64,000 nt of DNA from Deltaproteobacteria bacterium (lineage in GTDB: Bacteria > SZUA-79 > Acidulodesulfobacterales > Acidulodesulfobacteraceae): the NCBI GenBank assembly GCA_023489335.1, contig JAMDCP010000018.1:62001-126000 (forward strand). Reading direction: 5' to 3'. The number at the start of each line of letters is the position of its first letter. Position 1 is the stretch's first letter. Position numbers and translations under genes: made by a program. The notes under the pieces were generated by a model. It was not told the origin of the DNA, made no database searches, and was given only the letters and a program-made list of their open reading frames with translations. Below are positions 1 to 64,000 of the stretch, piece after piece.

Positions 1-564
1 GGCAACATATTCAGGGGTTTTGGCTCGTCGTCGAAAGGCCTTGGCATAGAGAGGTCCTCCGCCGATTATATGGGCATGCTTGCAACGGTTATAAATGCGC
101 TGGCATTACAGTCAAGTTTAGAAGATAAAGGGGTTATATCAAGGGTTCAGACGGCTATTGCCATGCAGCAGGTCGCAGAACCTTATATCAGGCGAAGGGC
201 TTTAAGGCATTTGGAAAAAAAGAGGGTTGTCATATTTGCCGCTGGAACCGGAAACCCTTATTTTACGACAGATACCGCCGCTTCTCTCAGGGCGATGGAA
301 ATACATGCCGATGTGATACTTAAAGCAACCAGAATAGATGGAGTTTATAGCGACGATCCGCTTTTAAATAAAGATGCGATAAAATATAATAAACTTTCAT
401 ACATAGATGTATTAAACAAAAATTTAAAGGTAATGGATTCCACATCAATTTCCATGTGTATGGATAATATGCTTCCGATAGTAGTTTTCAATCTGTTGAT
501 TCCCGGTAATTTATTAAAGGTTGTTCAGGGTGAACCTATCGGAACTATAATCACAAATCCTTAA
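1..564 (+). CDS. pyrH: UMP kinase, C-terminal part (5' end outside window)
   Basis: UMP kinase phosphorylates UMP to UDP in cytoplasmic pyrimidine synthesis. The reading frame is open from base 1, so the start codon lies upstream of the window; the ATG codons near 70 are internal. The first residues (GNIFRGFG) match the phosphate-binding glycine segment of the family, followed by the [16 protein letters not shown] nucleotide-binding stretch and the DGVYSDDP motif. It is the first gene of a pyrH-frr-uppS-cdsA-dxr cluster, an order widespread in bacteria, with frr beginning 28 bases downstream. Identification is secure; only about three quarters of the protein is present. Confidence 0.96.
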
Positions 565-592
565 CTTTTAGCCTTCAATTTAAGGTGGGATT

Positions 593-1153
593 ATGAATGA
601 AACAGATATCGTGCAGGAAATAAAAACAAAGATGACCCATGCCATTTCAAGTTATAAAAGCGAATTATCGAGGATTAGAACGGGCAGGGCATCCACAGGG
701 CTTATAGACAGCATCAATGTTGAATATTACGGCTCTGTTTCACCGCTTATAAGGCTCGCCTCTATCTCCATTCCCGATAGCAAGACCATAATGATAAACC
801 CGTGGGATGTCAATTCGCTTCCAGCCATAGAAAAGGCGATACAAAAATACGACCCTTCGCTAAATCCGTCAAATGACGGTAAAAGCATAAGTATTATAAT
901 ACCTCAATTAACAGAAGAAAGGCGAAAGGAAATAATAAAACAATTAAATAAGCTTGCCGAGTCTATAAAGCAAGAGCTCAGAAATCACAGACGAACTTTT
1001 AATGAAAAGATAAAGGCATCCGAAAAGTCAAAAGAAATATCGGAAGATATGTCTGCCAGATTTCAGAAAAGGGTTCAGGAATTAACCGATGGTTTTGTTA
1101 AAGAGGTGGATGAAATAACAAAGCGCAAAGAAAAGGAAATAATGGCGGTTTAA
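593..1153 (+). CDS. frr: Ribosome recycling factor
   Basis: RRF splits post-termination ribosomes together with EF-G. The 186-residue length is exactly that of the family. The characteristic RIRTGRAS segment lies near residues 28-35, and the C-terminal helical half carries the PQLTEERRKE motif. A ribosome-binding site (aaggtggga) precedes the ATG. The gene sits between pyrH and uppS, its usual position. Confidence 0.97.
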   Translation: MNETDIVQEIKTKMTHAISSYKSELSRIRTGRASTGLIDSINVEYYGSVSPLIRLASISIPDSKTIMINPWDVNSLPAIEKAIQKYDPSLNPSNDGKSISIIIPQLTEERRKEIIKQLNKLAESIKQELRNHRRTFNEKIKASEKSKEISEDMSARFQKRVQELTDGFVKEVDEITKRKEKEIMAV

Positions 1154-1164
1154 AATTTCTTGAA

Positions 1165-1884
1165 ATGATTAAAAAAATAAATTTTAAAAATGTTCCAAAC
1201 CATCTTGCAATTATTATGGATGGAAATGGAAGATGGGCAAAAAAAAGAAACTTAGACAGGATAAAAGGACATATAGAGGGAATAAAATCTTTAAGAGCCG
1301 TCACCTCAGCCGTAATGGAATACGGAATTAAATATCTTACCGTTTATGCTTTTTCCTCCGAAAATTGGCAAAGACCGAAGACAGAAGTAAGTTCCTTAAT
1401 GTTCCTGCTGGAAGAATACCTTAATATGGAACTTCCGTCCCTTATAAAAAATAAAATCAGGCTTAATTTTATAGGCAACATAGAGAGGATTCCGGAAAAC
1501 TCGAAAAAAACACTTTTGCGGGTTATCGATAAGACAAAAGAATTCGACAACTTGCATTTAACACTTGCATTAAGTTACGGCTCCAGGGAAGAAATATTGA
1601 CGGCCGCGGTTAGAATGGCTAAGGATGCAAAAAACGGTAAAGTTCAAATAGAAGACGCGGATGAAAATCTTTTTTCATCCTATCTGTACACTAAAGATAT
1701 GCCAAACCCTGATTTCCTTATTCGAACAAGCGGAGAAAAAAGGATATCCAACTTCATGTTATATCAGATTGCTTATGCCGAAATCTATTTCACAAAGACT
1801 TTGTGGCCTGATTTTGGCAGGAAAGAATTAATCAGGGCATTAAAAAATTATGAAAAGCGGGTCAGAAGATTTGGAAAAACTTAA
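1165..1884 (+). CDS. uppS: Isoprenyl transferase (undecaprenyl diphosphate synthase)
   Basis: Cis-prenyltransferase that condenses isopentenyl diphosphate onto farnesyl diphosphate to build the C55 lipid carrier for peptidoglycan. The catalytic IIMDGNGRWAK motif includes Asp19; the SSENW motif and the C-terminal RTSGE...SNFMLYQIAYAE substrate-binding region are intact. At 239 residues it is of normal length. It starts 11 bases after frr, and its last 35 bases overlap the start of cdsA, implying translational coupling. Confidence 0.96.
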   Translation: MIKKINFKNVPNHLAIIMDGNGRWAKKRNLDRIKGHIEGIKSLRAVTSAVMEYGIKYLTVYAFSSENWQRPKTEVSSLMFLLEEYLNMELPSLIKNKIRLNFIGNIERIPENSKKTLLRVIDKTKEFDNLHLTLALSYGSREEILTAAVRMAKDAKNGKVQIEDADENLFSSYLYTKDMPNPDFLIRTSGEKRISNFMLYQIAYAEIYFTKTLWPDFGRKELIRALKNYEKRVRRFGKT

Positions 1885-2692
1885 GTTCGATTTTAAGAGG
1901 TTTATATTCGGCATTCTTTTTGGCATCGTTATAATCCTTTCTATATTTTTGCTTAATAAACTTGAATTTTTCTTCATCTGTGTTATTTTAACAGCGTTAT
2001 CGGTTTACGAGTTATTTTTGATATTTGACTTAAATCAATATAGATATTTTATCCTTCCCGAAATTCTTTCCATTTTAGTTGCCTTTGCTTTTGTTTTTTT
2101 AATTCCGCCCGTATTTATTTTTGCGGTATTTTTGTCCATTTTTTTGATTCTGTTTAAAAATGTCCTTTTTTTTAAAAACGATGGCGGCAAAAGCATATTC
2201 TTAGATGTATTTTCTATTTTTTACACAGGTTTTTTTATTTCTTATTTATTAAAGATATTCGATTTAAATAACGGGAGATTATTGCTGATACTCCTGTTTA
2301 TTTTAGTTTGGGCATCCGATATATTTGCATATTACGGCGGAAGGCATTTCGGAAGGCACAAGCTGTTTTTTTCGCTAAGTCCTAAAAAAACCGTGGAAGG
2401 CGCTTTAAGCGGGCTTTTCCTTGCCATATTAACAGCTCTTGTATTCAGAATTTTTGTAACGGACTACAGAATGTTTACCATTTTTTCGTTTATTGCCATA
2501 TCCGCCTTAACGGTAATTTTTGGAATGATTGGCGACTTAACCGAATCTTTAATAAAAAGGGTCGGCGGAAAAAAGGACTCCGGATTTTTAATTCCCGGTC
2601 ATGGCGGGATTTTAGACAGAATTGACAGCCTGATATTGGCCGCCCCATTTTTTTATTATATTATATTGTTTTTTTTAAGCCATAAAAATTAA
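1850..2692 (+). CDS. cdsA: Phosphatidate cytidylyltransferase
   Basis: Inner-membrane enzyme making CDP-diacylglycerol from phosphatidic acid and CTP. About eight hydrophobic segments are visible, and the family signature near the C-terminus is complete (SLIKRVGGKKDSG then PGHGGILDRID). The protein is 280 residues, typical for the family. The assigned ATG lies within uppS (35-base overlap); a slightly later start cannot be excluded because the first 15 residues are hydrophilic and poorly constrained. dxr follows with no gap. Confidence 0.95.
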   Translation: MKSGSEDLEKLKFDFKRFIFGILFGIVIILSIFLLNKLEFFFICVILTALSVYELFLIFDLNQYRYFILPEILSILVAFAFVFLIPPVFIFAVFLSIFLILFKNVLFFKNDGGKSIFLDVFSIFYTGFFISYLLKIFDLNNGRLLLILLFILVWASDIFAYYGGRHFGRHKLFFSLSPKKTVEGALSGLFLAILTALVFRIFVTDYRMFTIFSFIAISALTVIFGMIGDLTESLIKRVGGKKDSGFLIPGHGGILDRIDSLILAAPFFYYIILFFLSHKN

Positions 2693-3844
2693 ATGAAAAA
2701 TATATTTATTGCAGGTTCTACAGGGTCGATAGGGAAAAGCGCGGTTGAAGTAGCGCTTTCATATCCCGAAAAATTGTCGGTAAAAGCTATAGCCGCCGGG
2801 CATTTTACTGGAGAATTAAAGGGACAGATTGCTAAGTTAAACCCGTCATATTGCATTCTTTCCTTAAAGGCCGAAATGGATAAGGCAAAATCGGAAATAA
2901 GCAACCTGCCTAATATTAAAACGAAATTTCTTTACGGCGAAGACGGTTTTAAAGAATTAGTATTTAATGAAGATATAGATGTTATTTTAAATGCGATTAG
3001 CGGTTCTTCCGGCCTTATGCTTTCATACGTAAGCGTGAAAGCGGGTAAAAACTTAGCCCTCGCAAACAAGGAATCTATGGTTATGGCGGGGGATATTTTA
3101 AATAGGACCGCAAAATTTAATAAGGCGGATATAATTCCGGTTGATTCCGAACACTCCGCTTTATTTCAGTGTTTGAATTGCGGCAATAAGTCCGATTTAA
3201 AGAAATTAATTCTTACCGCGTCCGGCGGTCCTTTTTATGATTTGCCGAAAGAGGCGCTATGCGGTGTTACAAGAGATATGGCATTAAACCATCCAAAGTG
3301 GAAGATGGGCAAAAAGATAACGATAGATTCCTCCACCCTTGCAAATAAAGGCCTTGAGGTAATAGAAGCCCATTATTTATTCGGCATAGGCGAAAAGGAC
3401 ATCGATATTTTAATACATCCGCAGGCTATAGTTCATTCTATGGTAGAGTTTATGGACGGTTCCGTTATAGCCCAAATGGCGCAAGCCGATATGAAGGGTC
3501 CGATAGGCTACGCTCTTTCTTACCCGGATCGTTTTCATGGTTTAATGAAGCCGCTCAGTCTTTCCCAAATTGGCAGACTTGAGTTTTTTGAACCTGATAC
3601 ATTAAAATTTCCCCTTTTGAATGCCGCAAGAGAGGCTTTAAGGGCTGGAAAAAGCATGCCCGCCGTTTTTTGCGAGGCTAATGAATTTTTTGTAAATTCC
3701 TTTCTGCGCAACGAGATTTCTTTTACCGATATAGCGTCTAATGTCCAAAAGGTCATGGAAAGACACAGTCCTTTCGATATTAATGAAATAGAAGATGTTC
3801 TCGAAGCAAAAAAACAGGCGTTTATGCTCTCTAAAACTCTTTAA
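2693..3844 (+). CDS. dxr: 1-deoxy-D-xylulose 5-phosphate reductoisomerase
   Basis: Second step of the MEP isoprenoid pathway, converting DXP to MEP with NADPH. The N-terminal GSTGSIGKS NADPH-binding motif, the VDSEHSALFQ metal/substrate segment, the ASGGPF loop and the NHPKWKMG...DSSTLANKG catalytic region are all present. The length of 383 residues is normal. The ATG directly abuts the cdsA stop codon. Presence shows that the organism makes isoprenoids by the MEP route, feeding the neighbouring uppS product. The 3' end overlaps a convergent small gene by 14 bases. Confidence 0.97.
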   Translation: MKNIFIAGSTGSIGKSAVEVALSYPEKLSVKAIAAGHFTGELKGQIAKLNPSYCILSLKAEMDKAKSEISNLPNIKTKFLYGEDGFKELVFNEDIDVILNAISGSSGLMLSYVSVKAGKNLALANKESMVMAGDILNRTAKFNKADIIPVDSEHSALFQCLNCGNKSDLKKLILTASGGPFYDLPKEALCGVTRDMALNHPKWKMGKKITIDSSTLANKGLEVIEAHYLFGIGEKDIDILIHPQAIVHSMVEFMDGSVIAQMAQADMKGPIGYALSYPDRFHGLMKPLSLSQIGRLEFFEPDTLKFPLLNAAREALRAGKSMPAVFCEANEFFVNSFLRNEISFTDIASNVQKVMERHSPFDINEIEDVLEAKKQAFMLSKTL

Positions 3845-4202
3845 ATTCAAGATTGATTAATCTTTTTATAAGCCTTGAAGCCTCATTATATTTAACATCA
3901 AAAGGGACGTCTATAATAATTAAATCTATTAATTTTAAAATTCCCTTTTTTAAGTAAGTGTTTACCTTTTGTTTTATCATGAAATCCGATAAATTGTGTA
4001 TTTTTTCTTCCCCGATGGATGCGGACGGCCCTAGTTTTTCCTGCTCTTTATATAGCGAAAGAATATCCAAGAGCACCGATCTTAATGTATAAATCATAAA
4101 AGGATCCGTCTCCATATTTACAAGGAGTTCCGGCAAAACGGAAACTATATTTTCTTCCGACAAATCCTTATTTAAAATATCCTTAATTTTGTTTAATTCC
4201 AT
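3831..4202 (-). CDS. Conserved-looking hypothetical protein, helical
   Basis: I do not recognise this 123-residue protein. It is the only minus-strand gene in this cluster and is not shadowed by a known gene in another frame except for 14 bases at the dxr end. It is predicted largely alpha-helical and cytoplasmic, with alternating Leu/Ile and charged residues, no signal peptide and no cysteine motif. An in-frame ATG 57 bases further upstream (4259) exists, but that extension is rich in Tyr/Leu and has no ribosome-binding site; neither start has a strong one. The composition is like neighbouring genes, so a real gene is likely. Confidence 0.6.
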   Translation of the reverse strand: MELNKIKDILNKDLSEENIVSVLPELLVNMETDPFMIYTLRSVLLDILSLYKEQEKLGPSASIGEEKIHNLSDFMIKQKVNTYLKKGILKLIDLIIIDVPFDVKYNEASRLIKRLINLEFKEF

Positions 4203-4325
4203 CGTAAAATGTTTTCCAATTTTAATATATTTGTTATATAATAGCACAGATAACAACATAATTTAAATACCTAAAATATCCGCAAATTAAATAAATATGC
4301 AATATATTACAAGGAGCGCTACTTT

Positions 4326-4844
4326 ATGATAATATTGCCTTATTTGGGTAAGTATCCCAGGATTAACGAAACGGTTTATTTATGCGACAATACGGCCATT
4401 ATCGGAGATGTCGAAATAGAAAAAGGGTCAAGCGTGTGGTTTGGGGCTGTTATAAGAGGCGATGTGAATTACATAAGAATCGGCAAAAATACCAATATTC
4501 AGGATAATAGCGTTCTTCACGTGCAGCATGACACGGGTCCGCTTATAATAGGAAACGGCGTCACTGTGGGACACAGCGCTAATCTCCACGGCTGTGAGAT
4601 AGGTGATAACTGCCTTATCGGTATCGGGGCAATAGTTTTAACAGGCGCCCGTGTCGGGAAGAATTGCATAATCGCCGCAGGGGCGGTTGTAAAGGAAAAT
4701 GCCGTTATTCAGGATGGCTCTTTAGTTGCAGGTGTCCCGGGGTCGGTAAAAAGAAGCCTTGGCGAAAGCGAAATAAATTCTATTAAGGAATCGGCAAATA
4801 ATTATATAAAGTATGTTAAAAATTTTAGAAGGAGGGTAATTTAA
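4326..4844 (+). CDS. Gamma-class carbonic anhydrase-like hexapeptide-repeat protein
   Basis: Left-handed beta-helix protein of the gamma carbonic anhydrase/YrdA/PaaY group, 172 residues. Hexapeptide repeats run through the central 120 residues (for example GVTVGHSANLHGC and GIGAIVLTGARVG). His residues in VQHD, GHSANLHG match the metal-binding histidines of the family, so a Zn or Fe trimer is likely. The start is preceded by a good ribosome-binding site (aaggagcgc). Whether it has carbonic anhydrase activity cannot be told from sequence, as many homologues are inactive or act in thioester metabolism. Confidence 0.88.
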   Translation: MIILPYLGKYPRINETVYLCDNTAIIGDVEIEKGSSVWFGAVIRGDVNYIRIGKNTNIQDNSVLHVQHDTGPLIIGNGVTVGHSANLHGCEIGDNCLIGIGAIVLTGARVGKNCIIAAGAVVKENAVIQDGSLVAGVPGSVKRSLGESEINSIKESANNYIKYVKNFRRRVI

Positions 4845-4845
4845 T

Positions 4846-4926
4846 TTGGAGGAAGGTAAAGTATTTTGTATATTCATAAAACGGGGTTCGGAACGCGGAA
4901 AGGTCGATAATGCTTGCTTCTATTGA
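4846..4926 (+). CDS. Possible 26-residue leader ORF overlapping ppx start
   Basis: A short frame opens with TTG at 4846, nine bases after a strong ribosome-binding site (ggaggg), and stops at 4926, 17 bases inside the following Ppx/GppA gene. The encoded peptide begins MEEGKVFCIFIKRGSERGK. It could couple translation to ppx, which otherwise has no clear ribosome-binding site. The peptide also vaguely resembles the start of MOSC-domain proteins, so it may be a gene remnant. No experimental support. Confidence 0.3.
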   Translation: MEEGKVFCIFIKRGSERGKVDNACFY

Positions 4927-5842
4927 TATTGGAACAAATACGATACGATGCTTGATTGTTTCCGCAGGCAAGGATGTTTTAACCCCGGAATATGTGGATA
5001 TGAAAATAATCAGATTGGGTGAAAACTTCACAAAGGAAAAAATTATCACAGATGCTTCCATTTTAAGATTAAAAGATGCCTTAAGTTATTATGCTGAAAA
5101 GATTGAAAGATTCGGAATTCAACCGGATAAAGTAGCTGTTACAGGCACAAGCGTTTTAAGGGATGCCCCCAACAGTGCGGAAATATTGAAAAGTATTTAT
5201 AAAGAATTTGGATTAAAGGTTCATATTCTTAGCGGAGACGAAGAGGCATCCGTGACGCTTAGGGGAATTGCTTCATGTTTTAAAGATTTAAAGGAATTTT
5301 ATGCGCTGGATATCGGCGGCGGTTCCACGGAATATTCCTGCTTTAAAAGCGGGCAGCCTCTCTGGAAATATAGCTTGAATATGGGGGTTGTTCATTTAAC
5401 GGAAGAAATATTGAAATCCGACCCTGTATCCACCCATGATTTGTTAAAAATGGAAAAAGAAATAGATAACAGCCTTAATTCATTAAAACAAAGGATACTT
5501 AAAAGCGGTTATAAATTTGAGCCTTTAAATTTGCTCGGAACCGCTGGAACAGCAACGACTCTTGCCATGGTCGATTTGGAATTAAGCGCTTATGACAGGC
5601 TTAAAGTGCATGGTTATGTTTTAAAAAAAGAAAATATTTTAAAGATTTACAAAAAGTTTATAGAAAAAAAGGCGCATGAAAGACTTAATATAACTGGGGT
5701 TGAAAGCGGCAGGGAGGACCTCGTTTTAGCAGGAACCGCTATAATGTTAAAAAGCATCGATTTTTTTGAAACGGATAGGCTTACCGTTTCGGAATGCGGA
5801 TTGCTTGAAGGGCTTATAACGGCGGGTATATCAGGTATATGA
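4910..5842 (+). CDS. Ppx/GppA family phosphatase
   Basis: Exopolyphosphatase/guanosine pentaphosphatase family of the ASKHA fold, 310 residues (short form with only the two N-terminal domains). Motifs: IDIGTNTIRCLIV near residue 5, GTSVLRDAPN near 83, DIGGGSTEY near 143 and LLGTAGTATTLA near 214. It lacks the C-terminal HD-like domains of E. coli Ppx, as is usual for the short form found in many bacteria. The substrate, polyphosphate or pppGpp, cannot be distinguished. The gene lies 33 bases upstream of guaB; a link of pppGpp turnover to GMP synthesis is suggestive only. Confidence 0.9.
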   Translation: MLASIDIGTNTIRCLIVSAGKDVLTPEYVDMKIIRLGENFTKEKIITDASILRLKDALSYYAEKIERFGIQPDKVAVTGTSVLRDAPNSAEILKSIYKEFGLKVHILSGDEEASVTLRGIASCFKDLKEFYALDIGGGSTEYSCFKSGQPLWKYSLNMGVVHLTEEILKSDPVSTHDLLKMEKEIDNSLNSLKQRILKSGYKFEPLNLLGTAGTATTLAMVDLELSAYDRLKVHGYVLKKENILKIYKKFIEKKAHERLNITGVESGREDLVLAGTAIMLKSIDFFETDRLTVSECGLLEGLITAGISGI

Positions 5843-5854
5843 TAAATAAAGTAA

Positions 5855-7333
<1,479 letters not shown>

Positions 7334-7339
7334 TTTAAT

Positions 7340-8884
7340 ATGGAAAAAGTATTTTCTAAAATTCTAATAATCGATTTCGGGTCCCAATATACCCAGCTTA
7401 TCGCGAGAAAGATAAGGGAAAGCGAAGTATATTGCGAAATATACCCTTTTAACTCATCCTACAAAAAGATAAAGGATTTTAAACCGGATGCAATTATACT
7501 TTCCGGCGGTCCGTCATCCGTTTATGACCGCAACGCTCCTTTGATAACAGAGGAAATATTTGATATCCCCGTCCCTTTTTTGGGGATTTGCTATGGCATG
7601 CAAATTATGGCGTATCTCCTGAAAGGAGAGGTTAAGCCCGCAAAAAACAGGGAATACGGACATTCGAAACTCGCTATAATAAAAGAAAGCAAACTTTTTA
7701 AGGGGTGTGAAAAATCAAGCCTTGTATGGATGAGCCACGGGGATATTATCGTAAAAACCCCGCCGGATTTTGTTATCACTTCACAAACCGAAAATTGTTC
7801 CGTTGCCTCGTTTGAAAACAGCGAAAGGAAGCTTTACGGACTTCAGTTTCATCCCGAGGTTGCCCACACCGCTTGCGGACGGAAAATATTAAATAATTTT
7901 TTATTTAATATCGCAAAAGTTAAAAAAACATGGAAGCTCGAAGATTTTATAGATAATAAAGTGGGGGAGATTAAAAATCTTGCAGACGGTAAAAAGGCTA
8001 TATGCGCCCTTTCGGGCGGGGTTGATTCCACCGTTGCAGCCGTTCTTGCAAATAAAGCCATAGGAGATAAACTCAGGTGTATATTTGTCGATAACGGCCT
8101 TTTAAGGAAAAACGAGGGAAAAGCCGTTATAAAGTTCTATAAAGAAAATTTAAAATTAAATGTAAAACTTGTAAATGCATCCGATTTATTTCTAAAAGCC
8201 TTAAAAGGGGTTAAAGATCCCGAAAAGAAAAGAAAAATTATCGGAAAACTTTTTATAGGGATATTCGAAAAAGAGGCTGAAAAAATAGCGGATGTCCGTT
8301 TTCTTGTGCAGGGTACGCTTTATCCCGATGTTATCGAATCCGTCAGGGTATTTGGCGCTTCAAGTATTATTAAAAGCCATCATAATGTCGGAGGCCTTCC
8401 AAAAAAATTAAATTTAAGACTAATCGAGCCGTTGAGGGAATTATTTAAAGACGAGGTTCGCATAATAGGAAAGAATCTAAGAATTCCTGCGGAAATCATC
8501 GACAGACAGCCATTTCCAGGTCCCGGTCTTGCTATAAGGATAATCGGAGATGTCGATAAAAATAAACTTAACACATTAAGGCAAGCCGATACCATTGTTA
8601 CGGAAGAGATAAAAAAATCGGGATTAGAAGATAAGGTTTGGCAGTCTTTCCCTGTGTTAATCCCGGTTAAAACAGTCGGCGTTATGGGGGATAAAAGAAG
8701 CTACGAATCCCTTATAGCGCTTCGGGTAGTAAGTTCATCCGACGGTATGACGGCTGATTTTGTGAAATTGGATTACGATATCCTGAGAACGATTTCGGCG
8801 CGGATAATTTCTGAAGTAAAGGGAATAAACAGGGTGGTTTACGATATTACATCGAAACCGCCTTCGACAATCGAGTGGGAGTAA
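7340..8884 (+). CDS. guaA: GMP synthase (glutamine-hydrolysing)
   Basis: Converts XMP to GMP with ATP and glutamine. The N-terminal class I glutamine amidotransferase domain carries the nucleophile in GICYGMQ (Cys84) and the HPEV catalytic histidine region. The ATP-pyrophosphatase domain has the SGGVDST PP-loop near residue 225. The C-terminal dimerisation domain ends with [10 protein letters not shown], the typical family end. 514 residues, normal length. It follows guaB by six bases with no separate ribosome-binding site, consistent with translational coupling. Confidence 0.97.
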
Positions 8885-8891
8885 TGATATT

Positions 8892-11800
8892 ATGGATAAA
8901 TTCGTTCATCTTCATTTACATTCGCATTACAGCCTTTTAGACGGCGCTATTAAAATCGACGATATTATAGGCAAGGCTATAGAGTTTAATATGTCTGCCG
9001 CGGCAATTACCGACCACGGGAATATGTTTGGCGCTATCGAATTTTATGAAAAGGCATTAAAAAAATCCGTTAAACCCGTGATCGGATGCGAAATGTATGT
9101 TTCTAGATCGGATATGACGCTTAAAAATCCAAATGAAAAATTATATTATCATTTGATTTTACTTGCCAAAAATGAAGAAGGGTATCAAAATCTTTCAAGG
9201 CTTATATCAAAATCTTATACCGACGGCTTTTATTATAAACCGAGAATAGATAAAAATATTTTAAAAGAAAACCATAGCGGCTTGATTGCGTTATCCGCCT
9301 GCTTAAAAGGGGAAATACCTTATAATTTAATTCAAGGCAAAATGGATTTGGCAGAAAAGAGCCTTCAATATTATTTAGAGATATTCGGCGATGATTTTTA
9401 TTTAGAAATGCAGATGCAGGGCATAGAAGAACAAAAAAGGGCAAATGCCGGAATAGTCGAATTATCCAAAAAATACGGCGTTCCGCTTGTGGCTACCAAT
9501 GACTGCCATTATCTTTTGAAAGACGATTACGAAGCCCATGATGTCCTTTTATGTATTCAAACCGGAAAAACGGTAGAAGACAAAGATAGGATGAGATTTT
9601 CCACAAAGGATTTATATTTTAAATCGCAGGAAGAAATGATAGACCTGTTTAGCGGGTATCCTGCCGAAGCTATTTCTAACACAAAAATAATAGAAAGCAA
9701 ATGCAATTTTTCTTTTAAACTTAAAGGAGGCCATTATTTTCCGCAGTTTATAATTAAAGCGCAAGACGGCGTGCTTAAGCCTTGCATATCTATTCTTGAT
9801 TTTTTTGAAAAAAAAGTAAAGGAAGGGTTCGATGAAAGATTTATAAAGAATCCAACCGCTATGGCAAAAGAATCATACTTAAACAATACGGAAGCCTATG
9901 AAAAAAGGCTGAATATGGAGATAGAAGTTATTAAAAAATCCAATTTTGCAGGATATTTCTTAATAGTTTCCGATTTTATCAGGTATGCAAAGGATAACGA
10001 TATTCCCGTTGGACCCGGAAGAGGTTCCGCCGCTGGGAGCCTTGTCGCGTATTGTTTAAAAATTACGGACATAGACCCGATTAAATATGATTTAATGTTT
10101 GAAAGATTTCTTAATCCCGAACGAATCAGCATGCCCGATATAGATTCAGATTTTTGCATAAACGGGAGGGATGAAGTAATCAAATATGTTTCCAGAAAAT
10201 ATGGAGAGGAAAATGTCTCTCAAATAATAACATTTGGAACAATGCAGGCAAAAGCCGCCATAAGGGATACGGGGAGGGCGCTTAATATGCCTTACGCCGA
10301 GGTCGATAAAATAGCCAAGCTTGTTCCGAATACGCTTGGCATTACACTCGAAGAAGCTATTAAAGAAGAGCCGAAACTTCAAAATTTAATAAAGACCGAT
10401 TTTAAAGTTAAAAAATTAATAGAGATAGCCAGAAGGCTTGAGGGGCTGGCAAGGCATGCCAGCACGCATGCCGCCGGCGTTGTGATATCCAGCGAACCTA
10501 TCCTCCGCTTTATGCCTTTATATAAGGGCTCAAAGGAAACCGATGTTATAACGACCCAATATACGGGACAAGACTTAGAAAAATTGGGATTTATCAAATT
10601 TGATTTTTTGGGCTTAAAAACTCTTACGGTAATGAATGAGGCTATTAAGCTTATAAACGATAAAAAAACAGAGCTGGCAAGTAAGCATGCCGGCCAGGAA
10701 CACCCATCCCCGCTTGCGTCTCCTGCCCCCGTCAGGGAGGAGAACGATTTTAATATATACGATATAGATCTAAACGATCAAAAAACCTATAAGCTTTTGT
10801 CTTCCGGAGACACTACAGGGGTATTTCAGCTTGAAAGTTCCGGCATGAAAGAGCTGATAAAAAAATTAGCCCCGGAATCGTTTGAGGATTTAATTCCTCT
10901 CGTTGCTTTATACAGGCCAGGACCGCTCGGAAGCGGGATGGTCGATGATTTTATCAATGCAAAGCACGGAAGGGTTAAAATACGCTATATCCATCCTTTA
11001 TTAAAGGACATACTGAGCGACACTTACGGCGTGATACTCTATCAAGAGCAAATAATGAGAATAGCGACATCCCTTGCGGGATTTTCTATGGGAGAGGCGG
11101 ATGTTTTAAGAAAGGGCGTCGGCAAGAAACAGGCTGAACTTATTGCTCAAATGAAAGACAAATTTATCAGCGGGTGTGAAAATAAGGGGATAGATAAAAA
11201 CAAAGCGGAAAAGATTTTTTCGTTAATTACGAAGTTCGGCGAATACGGTTTTAATAAATCGCATTCGACGGCTTACGCATATATTGCATATATGACTGCC
11301 TATTTGAAGGCAAATTATAAAGAGCATTTTACGGCAGCCCTTTTATCGAGCGAAATGTCCAATACCGATAAGCTGGCAAAGATAATTAATGAAGCAAAAT
11401 CAGGTTTCTATAGCTGTGAGATATTGCCTCCATCGGTTAACTTTTCAATGGAAAGATTCACAATCGTTAGCGGCAGCGGTAACGGGCTTGCAATCAGGGT
11501 AGGCCTGGGAGCCGTTAAAAATGTGGGTAAGTCCGCTATCGACTCCATTTTGCAAATGCGGCAAGACGGTTTATTTAAAGGACTGCTCGATTTTTGTTCA
11601 AGGGTCGATACAAGAAAGGTAAACAAGAGAACGATAGAAAACTTAATAAAAAGCGGCGCTCTCGATATAAACGGGGAATCCCGAAAATGGATGCTGGACA
11701 GTCTCGAAAGCGTGATGGAAGAAGCTAATTTTCTGAGAGAAAAAAGAAACTCCGACCAATTTGAACTCCCCCTTTTTTTGGGAGAGAATGTCGAAAACGG

Positions 11801-12704
11801 GAACGGGAACGGGGATACGGTTTTTAAGGCGGAGGATAAGAAGGATGATAAAAAATCGGTGCTTGCCTATGAGAAAGAGTCTTTAGGATTTTATCTCTCC
11901 GGGCATCCTTTAGACGGATATGAGGAAAAAATTAAACTTGTCGGCGAAGGTTCGGTTGTGGAGATTGTGAACAAGTATTTAAGTTCGGGAGGAAAAACAA
12001 AGGACGAGATATATACAATCTGCGGGGTTATAAATCAGTTAAAGATTCACAAAACTAAAAATAATGAAAAAATGGCTTCGTTTGTATTAAATGATAAAAA
12101 ATTGAATGTTCAGGTTCTATTTTTCCCCAAAAATTACTTAAAATATGAAGACATTTTTAATACAAACGAACCGGTGGTTTTGACTGGAAGGATTGATTTC
12201 TCGGGATTAACGGCAAATAGCGGCAACGAGAAAAACGGGATTGCTAAGGAGGTTTTGGCTCCCGGCGATATGGACGACAATTTCGACGAAGAAAATTACA
12301 AAGGCGAAGGAGGCAGGCGTGCGTCAAACGATAAAATAGGCGATATAAGCGAAGGGGATATAGAACTTAACATTAAAATTATCGGGGAAAAGATTGAGTT
12401 TTTGGATAGCTATAAAATTAAACAAAAGAATAATACCCTTTTGCCGCCGGCAAGAACTTTTGACCCGCAAGTCCAGCCATGCCCGATATGCGTTATCGAA
12501 ATAACCGAAAAAGAAATTCCGCATGATAACGATGCATTAAGGAACTTTTTAGCTGAGTTAAAGGATGCCCTGTATAACTCAAAAGGGAATAATAAGGTAA
12601 TTTTGAAGGCGATAGGTTATGAGGTTATCTTAAACGGCAATATTGCCGTCGATAAGGAATTGCTTAAATCTAAACCGTTATGCAGGTACTTGAATATTGC
12701 ATAA
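8892..12704 (+). CDS. dnaE: DNA polymerase III alpha subunit
   Basis: Replicative polymerase catalytic subunit, 1270 residues. In order: PHP domain (HLHSHYSLLDGAI at the N-terminus, metal-binding residues largely intact), polymerase palm with the PDIDSDFC aspartates near residue 415 and the GPGRGSAAGS loop just before, the VFQLESSGM and ALYRPGPL motifs, helix-hairpin-helix, and a C-terminal OB fold with the CGVINQLK strand. Two hydrophilic insertions distinguish it from typical homologues: a GC-rich one around residues 595-617 and an Asn/Gly-rich one around 970-995. The C-terminal tail is also long and low in conservation. Confidence 0.97.
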   Translation: MDKFVHLHLHSHYSLLDGAIKIDDIIGKAIEFNMSAAAITDHGNMFGAIEFYEKALKKSVKPVIGCEMYVSRSDMTLKNPNEKLYYHLILLAKNEEGYQNLSRLISKSYTDGFYYKPRIDKNILKENHSGLIALSACLKGEIPYNLIQGKMDLAEKSLQYYLEIFGDDFYLEMQMQGIEEQKRANAGIVELSKKYGVPLVATNDCHYLLKDDYEAHDVLLCIQTGKTVEDKDRMRFSTKDLYFKSQEEMIDLFSGYPAEAISNTKIIESKCNFSFKLKGGHYFPQFIIKAQDGVLKPCISILDFFEKKVKEGFDERFIKNPTAMAKESYLNNTEAYEKRLNMEIEVIKKSNFAGYFLIVSDFIRYAKDNDIPVGPGRGSAAGSLVAYCLKITDIDPIKYDLMFERFLNPERISMPDIDSDFCINGRDEVIKYVSRKYGEENVSQIITFGTMQAKAAIRDTGRALNMPYAEVDKIAKLVPNTLGITLEEAIKEEPKLQNLIKTDFKVKKLIEIARRLEGLARHASTHAAGVVISSEPILRFMPLYKGSKETDVITTQYTGQDLEKLGFIKFDFLGLKTLTVMNEAIKLINDKKTELASKHAGQEHPSPLASPAPVREENDFNIYDIDLNDQKTYKLLSSGDTTGVFQLESSGMKELIKKLAPESFEDLIPLVALYRPGPLGSGMVDDFINAKHGRVKIRYIHPLLKDILSDTYGVILYQEQIMRIATSLAGFSMGEADVLRKGVGKKQAELIAQMKDKFISGCENKGIDKNKAEKIFSLITKFGEYGFNKSHSTAYAYIAYMTAYLKANYKEHFTAALLSSEMSNTDKLAKIINEAKSGFYSCEILPPSVNFSMERFTIVSGSGNGLAIRVGLGAVKNVGKSAIDSILQMRQDGLFKGLLDFCSRVDTRKVNKRTIENLIKSGALDINGESRKWMLDSLESVMEEANFLREKRNSDQFELPLFLGENVENGNGNGDTVFKAEDKKDDKKSVLAYEKESLGFYLSGHPLDGYEEKIKLVGEGSVVEIVNKYLSSGGKTKDEIYTICGVINQLKIHKTKNNEKMASFVLNDKKLNVQVLFFPKNYLKYEDIFNTNEPVVLTGRIDFSGLTANSGNEKNGIAKEVLAPGDMDDNFDEENYKGEGGRRASNDKIGDISEGDIELNIKIIGEKIEFLDSYKIKQKNNTLLPPARTFDPQVQPCPICVIEITEKEIPHDNDALRNFLAELKDALYNSKGNNKVILKAIGYEVILNGNIAVDKELLKSKPLCRYLNIA

Positions 12705-12772
12705 CTAAACATAAATAATAAATCTAAAATAAAATAATGATATTTTATTTTTATAACAAACGGAATTAATTT

Positions 12773-13732
12773 ATGGCATTACAATATCTTGATTTTGAGA
12801 AGCCGATAATCGAATTAGACCAGAAAATAGAAGAGCTTAAGACCTTTAATCTTAGCGGTATTACAAATGTTGACGACGAGATAAAAAATCTTGAAGCCAA
12901 GCGGGATAAACTTATTAAAGATATATTTAAAAATATCGGTAATTGGCAGATAACCCAGCTATCGAGACACCCTTTAAGGCCGTATACCCTTGATTACATA
13001 GAGCTGATAACGGAAAACTTTATAGAGCTTCACGGCGACAGGCTTTTTATGGACGATAAAGCAGTTGTAGGCGGCTTTTGTTTTATTAAAGATAGCAGCG
13101 GCGGTTACAGGCAAAGAGTATTGATAGTCGGGCATCAAAAGGGGCGCAATACTAAGGATAAGATGTGCAGGAATTTTGGCATGCCTCATCCGGAAGGCTA
13201 TAGGAAAGCGCAAAGACTCTTTAAATTGGCCGAAAAATATTCTATTCCGATTGTAACTTTAATCGATACTCCAGGGGCTTATCCCGGGCTTGGAGCCGAG
13301 GAAAGAGGGCAATCGGAAGCTATCGCAAAAACAATTTATACTTTATTAGATGTCAAAGTGCCTGTTTTATCCATTATTATAGGCGAGGGCGGAAGCGGCG
13401 GAGCGCTTGCTTTTGGAGTAGGCAATAAGGTATTGATGCTTGAATATTCGGTTTATTCGGTAATATCTCCCGAAGGCTGCGCCTCGATATTATATAAAGA
13501 TGTTTCCAAAACCGAGGAGGCATCCAATTCGCTAAAACTTACCGCAAAAGATCTTTACGGCTTAAAGGTTATTGACGGCATTATCCCCGAACCGCTTGGC
13601 GGGGCGCATAAAAATAAGGTATTAGCTTCCGATAATATAAGAAAGGCTATTATTGAAAACCTGGGTTACCTTAAAAAATATGACGGTGAAACCTTGAGAA
13701 ACGACAGGATCAGGAAATTCACGGAATATTAA
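12773..13732 (+). CDS. accA: Acetyl-CoA carboxylase carboxyltransferase subunit alpha
   Basis: Alpha subunit of the carboxyltransferase that transfers CO2 from carboxybiotin to acetyl-CoA in fatty acid synthesis. The 319-residue length matches the family. Landmarks are the N-terminal LDFEKPI segment, HPLRPYTLDY, DTPGAYPG, the oxyanion-hole region GEGGSGGALA and SPEGCASILYKD. The gene stands after a 68-base gap from dnaE and is followed by an AT-rich 197-base spacer (13733-13929) in which I see no structured element. Confidence 0.97.
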   Translation: MALQYLDFEKPIIELDQKIEELKTFNLSGITNVDDEIKNLEAKRDKLIKDIFKNIGNWQITQLSRHPLRPYTLDYIELITENFIELHGDRLFMDDKAVVGGFCFIKDSSGGYRQRVLIVGHQKGRNTKDKMCRNFGMPHPEGYRKAQRLFKLAEKYSIPIVTLIDTPGAYPGLGAEERGQSEAIAKTIYTLLDVKVPVLSIIIGEGGSGGALAFGVGNKVLMLEYSVYSVISPEGCASILYKDVSKTEEASNSLKLTAKDLYGLKVIDGIIPEPLGGAHKNKVLASDNIRKAIIENLGYLKKYDGETLRNDRIRKFTEY

Positions 13733-13929
13733 TTATTCAAATTAGGTATTTAGGGATTAAATATTAATTGAAAACCTCCCGAAAGTATGATATAAACTTA
13801 CCTGTTATATTAATCATTATAAAAATAAGCAAACATAAGATTAAAGATTTTTCCCGAAATTGTCGATAAAACTATTACTTTAATATAATTTCAATGGAAC
13901 ATTAGAAAAATTTAGTTTATTTATTAACG

Positions 13930-15765
13930 ATGGTAGAATACCCGGATATTGCCTATTTTATTTCAAAAGACCTTATTTCTAAAAGTTCGATTGGGGAAAT
14001 TTATGAAAAAATAGCCATTACAGCTAATACCTTTATAAAGTGCGATCTTGCTACTATATTTATGCTCAGCGAGGAGACCGAAACCATAAAATGCATTAAA
14101 TTTTACCGGGATGGCAATTTTATACAAAAGGATTTTGAAATAATGCTCGGGGAAGGAATTATAGGCTCCGTCGTGGAAAACGGAGAACCATTAATAAGCA
14201 AAGACCTTAAGTCCGACTTATCGGATATATATTATGAATTGGAAAAGCAGTTTTCCGGAATGGCTTCTATTTTAAGCGTACCTGTATATGCAGGCTCATT
14301 GGTTTTAGGCGCTTTAAATGTATACACCGAAGTCCCGCACGAATTTACCGAAGAAGAGATTGAAATAGCCAAATTCATAGCCTTAATGGGCGGGGTTTTT
14401 ATATATAGTCTCACATTATACGAAAATGCGAATTTCCTATACTTAAGGCAAAAAGAGGAAAGCAGGAAAGTTGAAAATCTACTTGAGGTTTCAAGGCTTG
14501 TTTCCTCATCTTTAGACCTTGCCAGCGTTCTTGACCATTCCGTTAAGAGCTTGATGAGCTTCACCAATACAAGCATGTCTCTGGCCTATTTTAAGGATGA
14601 AGCGCAAATCTTGCCCTGTTATGAATTTTTTAACTGCAATATGAAGGGGTGTTCAATTTACGGCGGCTCCATAAATTGTTATACCCAGGCTAATTTCGAA
14701 TGCCCATTTGTAAAATGTCCGCCCGAAAGCAAAATATTGCGGAAATGTGTTGAATGCCCTTATTTACTCGATATAACCCTTAAATTATTCAAAAGTTACG
14801 GAATAGGGGAAGAGCAAAACATTTCAACCTCTTTTAAATTAAAAGAATGTTCCTGCGTAAAAAGTTTAAACACGGGCTATCCCGCCATTATCCATTGCAA
14901 GCAAGATAGGGATAATACCTCCGGCGGTATATTAAAAATTATAGGTAAGCGCTCGAATAACGGCATGGCGGCAGGCACGGCTGACCCCAGCTCGACATTC
15001 ATTGCGATACCTATCAGGACGGATAAAGATTTTCTGGGAATAATATTTCTTTTTGACTATAAAGAGATTAATTATTCCGTCGAAACCGTGGATTTTATAT
15101 CCAGCCTTGCAGGCATAGTCTCGGTTGCGATTTCAAATGCCCAGATGGTGGATTATATCGAAGAAGCCCATTTTGGCGCTATAAACTCAATGTCCGAAGC
15201 CATTGAGGCGAGAGACGCATACACAAGAACGCATGGCGACAGATTGATTAATTACGGAATAGAGGTTGCTAAAGAGCTTAATTTGGGCGACAACGATATT
15301 AAAAATATAAGATATGCGGCAGCGCTTCACGATGTCGGCAAGATAGGAATAAAAGATTCGATATTAAATAAACGGGGAAAGCTGACCGATGAGGAATACG
15401 CAGAGATGAAAAAACATCCGGAGATAGGGTATAATATGCTAAAAAAGATAAAATTTTTAACCCCTATCGCAAACGAGGTATTGCACCATCAAGAAAGATA
15501 TGACGGCAACGGTTATCCCGATAAACTAAAAGGCGAAGACATACCGATCGTTTCAAGGATAATTGCCGTTATAGATGCGTTCGACGCCATGACCACCGAC
15601 AGGCCTTATCGAAAAGCTATTCCTATTCAGGCCGCGTTAGACGAGCTGAAAAAAAATTCGGGAACCCAATTTGACCCAAAAGTGGTAAATGCGTTTCTAA
15701 AAGTTGTCGGTCAAGATTTAAACCCGCTAAAAGAAAGTTCTACAGGATTTCGTGAGACTGAATGA
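13930..15765 (+). CDS. GAF-domain / HD-GYP cyclic di-GMP phosphodiesterase-like protein
   Basis: Cytoplasmic signalling protein of 611 residues. The N-terminal GAF domain covers about residues 15-160; a second, GAF-like region ends near 405; the HD-GYP domain occupies the C-terminus with the HD pair at H467-D468 (LHDVGKIGI) and HHQERYDGNGYP downstream, so c-di-GMP hydrolysis is expected. A Cys-rich stretch interrupts the second GAF region from Cys230 on (CYEFFNC, then CPFVKCP and CVECP), about ten cysteines in 60 residues. This resembles the two-CW type metal or haem-binding segment of delta-proteobacterial sensors. The gene overlaps cobQ by four bases. Confidence 0.88.
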   Translation: MVEYPDIAYFISKDLISKSSIGEIYEKIAITANTFIKCDLATIFMLSEETETIKCIKFYRDGNFIQKDFEIMLGEGIIGSVVENGEPLISKDLKSDLSDIYYELEKQFSGMASILSVPVYAGSLVLGALNVYTEVPHEFTEEEIEIAKFIALMGGVFIYSLTLYENANFLYLRQKEESRKVENLLEVSRLVSSSLDLASVLDHSVKSLMSFTNTSMSLAYFKDEAQILPCYEFFNCNMKGCSIYGGSINCYTQANFECPFVKCPPESKILRKCVECPYLLDITLKLFKSYGIGEEQNISTSFKLKECSCVKSLNTGYPAIIHCKQDRDNTSGGILKIIGKRSNNGMAAGTADPSSTFIAIPIRTDKDFLGIIFLFDYKEINYSVETVDFISSLAGIVSVAISNAQMVDYIEEAHFGAINSMSEAIEARDAYTRTHGDRLINYGIEVAKELNLGDNDIKNIRYAAALHDVGKIGIKDSILNKRGKLTDEEYAEMKKHPEIGYNMLKKIKFLTPIANEVLHHQERYDGNGYPDKLKGEDIPIVSRIIAVIDAFDAMTTDRPYRKAIPIQAALDELKKNSGTQFDPKVVNAFLKVVGQDLNPLKESSTGFRETE

Positions 15766-17438
15766 AAAATATTAATTTTTCAGGCAAAGCCAAATGTTTT
15801 ATGATACAGGGAACAACAAGCTCCGCAGGAAAAAGCGCTTTAACCGCCGGTTTTTTAAGGTATTTTTCGACGCAAGGCTATAATTCATCCCCATTTAAAT
15901 CTCAAAATATGTCCTTAAACAGTTTTGTTACGGATGATGGCTTCGAGATTGCGGTTTCCCAGGCTGTCCAGTCCGAAGCGGCTTTTAAAAATCCTATAAG
16001 GCAGATAAATCCTATTTTAATAAAACCCTCGTCCGATTATAATATGCACTTGATTGTAGAAGGAAAGTTCCATGGGAATATGGATTTTAATAATTATAAT
16101 AAGAAAAAGAATTATTTTCTTAAAAAGGCTAAAGAAAGCTTTGAGTTTTTAGTCCGGAATAATGACCTGGTAATACTTGAAGGCGCCGGAAGCCCTGCAG
16201 AAATAAATCTGTTCAAATTTGACATTGCAAATATGGGTTTTGCCGAACTTTACGGCATTCCTGTAATTTTGGTCGCCGACATTGAAAGAGGCGGCGTTTT
16301 TGCCTCTATTTTCGGAACGGTTAAGCTGCTTCCGTTAAAATGGAGAAAACTAATTAAAGGCTTCATTATAAATAAATTTAGAGGCGATTTAAAGATTCTG
16401 GACCCGGGAATAAAATCCATTGAATCAATGCTTAAAATTCCCTGCTTAGGGGTTCTCCCCCATATTAAAAATCTTCGCCTGGAAGCCGAAGACAGCCTTA
16501 ATTTAATAAACCATTCCGGGGATATGGGTTCAAATAATTCGGCTAAATCCCGTAAATTAAGGATAGGAATTGTTCATCTGGACCATATATCTAATTTCAA
16601 TGAATTTGACCCGCTTTTTTTCGACGACAGGTTCGATGCGCGATTTTTTAAAGAGGCGCCGGCGGAGTTAAACAGAACTTACGACGAGACGCCGTCCGTG
16701 CTTCGGCGGCAAAGGCCAGGCTCAAATCAGCGAACATCTTCGGCACGCGCCTTGCTATTCGACATGCTCATTATTCCAGGCACAAAATCCACTATTAGCG
16801 ATATCTTAAGCATGAAGAAAACCGGAATTTTTGATTATATCAAAGATTTCGAAAAAAATGGCGGCGTTATAATGGGGATATGCGGCGGTTTTCAAATGAT
16901 GGGGAAGCGGATTAAAGATCCGTTTCATATCGAGTCCGAAATAGACGCAACGGATGGGTTCGGTTTTTTCGACATAGAGACTATAATAAAAAACGAAAAA
17001 AAGGTTTTAAACCGGAGATACCTGCTTGATTCAAAAAGCGGTTCGCATGGGAAGGTTATAAGGGGATACGAAATACATAACGGGAGAACCTTTTTTGCCG
17101 AAGGATATTCGGGTGAAAACATTTACACTGGTTTATTTAAGCCTGCCGAAACTCAGGATAATCTCTCTTCCGCCGAAAATGGCATTTTATCGAAGGATAA
17201 GAAAAAAATAGGGACATACATTCACGGATTATTCGGAAACGAGATATTTAAAGATTTTATAGTGGATATTGTCGAAGAACAGGGCGGTGCGGTTTACAAT
17301 TCTAATACGGAAAAAGGCTCCCGCAAATTAGAAGCCGACCCGTATGATATGGTTAAAAGCCGCAATTATGATTTATTATCGGAAAATATAGCTAAATATA
17401 TCGATATAGATATGATAAAAAATTTTATTGGAATTTGA
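15762..17438 (+). CDS. cobQ: Cobyric acid synthase
   Basis: Amidates four peripheral carboxylates of adenosylcobyrinic acid a,c-diamide in B12 synthesis. N-terminal DTBS-like ATPase domain (IQGTTSSAGKSAL; LEGAGSPAEINL) and C-terminal GATase_3 domain with nucleophile in GICGGFQMMG and catalytic His in GTYIHGLFGN. 558 residues is longer than the usual 480-510: a GC-rich, Arg/Pro/Ser-rich stretch of about 30 residues is inserted between the ISNFNEFDPL region and LIIPGTKSTI. The start overlaps the HD-GYP gene by four bases (ATGA). Together with cobO at 60207 it indicates corrinoid synthesis or salvage. Confidence 0.95.
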   Translation: MKNINFSGKAKCFMIQGTTSSAGKSALTAGFLRYFSTQGYNSSPFKSQNMSLNSFVTDDGFEIAVSQAVQSEAAFKNPIRQINPILIKPSSDYNMHLIVEGKFHGNMDFNNYNKKKNYFLKKAKESFEFLVRNNDLVILEGAGSPAEINLFKFDIANMGFAELYGIPVILVADIERGGVFASIFGTVKLLPLKWRKLIKGFIINKFRGDLKILDPGIKSIESMLKIPCLGVLPHIKNLRLEAEDSLNLINHSGDMGSNNSAKSRKLRIGIVHLDHISNFNEFDPLFFDDRFDARFFKEAPAELNRTYDETPSVLRRQRPGSNQRTSSARALLFDMLIIPGTKSTISDILSMKKTGIFDYIKDFEKNGGVIMGICGGFQMMGKRIKDPFHIESEIDATDGFGFFDIETIIKNEKKVLNRRYLLDSKSGSHGKVIRGYEIHNGRTFFAEGYSGENIYTGLFKPAETQDNLSSAENGILSKDKKKIGTYIHGLFGNEIFKDFIVDIVEEQGGAVYNSNTEKGSRKLEADPYDMVKSRNYDLLSENIAKYIDIDMIKNFIGI

Positions 17439-17443
17439 TTAAT

Positions 17444-18349
17444 TTATATTTTTGATTCGTAAAAGAATTTTTTGGAGGAAAGGTATGTCCCAAAAAACCC
17501 CGAGACTAAAGCTATTATAAAAATTAAAAATATCTGCCAGCCGCTTAAAAATATTATGCCTATATGAAAATAGGCCAGGAAATCGCTAAAATGATAATAT
17601 AGAAATATTTTAAATATCACGAAAAGCAGCAGGATAGACAAGCAAAAAGATAGGATCGTTCCAATTTCCCCTTCTATAAACATTGGAATTCTAATGTAAT
17701 TATTGGTAGCGCCTATCAGTTTTAATATCTCTATTTCGCTTTGTTTTCTTAATATGACAAGCTTAATGGCGCTGTAAGATATAAATATAGATAATATAAA
17801 TAAGAATAAAAATATAATAAGCCCTATAACCTTTGTAAAGAACATAAATTGAATAATTTTATCTTCCAGTAATTTATTATAATAAACAATGCTGACGCCT
17901 TTAAATGTTTTTATCCGCAAGTAAATATTCGATAGAAATATTTTGCTGATAGTATCTTTTTTAAACCTTATTTTTATAAAAGAAGGTAAAAAATCTGGAT
18001 TTATATTTTTTAAAACTGAGCGTATATGGCTTACTTTGCGTTCCAGAAATTTTAACGAAGATTTATGGCTGTAATAATGAACGGTTTTTACCCCATTAAT
18101 AGTTTTAATATAATTTATAACATTATCTTTTTTTACCCCATTTTTTAGAAATACTATCATTATGTTGTTTTTTTGAAAAAGCCTCATATAATTATAAATA
18201 TTCGCATAACAAAGAAGAAAAAACAGCATTATAAAGTATGAAAAAGACATTATCGCAAAGGCAAAAAAGTTTCCCGCAATATTGGATTTAATATTTAAAA
18301 GAGCCATTTTAAAATAATTTATAAGGTAACTAACTCTTTGTGATATCAA
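17444..18349 (-). CDS. ftsX: Cell division protein FtsX-like permease
   Basis: Membrane partner of FtsE in the cell-wall hydrolase-activating complex, 301 residues. One N-terminal membrane segment (about residues 25-50), an extracytoplasmic domain (about 55-170), then three C-terminal membrane segments, the FtsX topology. The motif LRKQSEIEILKLIGAT after the second segment is typical. The gene overlaps ftsE by 20 bases, so the pair is translationally coupled. An internal ATG (MALLNIKSN, residue 15) is an alternative start. A truncated EnvC-like protein is encoded nearby on the other strand. Confidence 0.93.
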   Translation of the reverse strand: MISQRVSYLINYFKMALLNIKSNIAGNFFAFAIMSFSYFIMLFFLLCYANIYNYMRLFQKNNIMIVFLKNGVKKDNVINYIKTINGVKTVHYYSHKSSLKFLERKVSHIRSVLKNINPDFLPSFIKIRFKKDTISKIFLSNIYLRIKTFKGVSIVYYNKLLEDKIIQFMFFTKVIGLIIFLFLFILSIFISYSAIKLVILRKQSEIEILKLIGATNNYIRIPMFIEGEIGTILSFCLSILLLFVIFKIFLYYHFSDFLAYFHIGIIFLSGWQIFLIFIIALVSGFFGTYLSSKKFFYESKI

Positions 18350-18968
18350 TTGTGCGGGCCCTCCCCATTCTTATCAGATTTTTATCGTGCGTGGCTAATA
18401 TTACCGTAGTTCCCTTATTATTAAACGATTTTATTATTTCGATGATGATTCTCGATGTGTCCTCGTCTAAATTACCCGTCGGTTCGTCGGCGAGCAATAC
18501 TTGAGGGTTTTGAACCAGAGCCCTTGCTATGGCAACCCTTTGCTGCTCCCCGCCCGATAAGCTTAACGGATATTCGTCTTTTTTTATGAATAATTCGACC
18601 GCCTTTAAGATTTCCGTGACATTTTTAACGATTACATCCCCAAAAATGCCCGAAACCTCAAGCCCCAGGGCTACATTCTGAAAAACGGTTCTGTTTGGAA
18701 GAAGTTTAAAATCCTGAAATACAAAACCGATTTTTCTTCTTAAGAACGGTATATCTTTCGGCCTTATATTTTGAAGTTCCGTGTCCATAAATTTTATAGC
18801 CCCATGGGTGGGTTTTTCAAGGGCTATCAGCATTTTTAAAGTTGTAGTTTTGCCGGCGCCGGACGGACCGGTTATAAAAATAAATTCGCCCTTATTAACA
18901 TTAAAGTTTAAATCTCTCAATATATAATTCTTGTCATAAGATTTATATACATGATTAAATTCAATCAA
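18330..18968 (-). CDS. ftsE: Cell division ATP-binding protein FtsE
   Basis: ABC-type ATPase of the FtsEX complex, 212 residues. Walker A GPSGAGKTT near residue 34, signature LSGGEQQRVAIARAL and Walker B VLLADEPTGNLD are complete. The N-terminal MIEFNHVYKSY is typical of FtsE. The start overlaps the thiE stop by four bases and the 3' end overlaps ftsX, so thiE-ftsE-ftsX is one transcriptional unit on the minus strand. Confidence 0.96.
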   Translation of the reverse strand: MIEFNHVYKSYDKNYILRDLNFNVNKGEFIFITGPSGAGKTTTLKMLIALEKPTHGAIKFMDTELQNIRPKDIPFLRRKIGFVFQDFKLLPNRTVFQNVALGLEVSGIFGDVIVKNVTEILKAVELFIKKDEYPLSLSGGEQQRVAIARALVQNPQVLLADEPTGNLDEDTSRIIIEIIKSFNNKGTTVILATHDKNLIRMGRARTIDITKS

Positions 18969-19630
18969 TATTTTACCCCCGCCATTTTATCTATATTCCG
19001 CCTGAAGGCGGCAGCTGTTTCCATTGGATTCGCCGAATCCGAAATGGCGCTTATAACCGCGACGCCGTCCACGCCGTATGTGGACAACTCTTTAATATTA
19101 TAAGTATTTATACCGCCGATGGCAATAACGGGAATTTTTACATTGCGGCATATTGTTTTTAGGTTTTCGGGACTTATTGTGCCTCCGGCGTCTATTTTGG
19201 AGGTAGTGCCGTAAACCGGCCCCACCCCGATATAATCCGCTCCGTTATTTTGAGCATCCAGCGCCTGTTTCAGATTATCCACGCTTACGCCGGTAATTAA
19301 GTTTGGATAATTTTTTTTTATCATTTCTAAGGGAAAATCATCCTGTCCGATGTGGACGCCGTCCGCTCCTGCTACGGCCGCAATATCGGGTCTATCGTTC
19401 ACAATTAACAGCGGTTTTCTGTCAGAGCTGAATTCATTTAAAAGGCTTTTTATGTACAGAGCCGCATAGTAAAAGGCTCTGGCCGTTAATTTTTTATTTC
19501 TCAACTGCAGTACATCGGCGTGGCTTTTTACGGCTATTCTTGACAATTCACCCAAATATATTTTATACTCGGTTATATCGAAGTCTTTAGTTATTATTTG
19601 AAAATTAAATCTATTCATATTATATTGCAT
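18965..19630 (-). CDS. thiE: Thiamine-phosphate synthase
   Basis: Couples HMP-PP and thiazole phosphate to thiamine phosphate. TIM-barrel protein of 221 residues with the motifs LQLRNK near residue 42, DGVHIGQDDFP, GVSVDN, DYIGVGPVYGTTSK and the phosphate-binding AIGGI and GVDGVAVISAI near the end. No other thiamine gene is in the window and I found no TPP riboswitch in the AT-rich upstream region. The coupling to ftsEX is probably a positional accident. Confidence 0.95.
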   Translation of the reverse strand: MQYNMNRFNFQIITKDFDITEYKIYLGELSRIAVKSHADVLQLRNKKLTARAFYYAALYIKSLLNEFSSDRKPLLIVNDRPDIAAVAGADGVHIGQDDFPLEMIKKNYPNLITGVSVDNLKQALDAQNNGADYIGVGPVYGTTSKIDAGGTISPENLKTICRNVKIPVIAIGGINTYNIKELSTYGVDGVAVISAISDSANPMETAAAFRRNIDKMAGVKY

Positions 19631-19710
19631 TATAATATTATATTATAAAATTTTTTATTAATTTATTTTTAAAAAAAATATTTAAATTTTAATACGATTA
19701 TAAATTTTTC

Positions 19711-19739
19711 TTGACAAAAGGTATAGCTAAAAATAGAAT
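19711..19739 (+). promoter_or_regulatory. Sigma70-type promoter of the lipoprotein gene
   Basis: TTGACA at 19711-19716 and TAGAAT at 19734-19739 are separated by the optimal 17 bases. A very strong ribosome-binding site (aaggaggtga, 19751-19760) and a TTG start at 19767 follow. High consensus match suggests strong expression of the small lipoprotein. Confidence 0.75.
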
Positions 19740-19766
19740 AAAAAATGTTAAAGGAGGTGATAAATT

Positions 19767-19976
19767 TTGAAAAAGCTTACAGTATTAGTTTTAGGAATGT
19801 TTTTAGTTGTGTCAACCCTGGCGTTTTCCGGTTGCGCAAAAAAACCGACTCCTAAACCTGCCCCTAAGGCTCCTGCGGTTGCACCCGCACCAGCGGCTCC
19901 TGCTAAAAAAGCGGCGGCAGCTCCAAAGGCCCCGGCAGCCAAAAAAGCTCCTGCAGCTCCAAAAGCAAAGAGTTAA
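19767..19976 (+). CDS. Small Lys/Ala/Pro-rich lipoprotein
   Basis: A 69-residue predicted lipoprotein. The signal peptide ends in the lipobox AFSGC (Cys23), after which the mature part consists almost entirely of Lys, Ala and Pro in PAPKAPA/KKAPAAPK-type near repeats. Such basic Pro-rich tails can extend through or bind peptidoglycan, but the function is unknown. The start is TTG, fixed by the strong ribosome-binding site ending seven bases upstream and by the signal peptide beginning there. It has its own strong promoter and a terminator, so it is a monocistronic, probably abundant, envelope protein. Confidence 0.8.
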   Translation: MKKLTVLVLGMFLVVSTLAFSGCAKKPTPKPAPKAPAVAPAPAAPAKKAAAAPKAPAAKKAPAAPKAKS

Positions 19977-19999
19977 GGTTTAGAACTTAAAATTTTTAT

Positions 20000-20046
20000 C
20001 CCGCCTTTCTATTTTACTATAATACAAAATGGGAAGGCGGGTTTTT
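20000..20046 (+). terminator. Rho-independent terminator after the lipoprotein gene
   Basis: An 8-bp perfect stem (cccgcctt 20000-20007 with aaggcggg 20034-20041) with a 26-base AT-rich loop is followed directly by a T run. It lies 24 bases after the lipoprotein stop codon. Confidence 0.7.
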
Positions 20047-20057
20047 AATTTATTTCA

Positions 20058-20765
20058 ATGAAAGAATCTTTCGTGTCATTTAAAATTATTTTTTTTACCA
20101 TTTTTCTATTTTTTTCTATTTTTTTTATTCTTTCGCGCCTCGCTCACGCTTTAAACCATCCGGACCAAAGGATTTATCAAAAATATTCCGTTATAATAAA
20201 GAAACTTGCTTTATATAAAAAAGAATTTAATCTTTTATCGTTAAAAATTCTTAAAAAAAGAAAAGATGCGGGTGACTTAAAAAATAAAATCACGATTGCG
20301 GGGGCTAAAATAAAACGGTTAAAAGATAAAATTAATAAGGATAATTTCATTTTAAGAAAGCTGATAAGAAGGATATTTATTATCCAAAGAGATAAAGATG
20401 CCGTAAAATTAACATCCATAAAGAATAATACCAATTATTTTATAACATTTTATCAATTAAAAACGGTTTTGAATAAGGAAAAGTTTAGATTAGCTGCATT
20501 AATAGCCCGCAGGAACAGATTCTTAAAGATAAAAAATTATTTTAAGGAGGAAAAAGCCGATTTAAAAAAAACGCTGGAAAGCCTCGGGGCATCGCGCCAA
20601 AAATTAAGCAATTTAATAAAAGGAATTAAAAATTATATAAAAGCAATAAAGATAAAATATATGAATAAAAATAATAGACTTTTAAAGAATAAGGTTATAA
20701 AATTAATACACAAAATAAATAGCAAACCTAAAAAGGGCGATATAAAATTTATTATAATGAGGTAA
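20058..20765 (+). CDS. Exported coiled-coil protein, EnvC-like without peptidase domain
   Basis: A 235-residue, extremely Lys/Ile/Leu-rich protein with an N-terminal hydrophobic export signal (about residues 10-30, ending SRLAHA) and a long heptad-like coiled coil over the rest. Position directly upstream of ctpA and a divergent polysaccharide deacetylase, and close to ftsEX, is where many Proteobacteria carry the EnvC/NlpD-type murein hydrolase activator. That protein has the same signal plus coiled coil and then a C-terminal LytM (M23) domain; here the protein stops after the coiled coil. No HxH or GxxxGxxxD LytM motif is visible. Assignment as an EnvC relative is by context. Confidence 0.7.
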   Translation: MKESFVSFKIIFFTIFLFFSIFFILSRLAHALNHPDQRIYQKYSVIIKKLALYKKEFNLLSLKILKKRKDAGDLKNKITIAGAKIKRLKDKINKDNFILRKLIRRIFIIQRDKDAVKLTSIKNNTNYFITFYQLKTVLNKEKFRLAALIARRNRFLKIKNYFKEEKADLKKTLESLGASRQKLSNLIKGIKNYIKAIKIKYMNKNNRLLKNKVIKLIHKINSKPKKGDIKFIIMR

Positions 20766-20774
20766 AGCAAAACT

Positions 20775-22097
20775 ATGGGTAAGTTTTTAAGCGGGAAGTT
20801 AATCAAGCCGGTATTGTTTTTCGTTTTTTTAGTTCTGATTTTTAGTATTGCAAACGAGGGTTATTGCTTTGCAAAAGACAATAAAGCCGCCTTGGACGCA
20901 AATACCGTTAAAAGCTTGAGGCTTTTTTCAAAAGTTTACACTTTAATAAAAAATAATTATATAAAGAAAGAAAGCTCTGAAAAACTTATCTTCGGCGCAG
21001 TGGAAGGTATGGTGTCCACGCTGGATCCGCATACATATTTTCTTACCCCGAGCGAATTCAGGCAAATGAAATCGGAAACATCGGGAGAGTTCGTCGGAAT
21101 CGGCGTTAAAATTTCCACCAGAAACCGTTACATCGTCGTAATATCGCCCATCGACGGTTCGCCTGCCGCCAAAGCGGGTATTAAAGCCGGCGATATTATC
21201 GAAAAAATTAATAATATTTCAACCTATAATATGAATATTATGAAGGCGGTGGGCCTTCTGCACGGCAGGGCGGGAACCAGCGTTAACCTTTTGATAGAAC
21301 GCAAAGGTTTTAAAAAGCCCGAGGTTTTTAAACTTGTCAGGAAGAATATAATATTAAAAAGCGTGAAATACATGATACTGCCTCATCATATAGGTTATGT
21401 CAGGATTTCAAGTTTTCAGTATCACACAAATAGCCAGCTTTTAAAAGCATTAAGGCTTATAAGTTTAAAAGAGCGCGGAATTAAGGGGTTAATTCTCGAT
21501 TTAAGAAATAACCCTGGGGGACTTTTAAATCAAGCGGTTAAGGTTTGCAGCGATTTTATAAAAAGCGGCGTAATAGTCTATACGAAGGGAAGAATAAAAT
21601 CCCAGGATGAAAAATATTTTGCTTTAGGAAAACGGCCGCCTTTTAAATTTCCCGTAGTTGTTCTTGTAAATTCCGGAACCGCCAGCGCCGCCGAAATTAC
21701 CGCGGGAAGCCTTCAGGCGCATAAAAGGGCCATCGTGGTTGGAACGCGAACATTCGGCAAGGGTTCCGTTCAGACGATATACACCCTTCCGGGCGGCACA
21801 GGTATCGGCCTGACGACGGCCTTTTATTTTTTGCCGAACGGCGTCTCGGTTCAGGATACTGGCGTGATACCTAATTTTGTCATTCACAGTTCAAAGGATT
21901 TTATATTTGTAAAGCCCCTTCCCAAGTTAAGGGAGGTCGATTTAAGGCATCACTTTAAAAATCCGGAAAGCAAAAAAATAAAAGAAAAGCATAACTATAA
22001 GGCATTTAAAGTTTATTATAAAAAAGACGATCAGTTCAGGTTTGCTTATGAACTTCTTAAAAGCTGGAATTCCATTAAAAGTATCGGGGCAAATTAA
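20775..22097 (+). CDS. ctpA: Carboxy-terminal processing protease (S41 family)
   Basis: Periplasmic serine protease of 440 residues. N-terminal hydrophobic signal (about residues 10-30), a PDZ domain (about 95-180, SPAAKAGIKAGDIIEKIN), then the S41 catalytic core. The nucleophile is Ser304 in GTASAAEI and the general base is Lys329 in GKGSVQT, the normal 25-residue spacing. It begins nine bases after the coiled-coil gene and two bases before the next gene, so these form an envelope operon. CtpA proteins often trim lipoproteins or murein hydrolases. Confidence 0.95.
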   Translation: MGKFLSGKLIKPVLFFVFLVLIFSIANEGYCFAKDNKAALDANTVKSLRLFSKVYTLIKNNYIKKESSEKLIFGAVEGMVSTLDPHTYFLTPSEFRQMKSETSGEFVGIGVKISTRNRYIVVISPIDGSPAAKAGIKAGDIIEKINNISTYNMNIMKAVGLLHGRAGTSVNLLIERKGFKKPEVFKLVRKNIILKSVKYMILPHHIGYVRISSFQYHTNSQLLKALRLISLKERGIKGLILDLRNNPGGLLNQAVKVCSDFIKSGVIVYTKGRIKSQDEKYFALGKRPPFKFPVVVLVNSGTASAAEITAGSLQAHKRAIVVGTRTFGKGSVQTIYTLPGGTGIGLTTAFYFLPNGVSVQDTGVIPNFVIHSSKDFIFVKPLPKLREVDLRHHFKNPESKKIKEKHNYKAFKVYYKKDDQFRFAYELLKSWNSIKSIGAN

Positions 22098-22099
22098 AC

Positions 22100-23353
22100 T
22101 TGGCTAAAAATAAGAAAGGCAAAAATGACGGATTAAAATATAATTTTTTATTATTATTATCCGGTTTTTTCATCATTATCCTTTTTTCTATTTTTATTTA
22201 TAAATTTTTCTTTTTAGCGCAATACGGCAAACCTCCAAAACGGCATATCGGCTTTAAAAGATTAAACAAAACGGCTTTAAGAATAGCTCTTTATAAAAAA
22301 CATCCCGTAAAGACTTTAACCGATTTCTTTAAAAAAACATTAAAAGACCTGGATATTCCCAGCCGCAACATTATATTGCAGCATATCGCTTTAAGCGTTA
22401 AGCCGCCGGTAAATCGTCAAAATGATTTAAAAGATATAAATATAGACTTCTCTAAATATAATATTTTAATATCGAAAGATCTTGATTTTAATTTAATTAA
22501 AAATATTTTTAAAAGCGAGTTTGAAAAATATGTAATACCATCTAAAAAACCGATTAGTTATTATTTATACGCAGTAAAACATAACTGCGTATGTCTTTAT
22601 TTTTACTATAAATCCCGTCTTTTTCTCAAATCGGTTTTTATAGTGAGGGGGCCTCTTCACAGCGGGTTTAATTCTACCTGGCAGTATGTGAATTCCCCTA
22701 AAATAGCGCTGGATATAGATGATGTAGGTTATGACGCGGCTTTTATAAACAGTTTAATTTCGCTGCATACCCCGATAACTTTCGCAATTTTCCCCTATGC
22801 CCCTTTTTCTAAACAGATAGATTTAATACTTCATAAATCGGGATACGAAACCATAATGCATACCCCGATGGAGCCGGTTAACACTATGCTTTTTCCGGGC
22901 GACGGGGCATTATTTACTTCAATGAATAAAAAACAGATAAGAAATAAAATTTTAACCGATATAAGCAGGCTTCCTTTTATCGATGGAGCAAATAATCACG
23001 AGGGTTCTTTGTTTACATCCGATAGAGACAAAATATGCGATGCAATCTCCGTTTTCAAAAAACAGGGTTTATTTTTTATGGACAGCCTGACGGATCCGGA
23101 TAGTTTTGCATATAGGTGTGCATTGAAGAAGGGGCTTCCTTCCGCGCAGAGGGATGTATTTATCGATGATAAACCGTCGGTTAAATATATAAAAAATCAA
23201 ATTAAAATTGCCGCATCTTTAGCCAATGTATTTAAGAGGGTTATAGTTATAGGACACCCAAGACAAGACACGGTGGAAGCCTTGATGAAAGAGATACCGG
23301 AGCTTAAGAAAGAAGGATATTTTTTTGTTCCGCTATGCGAATTTTTAAGGTAA
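22100..23353 (+). CDS. Divergent polysaccharide deacetylase family protein (YibQ-like)
   Basis: A 417-residue protein with one N-terminal membrane anchor (about residues 12-35) and a C-terminal NodB-like barrel of the divergent polysaccharide deacetylase family. The barrel shows ALDIDDVGYD near residue 210, HTPMEPVN near 254, GANNHEGS and FMDSLTDP. The start is TTG, two bases after ctpA, because no ATG lies near. The ctpA-yibQ adjacency is common in Proteobacteria. Enzymatic activity has not been established for the family. Confidence 0.88.
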   Translation: MAKNKKGKNDGLKYNFLLLLSGFFIIILFSIFIYKFFFLAQYGKPPKRHIGFKRLNKTALRIALYKKHPVKTLTDFFKKTLKDLDIPSRNIILQHIALSVKPPVNRQNDLKDINIDFSKYNILISKDLDFNLIKNIFKSEFEKYVIPSKKPISYYLYAVKHNCVCLYFYYKSRLFLKSVFIVRGPLHSGFNSTWQYVNSPKIALDIDDVGYDAAFINSLISLHTPITFAIFPYAPFSKQIDLILHKSGYETIMHTPMEPVNTMLFPGDGALFTSMNKKQIRNKILTDISRLPFIDGANNHEGSLFTSDRDKICDAISVFKKQGLFFMDSLTDPDSFAYRCALKKGLPSAQRDVFIDDKPSVKYIKNQIKIAASLANVFKRVIVIGHPRQDTVEALMKEIPELKKEGYFFVPLCEFLR

Positions 23354-23354
23354 A

Positions 23355-24146
23355 ATGAACAGCCTTTATATGAAAAATTTTAAAGAAAGGGTCATAATCG
23401 CATTAGATTATGATAATCTTGATTCGGTAAGAAATATATTGGAAAGGCTTAAAGGAGAAGCCTATTTTTATAAAATAGGATCCGCGCTTTTTACTTCCTG
23501 CGGCATTCAAAGTGTTAAACTAGTGAGGGATTACGGGTGCAGGATATTTTTAGACCTTAAATTTCACGATATCCCGAATACCGTTTATAATGCCGTTAAA
23601 TCCGCAGGGGAATTAGGCGCAGATATAATAAATATCCACGCCTCCGGAGGCGTGGATATGATGAAATCGGCAAAAAAAGGGGCAATAGAGGCGGCAAAGA
23701 AAACGGGTAAAAATATAGATGTTATTGCCGTAACAATTCTTACCAGTTTAGCGCAAGAGGATTTGCGGGATATTTTTTATTATTCGGGGCACGGCGTTAA
23801 TTCCGAAAATCTAAAATCGGGCAACGAGGGTAATGTCTCGAATCTGGTTTTACATTTGGCAGAATTAGCTAAAATTTCCGGTCTTGACGGGGTTGTGTGT
23901 TCCGGATACGAATCCATTGAAATAAAAAAGGTTTTAGGCGATAACTTTAAGACGATCGTTCCGGGAATCAGGCTAAAAACGGGAAAAATAGACGATCAAA
24001 AAAGGATAATGACCCCGTCCGCGGCTTTTAACTCAGGCGCCGATTATATAGTAATCGGGAGGGAAATAACTGGAGCGGACAGTCCTGCGGATGCCTTGCA
24101 AAATATCTATTCCGATATAGAGAAAAACGCATTAACATTAAAATAA
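23355..24146 (+). CDS. pyrF: Orotidine 5'-phosphate decarboxylase
   Basis: Final step of UMP synthesis. TIM-barrel protein of 263 residues with the IALDYDN N-terminal strand, the catalytic DLKFHDIPNTV motif near residue 73, NIHASGG, and the phosphate loop ending with DYIVIGREITGA. The family is normally 230-245 residues; a short extension is inserted around residues 150-165. Starts one base after the preceding stop codon. The first ATG is used; a second at codon 6 (MKNFKERV) is possible. Confidence 0.95.
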   Translation: MNSLYMKNFKERVIIALDYDNLDSVRNILERLKGEAYFYKIGSALFTSCGIQSVKLVRDYGCRIFLDLKFHDIPNTVYNAVKSAGELGADIINIHASGGVDMMKSAKKGAIEAAKKTGKNIDVIAVTILTSLAQEDLRDIFYYSGHGVNSENLKSGNEGNVSNLVLHLAELAKISGLDGVVCSGYESIEIKKVLGDNFKTIVPGIRLKTGKIDDQKRIMTPSAAFNSGADYIVIGREITGADSPADALQNIYSDIEKNALTLK

Positions 24147-24158
24147 AAAATATAAAAT

Positions 24159-24947
24159 ATGCAATTAATCATTTACGGCGTGAATACTATAAGGGAAGCG
24201 GTTTTTTCCGGGTATCTTAAAAGAGGAGGCAGGGTTTACGCAAGCGAAAAAAAATGGAAAAACGGAATAATCGATAAAAGCCTTATCAAACTCCTTAAAG
24301 AAAAAAATATCGATATTCTTACTAAAAACGATAATATTTTTTTAAAAGATTACGGCAAAGAAGCTCTCATGAAAGGCATTGCCGCCAATGTCGACTACAG
24401 AGAAAAAACCTACGAAGAATTATTGGAAAATACAGATACCGGAGCAAACTTAAATGCGGCAGGCGTTTCTATGCCCCTGCCGCTATATTTGATTCTTGAT
24501 GAAATAACCGACCCCCAGAATTTAGGTTCCATAATCAGAACGGCAAACTGCTCTGGCATTTCCGGAATTATAATGCCGAAGTCCAATTCTGTTTTTATAA
24601 CTTCTTCCGTTGCCTATGTTTCGCAAGGGGCATTATTTTATGTGGACGCCGTCAGGGTAACCAATATTTCAAGAATCATCGAGGATTTAAAAAAACGGGG
24701 AGTCTGGGTTGTGGGACTTTCCAACGAAGCAAAAGATACGATATACGATATGGATTATAACATGCCTTTAGCTATCGTTGTCGGTTCGGAAGGCAAAGGT
24801 TTAAGAAGATTGACCGTAGAAAATTGCGATAAGATTTTAAGAATACCGATGGAATCTGGTGTAAACTCCTTAAACGCGTCTATAAGTTTTGCCGTTGCAG
24901 CATATGAAATTTTGCGCCAGAGGAAATACGGCGGGGGTAAAAAATAG
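24159..24947 (+). CDS. TrmH/RlmB family 23S rRNA 2'-O-methyltransferase
   Basis: SPOUT-class methyltransferase using SAM, 262 residues. The N-terminal substrate-binding domain (YGVNTIREA) is followed by the catalytic domain with LDEITDPQNLGSIIRTA near residue 111, VVGSEGKGLRR and the knotted C-terminus PMESGVNSLNASISFAVA. This pattern matches RlmB (Gm2251) and close paralogues; the exact target nucleotide cannot be told from sequence. Confidence 0.9.
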   Translation: MQLIIYGVNTIREAVFSGYLKRGGRVYASEKKWKNGIIDKSLIKLLKEKNIDILTKNDNIFLKDYGKEALMKGIAANVDYREKTYEELLENTDTGANLNAAGVSMPLPLYLILDEITDPQNLGSIIRTANCSGISGIIMPKSNSVFITSSVAYVSQGALFYVDAVRVTNISRIIEDLKKRGVWVVGLSNEAKDTIYDMDYNMPLAIVVGSEGKGLRRLTVENCDKILRIPMESGVNSLNASISFAVAAYEILRQRKYGGGKK

Positions 24948-24968
24948 GGCTAAAAAAATAGCTTGACA
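24948..24968 (+). repeat. 21-bp perfect direct repeat, copy 1
   Basis: The 21 bases ending in the lexA -35 hexamer (ggctaaaaaaatagc then ttgaca) are identical to 27475-27495, which end in the csp -35 hexamer. The repeat contains a short gcta/tagc dyad around an A-tract. The two copies bracket lexA and the restriction-modification genes. Confidence 0.85.
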
Positions 24969-24992
24969 AGTTCGCCTTTTGTTCGCTACACT
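24963..24992 (+). promoter_or_regulatory. lexA promoter
   Basis: TTGACA (24963-24968) and TACACT (24987-24992) are 18 bases apart, 36 bases before the lexA ATG. A LexA-type operator fills the spacer. Confidence 0.7.
24970..24984 (+). promoter_or_regulatory. Putative LexA operator, GTTC-N7-GTTC
   Basis: GTTC at 24970-24973 and GTTC at 24981-24984 are separated by exactly seven bases, the direct-repeat SOS box known for alphaproteobacterial LexA. It lies between the -35 and -10 elements of lexA, where LexA binding would block RNA polymerase, so negative autoregulation is likely. The repeats extend by GC to GTTCGC in both halves. Confidence 0.65.
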
Positions 24993-25028
24993 ATGTTATC
25001 TATAAATAAATATTTATAAAAATAAAAA

Positions 25029-25718
25029 ATGCTTAGCAAAAAACAAAAAGATGTTTTTGATTTTATCGAAAAACACTTTAACGACAAGGGTTATTCCCCC
25101 TCGTATGAAGAGATAGGCGATGCATTAGGGTTGTCTTCGAAATCTACGGTGTTTAAACATATAAAGTCTCTCAAAGAAAGAGGATTTATAATGACCATTC
25201 AGGGTAAAAAGAGGGCTATTTATCCTATTAGATTCCTTAATAAAAATAAAACCGGCAAGGTTATTCCTTTAATAAGAGGTGCTAACGGTTTTTATGACGA
25301 GGGCGTAGAAAATATAGATAATATAAATAATATTAGTCGTATTCCTTTATACGGCTATATAGCCGCCGGCTATCCAATAGAAGCCGTTCAGATTGAAGAA
25401 TTCATAGATGCGCCCGATAGTTTGGTAGGATCTGCCGGTAAAAGCGTTTTTGCTCTTAAAGTTAAAGGCGATTCTATGATAGAAGATATGATTATGGATG
25501 GTGATATAATAATATTAAAAAAATGCAGCGAAGTTCCGAACGGCAAGATAGTTGCGGCGATAGTGGACGGTTACGAGGCTACCCTTAAAAGATTTTATAA
25601 GATTATGGATGGCAAGATTAAACTTATGCCTTCAAATCCAAATTATAACCCTATTATACTCGATTCCGATAAAGTTAAGATAATAGGTGAACTTGCGGGG
25701 CTGATAAGAAAATATTAA
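25029..25718 (+). CDS. lexA: LexA repressor
   Basis: SOS repressor/autoprotease of 229 residues. N-terminal winged HTH (SPSYEEIGDALGLSSKSTVFKHI). Self-cleavage site is the Ala-Gly bond in IAAGYPIEA; the catalytic dyad is Ser149 (KGDSMIEDM) and Lys187 (ATLKRF). It is about 25 residues longer than E. coli LexA because of an Asn/Asp-rich linker just before the cleavage site. No clear ribosome-binding site precedes the ATG. The two genes downstream are a restriction-modification pair on the same strand. Confidence 0.95.
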   Translation: MLSKKQKDVFDFIEKHFNDKGYSPSYEEIGDALGLSSKSTVFKHIKSLKERGFIMTIQGKKRAIYPIRFLNKNKTGKVIPLIRGANGFYDEGVENIDNINNISRIPLYGYIAAGYPIEAVQIEEFIDAPDSLVGSAGKSVFALKVKGDSMIEDMIMDGDIIILKKCSEVPNGKIVAAIVDGYEATLKRFYKIMDGKIKLMPSNPNYNPIILDSDKVKIIGELAGLIRKY

Positions 25719-25769
25719 ATAATAAATATAAGTTCTTAAAAGCTAATAATATAATGATTTATAAGATAT

Positions 25770-26612
25770 ATGGCCATTATGAACGATAGAATAACCAAAA
25801 AAGAAATTATAACGGAAATATTTCATATCTGTAAACGCAATAATAACTTAATTTTTGATAACAACTTAATAAAAGATATATTAAAACGCCTTAACTCCAA
25901 TACGAATCCTTCTGATATGACTAAACTTGATAACACCGATAAATTTCCAGACATTTTATTAAAAGAAGATTATTTTATTGCACATATCGGAGATGGCATT
26001 CATCAGTTTGTTAAGGGTATAAATAAAGTGTTTCACGAGTTCGAAAAAATAGAAGAAGACGAGATTATAAAATGGCCTTACAGGCCAAGCATCTTGAATG
26101 ATTTTTCCGAGTCGGAAAGCAGCGTTCTATCACTTTGTTTTAACCATAGAATAATACATGATTTTTTATATCAGGATATTGTGTCAAATCCAAAGATTTA
26201 TAATAGTGAAAGAAAAAAAGGAATTTCTTTTAAATATAGGATTGGCGATGTAGAAATGAGTTTTGAAAATCTTCAGATAGAAATAGATTTGACATCCGAG
26301 AATTATGGATTCGTTACCGTATTTGAAGGGAAGAATACAAAAAATTCTACCAAAAATTCCGATAGTTGGATAAAAAATTTTAATATCTTCCAATTATACA
26401 ATCCTTTTAGATATTACTATGAACTTCAACAGAATAATAAAATTAAGATAAAAAAACTTACGGCATGTTATTTAGTAAGGCAAAAAAATGACGGCAACTC
26501 AATAATCAGACTGTTTAATTATATTTTTGAAGATCCTTTTGATATAACATCAATAAAGCTTGTTAAAAAAAATGAGTATATACTTGAAAGGAGGCAACTA
26601 AATGATGATTAA
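25770..26612 (+). CDS. Putative Type II restriction endonuclease
   Basis: A 280-residue protein that I assign as the nuclease partner of the methyltransferase mainly by context: it ends 11 bases inside the methyltransferase gene. A possible PD-(D/E)XK active site is visible: IEID with Glu172/Asp174, a beta hairpin, then FEGKN with Glu186 and Lys188. The N-terminal third looks like a helical DNA-binding region. Several ATG codons are near the start; the ATG at 25770 or the one 12 bases later (MNDRITKKE) could be used. Recognition sequence unknown. No frameshift is seen, so the system looks intact. Confidence 0.72.
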   Translation: MAIMNDRITKKEIITEIFHICKRNNNLIFDNNLIKDILKRLNSNTNPSDMTKLDNTDKFPDILLKEDYFIAHIGDGIHQFVKGINKVFHEFEKIEEDEIIKWPYRPSILNDFSESESSVLSLCFNHRIIHDFLYQDIVSNPKIYNSERKKGISFKYRIGDVEMSFENLQIEIDLTSENYGFVTVFEGKNTKNSTKNSDSWIKNFNIFQLYNPFRYYYELQQNNKIKIKKLTACYLVRQKNDGNSIIRLFNYIFEDPFDITSIKLVKKNEYILERRQLNDD

Positions 26613-27438
26613 ATCCGCAATAGTAGAAGATAATTTTATTAACAAAGTTTTTAATCAAGATATTATGCAAGTGTTAAATGTTATACCAGATAGTTCTATA
26701 GATATGATTTATAGCGATCCTGATTATAATGTCGGTATTAAATACAATAATAAATCATATTCTAAAAAATTCGACGAATATATCGATTGGTATATCGAAC
26801 TTGCTAAAGAATCCTTAAGAGTCCTAAAAGACGACGGGAACATGTTTTTTATTAATTATCCTAAGCAGAATGCTTACTTATGGGTTAAATATTTAGATAG
26901 GGCTTGCCGTAATGTCCACGAGTATGTTTGGATATACAACACTAATGTTGGACATTCGCCTAAAAAATTTACCACTGCTCATAGAACAATTTTACACTGC
27001 ACTAAATCTAAGGATAATAAATGGTTTAAGGAGGCGGTCGCAGAAGAGTATTTAAATCCTAATGATAAAAGGATTAAACAGAATATTATCAACGGTTCAA
27101 AGGGAAGAATGCCTTATTCGTGGCTTTATTATAATTTAGTAAAAAATATTTCTAAAGATAAGACAATTCATTCCTGCCAAATACCGCTCGGATTGACTGA
27201 AAAACTTTTAAAAGCATCTACACAGCCGAGAGATTTAGTCTTAATCCATTTTGGCGGATCCGGCAGCGAAATATTATTGGCAAAAAAACTTGGCAGAGAT
27301 TATATTTCCGCAGAAATTGACCCCATTTATTATAATATGATATTGGAAAGATTAGAAAAGGGCGGTAAAATACCGGATAAATATAGGCTTGATAAATTTA
27401 AAAAGGAACAGGAAGTTTCTTTATTTACTATTAGGTGA
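26602..27438 (+). CDS. Site-specific DNA methyltransferase (N6-adenine or N4-cytosine)
   Basis: A 278-residue amino-methyltransferase with class beta motif order: the catalytic motif IV comes first (SDPDYN, Asp39-Tyr42) and the SAM-binding FGGSGSE motif comes near residues 217-223. Motif IV reads DPDY rather than the usual DPPY, a substitution next to the catalytic tyrosine. A good ribosome-binding site (aaaggaggc) lies upstream of two adjacent ATGs. It protects the host from the upstream nuclease, with which it overlaps by 11 bases. Whether adenine or cytosine is modified cannot be told from sequence. Confidence 0.88.
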   Translation: MMIKSAIVEDNFINKVFNQDIMQVLNVIPDSSIDMIYSDPDYNVGIKYNNKSYSKKFDEYIDWYIELAKESLRVLKDDGNMFFINYPKQNAYLWVKYLDRACRNVHEYVWIYNTNVGHSPKKFTTAHRTILHCTKSKDNKWFKEAVAEEYLNPNDKRIKQNIINGSKGRMPYSWLYYNLVKNISKDKTIHSCQIPLGLTEKLLKASTQPRDLVLIHFGGSGSEILLAKKLGRDYISAEIDPIYYNMILERLEKGGKIPDKYRLDKFKKEQEVSLFTIR

Positions 27439-27474
27439 TGCCGTAAATAGTAATAATACTATCGGCAATTTTGA

Positions 27475-27495
27475 GGCTAAAAAATAGCTTGACAT
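27475..27495 (+). repeat. 21-bp perfect direct repeat, copy 2
   Basis: Identical to 24948-24968. It ends with the TTGACA (27490-27495) that probably serves as the -35 element of the cold-shock gene; an AT-rich TATATT 15 bases further (27511-27516) could be the -10. The spacing is short, so the promoter assignment is tentative. Confidence 0.8.
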
Positions 27496-27616
27496 TATTT
27501 GCTTAGTATTATATTCTTTATATTGACTTGTTTATCTATTTGTTTGGATGAAGGTCTAATTTTAACATTTAACGGCTATTTTTATTAGTTGTTAAAGGAG
27601 TAAGGAGAAGTAGAGT

Positions 27617-27820
27617 ATGAGGTACCAAGGGAAAGTGAAATGGTTTAACGACAGCAAAGGTTTTGGATTTATTGAACAAGAAAACGGACAGGATGTTTTC
27701 GTTCATTATTCAGCGATTTCGCAGGACGGCTTTAAAACCTTAACAGAGGGACAAAAAGTAGAGTTTGAAATCACCAATGGCGCAAAGGGTCCACAAGCTA
27801 TCAATGTAACCAAGGCTTAA
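27617..27820 (+). CDS. Cold-shock domain protein
   Basis: Single OB-fold nucleic-acid chaperone of the CspA family, 67 residues. Both RNA-binding motifs are present: RNP1 as KGFGFIEQ and RNP2 as DVFVHYSAI, and the N-terminal [11 protein letters not shown] is canonical. The gene has a leader of roughly 100 bases, as is usual in this family, with a hairpin (TTTAAC 27568-27573 with GTTAAA 27591-27596) ending just before a purine-rich ribosome-binding region. It is monocistronic, with its own terminator. Confidence 0.96.
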
Positions 27821-27981
27821 TCTTTGCATGTGAATTAAGCGGTGTATGTTCTACTTGCATTCATAATTTGATTCGTTCACTATCCCATGCGGAAAAGTGG
27901 TGCTAAGAAATAAATAATAAAGTAATAGCAAGCAATTAAAAATATACCGTTTTAAGGTTCAGCCAGTTTTAAAATCATTTA

Positions 27982-28017
27982 CCCCAGTAAATAAATTTAA
28001 TTTATTGGGGTTTTTTT
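27982..28017 (+). terminator. Rho-independent terminator after the cold-shock gene
   Basis: An 11-bp stem (27982-27992 with 28000-28010, one G-U pair, CCCCA/TGGGG at the base) is followed by seven T residues at 28011-28017. It lies about 160 bases after the csp stop codon; nothing else is recognisable in that 3' spacer. Confidence 0.75.
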
Positions 28018-28043
28018 ATTGTTTATAACAATAAAAATAAGTG

Positions 28044-28052
28044 TGTTATAAT
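28044..28052 (+). promoter_or_regulatory. Extended -10 promoter element of typA
   Basis: TGTTATAAT (TGN followed by a perfect TATAAT at 28047-28052), 65 bases before the typA start. No well-spaced -35 is present. A small dyad (ATTCATT/AATGAAT, 28078-28093) lies in the leader. Confidence 0.5.
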
Positions 28053-28117
28053 ATTAAGATTAATACATATATATATTATTCATTTTAATGAATGGATAAT
28101 ATTTGGAGGCAAAATAA

Positions 28118-29959
28118 TTGAATTATCAGGAAAAAATTAGAAACATTGCGGTTGTTGCCCATGTTGACCACGGCAAAACTACATTAATAGACAAAATGCT
28201 TAAAGAAAGCGTAAGCAAAAGAGATTTCGAGGCTTTGCCCGAAAGGGCAATGGATAGCGACGATCTCGAAAAAGAACGCGGAATAACCATTTTGTCGAAA
28301 TGCACGGGCATAAAATTTAAGGATTATAGAATTAATATTGTCGATACGCCCGGGCACGGGGATTTTGGAAGCGAGGTGGAAAGGGTGCTTGCTATGGTTG
28401 ACGGCGTTTTACTTTTAGTTGACGCCTTTGACGGGCCTATGCCGCAGACCAGATTTATTTTAAAAAAATGTTTGGAATATAACCTTAAAGTTGTTCTTGT
28501 AATAAATAAAATAGACAGACCCGGAGCAAGACCTAAAGAGGTTCTCGAGATGGTTTATGATTTATTTCTCGAGTTGGGCGGAGAAAACATCAATTTGAAT
28601 TTTCCCGTTATATATTCTTCTGCAAAAGAAGGTTATGCAATAAAAGACCCGGACATCCTCCCCGAAGATAGATACAAGGAGAGGCTTAATCCGCTTTTTG
28701 AGGCAATTGTGGATTTTATACCGCATCCCCCTATACTGAACAATCCTAATCTCGAATTTTTAGTTACAAGCATAGGCCATGACGATTTTCTTGGCGCAAC
28801 CGCCATCGGTATTGTTAAATCGGGGAAACTTAAGGTTATGGATCAGGTATATTTATATAATGTCAAGGACGAGCTGGTTAAAGCGAGGCCGACGAAGATA
28901 TTTTTATTTGACGGACTAAAAAAACAAGAGACGAGCGAAATAAATGAAGGCGATATCGCCTTAGTATCCGGCCTTACAGGTGTCGGTGCGGGGGACTATA
29001 TAGTAAAAGATAAGCCTGTATCTCCCCTGCAAAGAATAAAAATAGACGAGCCTGTTATTCTTGTTAATTTTATAGTTAATAAGAGCCCTTTTTCTGGAAA
29101 GGAGGGGAAACTTGTAACGACAAGGCAGTTAAGGGAAAGGCTTTATAAAGAGGCGCTGAATAATGTCGGGCTTAAGGTTGAAGACACAGGCGACGAAACG
29201 GTATTTGATGTTTACGGCAGAGGGCTTTTACATTTATCTATTTTAATCGAAAAGATGAGACGGGAAGGATTTGAATTTGCGCTGTCCAAGCCAAGGGGTG
29301 TTATAAAGGAGATTGACGGCAAAAAGATGGAGCCTTACGAACTTTTATATATAACCGTTAAAGACGAATTCACGGGAGCAATTTTAGAAAGGCTTTCGTC
29401 TATGAAAGGCAGTCTTATAGATATGACTAAAGACGATAAGGGGAATACCTATCTCGAGTTCGTTATACCTTCGAGGAGCATAATGGGGTTTCATAATGAA
29501 TTCTTGACGCTTACCAAGGGGACAGGGACAATGAACCATAACTTTTATAAATTTGACGACTACGCCTTCGATATTTCTCCAAGAAAAAACGGCGTAATGA
29601 TATCTATGGAAAATGGGGAGGCTAATTCATACGGCTTATTTAATTTACAGGATAGAGGCAGTCTTTTCGTGAGCCCTCAGGATGAGGTTTATGAAGGGAT
29701 GGTAATAGGAATTCATTCGAAACCGGGTGATATCGCCGTCAATCCCTGTAAAAGAAAGCAGCTTACCAATATGAGGTCAAAGGCTTCGGATGAAATGATT
29801 ACATTAACCCCTCCCATAAAGCTTACTATAGAATATGCGCTTGAATTTATTGAAGACGACGAGCTTGTCGAATTTACCCCGAAGTCTATCCGCTTGCGAA
29901 AAAAACTTTTGTCCGAAAACGACCGTAAAAAAGAATCAAGAGGACTCCTTAAGGTATAA
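28118..29959 (+). CDS. typA: Ribosome-associated GTPase TypA/BipA
   Basis: Translation-factor GTPase affecting 50S assembly and stress adaptation, 613 residues. P-loop AHVDHGKTT near residue 14, switch region ERGITI, DTPGHGDF and NKIDRPGA are intact, followed by the EF-G-like domains III and V and the TypA-specific C-terminal domain ending with LTPPIKLTIEYALEFI. The start codon is TTG, nine bases after a ribosome-binding site (ggagg). Confidence 0.97.
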   Translation: MNYQEKIRNIAVVAHVDHGKTTLIDKMLKESVSKRDFEALPERAMDSDDLEKERGITILSKCTGIKFKDYRINIVDTPGHGDFGSEVERVLAMVDGVLLLVDAFDGPMPQTRFILKKCLEYNLKVVLVINKIDRPGARPKEVLEMVYDLFLELGGENINLNFPVIYSSAKEGYAIKDPDILPEDRYKERLNPLFEAIVDFIPHPPILNNPNLEFLVTSIGHDDFLGATAIGIVKSGKLKVMDQVYLYNVKDELVKARPTKIFLFDGLKKQETSEINEGDIALVSGLTGVGAGDYIVKDKPVSPLQRIKIDEPVILVNFIVNKSPFSGKEGKLVTTRQLRERLYKEALNNVGLKVEDTGDETVFDVYGRGLLHLSILIEKMRREGFEFALSKPRGVIKEIDGKKMEPYELLYITVKDEFTGAILERLSSMKGSLIDMTKDDKGNTYLEFVIPSRSIMGFHNEFLTLTKGTGTMNHNFYKFDDYAFDISPRKNGVMISMENGEANSYGLFNLQDRGSLFVSPQDEVYEGMVIGIHSKPGDIAVNPCKRKQLTNMRSKASDEMITLTPPIKLTIEYALEFIEDDELVEFTPKSIRLRKKLLSENDRKKESRGLLKV

Positions 29960-29989
29960 AGCGTAAAAAGGAGGAAAGGTGCCTTTAAA

Positions 29990-30811
29990 ATGAGAGTTAA
30001 AATTTGCGCTGTGCAGATGTCTTCCTCGGCTGATAAGAATACATCGATTAAAAAGGCAATAGATCTTTTGTCTATGGCTTCAAAAAGTAAAGCTAATATC
30101 GTTTGTTTCCCTGAACTTTTCGCAACCAATTGGTTTCCGCAGGATAAGGAAGCGGATAAAATAGATGAAAATTTTAAATTAGCTGAGGATATTAGCGGAA
30201 CGACTTTAGAGTTATTAAAAAAACAGGCAAAAAATTTTGATATGGTTATTATTTCTCCTTTTTTTGAAAAAAGGGGCGACCATTATTACAATAGCACGGC
30301 CGTCATAAGCGAAAAGGGCGAGGTTTTGGGAGTTTATAGCAAGATTCACATCCCCAATGTCGAATATTATTACGAAAAGTCATATTTTTCCAACGGGAAA
30401 GATATTCCAGTTTTTAATACCAAGTTTGGAACGATCGGCGTTCAGATGTGCTGGGATAACTTTTATCCCGAAGTATCGCGAATTTTAGCCGTTAAAGGAG
30501 CGGAGATTATTTTTGCCCCTACCGCCTCTGCTTTTAACACTAACAACAAATGGTTTTTATCCATTTCTGCAAACGCTTTTGTTAACGGAGTTTACATATT
30601 AAGAGTCAACAGGGTGGGCAGAGATAAAGCGCTCGATTTTTACGGAAAATCGTTTTGCGTTTCTCCCGACGGAACTATTCTTGATGATTTTGCCGGACTT
30701 AATGAATGCGCCATTATTTATAATATCGAAACAAAAGAGGTAGAAAAAGCCAGGAAGAATTGGCCTTTTATTAAGAACCGCTTTAAAGAAGCATATAAAG
30801 ATATTGTATAA
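29990..30811 (+). CDS. Carbon-nitrogen hydrolase family protein
   Basis: Nitrilase-superfamily amidohydrolase of 273 residues. The Glu-Lys-Cys triad is visible: Glu in CFPELF near residue 41, Lys in YSKIHIP near 117, and Cys154 in QMCWDNFYPE. The sequence is closest in motif pattern to N-carbamoylputrescine amidase-like proteins (AguB), but the substrate is not certain. A ribosome-binding site (aggaggaaagg) precedes the ATG, 30 bases after typA. Confidence 0.88.
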   Translation: MRVKICAVQMSSSADKNTSIKKAIDLLSMASKSKANIVCFPELFATNWFPQDKEADKIDENFKLAEDISGTTLELLKKQAKNFDMVIISPFFEKRGDHYYNSTAVISEKGEVLGVYSKIHIPNVEYYYEKSYFSNGKDIPVFNTKFGTIGVQMCWDNFYPEVSRILAVKGAEIIFAPTASAFNTNNKWFLSISANAFVNGVYILRVNRVGRDKALDFYGKSFCVSPDGTILDDFAGLNECAIIYNIETKEVEKARKNWPFIKNRFKEAYKDIV

Positions 30812-30831
30812 TTTTTGTAATATTTTGGGAT

Positions 30832-31464
30832 ATGGAATTAAACTGCGTAAACCTTAAGGATATTATTAACCCAACCCCGCCCGAAGTTAAAGGTTCAGAC
30901 AAAAACGAAGAAAAAAATAGAGAAGGTGTAAACCATGCCGCAGAAATAACGCCAGATTTACAACCCATACTGGATTATGCAATTAAGGAAATGTTTAATA
31001 TACATATGCAGGCTTCTCAAACAATATGGGATATGAAGATGTTTGACAGCGAGTTCAAAAGGCAGGGATCAGGTTTTATTGTCTGTTATACAAACGATGA
31101 ACATAAAAAATTGGATAAAACAGCCAGTAAGGGTTTTATCTGCGTGGACAATATGAAACTAGATCTAAAATCAAAAATTATCGCATTCTTTATTTTTTAC
31201 ACCATTTTGGATGAAATGCATATCCTTGATATTACGGTTGCTAAAAATGAGCAATCGAAAGGAATCGGAACATTTATGCTGGATTATATCCTGAGAAAAT
31301 ATATAAATTTGGGTATAAAATATTTTTATCTGGAGGTAAGGGTGTCGAATGCCAGAGCGATAAATCTTTATAAAAAATTCGGCTTTAAAATATTTATGTT
31401 AAGAAAAGGTTATTACGATGATAACAAAGAGGACGCTTTATGCATGGTAAAGGAGGCCGTTTAA
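30832..31464 (+). CDS. GNAT-family N-acetyltransferase (RimI-like)
   Basis: The C-terminal 130 residues of this 210-residue protein form a GNAT domain with the acetyl-CoA pyrophosphate loop NEQSKGIGTFML and the C-terminal NARAINLYKKFGFK motif, the pattern of RimI-type protein N-terminal acetyltransferases. About 75 hydrophilic N-terminal residues precede it and are not typical. The start lacks a clear ribosome-binding site and could be further in (MFNIHMQ near residue 52). The 3' end overlaps the pyrKD fusion by 25 bases. Confidence 0.82.
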   Translation: MELNCVNLKDIINPTPPEVKGSDKNEEKNREGVNHAAEITPDLQPILDYAIKEMFNIHMQASQTIWDMKMFDSEFKRQGSGFIVCYTNDEHKKLDKTASKGFICVDNMKLDLKSKIIAFFIFYTILDEMHILDITVAKNEQSKGIGTFMLDYILRKYINLGIKYFYLEVRVSNARAINLYKKFGFKIFMLRKGYYDDNKEDALCMVKEAV

Positions 31465-33461
31465 GAGATTTGGATAATTCGGACATTGACAATTCAAAAA
31501 GCGGCGCCCATCGACGGCGTGCGTCGATATGTGCTCCGCCCATTATAAGCGAAAAGTGCGAAATAACGGTTAACCAAAAGATAAAAGATACCGAAGGAAC
31601 TTATATTTTAAGGCTTAAAAATTGGTTCATAGCGTCAAATTATAGCCCTGGCCAGTTTGTTATGATTAAAATCAGTGGCGGCGGCAATGGCTTTGACCCG
31701 TTATTAAGCAGGCCGTTTTCGATTTTTAACAAATTTAACGAGAATGAATTTGAGGTATTATACAGGGTTTGCGGAAAGGGAACGGGTATTTTAAGCAAAA
31801 TTCCGAAGGGGAATTTTTTAAATGTGGTCGGTCCGCTGGGAAACGGATTCAATTTTAATGCGGATTTAGAGAAAAATAAAATTCATGTTTTAATTGCCGG
31901 CGGCATAGGCATTGCTCCTTTATATCCCATTCCGGGGCATATACTTAATACTTACCGATTTGACGACAATAGCGTGGACGGCGGCTTAGACAATGAATAT
32001 AACGGCAACAATAAGAACGGCAAGAATAAGAAGGATAAGATAGTTTTATATTACGGCGCAAGGAAGGCGGAGGAGCTTTACTTCAGGCACAGTATTCATT
32101 CGAGGTTTGACGAGGTTTACTTTGCAACGGATGACGGATCATTTGGATTTAAGGGAAGCGCGGTCGAATTACTGTTTCAAAATATCGGCGAATATTTGGG
32201 TAAAAATAAAGTTGAAGATTTTCATGTTTCGTTTTATTCATGCGGTCCCAAACCGATGCTTTCGGCATTAGTTAATAAGTTTGAAGAAGCCAAACTTTTA
32301 GAAAAATTACAGTTATCTTTGGAGGAAAGCTTTGGATGCGGCATAGGCGTTTGTCTTGGATGCGTGGTAAAGTGCAGGGATGATGCCCGTAATGGTTCAA
32401 ATTTTGTTTATAAAAGGGTTTGCCATGACGGTCCTGTTTTTTACGCCGGCGAATTACACGACTTTACCGGCAAAAAAGATTCAAAAACAGTTTCTCAAGA
32501 AAAAAACCAGGGGCAAAATTTAAATAAAAATCAAAATATAAACCTTTCGGTTAAACTCGGAAATTTAAAACTCGATTACCCGGTTATGCCGGCATCTGGG
32601 ACATTCGGGTATGGCGAGGAGTTTATAAATGTTGTAGATTATACATATTTCGGAGCGCTTGTTACGAAAGGGATTTCGTTAAATCCGTCAAAAGGAAACG
32701 AAATGCCGAGAATTTGCGAGTCATCCTGCGGTTTAATTAACTCTATCGGGCTTCAAAATGTGGGCTTCGAAAGATTTAGGGATGAAAAGCTGCCATTTTT
32801 AAGCCGTTTTGGCAGACCCGTAATTGTAAATTTTTTTGGAAAAAGCGTAGATGAGTACGTCCTGCTTGCGGAAAAGTTGTCGGGGCTTCAGGGAATTAGC
32901 GCTTTAGAGGCAAATATTTCATGTCCCAATATAAAAGAGGGCGGAAGGTCTTTCGGATCCGATCCGGAGATTGTCTATGAGCTGGTTTCATCCGTAAGGG
33001 AAGTTATAGGCGGTAAATTGCCTTTGACAGTAAAATTGCCCCCTATGGTAAGCGACATCTCATTGATTGCCGAGGTTTGCGAGAAAGCGGGGGCGGATAT
33101 TATATCTTTAATAAATACGATTCCTTCCGCTTCAATCGATATAAGAACCAAAAGTTTTAAATTAAGCAGGGGCTTCGGGGGTCTTTCTGGCCCCGCCGTT
33201 AAGCCCGTTGCCTTAAAACTTGTAAGCGATGTTTATAATAGCGTCAGGATTCCCGTTATAGGGATGGGCGGAATAAGTTCGTGGGAAGATGCGGTGGAAT
33301 TTTTTTTAGCCGGCGCTACAGCGGTTGCGGTGGGAACTTATTCGTTTATAAATCCCAAAATAATTCCCGAAATAACCGAGGGGTTAAGGGGCTATTTGAT
33401 AGAAAACGGGTTTAGCAGTATTTATGAAATTATCGGGCTTGCAAATATAAATAATGGTTAA
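31440..33461 (+). CDS. pyrD: PyrK-PyrD fusion: dihydroorotate dehydrogenase B with its electron-transfer subunit
   Basis: One uninterrupted 673-codon frame joins two proteins that are normally separate. Residues about 35-345 are PyrK: ferredoxin-reductase FAD domain (SRPFSIFNKF; YRVCGKGTG), NAD domain (HVLIAGGIGIAPL) and a C-terminal [2Fe-2S] centre from Cys300 (CGIGVCLGC). After a Lys/Gln/Asn-rich linker (about 350-370) follows PyrD type 1B (PASGTFGYGEE; catalytic Cys495 in NISCPN; GMGGI; GATAVAVGT). The fused enzyme would oxidise dihydroorotate and reduce NAD. An Asn/Lys-rich insert lies in the NAD domain. The first about 30 residues are GC-rich, contain a palindrome and may not all be translated. 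Confidence 0.93.
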   Translation: MHGKGGRLRDLDNSDIDNSKSGAHRRRASICAPPIISEKCEITVNQKIKDTEGTYILRLKNWFIASNYSPGQFVMIKISGGGNGFDPLLSRPFSIFNKFNENEFEVLYRVCGKGTGILSKIPKGNFLNVVGPLGNGFNFNADLEKNKIHVLIAGGIGIAPLYPIPGHILNTYRFDDNSVDGGLDNEYNGNNKNGKNKKDKIVLYYGARKAEELYFRHSIHSRFDEVYFATDDGSFGFKGSAVELLFQNIGEYLGKNKVEDFHVSFYSCGPKPMLSALVNKFEEAKLLEKLQLSLEESFGCGIGVCLGCVVKCRDDARNGSNFVYKRVCHDGPVFYAGELHDFTGKKDSKTVSQEKNQGQNLNKNQNINLSVKLGNLKLDYPVMPASGTFGYGEEFINVVDYTYFGALVTKGISLNPSKGNEMPRICESSCGLINSIGLQNVGFERFRDEKLPFLSRFGRPVIVNFFGKSVDEYVLLAEKLSGLQGISALEANISCPNIKEGGRSFGSDPEIVYELVSSVREVIGGKLPLTVKLPPMVSDISLIAEVCEKAGADIISLINTIPSASIDIRTKSFKLSRGFGGLSGPAVKPVALKLVSDVYNSVRIPVIGMGGISSWEDAVEFFLAGATAVAVGTYSFINPKIIPEITEGLRGYLIENGFSSIYEIIGLANINNG

Positions 33462-34137
33462 CGGCTTAAGCAAAAATAAAAGCGATATTTTATTAAAGGT
33501 TTACGACATCTTGCGGCGCAAATTCGGGCAGATGAACTGGTGGCCTGCGGAATCGGACTTTGAGGTTATAATCGGCGCAATATTGACTCAAAATACAAGC
33601 TGGAAAAATGTCGAGAAAGCAATAGTTAATCTAAAAACAAATAATCTTTTGTCATTTGAAGCGCTTTACGATGCGGATATAAGAAAATTAGGAGAATATA
33701 TAAAGCCTTCGGGGTATTATAACCAAAAGGCAAAAAAAATTAAAGAATTTGTAAACTTTGCAAAAGAAGGTTATGATTTTTCCCTTGAATTAATGCGCAA
33801 AGAAGATGTATTTGTTATGCGGAAAAAACTGTTAAATGTTTTCGGAATAGGGGAGGAGACCGCCGATAGCATACTTTTGTATGCGTTTAAAAAGCCTGTA
33901 TTCGTTATAGATACATATACCAGAAGAATACTTGAGAGGCATAATATAGTCAATGGCGCCTTGAAAGAAAAATATGAAAATCTGCAAAGGCTTTTTATGG
34001 CAAATATTGTTTTGGGTGAAGTAAATGCTAAAGTAAAAGTATATAATGAATACCATGCCCTAATCGTAACGGCAGGAAAAATGTTTTGCAAAAGAATGCC
34101 GGCGTGCGATAATTGCCCTTTAAAAGAATTAGAATAA
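33454..34137 (+). CDS. Endonuclease III-related HhH-GPD DNA glycosylase
   Basis: Base-excision-repair glycosylase fold, 227 residues, overlapping pyrKD by eight bases. The helix-hairpin-helix reads FGIGEETADSILLYA and the catalytic aspartate is Asp153 in VIDTYTRR. The lysine that gives endonuclease III its lyase activity is replaced (Glu135). The C-terminal cluster motif has only three cysteines (CKRMPACDNC); the fourth would fall at the final residue and is missing. This pattern fits the COG2231/MagIII type, which removes alkylated bases, rather than Nth itself. Substrate unproven. Confidence 0.85.
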   Translation: MVNGLSKNKSDILLKVYDILRRKFGQMNWWPAESDFEVIIGAILTQNTSWKNVEKAIVNLKTNNLLSFEALYDADIRKLGEYIKPSGYYNQKAKKIKEFVNFAKEGYDFSLELMRKEDVFVMRKKLLNVFGIGEETADSILLYAFKKPVFVIDTYTRRILERHNIVNGALKEKYENLQRLFMANIVLGEVNAKVKVYNEYHALIVTAGKMFCKRMPACDNCPLKELE

Positions 34138-34187
34138 AAGTGGAATAGGCGTTAAAATTGCTTTGAAGTTCTCGATAAGAAAATATT

Positions 34188-35111
34188 ATGAAAAATAAAT
34201 TAATATTGTTTATTTTATTAGCCGGCGCAATAATAGGAGGCTCATTATTAGTAATTTATAAAGCAAACTATTATAAGGCGGCGGGGCGGGTAATAAATCT
34301 TAACAAATTATATCCGATGCCTTCTATAGGCAAAACCCCTAATTTCCCCTTATTGCGAAAACAGCCAAAAACCTTTAAACTTGCCATAGCTTCGATGATG
34401 TCTCCCGTTGCCAACATAAACGCTTACAAACCTTTTGCGGAATATCTTCAACTTGCCCTCCATATGCGGGTGAAGATTATTCAAAAGCGCACATATTTAA
34501 CCGTGAATAATCTGCTGATAAATAATAAAATAGATTTAGCCTTTATATGCACCGGGGCATACGTGTACGGCGGATTGAAAAATAAGGTAAAAATCATAGC
34601 TGTTCCCGTTATAGACGGAAAAACAACATACAGGGCTTATATAATTGCGCATGAGCCCTCACAAATTAAATCCGTAAAGGATTTAAAAGGCAAGGTGTTT
34701 GCGTTCACGGAAACATTATCTAATACGGGCTACGAATATCCAATGCGTTTTTTTAAGAATAAAGGCATAAATCCAAAAATATATTTTAAACGGGTAATGT
34801 TTACTTATAATCATACCGATTCGATTAAGGCGGTTGCGGCGGATATCGCCGGCGGAGCGTCGGTGGATGGGATTGTGTACAATTATATGTATAATAAATA
34901 TGAAAGCGTAAGGCTTCACACCAAAATTATATTCAAATCCCCTTTGTTTCCTATTCCGCCTATAGTTATGCCCGATGAGGTCAACAAAAGGTTAAGAGAC
35001 AAAGTAAGGAAAATTCTTCTGGAAATGCCAAAAAATCCCGAAGGAAGAATAATTTTAAAAAAACTTAATATCGACGGTTTTGCTATTCCAGATATAAGTA
35101 AATACAAGTAA
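34188..35111 (+). CDS. PhnD-like periplasmic substrate-binding protein
   Basis: A 307-residue exported protein with an N-terminal hydrophobic segment (about residues 4-24), which may remain as an anchor. The rest is a type 2 periplasmic binding fold of the phosphate/phosphite/phosphonate (PhnD) group: FKLAIASMMSP, YKPFAEYLQ, DLAFICTGAYVYG and the SIKAVAADIAGGASVDGIVYNY region. There is no ABC transporter next to it. It is followed 10 bases later by a sensor kinase and response regulator and then by a Ttr-like reductase operon; in TtrS the same fold is the tetrathionate-sensing part. A sensory role is therefore likely. Confidence 0.85.
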   Translation: MKNKLILFILLAGAIIGGSLLVIYKANYYKAAGRVINLNKLYPMPSIGKTPNFPLLRKQPKTFKLAIASMMSPVANINAYKPFAEYLQLALHMRVKIIQKRTYLTVNNLLINNKIDLAFICTGAYVYGGLKNKVKIIAVPVIDGKTTYRAYIIAHEPSQIKSVKDLKGKVFAFTETLSNTGYEYPMRFFKNKGINPKIYFKRVMFTYNHTDSIKAVAADIAGGASVDGIVYNYMYNKYESVRLHTKIIFKSPLFPIPPIVMPDEVNKRLRDKVRKILLEMPKNPEGRIILKKLNIDGFAIPDISKYK

Positions 35112-35121
35112 ATTAAATTTT

Positions 35122-36561
35122 ATGAGATTTCCCTTATTTTTTTCCGTATTCGATATTTTTAAAAGATTTTATAATGTTTCTTTAAGGATTAAAGTTATAG
35201 GACTTGTTATATTTGCTACTTTAATACTTGGATTGCCCGTTATATATTTTGTAAATAGAGACTTTTCGCAACAAAATAACATGCAATTAAGATTAATGAG
35301 CAACTCTATCGGCAAACAGTTATCATCCCAATCCGTGAATTATATCCTGGAGGATAATATATATGCGCTGACGAGATTATTGAAAAACTCGCTTAAAAAC
35401 GATCCCGATGTGGTTTATGCTTTTATTCAAAATAAAAGAGGCGAGGTTATCGCATCTACTTTTAACGGCGGATTTCCAGCAGGCTTGCTAAAAGTTAACG
35501 ATTTTAAACCGAAAGGTTTATCCACCGTTAAAATTAAAACTAACAAAGGGATGATATATGATACATCCGCTCCTATTTTAGAAGGAAGGCTTGGTTCGGT
35601 GCGGGTCGGGATTTCATCCGTAAGATCGAATCTGACTCTTTATTCGCTGATAAGATCCATATTTTTTTCCATGATATTTGCGGCCGTTTTAGCCATTATA
35701 CTTTCAGGCGCAATCGCCTGGTGGGTTATGGCCCCGATAGTTAAATTATCGGAAGCTGTTAATATAGTAAAAAACGGCAGTTATGATGTAAAATTAGATG
35801 TTAAAAGGGATGACGAAATAGGAAAACTTACAAACGGCTTCAATGAAATGGTAAATAGTTTAAAAAAGGCAAATTCTGAACAAATCGAAAACGATAACTT
35901 AAGAAAAAATTTCATTACAAATGTAATCAAGGCTCAGGAAGAGGAAAGAAAAAGGATAGCAAGGGACCTGCATGACCAGTTTGCGCAGTTGCTTGCTTAC
36001 ATAAAAATAAGATTTGGGCTGCTTAAAGATTTAAATGATTTTAAAGAGGCCAGGAGCAGCATTATTCAAATTAGCGAAGATTTAACAAAAGCGCTTGACC
36101 TTGTCCGCGATATAGCGAAAAGTTTAATGCCCGGAATATTGGACGAAATGGGTTTAGTCTGCGCCGCCTCCAGTTATATCGACGATATTAATAAAAAAAG
36201 CGCGGATTTTAAAGTGGATTTTTACACGGGCGGCAGCATTAAGGATAAAAGATTTCATCCTAATACCGAAATTAATGTTTACAGAATAATTCAAGAAGCA
36301 TTGTCGAATGTCATACTTCATTCGCAAACTAATTATGCGAAAATAAGCCTTGAAGAGGGCGGCGGAAAGATAAGGGGCGCTATCGAAGATTACGGGATTG
36401 GTTTTAAATATGATATTATTAAAAAAGATAGTTTTGGAATATTCGGAATGATAGAAAGGGCAAAGCTTTTAGGCGGCGATTTAGAAATAGAATCGTTGCC
36501 CGGTAAAGGAACCGCGGTCAAGTTTTGGGTGCCTGCGGCGCAAATAACTAAGGGTAATTAG
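35122..36561 (+). CDS. Sensor histidine kinase, NarX/DegS (HisKA_3) type
   Basis: Inner-membrane kinase of 479 residues. First membrane segment about residues 24-44, a periplasmic domain of about 130 residues, second segment about 178-200, HAMP domain about 200-255, then HisKA_3 dimerisation with phospho-acceptor His284 in RDLHDQFAQLL and an HATPase domain (EALSNVILHS; DYGIGF; GKGTAVKFWVP). It lies between the PhnD-like protein and the NarL-type regulator (gaps of 10 and 4 bases), forming a three-component sensory set. Confidence 0.92.
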   Translation: MRFPLFFSVFDIFKRFYNVSLRIKVIGLVIFATLILGLPVIYFVNRDFSQQNNMQLRLMSNSIGKQLSSQSVNYILEDNIYALTRLLKNSLKNDPDVVYAFIQNKRGEVIASTFNGGFPAGLLKVNDFKPKGLSTVKIKTNKGMIYDTSAPILEGRLGSVRVGISSVRSNLTLYSLIRSIFFSMIFAAVLAIILSGAIAWWVMAPIVKLSEAVNIVKNGSYDVKLDVKRDDEIGKLTNGFNEMVNSLKKANSEQIENDNLRKNFITNVIKAQEEERKRIARDLHDQFAQLLAYIKIRFGLLKDLNDFKEARSSIIQISEDLTKALDLVRDIAKSLMPGILDEMGLVCAASSYIDDINKKSADFKVDFYTGGSIKDKRFHPNTEINVYRIIQEALSNVILHSQTNYAKISLEEGGGKIRGAIEDYGIGFKYDIIKKDSFGIFGMIERAKLLGGDLEIESLPGKGTAVKFWVPAAQITKGN

Positions 36562-36565
36562 CATA

Positions 36566-37234
36566 ATGATAACAATAGTTTTGGTGGATGATCATCATCT
36601 GATGCTTTCCGGACTGAAAATGATAATAAGCGGACAGGAGGATTTGCGGGTAGTCGGAACGGCAAGCGATGCAATATCTGCCATAGAGGCCGTTAAAACA
36701 AAAAAGCCGGATGTCGTAGTTCTTGACATTTCTTTGCCTAAATCTAACGGACTCGATATGCTCTCCCAGCTTAAAAGTGTTTCTCCCGAATCAAAAATAC
36801 TAATTTTAACCATGTACGAAGACAGGCAGTATGTTTATAAAGCTCTTGAAAACGGCGCCCTTGGTTATATACCCAAAAAAGCGGCGGAACATGATTTGAT
36901 TTATTCCATAAGAACGGTTGCGGGAGGGGAATTATATATCCATCCGTCTTTAGTCAAAGGCATGATTAATAAAGAGGGCGGCGAATATCGTTATGGCGAT
37001 AACGGCTCGTTAAACAGGGACAGGTCATTATGGGATAGTTTAAGCTCAAGAGAACAGGAGGTTTTGATATTCGTTGCCGAGGGCTTTTCAAATAAAGAGA
37101 TTGGCGAAAAGCTCTTTATTAACGAAAAAACCGTAGCCACCCACCGTTTAAGAGGGATGGAAAAATTAGGTTTTTTAAACAAATCCGACCTTGTCGATTT
37201 AATTTTCTTTAAACTTAAACTCCCGAAAAAGTAA
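36566..37234 (+). CDS. NarL/FixJ-family response regulator
   Basis: Receiver plus LuxR-type HTH, 222 residues. The acidic pocket is Asp8/Asp9, the phospho-acceptor is Asp54 in VVLDISLP, and Lys in YIPKKA completes the site. The C-terminal HTH reads LSSREQEVLIFVAEGFSNKEIGEKLFINEKTVATH. It follows the kinase by four bases. The next gene on the same strand, 258 bases on, is the Ttr-like reductase operon, its likely target. Confidence 0.94.
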   Translation: MITIVLVDDHHLMLSGLKMIISGQEDLRVVGTASDAISAIEAVKTKKPDVVVLDISLPKSNGLDMLSQLKSVSPESKILILTMYEDRQYVYKALENGALGYIPKKAAEHDLIYSIRTVAGGELYIHPSLVKGMINKEGGEYRYGDNGSLNRDRSLWDSLSSREQEVLIFVAEGFSNKEIGEKLFINEKTVATHRLRGMEKLGFLNKSDLVDLIFFKLKLPKK

Positions 37235-37423
37235 TAAAAGCCTTATAAATTCTTATAAATCCTCAGAAATTCAATAAATCCGCAATTAAAGTTTTCGCTA
37301 TAATCTTTTTTCTTCACTACATTTCCGATTTTTTCTTACAAAAATCATATTTTATATTATTTAAAATAAATATGCCTCGTGATAAAAGTAATAATGCAAG
37401 TTTATTTTAAGTTTCTTATAAAA

Positions 37424-37451
37424 TTGTTTTTTCGAATAACCGCATTATAAT
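37424..37451 (+). promoter_or_regulatory. Promoter of the reductase operon
   Basis: TTGTTT (37424-37429), 16-base spacer, TATAAT (37446-37451), about 42 bases before the first gene. The remaining AT-rich 37235-37420 region probably holds the regulator-binding site; a doubled cttataaat (about 37250-37272) is the only repeat I see there. Confidence 0.55.
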
Positions 37452-37492
37452 TTACATGCAGGATAATTTTAATATTATGAGGGGGTAAATTA

Positions 37493-38629
37493 ATGAAAAA
37501 AGAAAATAATAAGGAAAACAAAAAGGCGAAAGAAGCGGAAAAGATAAGAGAAAAGGGAAAGAGCGAAAAATCAAAAAGGAGAAAATTTCTTAAAATGCTC
37601 GGGTTAGGGGGGCTAACCCTGGCAATAGGCGGAGCCGCCGGTTTATCAAAACCGGGAGCGGCGCTGGCATCTCCTTTAAAAAAAAGGGCGCGGGAAAAAA
37701 TAGGATTAAATACGCCGGAAAAAGGGACGGGCGTTATAACGGGTCCGTTAAAAAATATGAGATGGATGGGGTGGATGAACCCGTCGCAGGATGTAAACGA
37801 CGGATGGAACGAGTGGATGAGGACGATAGAAAACCCTCATAACCTTCCTATCTGGCATGATAATTTTTATACTATTAAGGATTCCAAACCGAAGCACCAC
37901 TGGGCAATGGTTATGGATTTAAGAAAATGCGTCGGATGCCAGGCTTGCGTTATAGCATGCAAAAGCGAAAATAATGTTCCTCTTACGGTTTTTAGAACGG
38001 TGGTTCAGGTGATGGAGACGGGACATATGGTTCCGGATAAGGACGGGACGGTAGTTACGGACGAAGGAAATTTTACCTCCGATGTAAAAAGATTTAATTT
38101 GCCGAGGATGTGCAATCATTGTGACCACCCTTCGTGCGTCGAGGTATGCCCGGTGAAAGCAACTTTCAAGAGGCAGGACGGCATAGTTTTAATAGACTAT
38201 AATCTTTGCATCGGGTGCGGAACCTGCCTTCAAGCATGTCCTTACGATATGCGTTTTTTTAATCCAGTCCAACATACGGCGGATAAATGCACATTTTGCG
38301 TTCATAGAATAGATAGGGGGCTTATGCCTGCCTGTGTAACTTCATGCGTTGGAAGGGCGAGGAAATTTGGAGATTTAAACGACCCCAAGAGCGAGGTTTC
38401 GAGGCTGATAGCCGAATATCCGACTTCGAAGCTTAAAATTTCCACGGGAAACGACCCCCAGGTTTTCTATATAGATCTAAACGGAAGATTAGTTGATCCG
38501 ACTAACCCGGAAGAGGTCAAGATGGTTTATACTTATGCAATGTCTTTTAATACTACCGCGTATCAAAAATTAGGCGGGACAGCCGTGCTGCCTATTGTGG
38601 AAGAAATGGAAGACCCTTATAAAGATTAA
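37493..38629 (+). CDS. 4Fe-4S ferredoxin-type electron-transfer subunit (TtrB/PsrB-like)
   Basis: Electron-transfer subunit of a molybdoenzyme complex, 378 residues. A Tat signal (RRKFLK at residues 29-34, hydrophobic stretch to about 55) follows an unusually long, highly charged 28-residue leader. Sixteen cysteines in four groups (CVGCQACVIAC; CNHCDHPSCVEVC; CIGCGTCLQAC; CTFC with CVTSC) predict four [4Fe-4S] clusters linking the catalytic and membrane subunits. It starts after a strong ribosome-binding site (gaggggg). Gene order B-C-A matches ttrBCA of enterobacteria. Confidence 0.93.
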   Translation: MKKENNKENKKAKEAEKIREKGKSEKSKRRKFLKMLGLGGLTLAIGGAAGLSKPGAALASPLKKRAREKIGLNTPEKGTGVITGPLKNMRWMGWMNPSQDVNDGWNEWMRTIENPHNLPIWHDNFYTIKDSKPKHHWAMVMDLRKCVGCQACVIACKSENNVPLTVFRTVVQVMETGHMVPDKDGTVVTDEGNFTSDVKRFNLPRMCNHCDHPSCVEVCPVKATFKRQDGIVLIDYNLCIGCGTCLQACPYDMRFFNPVQHTADKCTFCVHRIDRGLMPACVTSCVGRARKFGDLNDPKSEVSRLIAEYPTSKLKISTGNDPQVFYIDLNGRLVDPTNPEEVKMVYTYAMSFNTTAYQKLGGTAVLPIVEEMEDPYKD

Positions 38630-38671
38630 CTCTAATATCATTTTAAAATTTTAAAGCAAGGAGTAAATATT

Positions 38672-39871
38672 ATGACTTTATTAAACGGTTTTTTAGAAAA
38701 TCCGGTGTGGGGCTTGCCGATAGTGATTTATCCGTTTCTGTCGGGCCTTGTTGCAGGGTCGTTTGTCGTTGCATCGTTATCGCACCTTTTTGGGATGGAA
38801 AAGTTCAAGCCGTTAGCTAAACTTGCGGCTATAGTCAGTTTTGCAATGCTTATACTTGCCGCCCAGGCGCCTTTGGCAGACGCGCTTCAGCCTTCGAGGG
38901 CTATATGGGAATTATATTTCAGGGACCATTTCCCTTATTCGCCCCTGGGGATGTTCATTATAATATGGAGCCTTTATATAATCCTTATGCTTTTTGAAAT
39001 GTATTACCTGTTCAGGATTTCCAATATAAAGAGGGCAGAAGGAGATAGCGGGCTCAGGGGAAAGTTGGCAGGCATCTTTACGCTCGGAAATAAAGATTTA
39101 TCCGAAAAGGCGGAAAAAAGGGATAATAAGGCGCTTAAAATCATAGCAGGGTCGGGTATAGCCCTGGCTTTTCTATTTCACGGTTATGTAGGATTTTTAT
39201 TCGGCGCCATAAAAGCAAGGCCATTGTGGTCGAATCCTCTTATACCGGTTTTATTTATAACATCGGCTATCGTTTCGGGCATTGCGCTTATGGGTTTATT
39301 ATATGTTATAGCCTTTTCGTATTTTTCTGACAAAAATAAGGTAAATTTGGATACTTTGTCGGAGCTTAATAAATTTTTGTTATTAATGATAGGGTTTGAT
39401 ATTTTTTTTGATTTAATCGAGTGGCTTTACTCGGTGCGCTCTTATGCGCCAAAAGATATATACGAGGGATGGCATTCCGTCTTCAGCGCGGGAGGGGGAG
39501 GCGTGCTGTCTTTTAATTATCATTTTATGCAAATGACCCTTGGCCTTATAGTGCCGGGGATACTCCTTCTTTCAAAAAAAGTAAGAAATTCAAAGGCATG
39601 GACGGTAATAATTTCTGCCATGGTATTAATAGGCGTATGGGCAATGAGGTTCAATACCGTTATAGGAGCCCAGCTTCAGACAAAAATTGGACAGGGAACG
39701 GTTCTTTTTAATATCCCAGTGTTAGGCTATGATGGATATATAACGGGAATAGGGTTATTTGCGTTGGGCATATTTTTAATGTTCGTTTTCGGCTATTTTT
39801 TGGGATGGGAAGATAGGCCTGAATTAACTCCGGAATTAGCTAAAGGAAATAAAAATAAGGAGGCTTTATAA
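38672..39871 (+). CDS. NrfD/PsrC-family membrane subunit
   Basis: Integral quinol-oxidising subunit of 399 residues with about nine to ten hydrophobic segments. It begins with LENPVWGLPIVIYPFLSGL, typical of the NrfD/PsrC/TtrC family. It would pass electrons from menaquinol to the Fe-S subunit. A soluble Lys-rich loop of about 25 residues (around 118-145) separates segments three and four. A ribosome-binding site (caaggag) precedes the ATG; the last base overlaps the first base of the catalytic-subunit gene. Confidence 0.92.
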   Translation: MTLLNGFLENPVWGLPIVIYPFLSGLVAGSFVVASLSHLFGMEKFKPLAKLAAIVSFAMLILAAQAPLADALQPSRAIWELYFRDHFPYSPLGMFIIIWSLYIILMLFEMYYLFRISNIKRAEGDSGLRGKLAGIFTLGNKDLSEKAEKRDNKALKIIAGSGIALAFLFHGYVGFLFGAIKARPLWSNPLIPVLFITSAIVSGIALMGLLYVIAFSYFSDKNKVNLDTLSELNKFLLLMIGFDIFFDLIEWLYSVRSYAPKDIYEGWHSVFSAGGGGVLSFNYHFMQMTLGLIVPGILLLSKKVRNSKAWTVIISAMVLIGVWAMRFNTVIGAQLQTKIGQGTVLFNIPVLGYDGYITGIGLFALGIFLMFVFGYFLGWEDRPELTPELAKGNKNKEAL

Positions 39872-42800
39872 TGTCTATGAATAGAAGAGATTTTCTTAAG
39901 TACGGGGTTTTTGGAGTGTCCGCCGTGGCAACCGGGGCCGGTTTAAGCCAGTGGGCGGGAGGGATGTTTTATTACGAGGGGGATTATGTTTTCCCCGGTA
40001 GGACGGAAAACTGGCCAAAAGTAGATGTAAAATTTACAACCTGTAAGCAGTGTCATAGCGACTGCGCGGTTACGTCGAGGGTATTTAACGGAACGGTCAT
40101 TAAATTGGACGGCAATCCTTACGATATTCAGACTACCCAGCCCAGCATTCCTTATTCTACGCCCGCGAATGAGGCAATAACGTATGTGGGAACAAATTTT
40201 GACACAGCTAAGCCTTTCGTTGACGGAGCACATTCCCTGTGTCCGAGAGGTCAGGCCGGGAGGCAGGATGCCTACGACCCCTACCGCATATACATGCCCC
40301 TAAAAAGGGTCGGAGAAAGGGGCTCCAAGAAATTTAAAGTCATTTCCTACGAACAGCTTATAGACGAAGTGGTAAACGGCGGTTATCTCTTTAAGGATGT
40401 GCCGGGGGAGGAGAAAAGGTTCGTGGAAGGCTTTAAGCACTTATGGAACGAAGGCGCAAACAGGTTTATTCCCGCAAACCCAAAATACCCCGATTTCGGA
40501 CCCAGAACCAACCAGTATGTTTCTTACTGGGGCAGGGGCGAGGGTGGGGTGTCCAACCTTATGGCAAGGTTTGCCAATGCGCTTGGTTCGGTGAACGCCC
40601 TGCCCCATGTCTCCATCTGCGAACTGTCCCACCATGTTTCGACATTCAGGACATTCCCGGGAACCAACATGCTTAAGCCCGATCTGCCAAATTCCGAATA
40701 CCTTTTGGTTTTCGGGGCAAACTACCTCGAAGCCAATTTCCCCATGCAGACCTTAGCGAGAAGGTCTGTGGCGGCCACCTCCTCGGGCAAGTTAAAGATA
40801 GTGGTGATAGACGTAAGGGCAGGCAACCAGGTAGCCCATGCGGATAAGTATATCCCCATAGTCCCCGGGGGCGACGGAGCTTTAGCGATGGGCATGCTTA
40901 GGTGGATAATAGAAAACAAAAGATACGACGGGAACTTCCTTGAAAACTTAAACCACGCTTCCGCAAATATGAACAAAGAGCCTAACTTTTCCAATGCGTC
41001 CTACCTTGTAGTAGCCGATGAGGGGAACAAGGACTTTGCAAAGTTCCTGAAGAGCGGAAGCTCTTTTTATGCCGTGGATAAGTTTACCAAAAAGCCCGTT
41101 CTTACCTCTGTTTCTACAAAAGGCGAACTCTGGCCTACCGGGTTTTTATCCTTAAGCCCGGTTCTGGTTAACGGCGTTAACTGCATGACTTCTATGCAGA
41201 TGCTCTGGAGCGAACTCGTTAAACATAGTTTAGACGAATATGCCAGGGAAGCCGGACTTGCACCGAGGGTAATAACGGAGCTTGCGCAGGAGTTTACCTC
41301 CCACGGCAAAACTGCCGTTGCGGATTATTACAGGGGCCCGGTTAAGCACACGAACGGTTATTACCACGGCAGGGCTATCCAGCTTTTAAATGTCATGGTG
41401 GGCAATATAAACTGGCAGGGGGGTTATATCAACGGAGGGGGAAGCGCAAACATAATGGGCGGCAAGGGCTATCCCTATAATCTTGGAAAGTGGCCGGGCT
41501 TTGTTCCCGCAAAAGGGGTCAAGATTTCAAGGGAAGGCTCTTTTTACGAAAAAACCATGGAGTACAGAGATAAGGTTAGAAGGGGCGTCTCCCCGTATCC
41601 GGCGCAAAGGCCCTGGTTTCCTTTCAGCTTCGGCATGTGGCAGGAGATCTGGGGCGGAACATATTTCCAGTACCCCTATCCTGTAAAGATATTATTTCAG
41701 CACATGGCAAACCCCGCATGGTCTATGCCGGCAATGGGCGGGGTCAACGACGAAACAAAGCCCTGGATGCGCATGATAAAGGACCTGGACAAGGTGCCTC
41801 TCTTTATAGCCTCGGACATCATGGTTGCGGAGTCTTCCGCCTATGCAGACTACATAGTTCCGGATACGACCTACTTAGAGGGCTGGGGATTCCTCGGAAA
41901 CCTTCCGACATATCCCACCGCAAGGACTTCCATCAGGCAGCCGGTCATAGAGCCTATGACGGAGCGCACCAAGGACGGCAGGCCTGTATGCGTGGAGAAC
42001 TTCTTAATAGACGTGGCAAAGGCTGTTAAACTGCCCGGATTCGGCGAAAACGCCTTCTTGGAAGGCGGAAGCCTTAACGAAAGGGAAGACTATTACCTTA
42101 AAATGGCCGCAAACATAGCCTACGACTCCAAGACCTTCCTTGCCAAAAAAGGGGACGGGTTTGTTCATCTGGGGCCTGTTCCGGATGCCAACCCTAACGA
42201 GATGCTGAGCGTAAAGGACTATATTAAAAAATACGGGCATGCCCTTCGTCCCTACGAATGGAAAAAGGTTGCCTATGTTTTTGCAAGGGGAGGAAGGTTC
42301 GAGGACTACGATGTCTCCTATCTCCCCTGGGGAAAGCCGAAATGGGTAACGCACCTGTGGGGACCCAAGACACCCGTCAACCTGTATAACGAGGATGTCG
42401 CGACAACGCACAACGCCATAACGGGAGAAAGGTTTAACGGAACCACTATTTTACTGCCGCATAGAAACATGAAAGGGGAGTTTTTAGATAAGTTATACCC
42501 CAAAAGCGAATATCCCTTAAGGGCTTCCACCCACAGGCAGCCGATACATTCAAAATCCAGGACTATGGCCGACCCGTGGCTTGTCGAGCTATTGCCCGAC
42601 GCCTTCTGGGAGATAGGGGAAATAGACGCTAAGAAATTAGGCTTGTCCGACGGGGATACTATAAGGGTAATATCTCCTACCTATGAAAAAGGGATTACCC
42701 ACAGGGTAAGGATTTTGCCGTCCGTAAGGCCAGGGGTGATTACCGCTCCCACCGCTTTCGGAAGGTGGCTTTACGGCTCGGGAGAGTGGTATATAGACGG

Positions 42801-42969
42801 GAAAAAATATACGGGAGACCCCGCAAGGAACCAGGGAGTTCATCCGAATGCCCTGTTCCTTTTAGACAACTCCATTGCGGCAAAAGACGGGTGGACGACC
42901 GTCTTAACCGACCCGGTTGGCGGCTCCATGGTATATTACTATGCGCCGGTTAAGGTGGAGAAGGTGTAA
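39871..42969 (+). CDS. Molybdopterin oxidoreductase catalytic subunit (TtrA/PsrA/PhsA-like)
   Basis: Catalytic subunit of the DMSO-reductase superfamily, 1032 residues, close to the about 1020 residues of TtrA and longer than PhsA/PsrA (about 760). Tat signal NRRDFLKYG at residues 4-12. An N-terminal [4Fe-4S] site is formed by Cys58, Cys61, Cys65 and Cys124. The Mo-ligand position is probably Cys250 in SICELSHH. The C-terminal molydopterin-dinucleotide-binding domain begins near residue 880 (STHRQPIHSKSR). Tetrathionate is the favoured substrate from length, B-C-A order and the PhnD-type sensor; polysulfide, thiosulfate or arsenate remain possible. The gene is clearly more GC-rich than its neighbours. 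Confidence 0.92.
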   Translation: MSMNRRDFLKYGVFGVSAVATGAGLSQWAGGMFYYEGDYVFPGRTENWPKVDVKFTTCKQCHSDCAVTSRVFNGTVIKLDGNPYDIQTTQPSIPYSTPANEAITYVGTNFDTAKPFVDGAHSLCPRGQAGRQDAYDPYRIYMPLKRVGERGSKKFKVISYEQLIDEVVNGGYLFKDVPGEEKRFVEGFKHLWNEGANRFIPANPKYPDFGPRTNQYVSYWGRGEGGVSNLMARFANALGSVNALPHVSICELSHHVSTFRTFPGTNMLKPDLPNSEYLLVFGANYLEANFPMQTLARRSVAATSSGKLKIVVIDVRAGNQVAHADKYIPIVPGGDGALAMGMLRWIIENKRYDGNFLENLNHASANMNKEPNFSNASYLVVADEGNKDFAKFLKSGSSFYAVDKFTKKPVLTSVSTKGELWPTGFLSLSPVLVNGVNCMTSMQMLWSELVKHSLDEYAREAGLAPRVITELAQEFTSHGKTAVADYYRGPVKHTNGYYHGRAIQLLNVMVGNINWQGGYINGGGSANIMGGKGYPYNLGKWPGFVPAKGVKISREGSFYEKTMEYRDKVRRGVSPYPAQRPWFPFSFGMWQEIWGGTYFQYPYPVKILFQHMANPAWSMPAMGGVNDETKPWMRMIKDLDKVPLFIASDIMVAESSAYADYIVPDTTYLEGWGFLGNLPTYPTARTSIRQPVIEPMTERTKDGRPVCVENFLIDVAKAVKLPGFGENAFLEGGSLNEREDYYLKMAANIAYDSKTFLAKKGDGFVHLGPVPDANPNEMLSVKDYIKKYGHALRPYEWKKVAYVFARGGRFEDYDVSYLPWGKPKWVTHLWGPKTPVNLYNEDVATTHNAITGERFNGTTILLPHRNMKGEFLDKLYPKSEYPLRASTHRQPIHSKSRTMADPWLVELLPDAFWEIGEIDAKKLGLSDGDTIRVISPTYEKGITHRVRILPSVRPGVITAPTAFGRWLYGSGEWYIDGKKYTGDPARNQGVHPNALFLLDNSIAAKDGWTTVLTDPVGGSMVYYYAPVKVEKV

Positions 42970-43030
42970 AAATATTAATAAAATTAATTTTATGGATTCT
43001 TTAGAATTATCGTTTTGCCCCGCTATAACG

Positions 43031-43060
43031 TGCCCCGCTATAAAAAGCGGGGCATTTTTT
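43031..43060 (+). terminator. Rho-independent terminator of the reductase operon
   Basis: A 9-bp perfect stem (tgccccgct 43031-43039 with agcggggca 43046-43054) with a 6-base loop, followed by six T residues, 61 bases after the catalytic-subunit stop codon. Confidence 0.85.
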
Positions 43061-43144
43061 ATTAATCCTCATATGAAGAATTATAAAGTTGAGGAGCAAA
43101 CAAATAAATAAACCAGGCATCCACAGTCAAAGTTTTTACGATTA

Positions 43145-43174
43145 TTGCTTTTTATAATTAAGTTATAATATAAT
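43145..43174 (+). promoter_or_regulatory. Putative promoter upstream of the TauE/SafE gene
   Basis: TTGCTT (43145-43150), 18 bases, TATAAT (43169-43174). It precedes two tiny ORFs and the tauE-like gene. The rest of the 42970-43422 spacer holds the operon terminator upstream and otherwise only AT-rich sequence. Confidence 0.45.
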
Positions 43175-43202
43175 ATTTCGTACAAATATGAGCAGGAGGT
43201 TA

Positions 43203-43285
43203 ATGACTATGGATTGCGGATGAAGATTTTATACAAGAAACCAGGATGGTTTTTTCTTATTATTCCTTTTATTATCGCCTGTTAA
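43203..43285 (+). CDS. Possible coupled mini-ORFs ending in a 21-residue hydrophobic peptide
   Basis: After a strong ribosome-binding site (aggaggt, 43194-43200) a 6-codon frame (43203-43223) overlaps by ATGA a second frame (43220-43285) that encodes MKILYKKPGW followed by FFLIIPFIIAC. The second peptide would be a single small membrane segment. It could be a leader controlling the downstream permease or a small membrane protein. Support is limited to the ribosome-binding site and the ATGA overlap. Confidence 0.3.
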
Positions 43286-43422
43286 CTGTTTGCCCGCCCG
43301 GGCTATCTTACTTCCCATATTATTTCCTGTTAATACCTGCATTAAACATTTCATTTTTCTCCAGATAAATTTTATTTCTTATATAAATATAAAAATAACA
43401 ATTTATAAATGGAGGAATACCC

Positions 43423-44298
43423 ATGCATAGTCTAATTTATTATTTAATCGCATTTTTATGGGCTATATTTACCGGATTTATCTTTTCATCAATTGGGGCT
43501 GCCGGCGGAATACTTGCTAGCTTTGGATTTATAACCGTTTTGCATATTACCGTTGCAAATTCGGTAAAGGTAATGAGCCAAATTTTAATTATTATTTCCC
43601 CGTTAATTGCTCTTCCCGTTTATTTGCGGCAGGATAGGACTAAAAAAATAAAAAATATTTTATTTTATCTCGGTTTTATCATAGCCTTCGGCGCCATAAT
43701 CGGAGCTCTTTTCGGGTCGTGGTTTTCTAAGGAATATCTTTCCGAACTTAAATCCTTTAAGTACCTGTTCGGCTATCTGACATTTCTGGTAGCGGGCTTG
43801 ATGATTTACAATATTTTAAAACAAGGAAAAAAAATAAAGCAGAAGGATACCCCCGTTGAAGATTTAAATAAATTGCCGTCAATCGGCAGGGTTTCTTTTA
43901 AGAGGATAGACTTTGAATGCCTATCTAAAAACTACTCGGTCAGCCCGCCCTTTTTGTTTTTTGCCGGGTTTATAATAGCGGTAATATCTTCCATATTCGG
44001 CGTAGGCGGCGGTTTTTTGATTGTTCCGTTTTTAACCGATATAAACGGACTTCCTGTTTTTTTAGCCGCGGGCATAAGCATATTGGTGGTTTTAATTTCG
44101 TCTATAACCAGCGTATCAAATTATATTAGAATGGGGGTTCATGTTATAATTCCGGTTCTTATAATGACAGTTGCGGGGGTTATATTGGGTTCGGTATTAG
44201 GACCGAAAATTTCCCAGCGTTTAAACGAAAAGTGGCTAAAATATACCTTAATAGTTTTACTGTTTTTTATCGGCGTGTTTTATGTATTCAAGCCGTAG
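43423..44298 (+). CDS. TauE/SafE family sulfite/sulfonate exporter
   Basis: Eight-segment membrane protein of 291 residues in the TauE/SafE (COG0730) family. The two duplicated family motifs are visible: SSIGAAGGILASFGF near the N-terminus and SSIFGVGGGFLIVPFL near residue 195. These transporters export sulfite, sulfonates or related anions. Its place directly after the sulfur-oxyanion reductase operon suggests disposal of sulfite or thiosulfate. A ribosome-binding site (tggaggaa) precedes the ATG. Confidence 0.9.
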   Translation: MHSLIYYLIAFLWAIFTGFIFSSIGAAGGILASFGFITVLHITVANSVKVMSQILIIISPLIALPVYLRQDRTKKIKNILFYLGFIIAFGAIIGALFGSWFSKEYLSELKSFKYLFGYLTFLVAGLMIYNILKQGKKIKQKDTPVEDLNKLPSIGRVSFKRIDFECLSKNYSVSPPFLFFAGFIIAVISSIFGVGGGFLIVPFLTDINGLPVFLAAGISILVVLISSITSVSNYIRMGVHVIIPVLIMTVAGVILGSVLGPKISQRLNEKWLKYTLIVLLFFIGVFYVFKP

Positions 44299-44376
44299 CA
44301 AAACAATAATTAATAAAAATTATGGTATAATAATTTTTATCAGGAAAAATGATTGTAAATTGGAGGCATGTTAATT

Positions 44377-45444
44377 ATGAAAATGCTTTTTGAGCCTGTC
44401 GATTTAGGCGGGATTAAAATTAAAAATAGAATAATGATGGCGCCTATGTGCATGTATTCGGCGAAAGACGGCGTTGTTTCGCCGTTTCATATGGCTCATC
44501 TTGGGGCTCGCGCCGTGGGCGGTGTCGGGCTTATTATAGTCGAAGCGACGGGTGTTAGTCCCGAAGGCAGAATTAGCCCCTATGATGCCGGCATCTGGAA
44601 CGAAAAGCAGGCCACGGCTTTTAAACCCGTAGTTGAATTTTGCAAGTCTTGCGGTTCGGTAATGGGGATTCAGCTTGCTCATGCGGGAAGGAAGGCTTCC
44701 ACAAATGCTCCATGGCTTGGGGAAAGGCCGTTAAAACAGGAAGAAGGGGCGTGGCAGGTTCTTGCGCCAAGCGCAATCCCGTTCGATGCAGGTTATCCCG
44801 TTCCAAAAGAAATGGATGGGGATGATATTAAAAAGGTTGTGAAAGATTTTGCAAACGCCGCTAAAAATGCTGACCTGGCGGGGTTTGATGTCATAGAAAT
44901 ACATGCGGCGCACGGGTATTTATTAAACGAGTTTTTATCGCCTATCTCAAACAAAAGAAAAGATAAATACGGCGGAAGCCTTGAAAACAGGACAAGGCTT
45001 TTATTAGAGATAATAGAGGCTATAAAAAGCGGAAGCTGGCCAAAAAACAAGCCTATTTTTGTGAGGATTTCAGCGGTCGATTGGGTGGACGGCGGCTTTG
45101 ACCTGGAATCATCCGTGGCATTAGCTAAAATGCTTAAGAACAACGGAGTTTCCCTTATCGACTGTTCTTCGGGCGGAATTTCGCCAGCCGCAAAAATGAA
45201 TATATACAGCGGCTACCAGCTCGGTTTTGCAAAAGAAATCAAGGAAAAGGCGGGGATTGCGGTTTCGGGTGTAGGGCTTATTACAAAGCCGGAATTTGCC
45301 GACTTTATATTAAGTTCCGGAACTGCCGATATGGTCGAGATGGGCAGGGAGTTATTAAGAAATCCTTACTGGCCGTTAAATGCCGCTCACAAGCTCGGCG
45401 TCGATATAGAATGGCCTAAGCAGTATTTACGGGCAAAATTATAA
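44377..45444 (+). CDS. Old-yellow-enzyme-type NAD(P)H:flavin oxidoreductase (YqjM-like)
   Basis: FMN-dependent ene-reductase of 355 residues. Motifs: MAPMCMYSA with the regulatory Cys of the YqjM class near residue 23, HAGRKAS, EIHAAHGYLLNEFLSP, the RTRLLLEI segment and the C-terminal VEMGRELLRNPYWP. The ATG at 44377 is preferred over 44368 because the ribosome-binding site (ggagg) ends only one base before the upstream ATG. Physiological substrate unknown. Confidence 0.93.
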   Translation: MKMLFEPVDLGGIKIKNRIMMAPMCMYSAKDGVVSPFHMAHLGARAVGGVGLIIVEATGVSPEGRISPYDAGIWNEKQATAFKPVVEFCKSCGSVMGIQLAHAGRKASTNAPWLGERPLKQEEGAWQVLAPSAIPFDAGYPVPKEMDGDDIKKVVKDFANAAKNADLAGFDVIEIHAAHGYLLNEFLSPISNKRKDKYGGSLENRTRLLLEIIEAIKSGSWPKNKPIFVRISAVDWVDGGFDLESSVALAKMLKNNGVSLIDCSSGGISPAAKMNIYSGYQLGFAKEIKEKAGIAVSGVGLITKPEFADFILSSGTADMVEMGRELLRNPYWPLNAAHKLGVDIEWPKQYLRAKL

Positions 45445-45462
45445 AAGGCAAAATGGCAAAAA

Positions 45463-45647
45463 GTATCCGATTTATTTATAAATACTCCGTCCATCTTTGC
45501 CTGCATAAAACCGTTGGTTTTATAAACGCAGGCAAAGATACAGCCTTTAGGCGGCATATTCACCTGCGTCAAGGGCATGCCTTGACAATCGTACAGGTGA
45601 ATATATCACCCCTTTTAAAAAAGGGGAATTAAAAATAAATCGGATAC
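45463..45647. repeat. 185-bp multi-hairpin element with 15-bp terminal inverted repeats
   Basis: Perfect 15-bp inverted repeats close the element (45463-45477 with 45633-45647). Inside are, in order: a 12-bp stem (45493-45504 with 45528-45539) with an inner 7-bp stem (taaaacc 45506-45512/ggtttta 45516-45522); a small gcc-ttta-ggc hairpin (45543-45552); an 11-bp stem (45556-45566 with 45594-45604) with an inner gtcaagg/ccttgac stem (45568-45574 with 45580-45586); and a cccctttt/aaaagggg hairpin (45609-45626). It has no coding capacity. It could be a MITE-like mobile element, an IS200/IS605-end derivative, or a structured RNA. Confidence 0.85.
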
Positions 45648-45663
45648 CTTGTAAATTAAGATT

Positions 45664-46080
45664 TTAAGGTTTTCTTACTTCAAGCTCTTCTATTCTCTTG
45701 AAATCTTTATTGTCATACGTATATACAATAGATATTCCTCTTTCGAAAGCCCAGCAGGACATTAGCGCATCTCCAAATTTAATATTTTCACTTGAATACA
45801 AAGATATAGCATCCCTGAAAACCTGTTCGTATTCGATATTAAATTCCTGCGTGTTCAATATGGCTTCTACTAATTCTTTCACTGTTATTTTGGGAATTTT
45901 ATAGACTTTTTCAAGAACATATACGGTTTCTATAATGGCAACCGGCAAAACATGCAGAACTATTCCATCATTTTTTGCATTTTTTATAAAGTTCAATGTT
46001 TTGGCCGCTTTTTCCCCGTCGTCTCTGACAAGCAGGCGTATTATCACACTTGTATCTATAAATGCCTTATTTGCTCTCAT
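45664..46080 (-). CDS. PIN-domain toxin (VapC-like)
   Basis: A 138-residue PIN-domain ribonuclease. The acidic site residues are visible: FIDTSVIIR near the N-terminus, a mid Glu (VEAILNTQE region), GDALMSCWA and the C-terminal YTYDNKDFKRI. The gene overlaps the AbrB-type antitoxin gene by 14 bases in the antitoxin-first order usual for vapBC. It probably cleaves a tRNA or rRNA when released. Both partners appear intact. Confidence 0.87.
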   Translation of the reverse strand: MRANKAFIDTSVIIRLLVRDDGEKAAKTLNFIKNAKNDGIVLHVLPVAIIETVYVLEKVYKIPKITVKELVEAILNTQEFNIEYEQVFRDAISLYSSENIKFGDALMSCWAFERGISIVYTYDNKDFKRIEELEVRKP

Positions 46081-46300
46081 TTGCGGCTTCGGTATTTGCT
46101 TTTTCTATTATGTCTTCAATGCTCATGCCGATATCAGGTAAAAAACCGGCATAATCGAAAATTGTCCTGGTTTTTTTTAAAATTATTTCACCATCTTTTT
46201 CATCGAGCAAGAGCGGATCGCCCACTTCTATCTTTAGTTTTTTTCTGATATTTTTCGGGAGCGTAATCTGCCCTTTGGGTAAAACTTTTATCGCCTGCAT
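46067..46300 (-). CDS. AbrB/SpoVT-type antitoxin (VapB-like)
   Basis: A 77-residue protein with an N-terminal swapped-hairpin AbrB domain (VLPKGQITLPKNIRKKL ... GDPLLL) that binds DNA, and a C-terminal toxin-binding tail (MSIEDIIEKANTEAAN). It overlaps the PIN toxin gene downstream and would autorepress the pair. A ribosome-binding site (aaagaggtga) lies upstream of the ATG. Confidence 0.87.
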   Translation of the reverse strand: MQAIKVLPKGQITLPKNIRKKLKIEVGDPLLLDEKDGEIILKKTRTIFDYAGFLPDIGMSIEDIIEKANTEAANESK

Positions 46301-46423
46301 ATTTAATAATCACCTCTTTTATTATTATAGCATAAAAAATTTTATCCTACAATTTTATTTATCCTGCTTAATAAAATTTATGGATAAAAATATCTTTTAC
46401 AACAAGGTGTTTTAGAAACAAAG

Positions 46424-46633
46424 TCATATTCTGTCTTGCCTTAACGATTTTATATCGTCGCTTAAAGCGCCCTTGCAGGAAGACAGGGCTTTTCTTATAT
46501 CCATATAGGCGCCTTGCGGTCTTAAATGTTCTGGTTTATTTTGTTTTAATTCTAAGACGTACTCATAAACCCTCATTAATTCGGAAGAGTTTAAGGAATC
46601 AAGGTTTTTAAGTAACTGATTTTTTATTTTCAT
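46424..46633 (-). CDS. Orphan antitoxin-like small protein
   Basis: A 69-residue helical protein. Its C-terminal GALSDDIKSLRQDRI resembles the toxin-facing tail of PIN-toxin antitoxins, and its N-terminal half is a leucine-rich helix pair. No toxin gene accompanies it: the downstream gene is the separate AbrB-PIN pair and the upstream 362 bases are non-coding. It may be a leftover of a second toxin-antitoxin module. An ATG with ribosome-binding site (aaggtat) is modest. Confidence 0.5.
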   Translation of the reverse strand: MKIKNQLLKNLDSLNSSELMRVYEYVLELKQNKPEHLRPQGAYMDIRKALSSCKGALSDDIKSLRQDRI

Positions 46634-46787
46634 ATAATACCTTCTTTAACAATTTATATTATTACATAAATGCAGGAATGGTCAACTTTTTTGTGCTTCC
46701 GGTTTTTTTAGAAAGTGTATGGGTAGTCCGAATTTACAAAATGCAAGTCCGCCTTGTCGGATAAGGTTTTGAAGTTCCAATTACCCG

Positions 46788-46818
46788 CCTTTTTCTATGT
46801 CAGGCACATAGAAAAAGG
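46788..46818. repeat. 13-bp perfect inverted repeat
   Basis: cctttttctatgt (46788-46800) and acatagaaaaagg (46806-46818) form a perfect hairpin with a 5-base loop (caggc). It lies in the 46634-46995 non-coding stretch before the decayed integrase region. It could be a mobile-element end or a bidirectional terminator remnant. Confidence 0.75.
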
Positions 46819-46885
46819 CTCGTCGTGAAAATTTCGTTGATTGCGCTACTAAAAGCGGTATTAACGAACACGAAAAATATATAAG

Positions 46886-46973
46886 TAGTTCCGAAATTTG
46901 GAGTTGCCTTCCGTCGCATATTGCGAAAACAGGTTCAGTATTTAACAATCGCTTCGGCGGTGTATCGGAACTA
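46886..46973. repeat. 9-bp inverted repeat upstream of the integrase-region ORF
   Basis: tagttccga (46886-46894) and tcggaacta (46965-46973) face each other 70 bases apart, ending 22 bases before the next ORF. Possibly a regulatory or recombinase-binding site; chance is not excluded. Confidence 0.4.
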
Positions 46974-46995
46974 AAAAATAAATATAGAGGCAGAT

Positions 46996-47316
46996 ATGGT
47001 GAAATTAACGGAATTTTATAAACAACACCGGCGATTGTTTATAGCGCAAAAACATCAAAACACACGCCAGACGGAGAAATTTAAAGACGCAGTTATGCTT
47101 AAATTTTTGGAATACTGCGAATCTAAAGGCATCTTTCACACAGACGGCATACGCAAGAAGCGGATAATAATAGATTTTTTTAATATGCCGGAAATGCCTA
47201 GTAAATCGCATGAAACCCGCCGGAAGTATTTTTTAGTGATAGCGGAATTTTATAAAAGGCATTTCAAAGTCAAATTAATAAAAGAGGAGATTTTAAAATT
47301 AACGGAAAAGCGTTAA
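46996..47316 (+). CDS. Hypothetical protein next to decayed integrase
   Basis: A 106-residue basic protein that I do not recognise. It is helical, rich in Lys/Arg/Phe, with a segment (GIRKKRIIIDFFNMPEMPSKSHETRRKY) that looks nucleic-acid binding. It lies just upstream of, and in the same orientation as, a frameshifted tyrosine recombinase, and may be an accessory gene of that element. The start has a weak purine-rich ribosome-binding site (agaggcag). Confidence 0.5.
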   Translation: MVKLTEFYKQHRRLFIAQKHQNTRQTEKFKDAVMLKFLEYCESKGIFHTDGIRKKRIIIDFFNMPEMPSKSHETRRKYFLVIAEFYKRHFKVKLIKEEILKLTEKR

Positions 47317-47339
47317 GCATTAAAAACGATTCAAAGATT

Positions 47340-48287
47340 ATGTATCTGTCAAAGGAAATTTCTGAGGGTTTTTTACACAGGGGAAGCGCAACAAAAGAGA
47401 AATTAGAAACCACTTTGCGCTTAATCAGGGAAACCGGAATAAAGAGCCTGAAGAATTTAACCACAGAGAATATAAATACCATTATTACGGGTTTAAAGGA
47501 AAAAGTAGAAAACGGAACTTTGTCAACAAGCGCCGCCAATTCATATATTTCGTCTATAAATAACATCGTTAGATATAGCGGTAACGACGAATTGCATTTA
47601 ATAAAGGCAGACGACCACGGATTATCGCGGAATATATCCGAAAAAGACGGAATAAATAAAGAAAATACGAGGGAGGCGGCACAAGCCTACAAAGATTGGC
47701 TTAACCAAAAATACGAACAGACAAAAGACTTACGATATGAAGCATTGAAGCATACGGTTTCTATTCAATCAGTAAATCTACGGCTCAGAAAGCCTGCAAA
47801 TCAAACTGCGGAATAAAGACCTATCCCAGAATATTTTAAAAATATCGGCAAAAGGCGACGGCTCAAAAAGCAGCAGGCAAGAGAAATTAAATTAAACCCC
47901 GAACAAAAAAGCGCACTTTTAGAAGCAAGAGCTTTTCTAAAAGAGAACAATCTTAAAAATCTCAATATCGGCACAACCAGACAGGGACGGGATTTTGCGA
48001 ACAACACATTAAAAGCATTTCGGGACGAAACGAATATATTTTCATTACCACGGCGAAAGGCACTGGCAGGCACACGAGGCATACAAAAAAGCCTGGCAGG
48101 CCAAAGGATACGATATAGAGGTAGGGCAAGAACCGGGGAAACTAAACCTGCATGGCAAGGGTGTATATTAAGCGAAACCGGATTGACTAAAACCGGGTTT
48201 GCGGTGTTGGATAAAGAAATACGGCAGGAAATATCCCGCGACCTTGGACATGAACGAATCGAAATAACAAGCAGGTATCTGGGGTAA
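47340..48287 (+). pseudogene. Frameshifted tyrosine recombinase (integrase_1/SAM-like family)
   Basis: The N-terminal part (47340 to about 47790) encodes a SAM-like core-binding domain. The protein continues in other frames: KLRNKDLSQNILKISAKG after about 47780, then LNPEQKSALLEARAFLK, then HYHGERHWQAHEAYKKAW near 48048-48100 in a further frame. The C-terminus reads TGLTKTGFAVLDKEI and ISRDLGHERIEITSRYLG, the catalytic end with the H-x-x-H/Y pattern (Tyr in SRYLG), stopping at 48287. At least three frameshifts and one in-frame stop separate the pieces, so the enzyme is inactive. Confidence 0.85.
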
Positions 48288-48289
48288 CA

Positions 48290-48535
48290 ATGCGGGCAAT
48301 CTTAAAAAAAGAAGCGACAAAAAAGTTTATTGAAAACGAGATTAAAAAGCTGTTAGGCGGTTCCATTAAAGTCTTAAAGCGTAATCCCGGACATATTTCG
48401 TTAGCCGAAGTCGAAAGAATGCCGGACGAAAGATTAGCCAGGGAAATCTCAAAATACTGCCGCGAAAAAATGCAGTGCTACTTTAGATTAAACTGTTGTC
48501 AGGCGATAACATACAAACAATATGCCAACGAATAG
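48290..48535 (+). CDS. Small hypothetical protein after the integrase pseudogene
   Basis: An 81-residue protein starting two bases after the integrase stop codon. It is Lys/Arg-rich with a possible metal or nucleic-acid site (CREKMQCYFRLNCC) at the C-terminus. I do not recognise it. The tight spacing suggests it was translationally coupled to the integrase and belongs to the same element. Confidence 0.45.
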   Translation: MRAILKKEATKKFIENEIKKLLGGSIKVLKRNPGHISLAEVERMPDERLAREISKYCREKMQCYFRLNCCQAITYKQYANE

Positions 48536-48682
48536 ATATGGAAAAAAATGTTTTTCGATAGAAAATATTTGATGACAACCATTATAAAACGGGAAATAGA
48601 TCGTGTTGTTGGTAACTCGCAAGCACAAATATGGATATTATTGATGATGCATTACCGATTGCGCTCGGCTTGTAAAATAACT

Positions 48683-49933
48683 TTACTGGTGAACTTTTAT
48701 TTTGCTATTGACATTTAAAGGCGGTAAGCCACTTTTAGCTTTTATTGGGCTTCCGACCTTGGATTGTTTTTTTGTATTATAGAAATGATAATCATATAAC
48801 TGTAATTTGTAATTAAATATTGGAAGAATAAAAAAGATAAATATAAGAGAAGATACAACGGATAATGCTATTAATGGCCAATTTTCTTTTTGCCAAAATG
48901 GTTTTTTATACGGTCTGTTTTTATTAATAAAGAATAATGATGATAATTTTAGAGAATTAAATGCAAGAAGTATCATGGATAATAAAATCAGAACTATTCC
49001 GGATATTAAATCCTCAAAGAGAAATTTATGATGATTTGTTAAATAAGAATGGAAAAATATTCCTCCATTTATTACCCCTATATAGAGAACTAAACCAAGA
49101 ATTATCGAATTTTCAATTATTTTCATTATAGAATCAAATTTAAATTCGCCATTATTCATATCTAGAAACTTTTCAAAATATGTAGGTTTTTCTTGTACAT
49201 CTTTATTATTTCTTCGGTTTTTTTCTTTTATTTCAATATAATTTTGGCTTATTTCATTTTCGAGAAAATTAATTAAATTATAAATTTGATCCGTTAATTT
49301 ATCTTGTTCTGTTTTAATAATTGTCAAATCATTTATTATTCGATTTAATACGTCCTTATAGAAAATCATAATCACTGGGGTTCTACCTTCATTGGTGTAG
49401 TTTTCATTTTTAGAAATTTCCTTTAAATTTTTCTCAAGTATGATTTTTTTTTCGTCTTGGTTGTTTCTTTCAAAGGCAATGATTATTTCCAAAAAACCTT
49501 TTATATTTATGTAACATGAAACAATTTCTTTTCGGAGTTCGCTATTTTTAATTTTACCAATGAAAGAAGCATTGCCGTTATAAATAGAAAAATAATCCTG
49601 GGAAATTAAAAATCTAAAAGGTAATAATTTATTGTGAAAATAAAGTAAGTCATCTTGGTATTTGTTAATATCTGAGAAATATCTGCTATAATCATCTTTT
49701 AATAATTCTTCTATATCAGGTTTTATATTATCTTTATACCTATCCCAGATGGTTTCTATTTCGGTCTTAAGAGCCTGCAAAACGGCTTTTTCTGTTTTTT
49801 CATCTTCTTGATTAATTAAATTTTGTCGATTTTTAAATTCCTTTTTAGCTTGCAATATCATAAAATACCCTGTAATTAAACCGCCTATAAGTGCTCCTAT
49901 AATGCTGGCTGCAAATATATAAAAATTTGACAT
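48683..49933 (-). CDS. Uncharacterised membrane protein with long coiled-coil domain
   Basis: A 416-residue protein I do not recognise. One N-terminal membrane segment (about residues 3-25), a long charged, Asn/Lys/Glu-rich helical domain of about 240 residues, then three hydrophobic segments (about 275-295, 305-330, 355-380) and a short tail. The start at 49933 is chosen because the ribosome-binding site (ggaggt) lies just before it; the ATG 15 bases upstream contains that site. It is intact while the genes on both sides are broken, and codon usage is AT-rich. It is probably cargo of the integrated element. Confidence 0.75.
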   Translation of the reverse strand: MSNFYIFAASIIGALIGGLITGYFMILQAKKEFKNRQNLINQEDEKTEKAVLQALKTEIETIWDRYKDNIKPDIEELLKDDYSRYFSDINKYQDDLLYFHNKLLPFRFLISQDYFSIYNGNASFIGKIKNSELRKEIVSCYINIKGFLEIIIAFERNNQDEKKIILEKNLKEISKNENYTNEGRTPVIMIFYKDVLNRIINDLTIIKTEQDKLTDQIYNLINFLENEISQNYIEIKEKNRRNNKDVQEKPTYFEKFLDMNNGEFKFDSIMKIIENSIILGLVLYIGVINGGIFFHSYLTNHHKFLFEDLISGIVLILLSMILLAFNSLKLSSLFFINKNRPYKKPFWQKENWPLIALSVVSSLIFIFFILPIFNYKLQLYDYHFYNTKKQSKVGSPIKAKSGLPPLNVNSKIKVHQ

Positions 49934-50026
49934 ATTTTTTACCTCCAATTTAAAAAAAGAAATGTTTACAATTTTATATTAAACTGACAATGCCGAAGCA
50001 CATGTCAATAAATATCTCTGATTTAA

Positions 50027-51078
50027 TTAAAAAAGCTTATTATTCCTTATTCCCCCATACATCATTAACCTCCTTTTTAAAGTTTCTGGCACCAAATGGC
50101 TGTATCGCTTCGTCATATTCGGCGTTCTGTGTCCCAACAACTCTCCAGTAATATATAGGCTCGTTCCACCCATAACCATTTTGCTCGCGAATACATGCCG
50201 TAAATCGTGGATGCGCAAATCCTTAAGTCCGGCGTTCCGGCAGGCGGCCTTGAAAGAATCCTTAAAATCTTTTACCTTGCCGTTTATGCCGGTAAAAACG
50301 TATTCCGATTTCCTGTCTATGCCGCCTAAAAGCTCTTTTAACGGCTTTGAAACGGGAATATGCCTGTCATATTTGTTTTGGTTCCTTTTATCGCTATAAC
50401 GTCGTTCTGTAAATCCACGTCGTCCCATTTTAAGTTTAACGCTTCGCCTTTCCGGCGGCCGGAATAAATTAAGAACGAGATTAAATCCCTTGTGAGTTTA
50501 ATTAGCGGCACTCTCGATGAGCTTATGGATATCGTCGTCAGATAGTGTTTTTACTCGTTTAAGCTCGTTAAGTTTTTTAATCCTTGTTACCGGGTTATTT
50601 TGAGCGTAGCCGTTTTCGATGCAAAAGTTAAAAAAATGTGATAAAGTCGCCTTTTCAAGATTAATCGACCGAAAATTTATCTCCGATTCTTTCTTTCCGC
50701 TGTTTTTTGGGTCATTCAGAATTTCCAAACGTCTTTCCGCCTGGTAATTTTTTATATCAAGGGTAGATATATCCGATAATCTCTTGTTTTCTAAAATTGG
50801 AAGGAAATGCATGCCGACCACTATTTTTCTTTCTTTCGATTGTTTTTCTCGTGTTGCTGCCCGCAATATTCTTCAGGTAATTTTCCCATGCCGTAAGGAA
50901 TAAAAGACGTTTGTTTTTATCGCTCGGCAGACCGTTTTCCCTTTTAATAATATCGTTTTTGACGGATATTTCTATTTGTTCCGCAAGTTTTTTATCGGTA
51001 GTCCGGCATTTTCCGGTATCTTTTCCCCTCGTGGACGAAGTCATAGAAGTAATATTTGCCGTTTTTCACGATAGACAT
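50027..51078 (-). pseudogene. Frameshifted phage-type tyrosine recombinase next to tRNA-Leu
   Basis: Start at 51078 (MSIVKNGKYYFYDFV) after a very strong ribosome-binding site (aaggaggt). The frame breaks near 51000 into DKKLAEQIEISVKND, again near 50810 into a core-binding domain (STLDIKNYQAERR; NNPVTRIKKL), and again near 50500 into the catalytic part. The catalytic part retains the first Arg region (SGRRKGEAL), HDLRHVFAS, GELLGHRTPNMTKRYSHL with the nucleophilic Tyr. At least three frameshifts make it inactive. It lies 157 bases from the 3' end of tRNA-Leu(CAA), the usual place for an island integrase. Confidence 0.87.
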
Positions 51079-51234
51079 GGCGCACCTCCTTATTTTACAG
51101 GCGTTTTACTACCACGGATGTATTATATCACCTATGTGAAAATCTCGCCATAAAAAGGACAAAAATCGGTAAAAAATGATAGTATTTGATTAAATATGGA
51201 AAGAAGTGAAAACCGGGAAACCTCATAAAATACG

Positions 51235-51321
51235 TGGTGCCGAAGGGGGGAATCGAACCCCCATGGGATTGCTCCCGCCGGATTTTGAGTCCGGTGCGTC
51301 TACCAGTTCCACCACTTCGGC
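51235..51321 (-). tRNA. tRNA-Leu(CAA)
   Basis: Type II tRNA with a long variable arm. The 84-base body (51238-51321) starts GCCGAAGTGG, has the D-loop GGTAGACGC, anticodon stem CCGGA/TCCGG with CAA anticodon, and T-arm GGGGGTTCGATTCCCCC. The 3' CCA is encoded (51235-51237). The adjacent decayed integrase points to this gene as a past integration site. Confidence 0.95.
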
Positions 51322-51449
51322 ATGTGTTCGTTAAAATAGGCTTGATTATTTGTAATATAGTATTGTAAAATTTTACATTAGAATTTATTAAAATTCAAGA
51401 AAAAACCTAAAAGTATGAAAATTTATATTTAGGAACAAACTGCAAAATC

Positions 51450-51521
51450 CTCTCCTTTTTAAAGGAGAGATATATTTTTAATATATTTTTATAAAAGCAT
51501 GTCTTTTATATATATTAAAAA
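51450..51521. repeat. Two hairpins upstream of tnpB (probable left end of the IS element)
   Basis: A perfect 9-bp stem (ctctccttt 51450-51458 with aaaggagag 51461-51469) is followed by an AT-rich hairpin with a 12-bp outer stem (51475-51486 with 51510-51521) and an inner 8-bp stem (tataaaag/cttttata). IS200/IS605 elements carry subterminal hairpins instead of terminal inverted repeats, so this is the likely left end. Confidence 0.6.
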
Positions 51522-51558
51522 TGGCAGACTATGTATATTAAATAAAGGTATTTATTAT

Positions 51559-51588
51559 TTGACTATTATTGGAATTATGATTTACTAT
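51559..51588 (+). promoter_or_regulatory. Promoter of tnpB, possibly giving a leaderless mRNA
   Basis: TTGACT (51559-51564), 18 bases, TACTAT (51583-51588). Transcription would start about seven bases later, almost exactly at the ATG (51596), and no ribosome-binding site is present, so a leaderless transcript is plausible. Confidence 0.4.
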
Positions 51589-51595
51589 ATACATA

Positions 51596-52858
51596 ATGAA
51601 TAAAAACTATACCTACAAATTCAGGATATACCCAAACAAAGACCAAATAGCCTTTCTTGATGAACAAATAGGATATAACCGCTTTGTCTATAATTTCTTT
51701 CTTGAAAGAACTACGAATCTATTTAAAATTCATAATATTAAATTTAATTATTATGAATCTAAAAAAATAATACCGTTACTCAAAAAAGGTTTTCCGTTCT
51801 TAAAGCAAGCAAATTCTCAATCCTTGCAGGCAAGCCTTAAGAATCTCGATACCGCTTTTAAGAACTTCTTTCAAGGCAGGGCTAAGTTCCCTAACTTCAA
51901 GAAAAAGATAAATACCAATTCTATCGAAATCCCGCAACACTTCGCGGTAAAAGATAATTTCCTGTGTATCCCTAAACTTAAATCGGTTATTAAAATTAAA
52001 CTCCATAGGCGGTTCTATGAATTAGCAAAATCCATCAAGATAACCAAAACTCCGTCCGGCAAGTATTACGTAAATATACTTGTAAAAAAATACGACTATA
52101 CGCCGTATATGCAGGATAGAGTTAAAAATACGGTATCCGGCGCCGATCTGGGCATTAAGGATTTTGCCGTTATAACTACCGGCGCGTCTATTGCCGATAA
52201 GAAAAGTATAAAAATAGACAATCCTAAATACCTGATTAAATCGCAGGAAAAAATAATCAAGCTGTCCCGTCGGTTAGACAAAAAACAACATAAGAAAACT
52301 AAGAACGATAAGACTAAAGCGTCAAACAATTATAAGAAATGCGGCAAGAAATTAACTGAATTACACGAGCATATAAGCAATCAAAGAAAGGATTTTTCAC
52401 ACAAGTTGTCTTCAAGAACGGTAAACGATAGCCAAGTTATCGTTCTTGAAGACTTAAATATAAAGGGAATGGTTAAGAACAGGCATTTGTCTAAGTTTAT
52501 ATCCGATGTATCATGGAGTATGTTTACCGGCCAGCTTAAATATAAATCCGACTGGTATGGACGGGATATTTTCACGGTCAACAGGTTCTATCAGTCAAGT
52601 AAGAAATGTTCTACTCCGGGTTGCGGGTATATCCATAAAGACTTAAAGTTATCCGACCGTGAGTGGACATGCCCCGTATGCGGCACAAAACACGACAGGG
52701 ATATAAATGCCAGTATTAACCTATTTCTCGAAGGATTAAAAATAGGGCAGGTATTGCCCGAATTAACGCCTGCGGAGTATGCTCCGGCGGGTATCCATAA
52801 TACCGGATATAGCCGTCATACGATGAGACAGGAAGCCTATCAATTTATTGATAGGTAG
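51596..52858 (+). mobile_element. tnpB: TnpB (IS200/IS605-family RNA-guided nuclease/transposase accessory protein)
   Basis: Intact 420-residue TnpB. The N-terminal KFRIYPNKDQ is followed by the helical/wedge region and a split RuvC nuclease with all three acidic residues: Asp184 (GADLGIKD), Glu285 (VLEDLN) and Asp369 (HDRDINAS). The zinc-ribbon cysteines are Cys338, Cys343, Cys359 and Cys362. No tnpA accompanies it, so this is an IS1341-like solo element. TnpB proteins of this family are RNA-guided DNA endonucleases whose omega-RNA is transcribed from the tnpB 3' end through the right end. The C-terminal 50 residues after the last Asp are tail-like. Confidence 0.92.
52836..52855 (+). repeat. 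Right-end hairpin inside the tnpB 3' end (omega-RNA/RE candidate)
   Basis: cctatcaatt and tattgatagg form a 9-bp perfect stem with a 2-base loop, ending at the tnpB stop codon and followed by tagttcacc. A hairpin at exactly this position is typical of the right end of IS605-type elements and the scaffold end of omega-RNA; the guide would lie immediately downstream. Confidence 0.6.
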
Positions 52859-52920
52859 TTCACCAATACGAAAATTATTCCGATAAATATAAAAGTGCGG
52901 CTTTAAATATAATTAATTTA

Positions 52921-53538
52921 ATGAGGGTAAGTGGCATGACTGAACTTAGCGGATCCGATTTGCATAATCTTTTTAAAGATGACAGGGATATTCCTTTTAA
53001 TAAAAATAAAAATACAAATAAAGAACGGGATGCGTTAAACCTGTTTGTAATCATATTGCTTATCACCCTTATCGTTATCACCTGGCTTTCGATGTATTTT
53101 TATTATCTGTCATATGTAAATTCATCAAAAAAATATAACGGCATTTTAAGCAGATTAAGTTTAAATTTAAAAGGGGATACATTAAGATATAACAAAGTTA
53201 AGAATAACCTTATTTTTTTTAAACAGGTAAATAAGTATCAGATAAATATTTCAAATTTATTGTATCTTTTGTCAATACATAGATTTGGCTTAACTTATGT
53301 TAAATCCATAAAGGTTGAAGGCGGGCATATTTATATCTGGATGATGCCCTCCGGCGGAAGGTTTCTTAAGGGTTTGCGTCTTATGGGGGATTATGCCGCA
53401 TATTTAAGCATTTACAGTTTACAGATGCATACCGGCAGTTTTAAAATAACATCATTAGTCGAAACTAAAACGAAAAGCAAGAAAAGTGTATTAGGGGCGC
53501 TTACAAGCGACAGATATTATAAACATGGCAACTATTAG
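52921..53538 (+). CDS. Single-pass membrane protein, PilN-like
   Basis: A 205-residue bitopic protein: a short cytoplasmic N-terminus, one membrane segment (about residues 40-62), a helical stretch, then a small alpha/beta domain in which YVKSIKVEGGHIYIW and GDYAAYLSIYSLQMHTGSFKI resemble the ferredoxin-like fold of PilN/GspL-type proteins. No other pilus or secretion gene is adjacent, so the assignment is weak. The start could be at codon 6 (MTELSG). It lies 62 bases after tnpB. Confidence 0.55.
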   Translation: MRVSGMTELSGSDLHNLFKDDRDIPFNKNKNTNKERDALNLFVIILLITLIVITWLSMYFYYLSYVNSSKKYNGILSRLSLNLKGDTLRYNKVKNNLIFFKQVNKYQINISNLLYLLSIHRFGLTYVKSIKVEGGHIYIWMMPSGGRFLKGLRLMGDYAAYLSIYSLQMHTGSFKITSLVETKTKSKKSVLGALTSDRYYKHGNY

Positions 53539-53582
53539 AAACACTTTTCTGGATTAACGATATGCCTTTCTACGCCCTGCGG

Positions 53583-54515
53583 TTAGCCTATAAACCCGCC
53601 GTCTAATAAATCCTTTATTGCATTTTGGATTACTGCTCCGGATTTCTTTAATCCCTCTATTTCCTTTTCATTTAACGGCGGCTTTATCACCTTTTCTATC
53701 CCGTCTTTTGAAAGAATAGCCGGAACGCCGGTATATATCCCGTCAATTCCATAGTAATCTTCAAGATAAACGGAAAGCGGCATTATCTGCCTTCTGTCTT
53801 TTACCATAGATTCGATAATTTCAGCCATTACGACTGCGGGGGCAAATATTGTTCCGCCTTTAAGGGCAATAACTTCGGCTGCGCAAGTTCTAGAATATTC
53901 GGCTATCTCTTCAAGCTTTTCTTTGTTATATCCTGGAATTGCATTTAAAGGTATGCTATTAATGCTTGCGAGAGAAAATACAGGTGTCATGCTGTCCCCG
54001 TGTTCTCCCAGAAACATTATATCGACATCTTTGGGATTTAAATCGAAATATGAGCCTATAGCGGAGCGAAGCCTTGTCGTATCAAGCATTGTCCCCATGC
54101 CAAAAACCCTTTTTCTTTCGAAACCCGAAACCTTATAAGTTACATATGTCATTATATCGACGGGATTGGAAACTACGAATAGAATAGCGGTTTTATTGTA
54201 TTTAGTTATGCTGGCGACGATATCTTTTAATATATGAACATTTTTTTTATTTAAATCAAGCCTTGATTCACCGGGTTTTCTGGGAATTCCTGCTGTTATA
54301 ACGATGATATCGGCATCCTTGACCGAATCGTAATCCGCAGTTTTAACCCTTGTGTATCCTGTAAGCGATATTCCATGAGAGATGTCAAGCATTTCGCCTT
54401 TCGATAAATTGTGGTTAATATCTATCAGGGTAACCTCTCTCACAATATCTTTAAGGGTTAGAGTGTAAGCCAGGGTTGCTCCCAACCTGCCTGCTCCAAT
54501 TATACTAACTTTCAT
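53583..54515 (-). CDS. mdh: Malate dehydrogenase (LDH-like type)
   Basis: NAD-dependent oxidoreductase of 310 residues. The Rossmann motif GAGRLGATLAY is followed by the acidic Asp38-type residue (TLIDIN) favouring NAD. The substrate loop reads PRKPGESR; the Arg at the discriminating position favours malate over lactate, although GESRLDL recalls LDH. The catalytic His is in LGEHGDS and Arg in TTRLRS. A ribosome-binding site (caggaggc) lies upstream. It is monocistronic with its own promoter. Confidence 0.92.
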   Translation of the reverse strand: MKVSIIGAGRLGATLAYTLTLKDIVREVTLIDINHNLSKGEMLDISHGISLTGYTRVKTADYDSVKDADIIVITAGIPRKPGESRLDLNKKNVHILKDIVASITKYNKTAILFVVSNPVDIMTYVTYKVSGFERKRVFGMGTMLDTTRLRSAIGSYFDLNPKDVDIMFLGEHGDSMTPVFSLASINSIPLNAIPGYNKEKLEEIAEYSRTCAAEVIALKGGTIFAPAVVMAEIIESMVKDRRQIMPLSVYLEDYYGIDGIYTGVPAILSKDGIEKVIKPPLNEKEIEGLKKSGAVIQNAIKDLLDGGFIG

Positions 54516-54578
54516 TAAAAATTGCCTCCTGAATAATGGATTGTAAACGCCGTTTTAATTTTAATTTGAAAAAAGTAA

Positions 54579-54608
54579 ATTATATAATATAACTGCCTAA
54601 AAAATCAA
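54579..54608 (-). promoter_or_regulatory. mdh promoter
   Basis: Read on the minus strand: TTGATT (54608-54603), 18-base spacer, TATAAT (54584-54579), about 63 bases before the mdh ATG. Confidence 0.55.
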
Positions 54609-54634
54609 TAAATAATTAATGCCTAAAAAAAACA

Positions 54635-54669
54635 AAAGGCTCCAATAAAAATTATTTATCAGAGCCTTT
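54635..54669 (-). terminator. Rho-independent terminator of the small exported-protein gene
   Basis: An 8-bp stem (aaaggctc 54635-54642 with gagccttt 54662-54669). On the minus strand the stem is followed by a long T run, so it ends transcription from the upstream gene before the mdh promoter. Confidence 0.75.
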
Positions 54670-54722
54670 ATTAATAATTGGGGCAGGGGTGCAATATATA
54701 TGAGATATTTATCTATAGATGA

Positions 54723-54944
54723 TTATAAGCAGCCGGCGCCCATTTTATTTAAATCCTTTTTTGACTTATTTTCGTCATTTTTTTTGTTTTTTGAATCCTT
54801 TTTAGCCGTTACCTTATGGCCGTTTGTTAAATTGCTGCCTTGCAAGGCATAGCTGCTGTTTACGCCCGAAATCATGCTAAAACTAACCGTGAAGAGCAAC
54901 GCTATAGCGGCGGTAAAAACGATGCCGATGATGGATTTTTTCAT
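54723..54944 (-). CDS. Small exported Lys-rich protein
   Basis: A 73-residue protein with a Sec signal peptide (about residues 1-33, ending NSSYA) and a mature part that is almost wholly Lys/Asn/Asp/Ser, ending GAGCL with one near-terminal Cys. I do not recognise it. The ATG at 54944 fits the signal peptide start; an in-frame ATG 12 bases upstream sits directly on the ribosome-binding site (aaggag). It has its own terminator. A secreted metal- or surface-binding peptide is one possibility, unproven. Confidence 0.6.
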   Translation of the reverse strand: MKKSIIGIVFTAAIALLFTVSFSMISGVNSSYALQGSNLTNGHKVTAKKDSKNKKNDENKSKKDLNKMGAGCL

Positions 54945-55065
54945 TGTAATTTTCATCTCCTTCTTTAACCTTTTTAAAATTAATTTCAATAATAATCGTA
55001 CTTATATTAACCTATTTTAAATAGTATAACATAAGCATATCGGATTGTATATACTTTATTCCCTA

Positions 55066-55584
55066 TTAATGAACAAGCGGAAATTTTCCAAATACTACTT
55101 TATTCCAATGAAGCAAGTCTATTTTGGGGTTCCAGGAAGACATGCCGAATCTTAATATTTTAACATTGTAACCCATTACCTTTAACAGCGATGCGGCCAT
55201 AGATTCCCACTGTCCGACATAGCAGATGCTAATAATGGTATGATGTTTTGGAAGCATTGCTAAATATTTTGGAGTAAAAAGCACCTGCAGGGGAATATTA
55301 TGGGCGCCTGCAATATGGCCCATTTTCACAAATGCGGCATGCTCCCTCACATCTAAAAGAAAATAGTGTTTCGGATTGTGTTCCACGACGTACTCTTTGT
55401 AAAGCGCCGGCGCCATAATTTGGGGGACGCCCACCACCCCGACTGCGTTCGGTTTTGGACCGACATGATGAGGGTTTAATGCTTCGTAAGCCTTTTGCGC
55501 TAACACTTGATTAAAATTTCCGGCATAAGAGACGGCCACGGATGAAAGCAAGAAAATCACGCTCAAGATAATAATCTTTTTCAT
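55066..55584 (-). CDS. Exported rhodanese-domain protein
   Basis: Single-domain rhodanese of 172 residues with a cleavable signal peptide (about residues 1-21, SVAVSYAG). The fold shows YFLLDVREHAAFVKMGHIAGAHNIP and the active-site loop starting at Cys121 (CYVGQWE), so a persulfide can form. It is the last gene of the minus-strand sulfur-relay cluster and the only member with a signal peptide for export, placing it outside the cytoplasmic membrane. A ribosome-binding site (aaggagt) precedes the ATG. Confidence 0.87.
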   Translation of the reverse strand: MKKIIILSVIFLLSSVAVSYAGNFNQVLAQKAYEALNPHHVGPKPNAVGVVGVPQIMAPALYKEYVVEHNPKHYFLLDVREHAAFVKMGHIAGAHNIPLQVLFTPKYLAMLPKHHTIISICYVGQWESMAASLLKVMGYNVKILRFGMSSWNPKIDLLHWNKVVFGKFPLVH

Positions 55585-55673
55585 AATCTTAACTCCTTTT
55601 TAATCGTGTTACATTAAATTTATTATAATATATAATAATTATATATTATAATTATTATCTTTCAATTTATCAG

Positions 55674-55844
55674 CTACCAGCAGAATATCTTGTCATATTT
55701 AAATACATCCTTTAAGAGGCCGTTGTAATCGATGCCGCCTTCGTAAAGCTTAATAACGCTTGTATCATGGGATTTGGAATGGATACCTACAATTTCGATT
55801 TCTGTTTTCGACGGCTCTCTTTTAAATACATGAAGTATTTTCAT
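55674..55844 (-). CDS. Small protein in the sulfur-relay operon (56 residues)
   Basis: A short but well-placed gene: ATG at 55844 preceded by a ribosome-binding site (agggaga), stop at 55674. The peptide starts MKILHVFKREPSKTEIE and ends KYDKIFCW with a single penultimate-region Cys. It lies 69 bases after the second dsrE-like gene and 89 before the rhodanese gene, same strand. Size and the C-terminal aromatic/Cys end recall TusB/DsrH-type subunits, but the similarity is too weak to name it. Confidence 0.6.
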   Translation of the reverse strand: MKILHVFKREPSKTEIEIVGIHSKSHDTSVIKLYEGGIDYNGLLKDVFKYDKIFCW

Positions 55845-55913
55845 ATTTAATTCTCCCTAACCTTTTACATTTATTGTTTAGCAATGAGAAATATTAAAAC
55901 TTAGAATTAATTT

Positions 55914-56186
55914 TTAATAAGGTATAACTATATCGAATTCAAGCATTTTATTTGCCAATTCCTCGTTTGTCAAATACTCGAAGGGGTTATCCCTGCAATT
56001 CGTAAAAACGGGAAGCTCAAGCATATTTTGAACCATATCGAGATTCTTGGCTATAGCCTTATTATCTTCAAGTTTTCTATCAAGAACATACACCTCGACT
56101 TTATCGTCAAGAAGCGTAAGCCCTCCCGACATCCTAAGCGCTTCAGCCTGTCTGTCGCGGGTAAAAACCGCAATCTTTTTAGTCAT
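55914..56186 (-). CDS. DsrE/TusD-like family protein
   Basis: A 90-residue protein with the DsrE-like alpha/beta fold (KIAVFTRDRQAEALRMSGGL near the N-terminus, VEVYVLDRKL). The start at 56186 follows a strong ribosome-binding site (ggaggt); the ATG 18 bases upstream lies before that site. A cysteine in FTNCRDNPFEYL is a candidate sulfur carrier. It forms a pair with the next upstream gene, with 17 bases between, and may form a heteromer with it. Confidence 0.75.
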   Translation of the reverse strand: MTKKIAVFTRDRQAEALRMSGGLTLLDDKVEVYVLDRKLEDNKAIAKNLDMVQNMLELPVFTNCRDNPFEYLTNEELANKMLEFDIVIPY

Positions 56187-56203
56187 TTTATTTACCTCCT
56201 GCA

Positions 56204-56509
56204 TTAAAAAATCAAAAGCCTGTCTTCCTTAGTTAAAGCATTTATCATGCTTGCATTTTCGTATTGGGAAGCATACAGGAAACCATCAACCTTTTCATGT
56301 ATGCTTCTAATGCTGCATGAATATTCGCAAAGCGAGACATCCGAACCGGCTTCTTTTAATTTGCCGACAAAATCTTTATCGTTTAATAAATTTACCCCGT
56401 CATCCATTATAAAGCATTTTATTTCATAACCTAAATGTTTGGCGCTGCCTATAATATTTTCGACATGGCCTTTATATTTATCCGATGTGATTAAAATTGC
56501 GAGCTTCAT
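56204..56509 (-). CDS. DsrE/DsrF-like family protein
   Basis: A 101-residue DsrE-superfamily protein: LAILITSDKYKGHVENIIGSAKHLG at the start, then KCFIMDDGV and a CEYSCSIRS motif near residue 62. Either Cys62 or Cys66 matches the position where DsrE-like proteins carry persulfide. It is upstream of, and probably works with, the shorter DsrE-like protein. Exact family (DsrE, DsrF, TusC) cannot be decided here. Confidence 0.75.
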   Translation of the reverse strand: MKLAILITSDKYKGHVENIIGSAKHLGYEIKCFIMDDGVNLLNDKDFVGKLKEAGSDVSLCEYSCSIRSIHEKVDGFLYASQYENASMINALTKEDRLLIF

Positions 56510-56595
56510 TTAAAAATCCTCGAATGTTATATTATCTATTTTTCTAATTATAAAATTCCCCGATAAGAAAAGAAAATGTATTCATAAAGGGAATT

Positions 56596-56889
56596 TTAAT
56601 AATGCGGAGACACGCCTCTTTCCGTATCCTTAACCTCTTCCTGACCGGATTTTAGGACATATTCTCTTATCAAAAGAAGAATTGCGCCTATAATCATAAT
56701 TATGCCCCACAGAATAAAACTTTCTTTTATTCCGGCAATGGCTTCATTGGATAACTTTCCTATAATCTTGTCTTTATTTAAAGAAGATAAGAAGAATGAG
56801 GCATATATAGTAAATAATCCGTAGCAAGCTAAAAATGTTATTCCGCACCAATTATGATTTTTTCTTTTTTTCATGTTAACCGCAGCCAT
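56596..56889 (-). CDS. Uncharacterised two-segment membrane protein
   Basis: A 97-residue protein with two hydrophobic segments (about residues 16-36 and 58-78) separated by a short soluble loop, and a charged C-terminal tail. I do not recognise the family. Start at 56889 follows a good ribosome-binding site (aaggaggat). It sits between the YeeE/YedE permease and the DsrE-like genes on the same strand, so a role as permease partner or docking site for sulfur carriers is a reasonable inference. Confidence 0.7.
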   Translation of the reverse strand: MAAVNMKKRKNHNWCGITFLACYGLFTIYASFFLSSLNKDKIIGKLSNEAIAGIKESFILWGIIMIIGAILLLIREYVLKSGQEEVKDTERGVSPHY

Positions 56890-56926
56890 TAAATCCTCCT
56901 TAAGCGCTAATATTTAATATTTTTTA

Positions 56927-58105
56927 TTACCATATCGCCTGCTGAAACTTCAACGCGAGATACATTCCGAGAACAAGCGTCGGTAAAAACAACACGCCTG
57001 CCCATGAAAACATCAAAAACCCGGACCATAGGGTTCCGATATTGCACCCTAATGCTATTCTTGCGCCCACGCCTGTGAGAATGCCGCCGATAAAATTTTG
57101 AAGAAACATTATTTTCCTTTTCGGCACCCTCCATTTGAATTCCCCTCCTAAAATAGCGGTGGCCGTAGCTCCTGCAAATGTGGTTATAACAAGCAAGGTC
57201 ATCGGAATAGCTACGGGGACTATTTGAAACCAGTTTGACGATACTTTCGGTAAAAACGAGGCTTTATAATGTCCGACCGTGGTAAATAAATTTATGAAAG
57301 GAGCTAAAATGTAAGCGTCGAAACTGCCGTAAGGAGTGGTAACCCCCATGTAAGCCGCTTTATGTACGGTAAAATATGAGACTAAAAAGACTATTATTGC
57401 AACGACGGCAAACAATAATCCGCCCAATCTCGGGGAATAAGCCTCTTTAAATTTTAACATATCCCATGTTATGACGGGTTCTTTATAATTCTCGCCGCGT
57501 TCCTTGCTAATCTTTGCAAATCTTCTTTTGGTAAGATATAGCCCCAGGCCAAGAAAAAAAACGCCAAAAATTAAAGCTACGACAAACGGTCCCCAGACGG
57601 CATCCCCAAACCACTGGTGAGGAATATAATCGGAAAGGCCCGGTTTTATAGTAAGCCAGGGTATAGTATGTAAAATCCAATAAAGAAAATTAGTTAATGG
57701 AAAAATAAAAAACGCGAAAAATATCGTTCCTACCAGTATTCCAAATAGTTGCATCCAATTTTGCGTAAATCCTGAACCTGCCCTGAATATCAAGCCGCTC
57801 ATGCATGCGCCGCAAAGTCCTATGCCGAACCCAAACAAAAGGGCGCCGACTAAATCATACCATCCCGAAGGAAATACGCCTTCAACGGCGGCCTGTATCG
57901 GAACGATTCCAAGCGATTCTATAATGCCGAAAGCAAGAATAGAAATTCCAAAAGCCCATAAAATACCTTCCAATATTTTCGTATCTCTTGCCATGAACAT
58001 ATTGTTTGTGGCAAGAACAAAACACATTCTTCCCCTTTCGAGCGCAGCGCCAAAAATTAATCCTGCAATACCTATTATGGTATATTCGAGAAAATAAGGA
58101 TTCAT
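56927..58105 (-). CDS. YeeE/YedE family sulfur-compound permease (TsuA-like)
   Basis: Integral membrane protein of 392 residues with about nine to ten segments. The conserved cysteines of thiosulfate transporter TsuA have counterparts: Cys28 in ERGRMCF, the pair in GLCGACMSG near residue 97, and GCNIGTLWSG near the end. It would import thiosulfate or a related sulfane-sulfur compound. tusA lies directly upstream (71 bases), the typical partner of this family, and DsrE-like proteins follow. Confidence 0.9.
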   Translation of the reverse strand: MNPYFLEYTIIGIAGLIFGAALERGRMCFVLATNNMFMARDTKILEGILWAFGISILAFGIIESLGIVPIQAAVEGVFPSGWYDLVGALLFGFGIGLCGACMSGLIFRAGSGFTQNWMQLFGILVGTIFFAFFIFPLTNFLYWILHTIPWLTIKPGLSDYIPHQWFGDAVWGPFVVALIFGVFFLGLGLYLTKRRFAKISKERGENYKEPVITWDMLKFKEAYSPRLGGLLFAVVAIIVFLVSYFTVHKAAYMGVTTPYGSFDAYILAPFINLFTTVGHYKASFLPKVSSNWFQIVPVAIPMTLLVITTFAGATATAILGGEFKWRVPKRKIMFLQNFIGGILTGVGARIALGCNIGTLWSGFLMFSWAGVLFLPTLVLGMYLALKFQQAIW

Positions 58106-58176
58106 AATATAATGCCCTCCCCCGGCTTAAAATAAAATTATAGTAATATAGTAATAAAGAAAGATTAATGAATTAA

Positions 58177-58437
58177 TTACGATGTTTTTTTAATTTTAAT
58201 GGTAAACTCACCCGGGCCTGTTTTTGTTACACAGTAGGGGTAGTTTAATTTATTGAGCATGGACGGAAATGAATTTTCAACCGCCGCCGCATGGTCGGTA
58301 TAAACCTCTAACACCTGTCCCACTTTCATTTTACTGAGCTTTTTATGAGCCATAGCTTCGGGAATAGGACATGTTTCGCCCAGCACATCTAATGTTTCAT
58401 CGGGTTTTACATCTTCTAAATTTTTTTCTTCGGCCAT
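58177..58437 (-). CDS. TusA-family sulfur carrier protein
   Basis: An 86-residue sulfurtransferase with the family motif ETCPIPEAMAHKKL; Cys23 is the persulfide carrier. The C-terminal strand region (GEFTIKIKK) matches the TusA two-layer sandwich. The first gene of the cluster tusA-yedE-(unknown)-dsrE-dsrE-(small)-rhodanese. It would receive sulfur brought in by the permease and pass it to DsrE-like partners. A ribosome-binding site (aaaggaggt) lies before the ATG. Confidence 0.92.
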   Translation of the reverse strand: MAEEKNLEDVKPDETLDVLGETCPIPEAMAHKKLSKMKVGQVLEVYTDHAAAVENSFPSMLNKLNYPYCVTKTGPGEFTIKIKKTS

Positions 58438-58471
58438 TTCAAACCTCCTTTTATAATTTTATATATTAAGA

Positions 58472-59473
58472 TTAAAAACTTTCCTGCCAGATTGGTCCTT
58501 TATACGGGAAAAATTCCGTTCCCTTTGTTGCGCCCGCAATTTTAGTCACCGTGCCGTCTCCCCAGTTTGCCGTCCAGACATTGCCTTTATTGTCTATTGC
58601 TATGAAGTTAGGATTCATTCCTGTTGCGTAAGTATTTAGAATTTTTCCCGCATGGCTCAACTTGACGACATTATTGGAATATATACAGGATACGAACATA
58701 TTTCCCGAGGTGCTTAACGCAATTCCGTACGGCGCGCCTTTTACATGAAATATCTTTAAAATTTTCCCTGTTTTATCGAATTTTAATACGCTGTCGCTTA
58801 ACCCGTTCGTAACATAAATATTTCCCGCGGGGCCTATCGCGATACCCTCGGGTTTTCTTTGAGCTTTGAATACTTTTTCTATCTTTCCGCTCCTATTTAA
58901 GACGGTAACGGTTCCTTTATTTAAAAAATTTGTAACATAAATATCGCCGTTCCGGCTTAAAGCTATACCGTAAGGGGCAATTCCGGCGTAAAAGACCCCT
59001 AATATCTTAAGGGCGGGGTTTAATTTCGTGACGGTCTTAGAGTGAATCGATGCAACATAAATATTTCCATCCGGACCTATCGCTATTCCGGCAGGAATCA
59101 TTCCAACCTTAACCTTCTTAATGATTTTTCCGGTTCTGCCGAGCTTTACCACATATCCGATGCCTGTCGTAACATAAATATAGCCGTCCTTATTTATTAC
59201 AACCCCGGACGGAGCAAAATCTGCTTTCATATTCCCGATTATCTTTCCGTTTTCGTCAAGTTTGACCACATTTAAAAATCCGCCTATGGCAACATAAATA
59301 TTATCTTTCTTTCCTATGGCAAGCCCGTAAGGCGACCTTCCGGCTTTAAAATTTAATGCGCTTGCATTACGAGCAGTTCCGATATTGATTAAAAATATAA
59401 TTAACAAAAGGAAAAACAGGGAATATTGCGTCTTAATTCTGGCCGTGCCGTAAAAATATTTGAGAGGTTTCAT
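58472..59473 (-). CDS. Exported NHL/SMP-30-type beta-propeller protein
   Basis: A 333-residue secreted protein. The N-terminus has a hydrophobic signal (about residues 16-36, ending ARNASALN). The rest is a run of about six repeats of roughly 40 residues with the pattern G.APYGIAL...GNIYVT....VVKL...GKI, typical of NHL or Vgb-like propellers. The closing segment GNVWTANWGDGTVTKI completes the ring. Enzymatic activity is not evident; the role may be binding or sensing. It lies between the TetR gene and tusA on the same strand. Confidence 0.85.
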   Translation of the reverse strand: MKPLKYFYGTARIKTQYSLFFLLLIIFLINIGTARNASALNFKAGRSPYGLAIGKKDNIYVAIGGFLNVVKLDENGKIIGNMKADFAPSGVVINKDGYIYVTTGIGYVVKLGRTGKIIKKVKVGMIPAGIAIGPDGNIYVASIHSKTVTKLNPALKILGVFYAGIAPYGIALSRNGDIYVTNFLNKGTVTVLNRSGKIEKVFKAQRKPEGIAIGPAGNIYVTNGLSDSVLKFDKTGKILKIFHVKGAPYGIALSTSGNMFVSCIYSNNVVKLSHAGKILNTYATGMNPNFIAIDNKGNVWTANWGDGTVTKIAGATKGTEFFPYKGPIWQESF

Positions 59474-59528
59474 TTATTATCCCTTACATTCGCTGTATAT
59501 CCGGATATATTACTTTACAATAATCTCA

Positions 59529-60113
59529 TTACTGTTCTTTAAATAAAGATTTAACAATGCCGTTTAATAAAGATTCGGTGTATAATCTTATGTCATTATT
59601 TAAAATATTATCCATCCTCAGCTGGATTATCCTGATAACCGGTCCCATTATTAAAGCCGATGCAATGACGATATCCATATCCCTGAAGACCCCGCTTTCA
59701 ATCTTTTCCTTGATAAAATTTTTTATAAATTCAAAAGGTTTTGAAGAGCATATCGGCGGGGCATCGGGCAAAAATTCTTTGTGCTTAACATAGAGAATGA
59801 ATTCCATCAGATGGGGCTCTTTTTCCGACATATCGAATAAGTTATATATAATTGACCTTAATGCCTCTTTGTCATTCGGAGCTTTTTTAATGCCTAATCT
59901 AATTTTATTTAGAATAATTTCCGTCGTCTTATCGTATAAAAACTGTCCTATCTGTTCCTTGGAAGAAAAATAGTAATATATAGCTCCTATGCTTATGCCG
60001 GCGCCTTTCGATATATTTCGAATGCTTACATTTGCATAACCTGCCCTTGCAAATTCCCTTATGCAAAATTCAAATATTTTCTTTTTTGTTATGCTTTCCT
60101 TTACTGAACCCAT
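59529..60113 (-). CDS. TetR/AcrR-family transcriptional regulator
   Basis: A 194-residue one-component regulator. N-terminal HTH: KKKIFEFCIREFARAGYANVSIRNISKGAGISIGAIYYYFSSKEQ (positions about 9-55). The C-terminal domain is helical and ligand-binding, unidentified. Its promoter is bracketed by two identical 10-bp operators, so autoregulation is likely. Whether it also controls the downstream NHL-tusA-yedE cluster on the same strand is open: only 55 bases separate it from the NHL gene. Confidence 0.92.
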   Translation of the reverse strand: MGSVKESITKKKIFEFCIREFARAGYANVSIRNISKGAGISIGAIYYYFSSKEQIGQFLYDKTTEIILNKIRLGIKKAPNDKEALRSIIYNLFDMSEKEPHLMEFILYVKHKEFLPDAPPICSSKPFEFIKNFIKEKIESGVFRDMDIVIASALIMGPVIRIIQLRMDNILNNDIRLYTESLLNGIVKSLFKEQ

Positions 60114-60130
60114 TCCTATTTTTTAAAATG

Positions 60131-60140
60131 AACGCTCGTT
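60131..60140. promoter_or_regulatory. Putative TetR-regulator operator, proximal copy
   Basis: aacgctcgtt, part of an AAATGAACGCTCGTTTT stretch, an AACG-N2-CGTT dyad typical of TetR-family operators. It lies just downstream of the tetR -10 element. An identical copy is 63 bases away. Confidence 0.65.
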
Positions 60141-60153
60141 TTTATTTCTTTGA

Positions 60154-60183
60154 ATTATAAATCATTTAAAAATAATTTGTCAA
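60154..60183 (-). promoter_or_regulatory. tetR promoter between two operators
   Basis: On the minus strand: TTGACA (60183-60178), 18-base spacer, TATAAT (60159-60154); both hexamers are perfect matches. The start codon of tetR is 40 bases further. Confidence 0.75.
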
Positions 60184-60193
60184 TAAAAAAATG

Positions 60194-60203
60194 AACGCTC
60201 GTT
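60194..60203. promoter_or_regulatory. Putative TetR-regulator operator, distal copy
   Basis: Second copy of aacgctcgtt within an AAATGAACGCTCGTTTT context, just upstream of the tetR -35 element and only four bases from the cobO stop codon. The 63-base spacing is six helical turns, so both dimers would sit on the same DNA face. Confidence 0.65.
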
Positions 60204-60206
60204 TTG

Positions 60207-60839
60207 TTATTTTTCTATTCCCGTTCTCGACGGAATGTTTTTAGAATAGTAGTGTTTGATTTCATTCATCTCTGTAACTAAATCAGCTATATCTATAATT
60301 TCTTTGGGGGCATTCCTTCCCGTCAGTATTAATTCTATATCCGGCCTTTTATTTTTTATTAAGTTTATAACTTCCTTTGTTTTTATTATCCCCAAATTTA
60401 AAGCGACATTTATCTCATCTAAAATCAAAATGCTTATATCGTTCTTGCCCGTGGCAATATCTATGGCAAGGGTTAAACCTTCCCTGTTAAGTTCTATATC
60501 TTTTTGCGGAATATTTTTTTTATCGATAAAAAATGGCCTTCCGACTTGATAAATCTTAATGAGGGGGGAGCATTTTTCTATTGCTTTAAACTCGCCCGAA
60601 TACGAACCGCCTTTTAGAAACTGGATTATTACCGATTTTAAACCATGTCCGCTTGCCCTCAAGGCCTGCCCTAATGCAGCCGTTGTTTTTCCTTTGCCGT
60701 TGCCGGTGTAAACTTGAACTAAACCAACCTCAAGAGCTTTTCGGGTAGAAATTTCCTTAAACCAATTATTATAAACCGATAGATTTTTGTTATTGGTTTT
60801 ATGGTCGCCGGTATTGCCTGTATTATCGTTCGGATTCAT
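60207..60839 (-). CDS. cobO: Cob(I)yrinic acid a,c-diamide adenosyltransferase
   Basis: CobA/CobO-type corrinoid adenosyltransferase, 210 residues, with the P-loop GNGKGKTTAALGQALRASGHG near residue 46, IQFLKGG and the Walker B-like ILDEINVAL. It transfers an adenosyl group from ATP to cobalt. About 35 hydrophilic N-terminal residues precede the family core, so the start could be later. It overlaps the upstream transglutaminase gene by 17 bases. Complements cobQ at 15762. Confidence 0.93.
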   Translation of the reverse strand: MNPNDNTGNTGDHKTNNKNLSVYNNWFKEISTRKALEVGLVQVYTGNGKGKTTAALGQALRASGHGLKSVIIQFLKGGSYSGEFKAIEKCSPLIKIYQVGRPFFIDKKNIPQKDIELNREGLTLAIDIATGKNDISILILDEINVALNLGIIKTKEVINLIKNKRPDIELILTGRNAPKEIIDIADLVTEMNEIKHYYSKNIPSRTGIEK

Positions 60840-62739
60840 TAAATATCAATATCTGATCTTTTAAGTTTTTTATCGTCATATTAAACAAATGCTTTGCCTT
60901 TAAATAGTTTTCTCTAGTAATTTGATAGCCGTTGACGCTGAAAAGCGATCTAAATGTAATCCTGTCCTGTTTAACCGTATAACTTGTTTTGAAAGTTCCG
61001 ACCGTGTTTTTGACTTCTATATCCTTAGGAATAAAAATAGGCTTGTAATTTTTTGGAAATTTTAAACTTACGACAGAGTTTTCCGAAAAATTATACCCGA
61101 TCCTTAGAGAATACTTTCTATGATTAAGGGCTGTTAACCGGGATAATGTTGTCCTTGTTCTGAGCGGGAGCCTTATTATAATGATGCCGGCATTTTTTTC
61201 CGCGTAATTTTTGGCGGAAAAGGAAATTTTTTCGATATACGGTTTGGAAAGGCTATTGCCGTTTTCAAAAGAATATCCGGTTAGTTTAGCATTTGGAGTT
61301 ATGTTAAGAATATCTTTTAAAATGCCGTCCCTTTTCTTCCTTTTTGATGTCGATGAATATAAATATCTTTTATACATATTGTAAGCCCCCGTGTAAATAA
61401 GGGTTGTTTTTGCGGCTAAACTTCCGTCGTTTTTGACGGCTGCGTATTCTTTTGTAGATATATTATTTTTTTCGGCGGGGAATACAGGGGTTTTTGCCAC
61501 TATGCCCTTGCCGTTAGCAATTATTAGAACATTTCTGCCCTGATCCATGGGGGGAAGATCGCCAAAGGTTGTTACATTGGATGTTGTATCCGCAAACATA
61601 AATTTACCGTTTTTAATCTTTATTGCCGTTATTTCGTGGTCGAATACGAACGGCGTCGGCATAACGGGATTCATATCCGGAATTTCGGTTGTGGGAATAA
61701 GGACGGGGTATGCTTTAACGCCTATCTGGTTTAACATCGATGCGAACAGGGTTGCATGGTCCTTGCAGTCGCCTAACTTATTTTTAAAAATAGAATTGAC
61801 ATTGCTTGGCTTATACCCATCGATGCCGAATTCATATCCGACATATCTGATTCTTTTTGCCACGAAATTATATATGGCTTTAATCTTTTTTAATTTTCTT
61901 TCTTTAGATTCGGTCAATCTTTTTATAAATTTAGCAAGATTAACACCCGGTTTTATCTGGTCTTTAGTAAGATGCGAATACCATCTTGCCACTTCATCCC
62001 ATGATTTAACCGATGATACCATAACATGTGGAATTATAACGGATTCGCGCGGCCCTAATTCTTCGGGGGATATCTTTTTCCTATTCCGCATCGTCCATAT
62101 AAGCACGGTGTCCTTACTGCCGTTAATTATGCGCGGTTTTTCGTTGAATTTATATTCGGCATATTGATAATGAATGCCTTTTGGTATAATCAACTTGTAA
62201 ACAGATTTTTTTAACGGGGCAAGCCCGCCGAAGTAATCCTCCGTGAAAAAATTATTTTTCATATACGGCTTTATAACCGTGCTTTTGTATTTGTAATCGA
62301 TAATAGAGCCTCTGACGAGTCCGGGGAGCTGGACCGTTTTTAATAATTGATTCGAAAAGATTGGCGCTTCGGGGTTAAACGGAGCTGTAACTATCCTTAA
62401 ACTGCTTAAATTTATATTGATAATATTGCCGTTAGGTTGAATAATCTTAATGAAATATACCTTGAGTTTTTGATTTTTTTTAGAAAAAGGAAAACTCAGC
62501 GTGGAATATTTTTTAATGCCCTTTTCGTTTAATATTTTTATTATTTCATGTTCCGTCAGGATATCTTCAAAATTTCTTGTAATCCTTTCTTTTGTGAAAT
62601 CAAGCAGGGTCTTCGATGAACTATTGGATTTAATGGATTTATTGGATTCAATATTCCTATAGGCAAAAGAATCGTTAATATTTATAAAATTAATTAACAA
62701 TAAAAGAGGAAGCAAACATATTATACCCTTTTTTAACAT
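60823..62739 (-). CDS. Exported DUF3857 / transglutaminase-like protein
   Basis: A 638-residue exported protein with an N-terminal signal (about residues 3-25). Residues about 40-230 form a DUF3857 domain (IKIIQPNGNI; KTVQLPGLVRGSIIDY). A transglutaminase-like core follows with a complete papain-like triad: Cys in LGDCKDHATLFASML, His in FDHEITAIKI and Asp in MFADTTSN. A C-terminal beta-rich domain completes it. Such proteins are envelope-associated and of unknown substrate in Gram-negative bacteria. The 3' end overlaps cobO. Confidence 0.88.
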   Translation of the reverse strand: MLKKGIICLLPLLLLINFININDSFAYRNIESNKSIKSNSSSKTLLDFTKERITRNFEDILTEHEIIKILNEKGIKKYSTLSFPFSKKNQKLKVYFIKIIQPNGNIININLSSLRIVTAPFNPEAPIFSNQLLKTVQLPGLVRGSIIDYKYKSTVIKPYMKNNFFTEDYFGGLAPLKKSVYKLIIPKGIHYQYAEYKFNEKPRIINGSKDTVLIWTMRNRKKISPEELGPRESVIIPHVMVSSVKSWDEVARWYSHLTKDQIKPGVNLAKFIKRLTESKERKLKKIKAIYNFVAKRIRYVGYEFGIDGYKPSNVNSIFKNKLGDCKDHATLFASMLNQIGVKAYPVLIPTTEIPDMNPVMPTPFVFDHEITAIKIKNGKFMFADTTSNVTTFGDLPPMDQGRNVLIIANGKGIVAKTPVFPAEKNNISTKEYAAVKNDGSLAAKTTLIYTGAYNMYKRYLYSSTSKRKKRDGILKDILNITPNAKLTGYSFENGNSLSKPYIEKISFSAKNYAEKNAGIIIIRLPLRTRTTLSRLTALNHRKYSLRIGYNFSENSVVSLKFPKNYKPIFIPKDIEVKNTVGTFKTSYTVKQDRITFRSLFSVNGYQITRENYLKAKHLFNMTIKNLKDQILIFNESER

Positions 62740-62775
62740 AAAATCTCCCGTGATTACTTAATGTTTTACTTACAT

Positions 62776-62862
62776 TGGTGCCGGAAGGGGGAATCGAACC
62801 CCCACAAGATTAATCTTACACGGCCCTGAACCGTGCGCGTCTACCAGTTCCGCCATTCCGGC
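62776..62862 (-). tRNA. tRNA-Leu(CAG)
   Basis: Type II tRNA; body 62779-62862 (84 bases) starts GCCGGAATGGCGG, D-loop GGTAGACGC, anticodon stem CACGG/CCGTG with CAG anticodon, long variable arm, T-arm GGGGGTTCGATTCCCCC. The 3' CCA is encoded (62776-62778). It is a homologue of the tRNA-Leu(CAA) at 51235, sharing T-arm and D-arm. No integrase is next to this copy. Confidence 0.95.
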
Positions 62863-63018
62863 ATAAGCAAAATTGGAAAATATTTCCCTAATGCAGGATT
62901 AAAGGAAAATCTTTTTTAATGAAAAAATAATTACTTAGTGTTATTATAAAACTTATTTATTTAAAACTTTTTGATTTTTTATTTTATCATAATTTAAATA
63001 AAAAACACACTAAAATAT

Positions 63019-64000
63019 ATGAAAACCGTTACAAAGGAAGATATAGTTTATCTATTTTCCCAAAAATCCGACATTCCGCTCTCATTTACCGATATTAAGC
63101 ATAATCTAAATATCACATCGGCTAAAACACTATTATCCGTAAAAAATATTCTTGATTTAATGGTGAATAACGGCGAGCTGATACTTACCAAAGGTGAGAA
63201 ATATGCGTACCCCCAAAAATTGCATTTAATTCAGGGAAAAGTTCTTTCAAAAAGGCGTAACTATGCCTTTGTGAGCGATGATTCCGGCGGAGGGGGGGAT
63301 ATTTTTGTTAAAAATTCCGATATCGGCGATGCAATATATGGAGATACCGTTATCTTAAAAATAATACCCGATAATTCTTATTATTTAAAAAAGAGAAAGC
63401 GGGAAAAATTAAAAGCGCAGGGTAAACAGGGTAAATTTGAAAGCAGGCGTGGAAGGGTCATAAGGATAATAAAAAGGGAACTAAAAAATTTTAAAGCAGT
63501 TGCAAGGGTTGAAAAAAGCATAGCAATTTTAACCCCTATTGCTCCGGAATTCGATGGTTCGTTCTATTTTGATTTACATAGATTTAAAGATAGGGATAAA
63601 TTAAAAAACGGGGCTATAGTAAATGCGGTTTTGCCGGATACTAACGATTTTTCTTCACGAATGGCATTAGTGGATAAGATATTGGGCGATATCGAAACAA
63701 GGGGAACGGAAGAGGATATTATTATAAATAAATACAATATATATGAATTTTTTGATGAGCGCGCCGTTAAGGAACTTAAAAAAATACCCGCAGATTTTGA
63801 AGAAAATCCGGCAACAAGCGGGGAGAGAACCGATTTAACCGCTTTGCCGTTTATAACGATAGACGGCGAAGACGCTAAAGATTTTGACGATGCGGTTTAT
63901 CTGGAAGGTTCGGAAAAAGGCAATAACTATAAGCTTTATGTTGCCATAGCCGATGTTTCCTGTTTTGTCGGGGATGGCAGTTATTTAGATCAGGAAGCGT
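63019..64000 (+). CDS. rnr: Ribonuclease R, N-terminal part (3' end outside window)
   Basis: Processive 3'-5' exoribonuclease of the RNB family. The frame runs open from the ATG at 63019 to the window end (327 codons). N-terminal winged-helix region (DIVYLFSQKSD ... LVNN), cold-shock OB domains (GKVLSKRRNYAFVSDD; GDIFVKNSDIGDA), and the start of the RNB catalytic domain with TIDGEDAKDFDDAV, which carries the metal-binding aspartates, then YVAIADVS. A Lys/Arg-rich patch near residue 118 is typical. The catalytic domain is truncated by the window edge only. Confidence 0.93.
   Translation, partial: MKTVTKEDIVYLFSQKSDIPLSFTDIKHNLNITSAKTLLSVKNILDLMVNNGELILTKGEKYAYPQKLHLIQGKVLSKRRNYAFVSDDSGGGGDIFVKNSDIGDAIYGDTVILKIIPDNSYYLKKRKREKLKAQGKQGKFESRRGRVIRIIKRELKNFKAVARVEKSIAILTPIAPEFDGSFYFDLHRFKDRDKLKNGAIVNAVLPDTNDFSSRMALVDKILGDIETRGTEEDIIINKYNIYEFFDERAVKELKKIPADFEENPATSGERTDLTALPFITIDGEDAKDFDDAVYLEGSEKGNNYKLYVAIADVSCFVGDGSYLDQEA

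Follow-up and report, generated by a model that had tools for sequence, protein, structure and literature searches.

The cloverleaf-like element of 185 bases at positions 45463-45647 of the window (the whole 64,000-nt stretch of DNA analyzed here) is a stack of separable palindromic repeats arranged in three levels, or four counting inner stems. It is probably a composite assembled from short mobile repeats that are palindromic and non-coding, in which a TIR-type outer palindrome of the RAYT (TIRYT) kind carries a CGTC-tagged two-hairpin core in its loop, and the first hairpin of that core has received two nested hairpins, module A in one arm and module B in the other. The host is an acid-mine bacterium related to SZUA-79, with a 1.8 Mb genome. 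The parts of the element and its neighbors are as follows.

44368-45444, plus strand: Oxidored_FMN (old yellow enzyme type) gene, running toward the element
45460-45481, no strand: left arm of the outer palindrome, with its perfect 15-bp core GTATCCGATTTATTT at 45463-45477
45481-45630, plus strand: core, the CGTC-tagged two-hairpin repeat AATAC(T/C)CCGTC..CACCCCTTTTAAAAAAGGGGAATT, split by modules A and B
45493-45539, plus strand: module A, nested hairpin ATCTTTGCCTGC[ATAAAACCGTTGGTTTTAT]AAACGCAGGCAAAGAT, in the 5' arm of the core
45543-45552, no strand: GCCTTTAGGC, the remaining tip of the core hairpin by comparison with bare cores
45556-45604, plus strand: module B, nested hairpin ATATTCACCTG..(GTCAAGG..CCTTGAC)..CAGGTGAATAT, in the 3' arm of the core
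45609-45626, no strand: second core hairpin, CCCCTTTT-AA-AAAAGGGG
45629-45650, no strand: right arm of the outer palindrome, with its perfect 15-bp core at 45633-45647; empty versions of the palindrome occur elsewhere in the genome
45664-46080, minus strand: PIN-domain gene
46067-46300, minus strand: MazE-type antitoxin gene beside the PIN-domain gene

The anatomy described in an earlier reading of this DNA, made from the sequence only, was confirmed. Perfect inverted arms of 15 bp (45463-45477 and 45633-45647) bound the element, with the repeat lengthening to 22 nt at 91% (45460-45481 and 45629-45650), and all four proposed hairpins are present between them, those at 45493-45539 and 45556-45604 having nested stems and those at 45543-45552 and 45609-45626 completing the set. 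The proposed multi-branch fold is also borne out, as the plus strand folds as ssDNA at -50.9 kcal/mol where shuffles average -16.3 (z -12.1), with z -11.4 for the minus strand and z -10.4 for a slightly longer stretch folded with RNA parameters; for either ssDNA strand or the RNA fold, 0 of 200 shuffles were as stable. As that reading had stated, the element fits no gene: it has no coding capacity and is intergenic, lying between the 3' ends of the convergent Oxidored_FMN (end at 45444) and PIN-domain (end at 45664) genes. The PIN-domain gene and the MazE-type gene upstream of it (45664-46300, minus strand), which directly adjoin the element, are likely a toxin-antitoxin pair. An Rfam search of the window returned two tRNAs and nothing else.

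A BLASTN search with positions 45440-45670 (a 231-bp query) against the host genome yielded 132 alignments at about 41 places, and since these alignments begin and end at the same internal points, the parts of the element must occur separately. Each matched place was inspected individually, locus by locus. The loop inside the outer palindrome was found in the following states.

Empty, 8-15 nt: C3:216603-216643, C1:282904-282949, C18:4849-4895 and C21:1365-1404
Bare core, 64-65 nt
Core with module A, 109-110 nt
Core with module B, 111 nt
Core with both modules, 155 nt: the window copy, the only one carrying both A and B

The core also occurs without outer arms. The earlier proposal of a non-autonomous mobile element stands in that this is a mobile repeat, dispersed and non-autonomous, but it is a stack of independent repeats rather than one four-hairpin element. 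Plasmid records searched with the element, the generic core and a filled CGTC repeat gave no match, nor did exact-pattern scans over viral and genome contigs.

The core follows the pattern AATACCCCGTC..GACACCCCTTTT..AAAAGGGG, with two hairpins inside the outer palindrome loop, and an alignment of 25 bare copies (AATACCCCGTC-stem-loop-stem-GACACCCCTTTTAAAAAAGGGGAATT) shows how these hairpins vary. In the first, seven of nine pairs have changed on both sides in a compensatory manner (29 two-sided cells compared to 7.7 in shuffles, a number reached in 0 of 500 shuffles); the second hardly varies among copies. Such compensatory change may come from selection or from palindrome-correcting repair. 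Core variants are mixed reticulately among A-bearing, B-bearing and bare copies. A covariance model of the core found 63 matches in the host genome, some of them overlapping or partial, none in 19 genomes of the family, and 1-21 weaker matches in ten others, where the relatives of the core have shorter stems (ACCACCCCGTCAGGC..GCCTGACACCCCTCCTT..AAGGAGGGG) and, in the copies inspected, lie outside the outer palindrome. The generic core pattern was found in none of 12 other genomes (Bacteroidota, Ignavibacteria and others), so a wide distribution is not supported.

The anatomy of the core recalls the CGTC-tagged REPs, which are short palindromes of 20-40 bp with CGTC at one end, high in copy number and intergenic near 3' ends, whose stem of 8-9 bp has complementary A/T at positions 1 and 2, a loop of 4-5 nt and an unpaired CCA-like tail (Di Nocera et al. 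2013, PMC3733652). Nearly all bare cores have CCCCGTC before the stem (CTCCGTC in the window copy), and the core shares with these REPs the CGTC end, a loop of about 4 nt (mostly 3-4), complementary stem changes and a position close to 3' ends, between genes that converge or run in the same direction. Stems of the ATTTTGCC type fit the published rule and those of the AGTCCGCC type fit at position 1 only; the tail, ACACC, is a partial fit. The 63 model matches and a median distance of 16 bp from 3' ends agree with the copy number and placement of the superfamily, for a unit of 50-55 bp that includes the second hairpin. The tag places the first core hairpin near the CGTC-REP superfamily, with the stem rule holding only in part. 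Unlike CGTC-REPs, the core has a second, invariant hairpin (CCCCTTTT..AAAAGGGG), a stem whose pairing reaches into the tag (GTC/GAC), and arms that hold additional palindromes.

This placement and pairing could also be read as the marks of a transcribed RNA element, a bidirectional terminator or mRNA 3'-end stabilizer that is kept by selection and was dispersed through its usefulness. By simple ORF calls, the copies lie near gene 3' ends, with 12 of 37 between convergent genes, 22 between genes in the same direction and three between divergent ones; a T-run often terminates the outer arms, and the compensatory changes maintain pairing of the core stem. We consider this explanation unlikely, as the copies are not conserved. 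Flanks of 12 copies were searched in three genomes of the same genus (G001-G003), and at the six intergenic sites that could be aligned the neighboring genes are kept and no ortholog carries the element, which makes the composite recent in its own lineage. At one of them (C1:251903), all three species conserve a separate terminator-like hairpin that already belongs to the upstream gene. A terminator scan of the window copy found no terminator, and none of 18 relatives has the element downstream of the oxidoreductase gene. This absence, together with the dozens of copies, excludes the case in which one conserved copy would serve merely as the terminator of that gene, which the sequence-only reading had set against its own proposal. 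Moreover, purifying selection against promoter damage yields the same 3'-end bias, and such a bias is reported for REPs (PMC3733652). As the position agrees with those reports, transcript ends may be affected, although the spread of the repeats can be explained without such an effect.

Because intergenic DNA has diverged between the species, the precise junctions and target duplications of the outer layer cannot be read at these six sites, and the target duplications that the mobile-element proposal had looked to were not recognizable there. For the window copy, no empty site is readable because the region downstream of the oxidoreductase gene in the 18 relatives is not syntenic with the window. 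Just downstream of that gene, three loci (L118, L119 and L127) hold truncated tRNA-Leu-like sequences joined to a common TCCGGTTATGATTTTTTATAA.. stretch, which suggests tRNA-targeting integrations in relatives.

The third level consists of modules A and B. Module A (47 nt, outline ATCTTTNCC..GGNAAAGAT with an inner hairpin) occurs in 11 copies in the 5' arm of the core and module B in six copies in the 3' arm, each taking the place of about 5 nt of the core arm, so that neither is a clean insertion. Module B was found in the host genome and at one core position only. In the host genome, every copy of module A lies inside a palindromic target, either the core or CGTC-type repeats, and the identical 47-mer is present in G020 and G022 (another genus), again within CGTC-type repeats. 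Sister hairpins with different inner stems occur in other genomes. Among relatives, six of nine A-type hairpins lie within another CGTC-type repeat (CGTCATTGCGAG..), and of the remaining three, one lies in an integrase gene and two form an orthologous pair within a Mutator-type transposase gene. When copies are oriented by their own asymmetry, with the inner hairpin on the 5' side, the junctions read CC^..^AT, the left flank being CC (GC at two loci) and the right flank AT or AC. These junctions are constant across the core, the CGTC repeats, the integrase gene and the Mutator-type transposase gene, with no evident duplication, and this fixed polarity and these fixed junctions in unrelated targets are best explained if module A is mobile.

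Several individual loci deserve description. The A-type hairpin lies in an open frame and apparently adds about 17 residues both in the phage-integrase family gene (PF00589; L208:1501-1549, G019) and in the Mutator-type transposase (PF00872; L211:1501-1549, G010, and L210:1501-1549, G020). One CGTC-type repeat region (L048, C1:193248-193399) bears two different A-type hairpins, and at another place (L035/L216, C1:122225-122412) about 100 bp separate a core with module A from a CGTC repeat bearing a sister hairpin.

Nested palindromes might instead have grown in place, through template switching during replication and cruciform repair, and spread between loci by gene conversion with no dedicated mobility. 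Such repair can produce perfect palindromes with covarying stems, and both the small tandem duplications at arm tips and the reticulate mixing of core variants would suit it. We regard this as very unlikely, as module A keeps its sequence and its junctions across unrelated targets and across a genus boundary, which requires transfer of the module. We tentatively suggest, as a possibility short of an even chance, that module A and its sisters make up a class of their own, mobile hairpins of about 50 nt common to several genera. Their target would be hairpin DNA of other repeats that is extruded or single-stranded, so that palindromes pile up within palindromes, and their enzyme would be some ssDNA transposase or a host enzyme.

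The outermost level is the palindrome AAAAGGTATCCGATTTATTT.., which also stands empty at the four loci listed above. Its arm sequence GGTATCCGATTTATTT has 66 matches in the host genome with up to two mismatches, compared to four for the reversed control, and unpaired single arms are common. A seemingly separate outermost repeat, CAACTGTATTGTTTG, was dropped as a layer: its seven near-exact sites, at six places, are exclusively beside outer arms, and it is therefore treated as a longer arm variant. Some arm tips (L032, L039, L055, L065, L067, L204 and L163) show short tandem duplications of about 12-18 bp, made up of GATACC and its flank, which may record slippage or cleavage that was imprecise.

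In relatives, the outer arms are associated with RAYT genes, with about 12 arms in four RAYT-gene loci (11.8 kb) compared to eight in 139.6 kb of other loci, an enrichment of about 20-fold. At one of these (L163), inverted arms at 660 (plus strand) and 2507 (minus strand) flank a RAYT-type gene at 1450-2166. The RAYT-type proteins of relatives score 75 bits against NF047646 REP_Tyr_transpos (REP-associated tyrosine transposase), just below its 80-bit cut-off, and only 22-23 bits against the IS200 model. The outer arms flank a RAYT-type Y1 transposase gene in relatives only; the host's own assembly, 92% complete, holds no RAYT gene, one IS200-type TnpA (with TnpB) and a fragment, which makes present-day mobility of the layers doubtful. 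Of the earlier suggestion that TnpA or a recombinase mobilizes the element, a Y1 transposase remains plausible for the outer layer alone. Also very unlikely is a classical MITE, an IS deletion derivative moved by a cut-and-paste (DDE) transposase in trans, whose TIRs would be the outer repeat of 15-22 bp and whose inner hairpins would be mere variation: it would account for the perfect TIR-like arms, the dispersed copies of like length and the lack of coding capacity, but the outer palindrome occurs with almost no interior, the core occurs without outer arms, single arms are common and no constant-length direct repeats were found at the ends. No TSD was recognized at the six diverged sites, and no IS with such TIRs was found.

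For the stacked composite that we favor, the association in relatives suggests that the outer repeat was dispersed through single-strand transposition of the RAYT type, with a Y1/HUH transposase acting in trans. Judging from anatomy, the core would have spread by the route typical of CGTC repeats, and modules A and B would have been inserted into core hairpins, perhaps while these were extruded or single-stranded, so that hairpin DNA itself would be the target of insertion. Ready-made composites may afterwards have been amplified as units, rather than each being assembled by repeated independent insertions. Copies would be tolerated at the 3' ends of genes, and their hairpins, once transcribed, may serve there as mRNA-end structures.

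Inverted repeats around RAYT/TIRYT transposase genes have been described as TIRtrons (Di Nocera et al., PMC3733652). The outer arm resembles their TIRs in flanking RAYT genes, here in relatives, and in being a moderately abundant family often found as head-to-head pairs; it differs in that the host assembly is without RAYT, the arm pair contains a core and the published GGGGWSAS motif is unmatched. Modules A and B resemble the SMR-A elements of Haloquadratum walsbyi, which are transposase-free and insert into IS605-type palindromes without target duplication (PMC3119063), in that both are small non-coding inverted-repeat elements that preferentially target the palindrome of another mobile element. 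SMR-A elements are, however, about 110 bp long, archaeal and found at IS605/PATE ends, whereas the modules are nested hairpins of 46-50 bp that sit in intergenic repeats of a bacterium. Rickettsia palindromic elements (RPEs), as cited in PMC3733652, lie between genes and in frame inside ORFs, and the A-type hairpins recall them in being found within ORFs too, here those of mobile-element genes; the likeness is one of placement.

Some REP families and dimers had already been reported within longer palindromes (PMC3733652). What is new here is the depth of stacking, the presence of filled and empty levels in one genome, and the fixed junctions of module A across targets and genera. The movement of common bacterial palindromic repeats is poorly known, above all for the CGTC type, for which no dedicated transposase has been found (PMC3733652). 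With filled and empty levels in one small genome and constant, oriented junctions for module A, boundaries and target rule are directly testable. These results also advise caution, as what appears to be one complex structured RNA may prove to be several unrelated repeats stacked together.

Finally, the window contains a TnpB-only IS605-type (IS1341-like) element at 51596-52858, whose 3' end is cctatcaatttattgataggtagttcacc; no TnpA was found in the window. A non-autonomous IS200/IS605 derivative (PATE) was considered and rejected, the ends of this resident element (52836-52870) and of L081 being unlike the composite. The likeness to an IS605-type right end noted in the sequence-only reading is coincidental: the resident element ends in cctatcaatttattgatagg-tagttcacc and shares just TTCACC, and the two parts that prompted the comparison belong to different layers, with GCCTTTAGGC left over from the core hairpin and ATTCACC forming an arm of module B.
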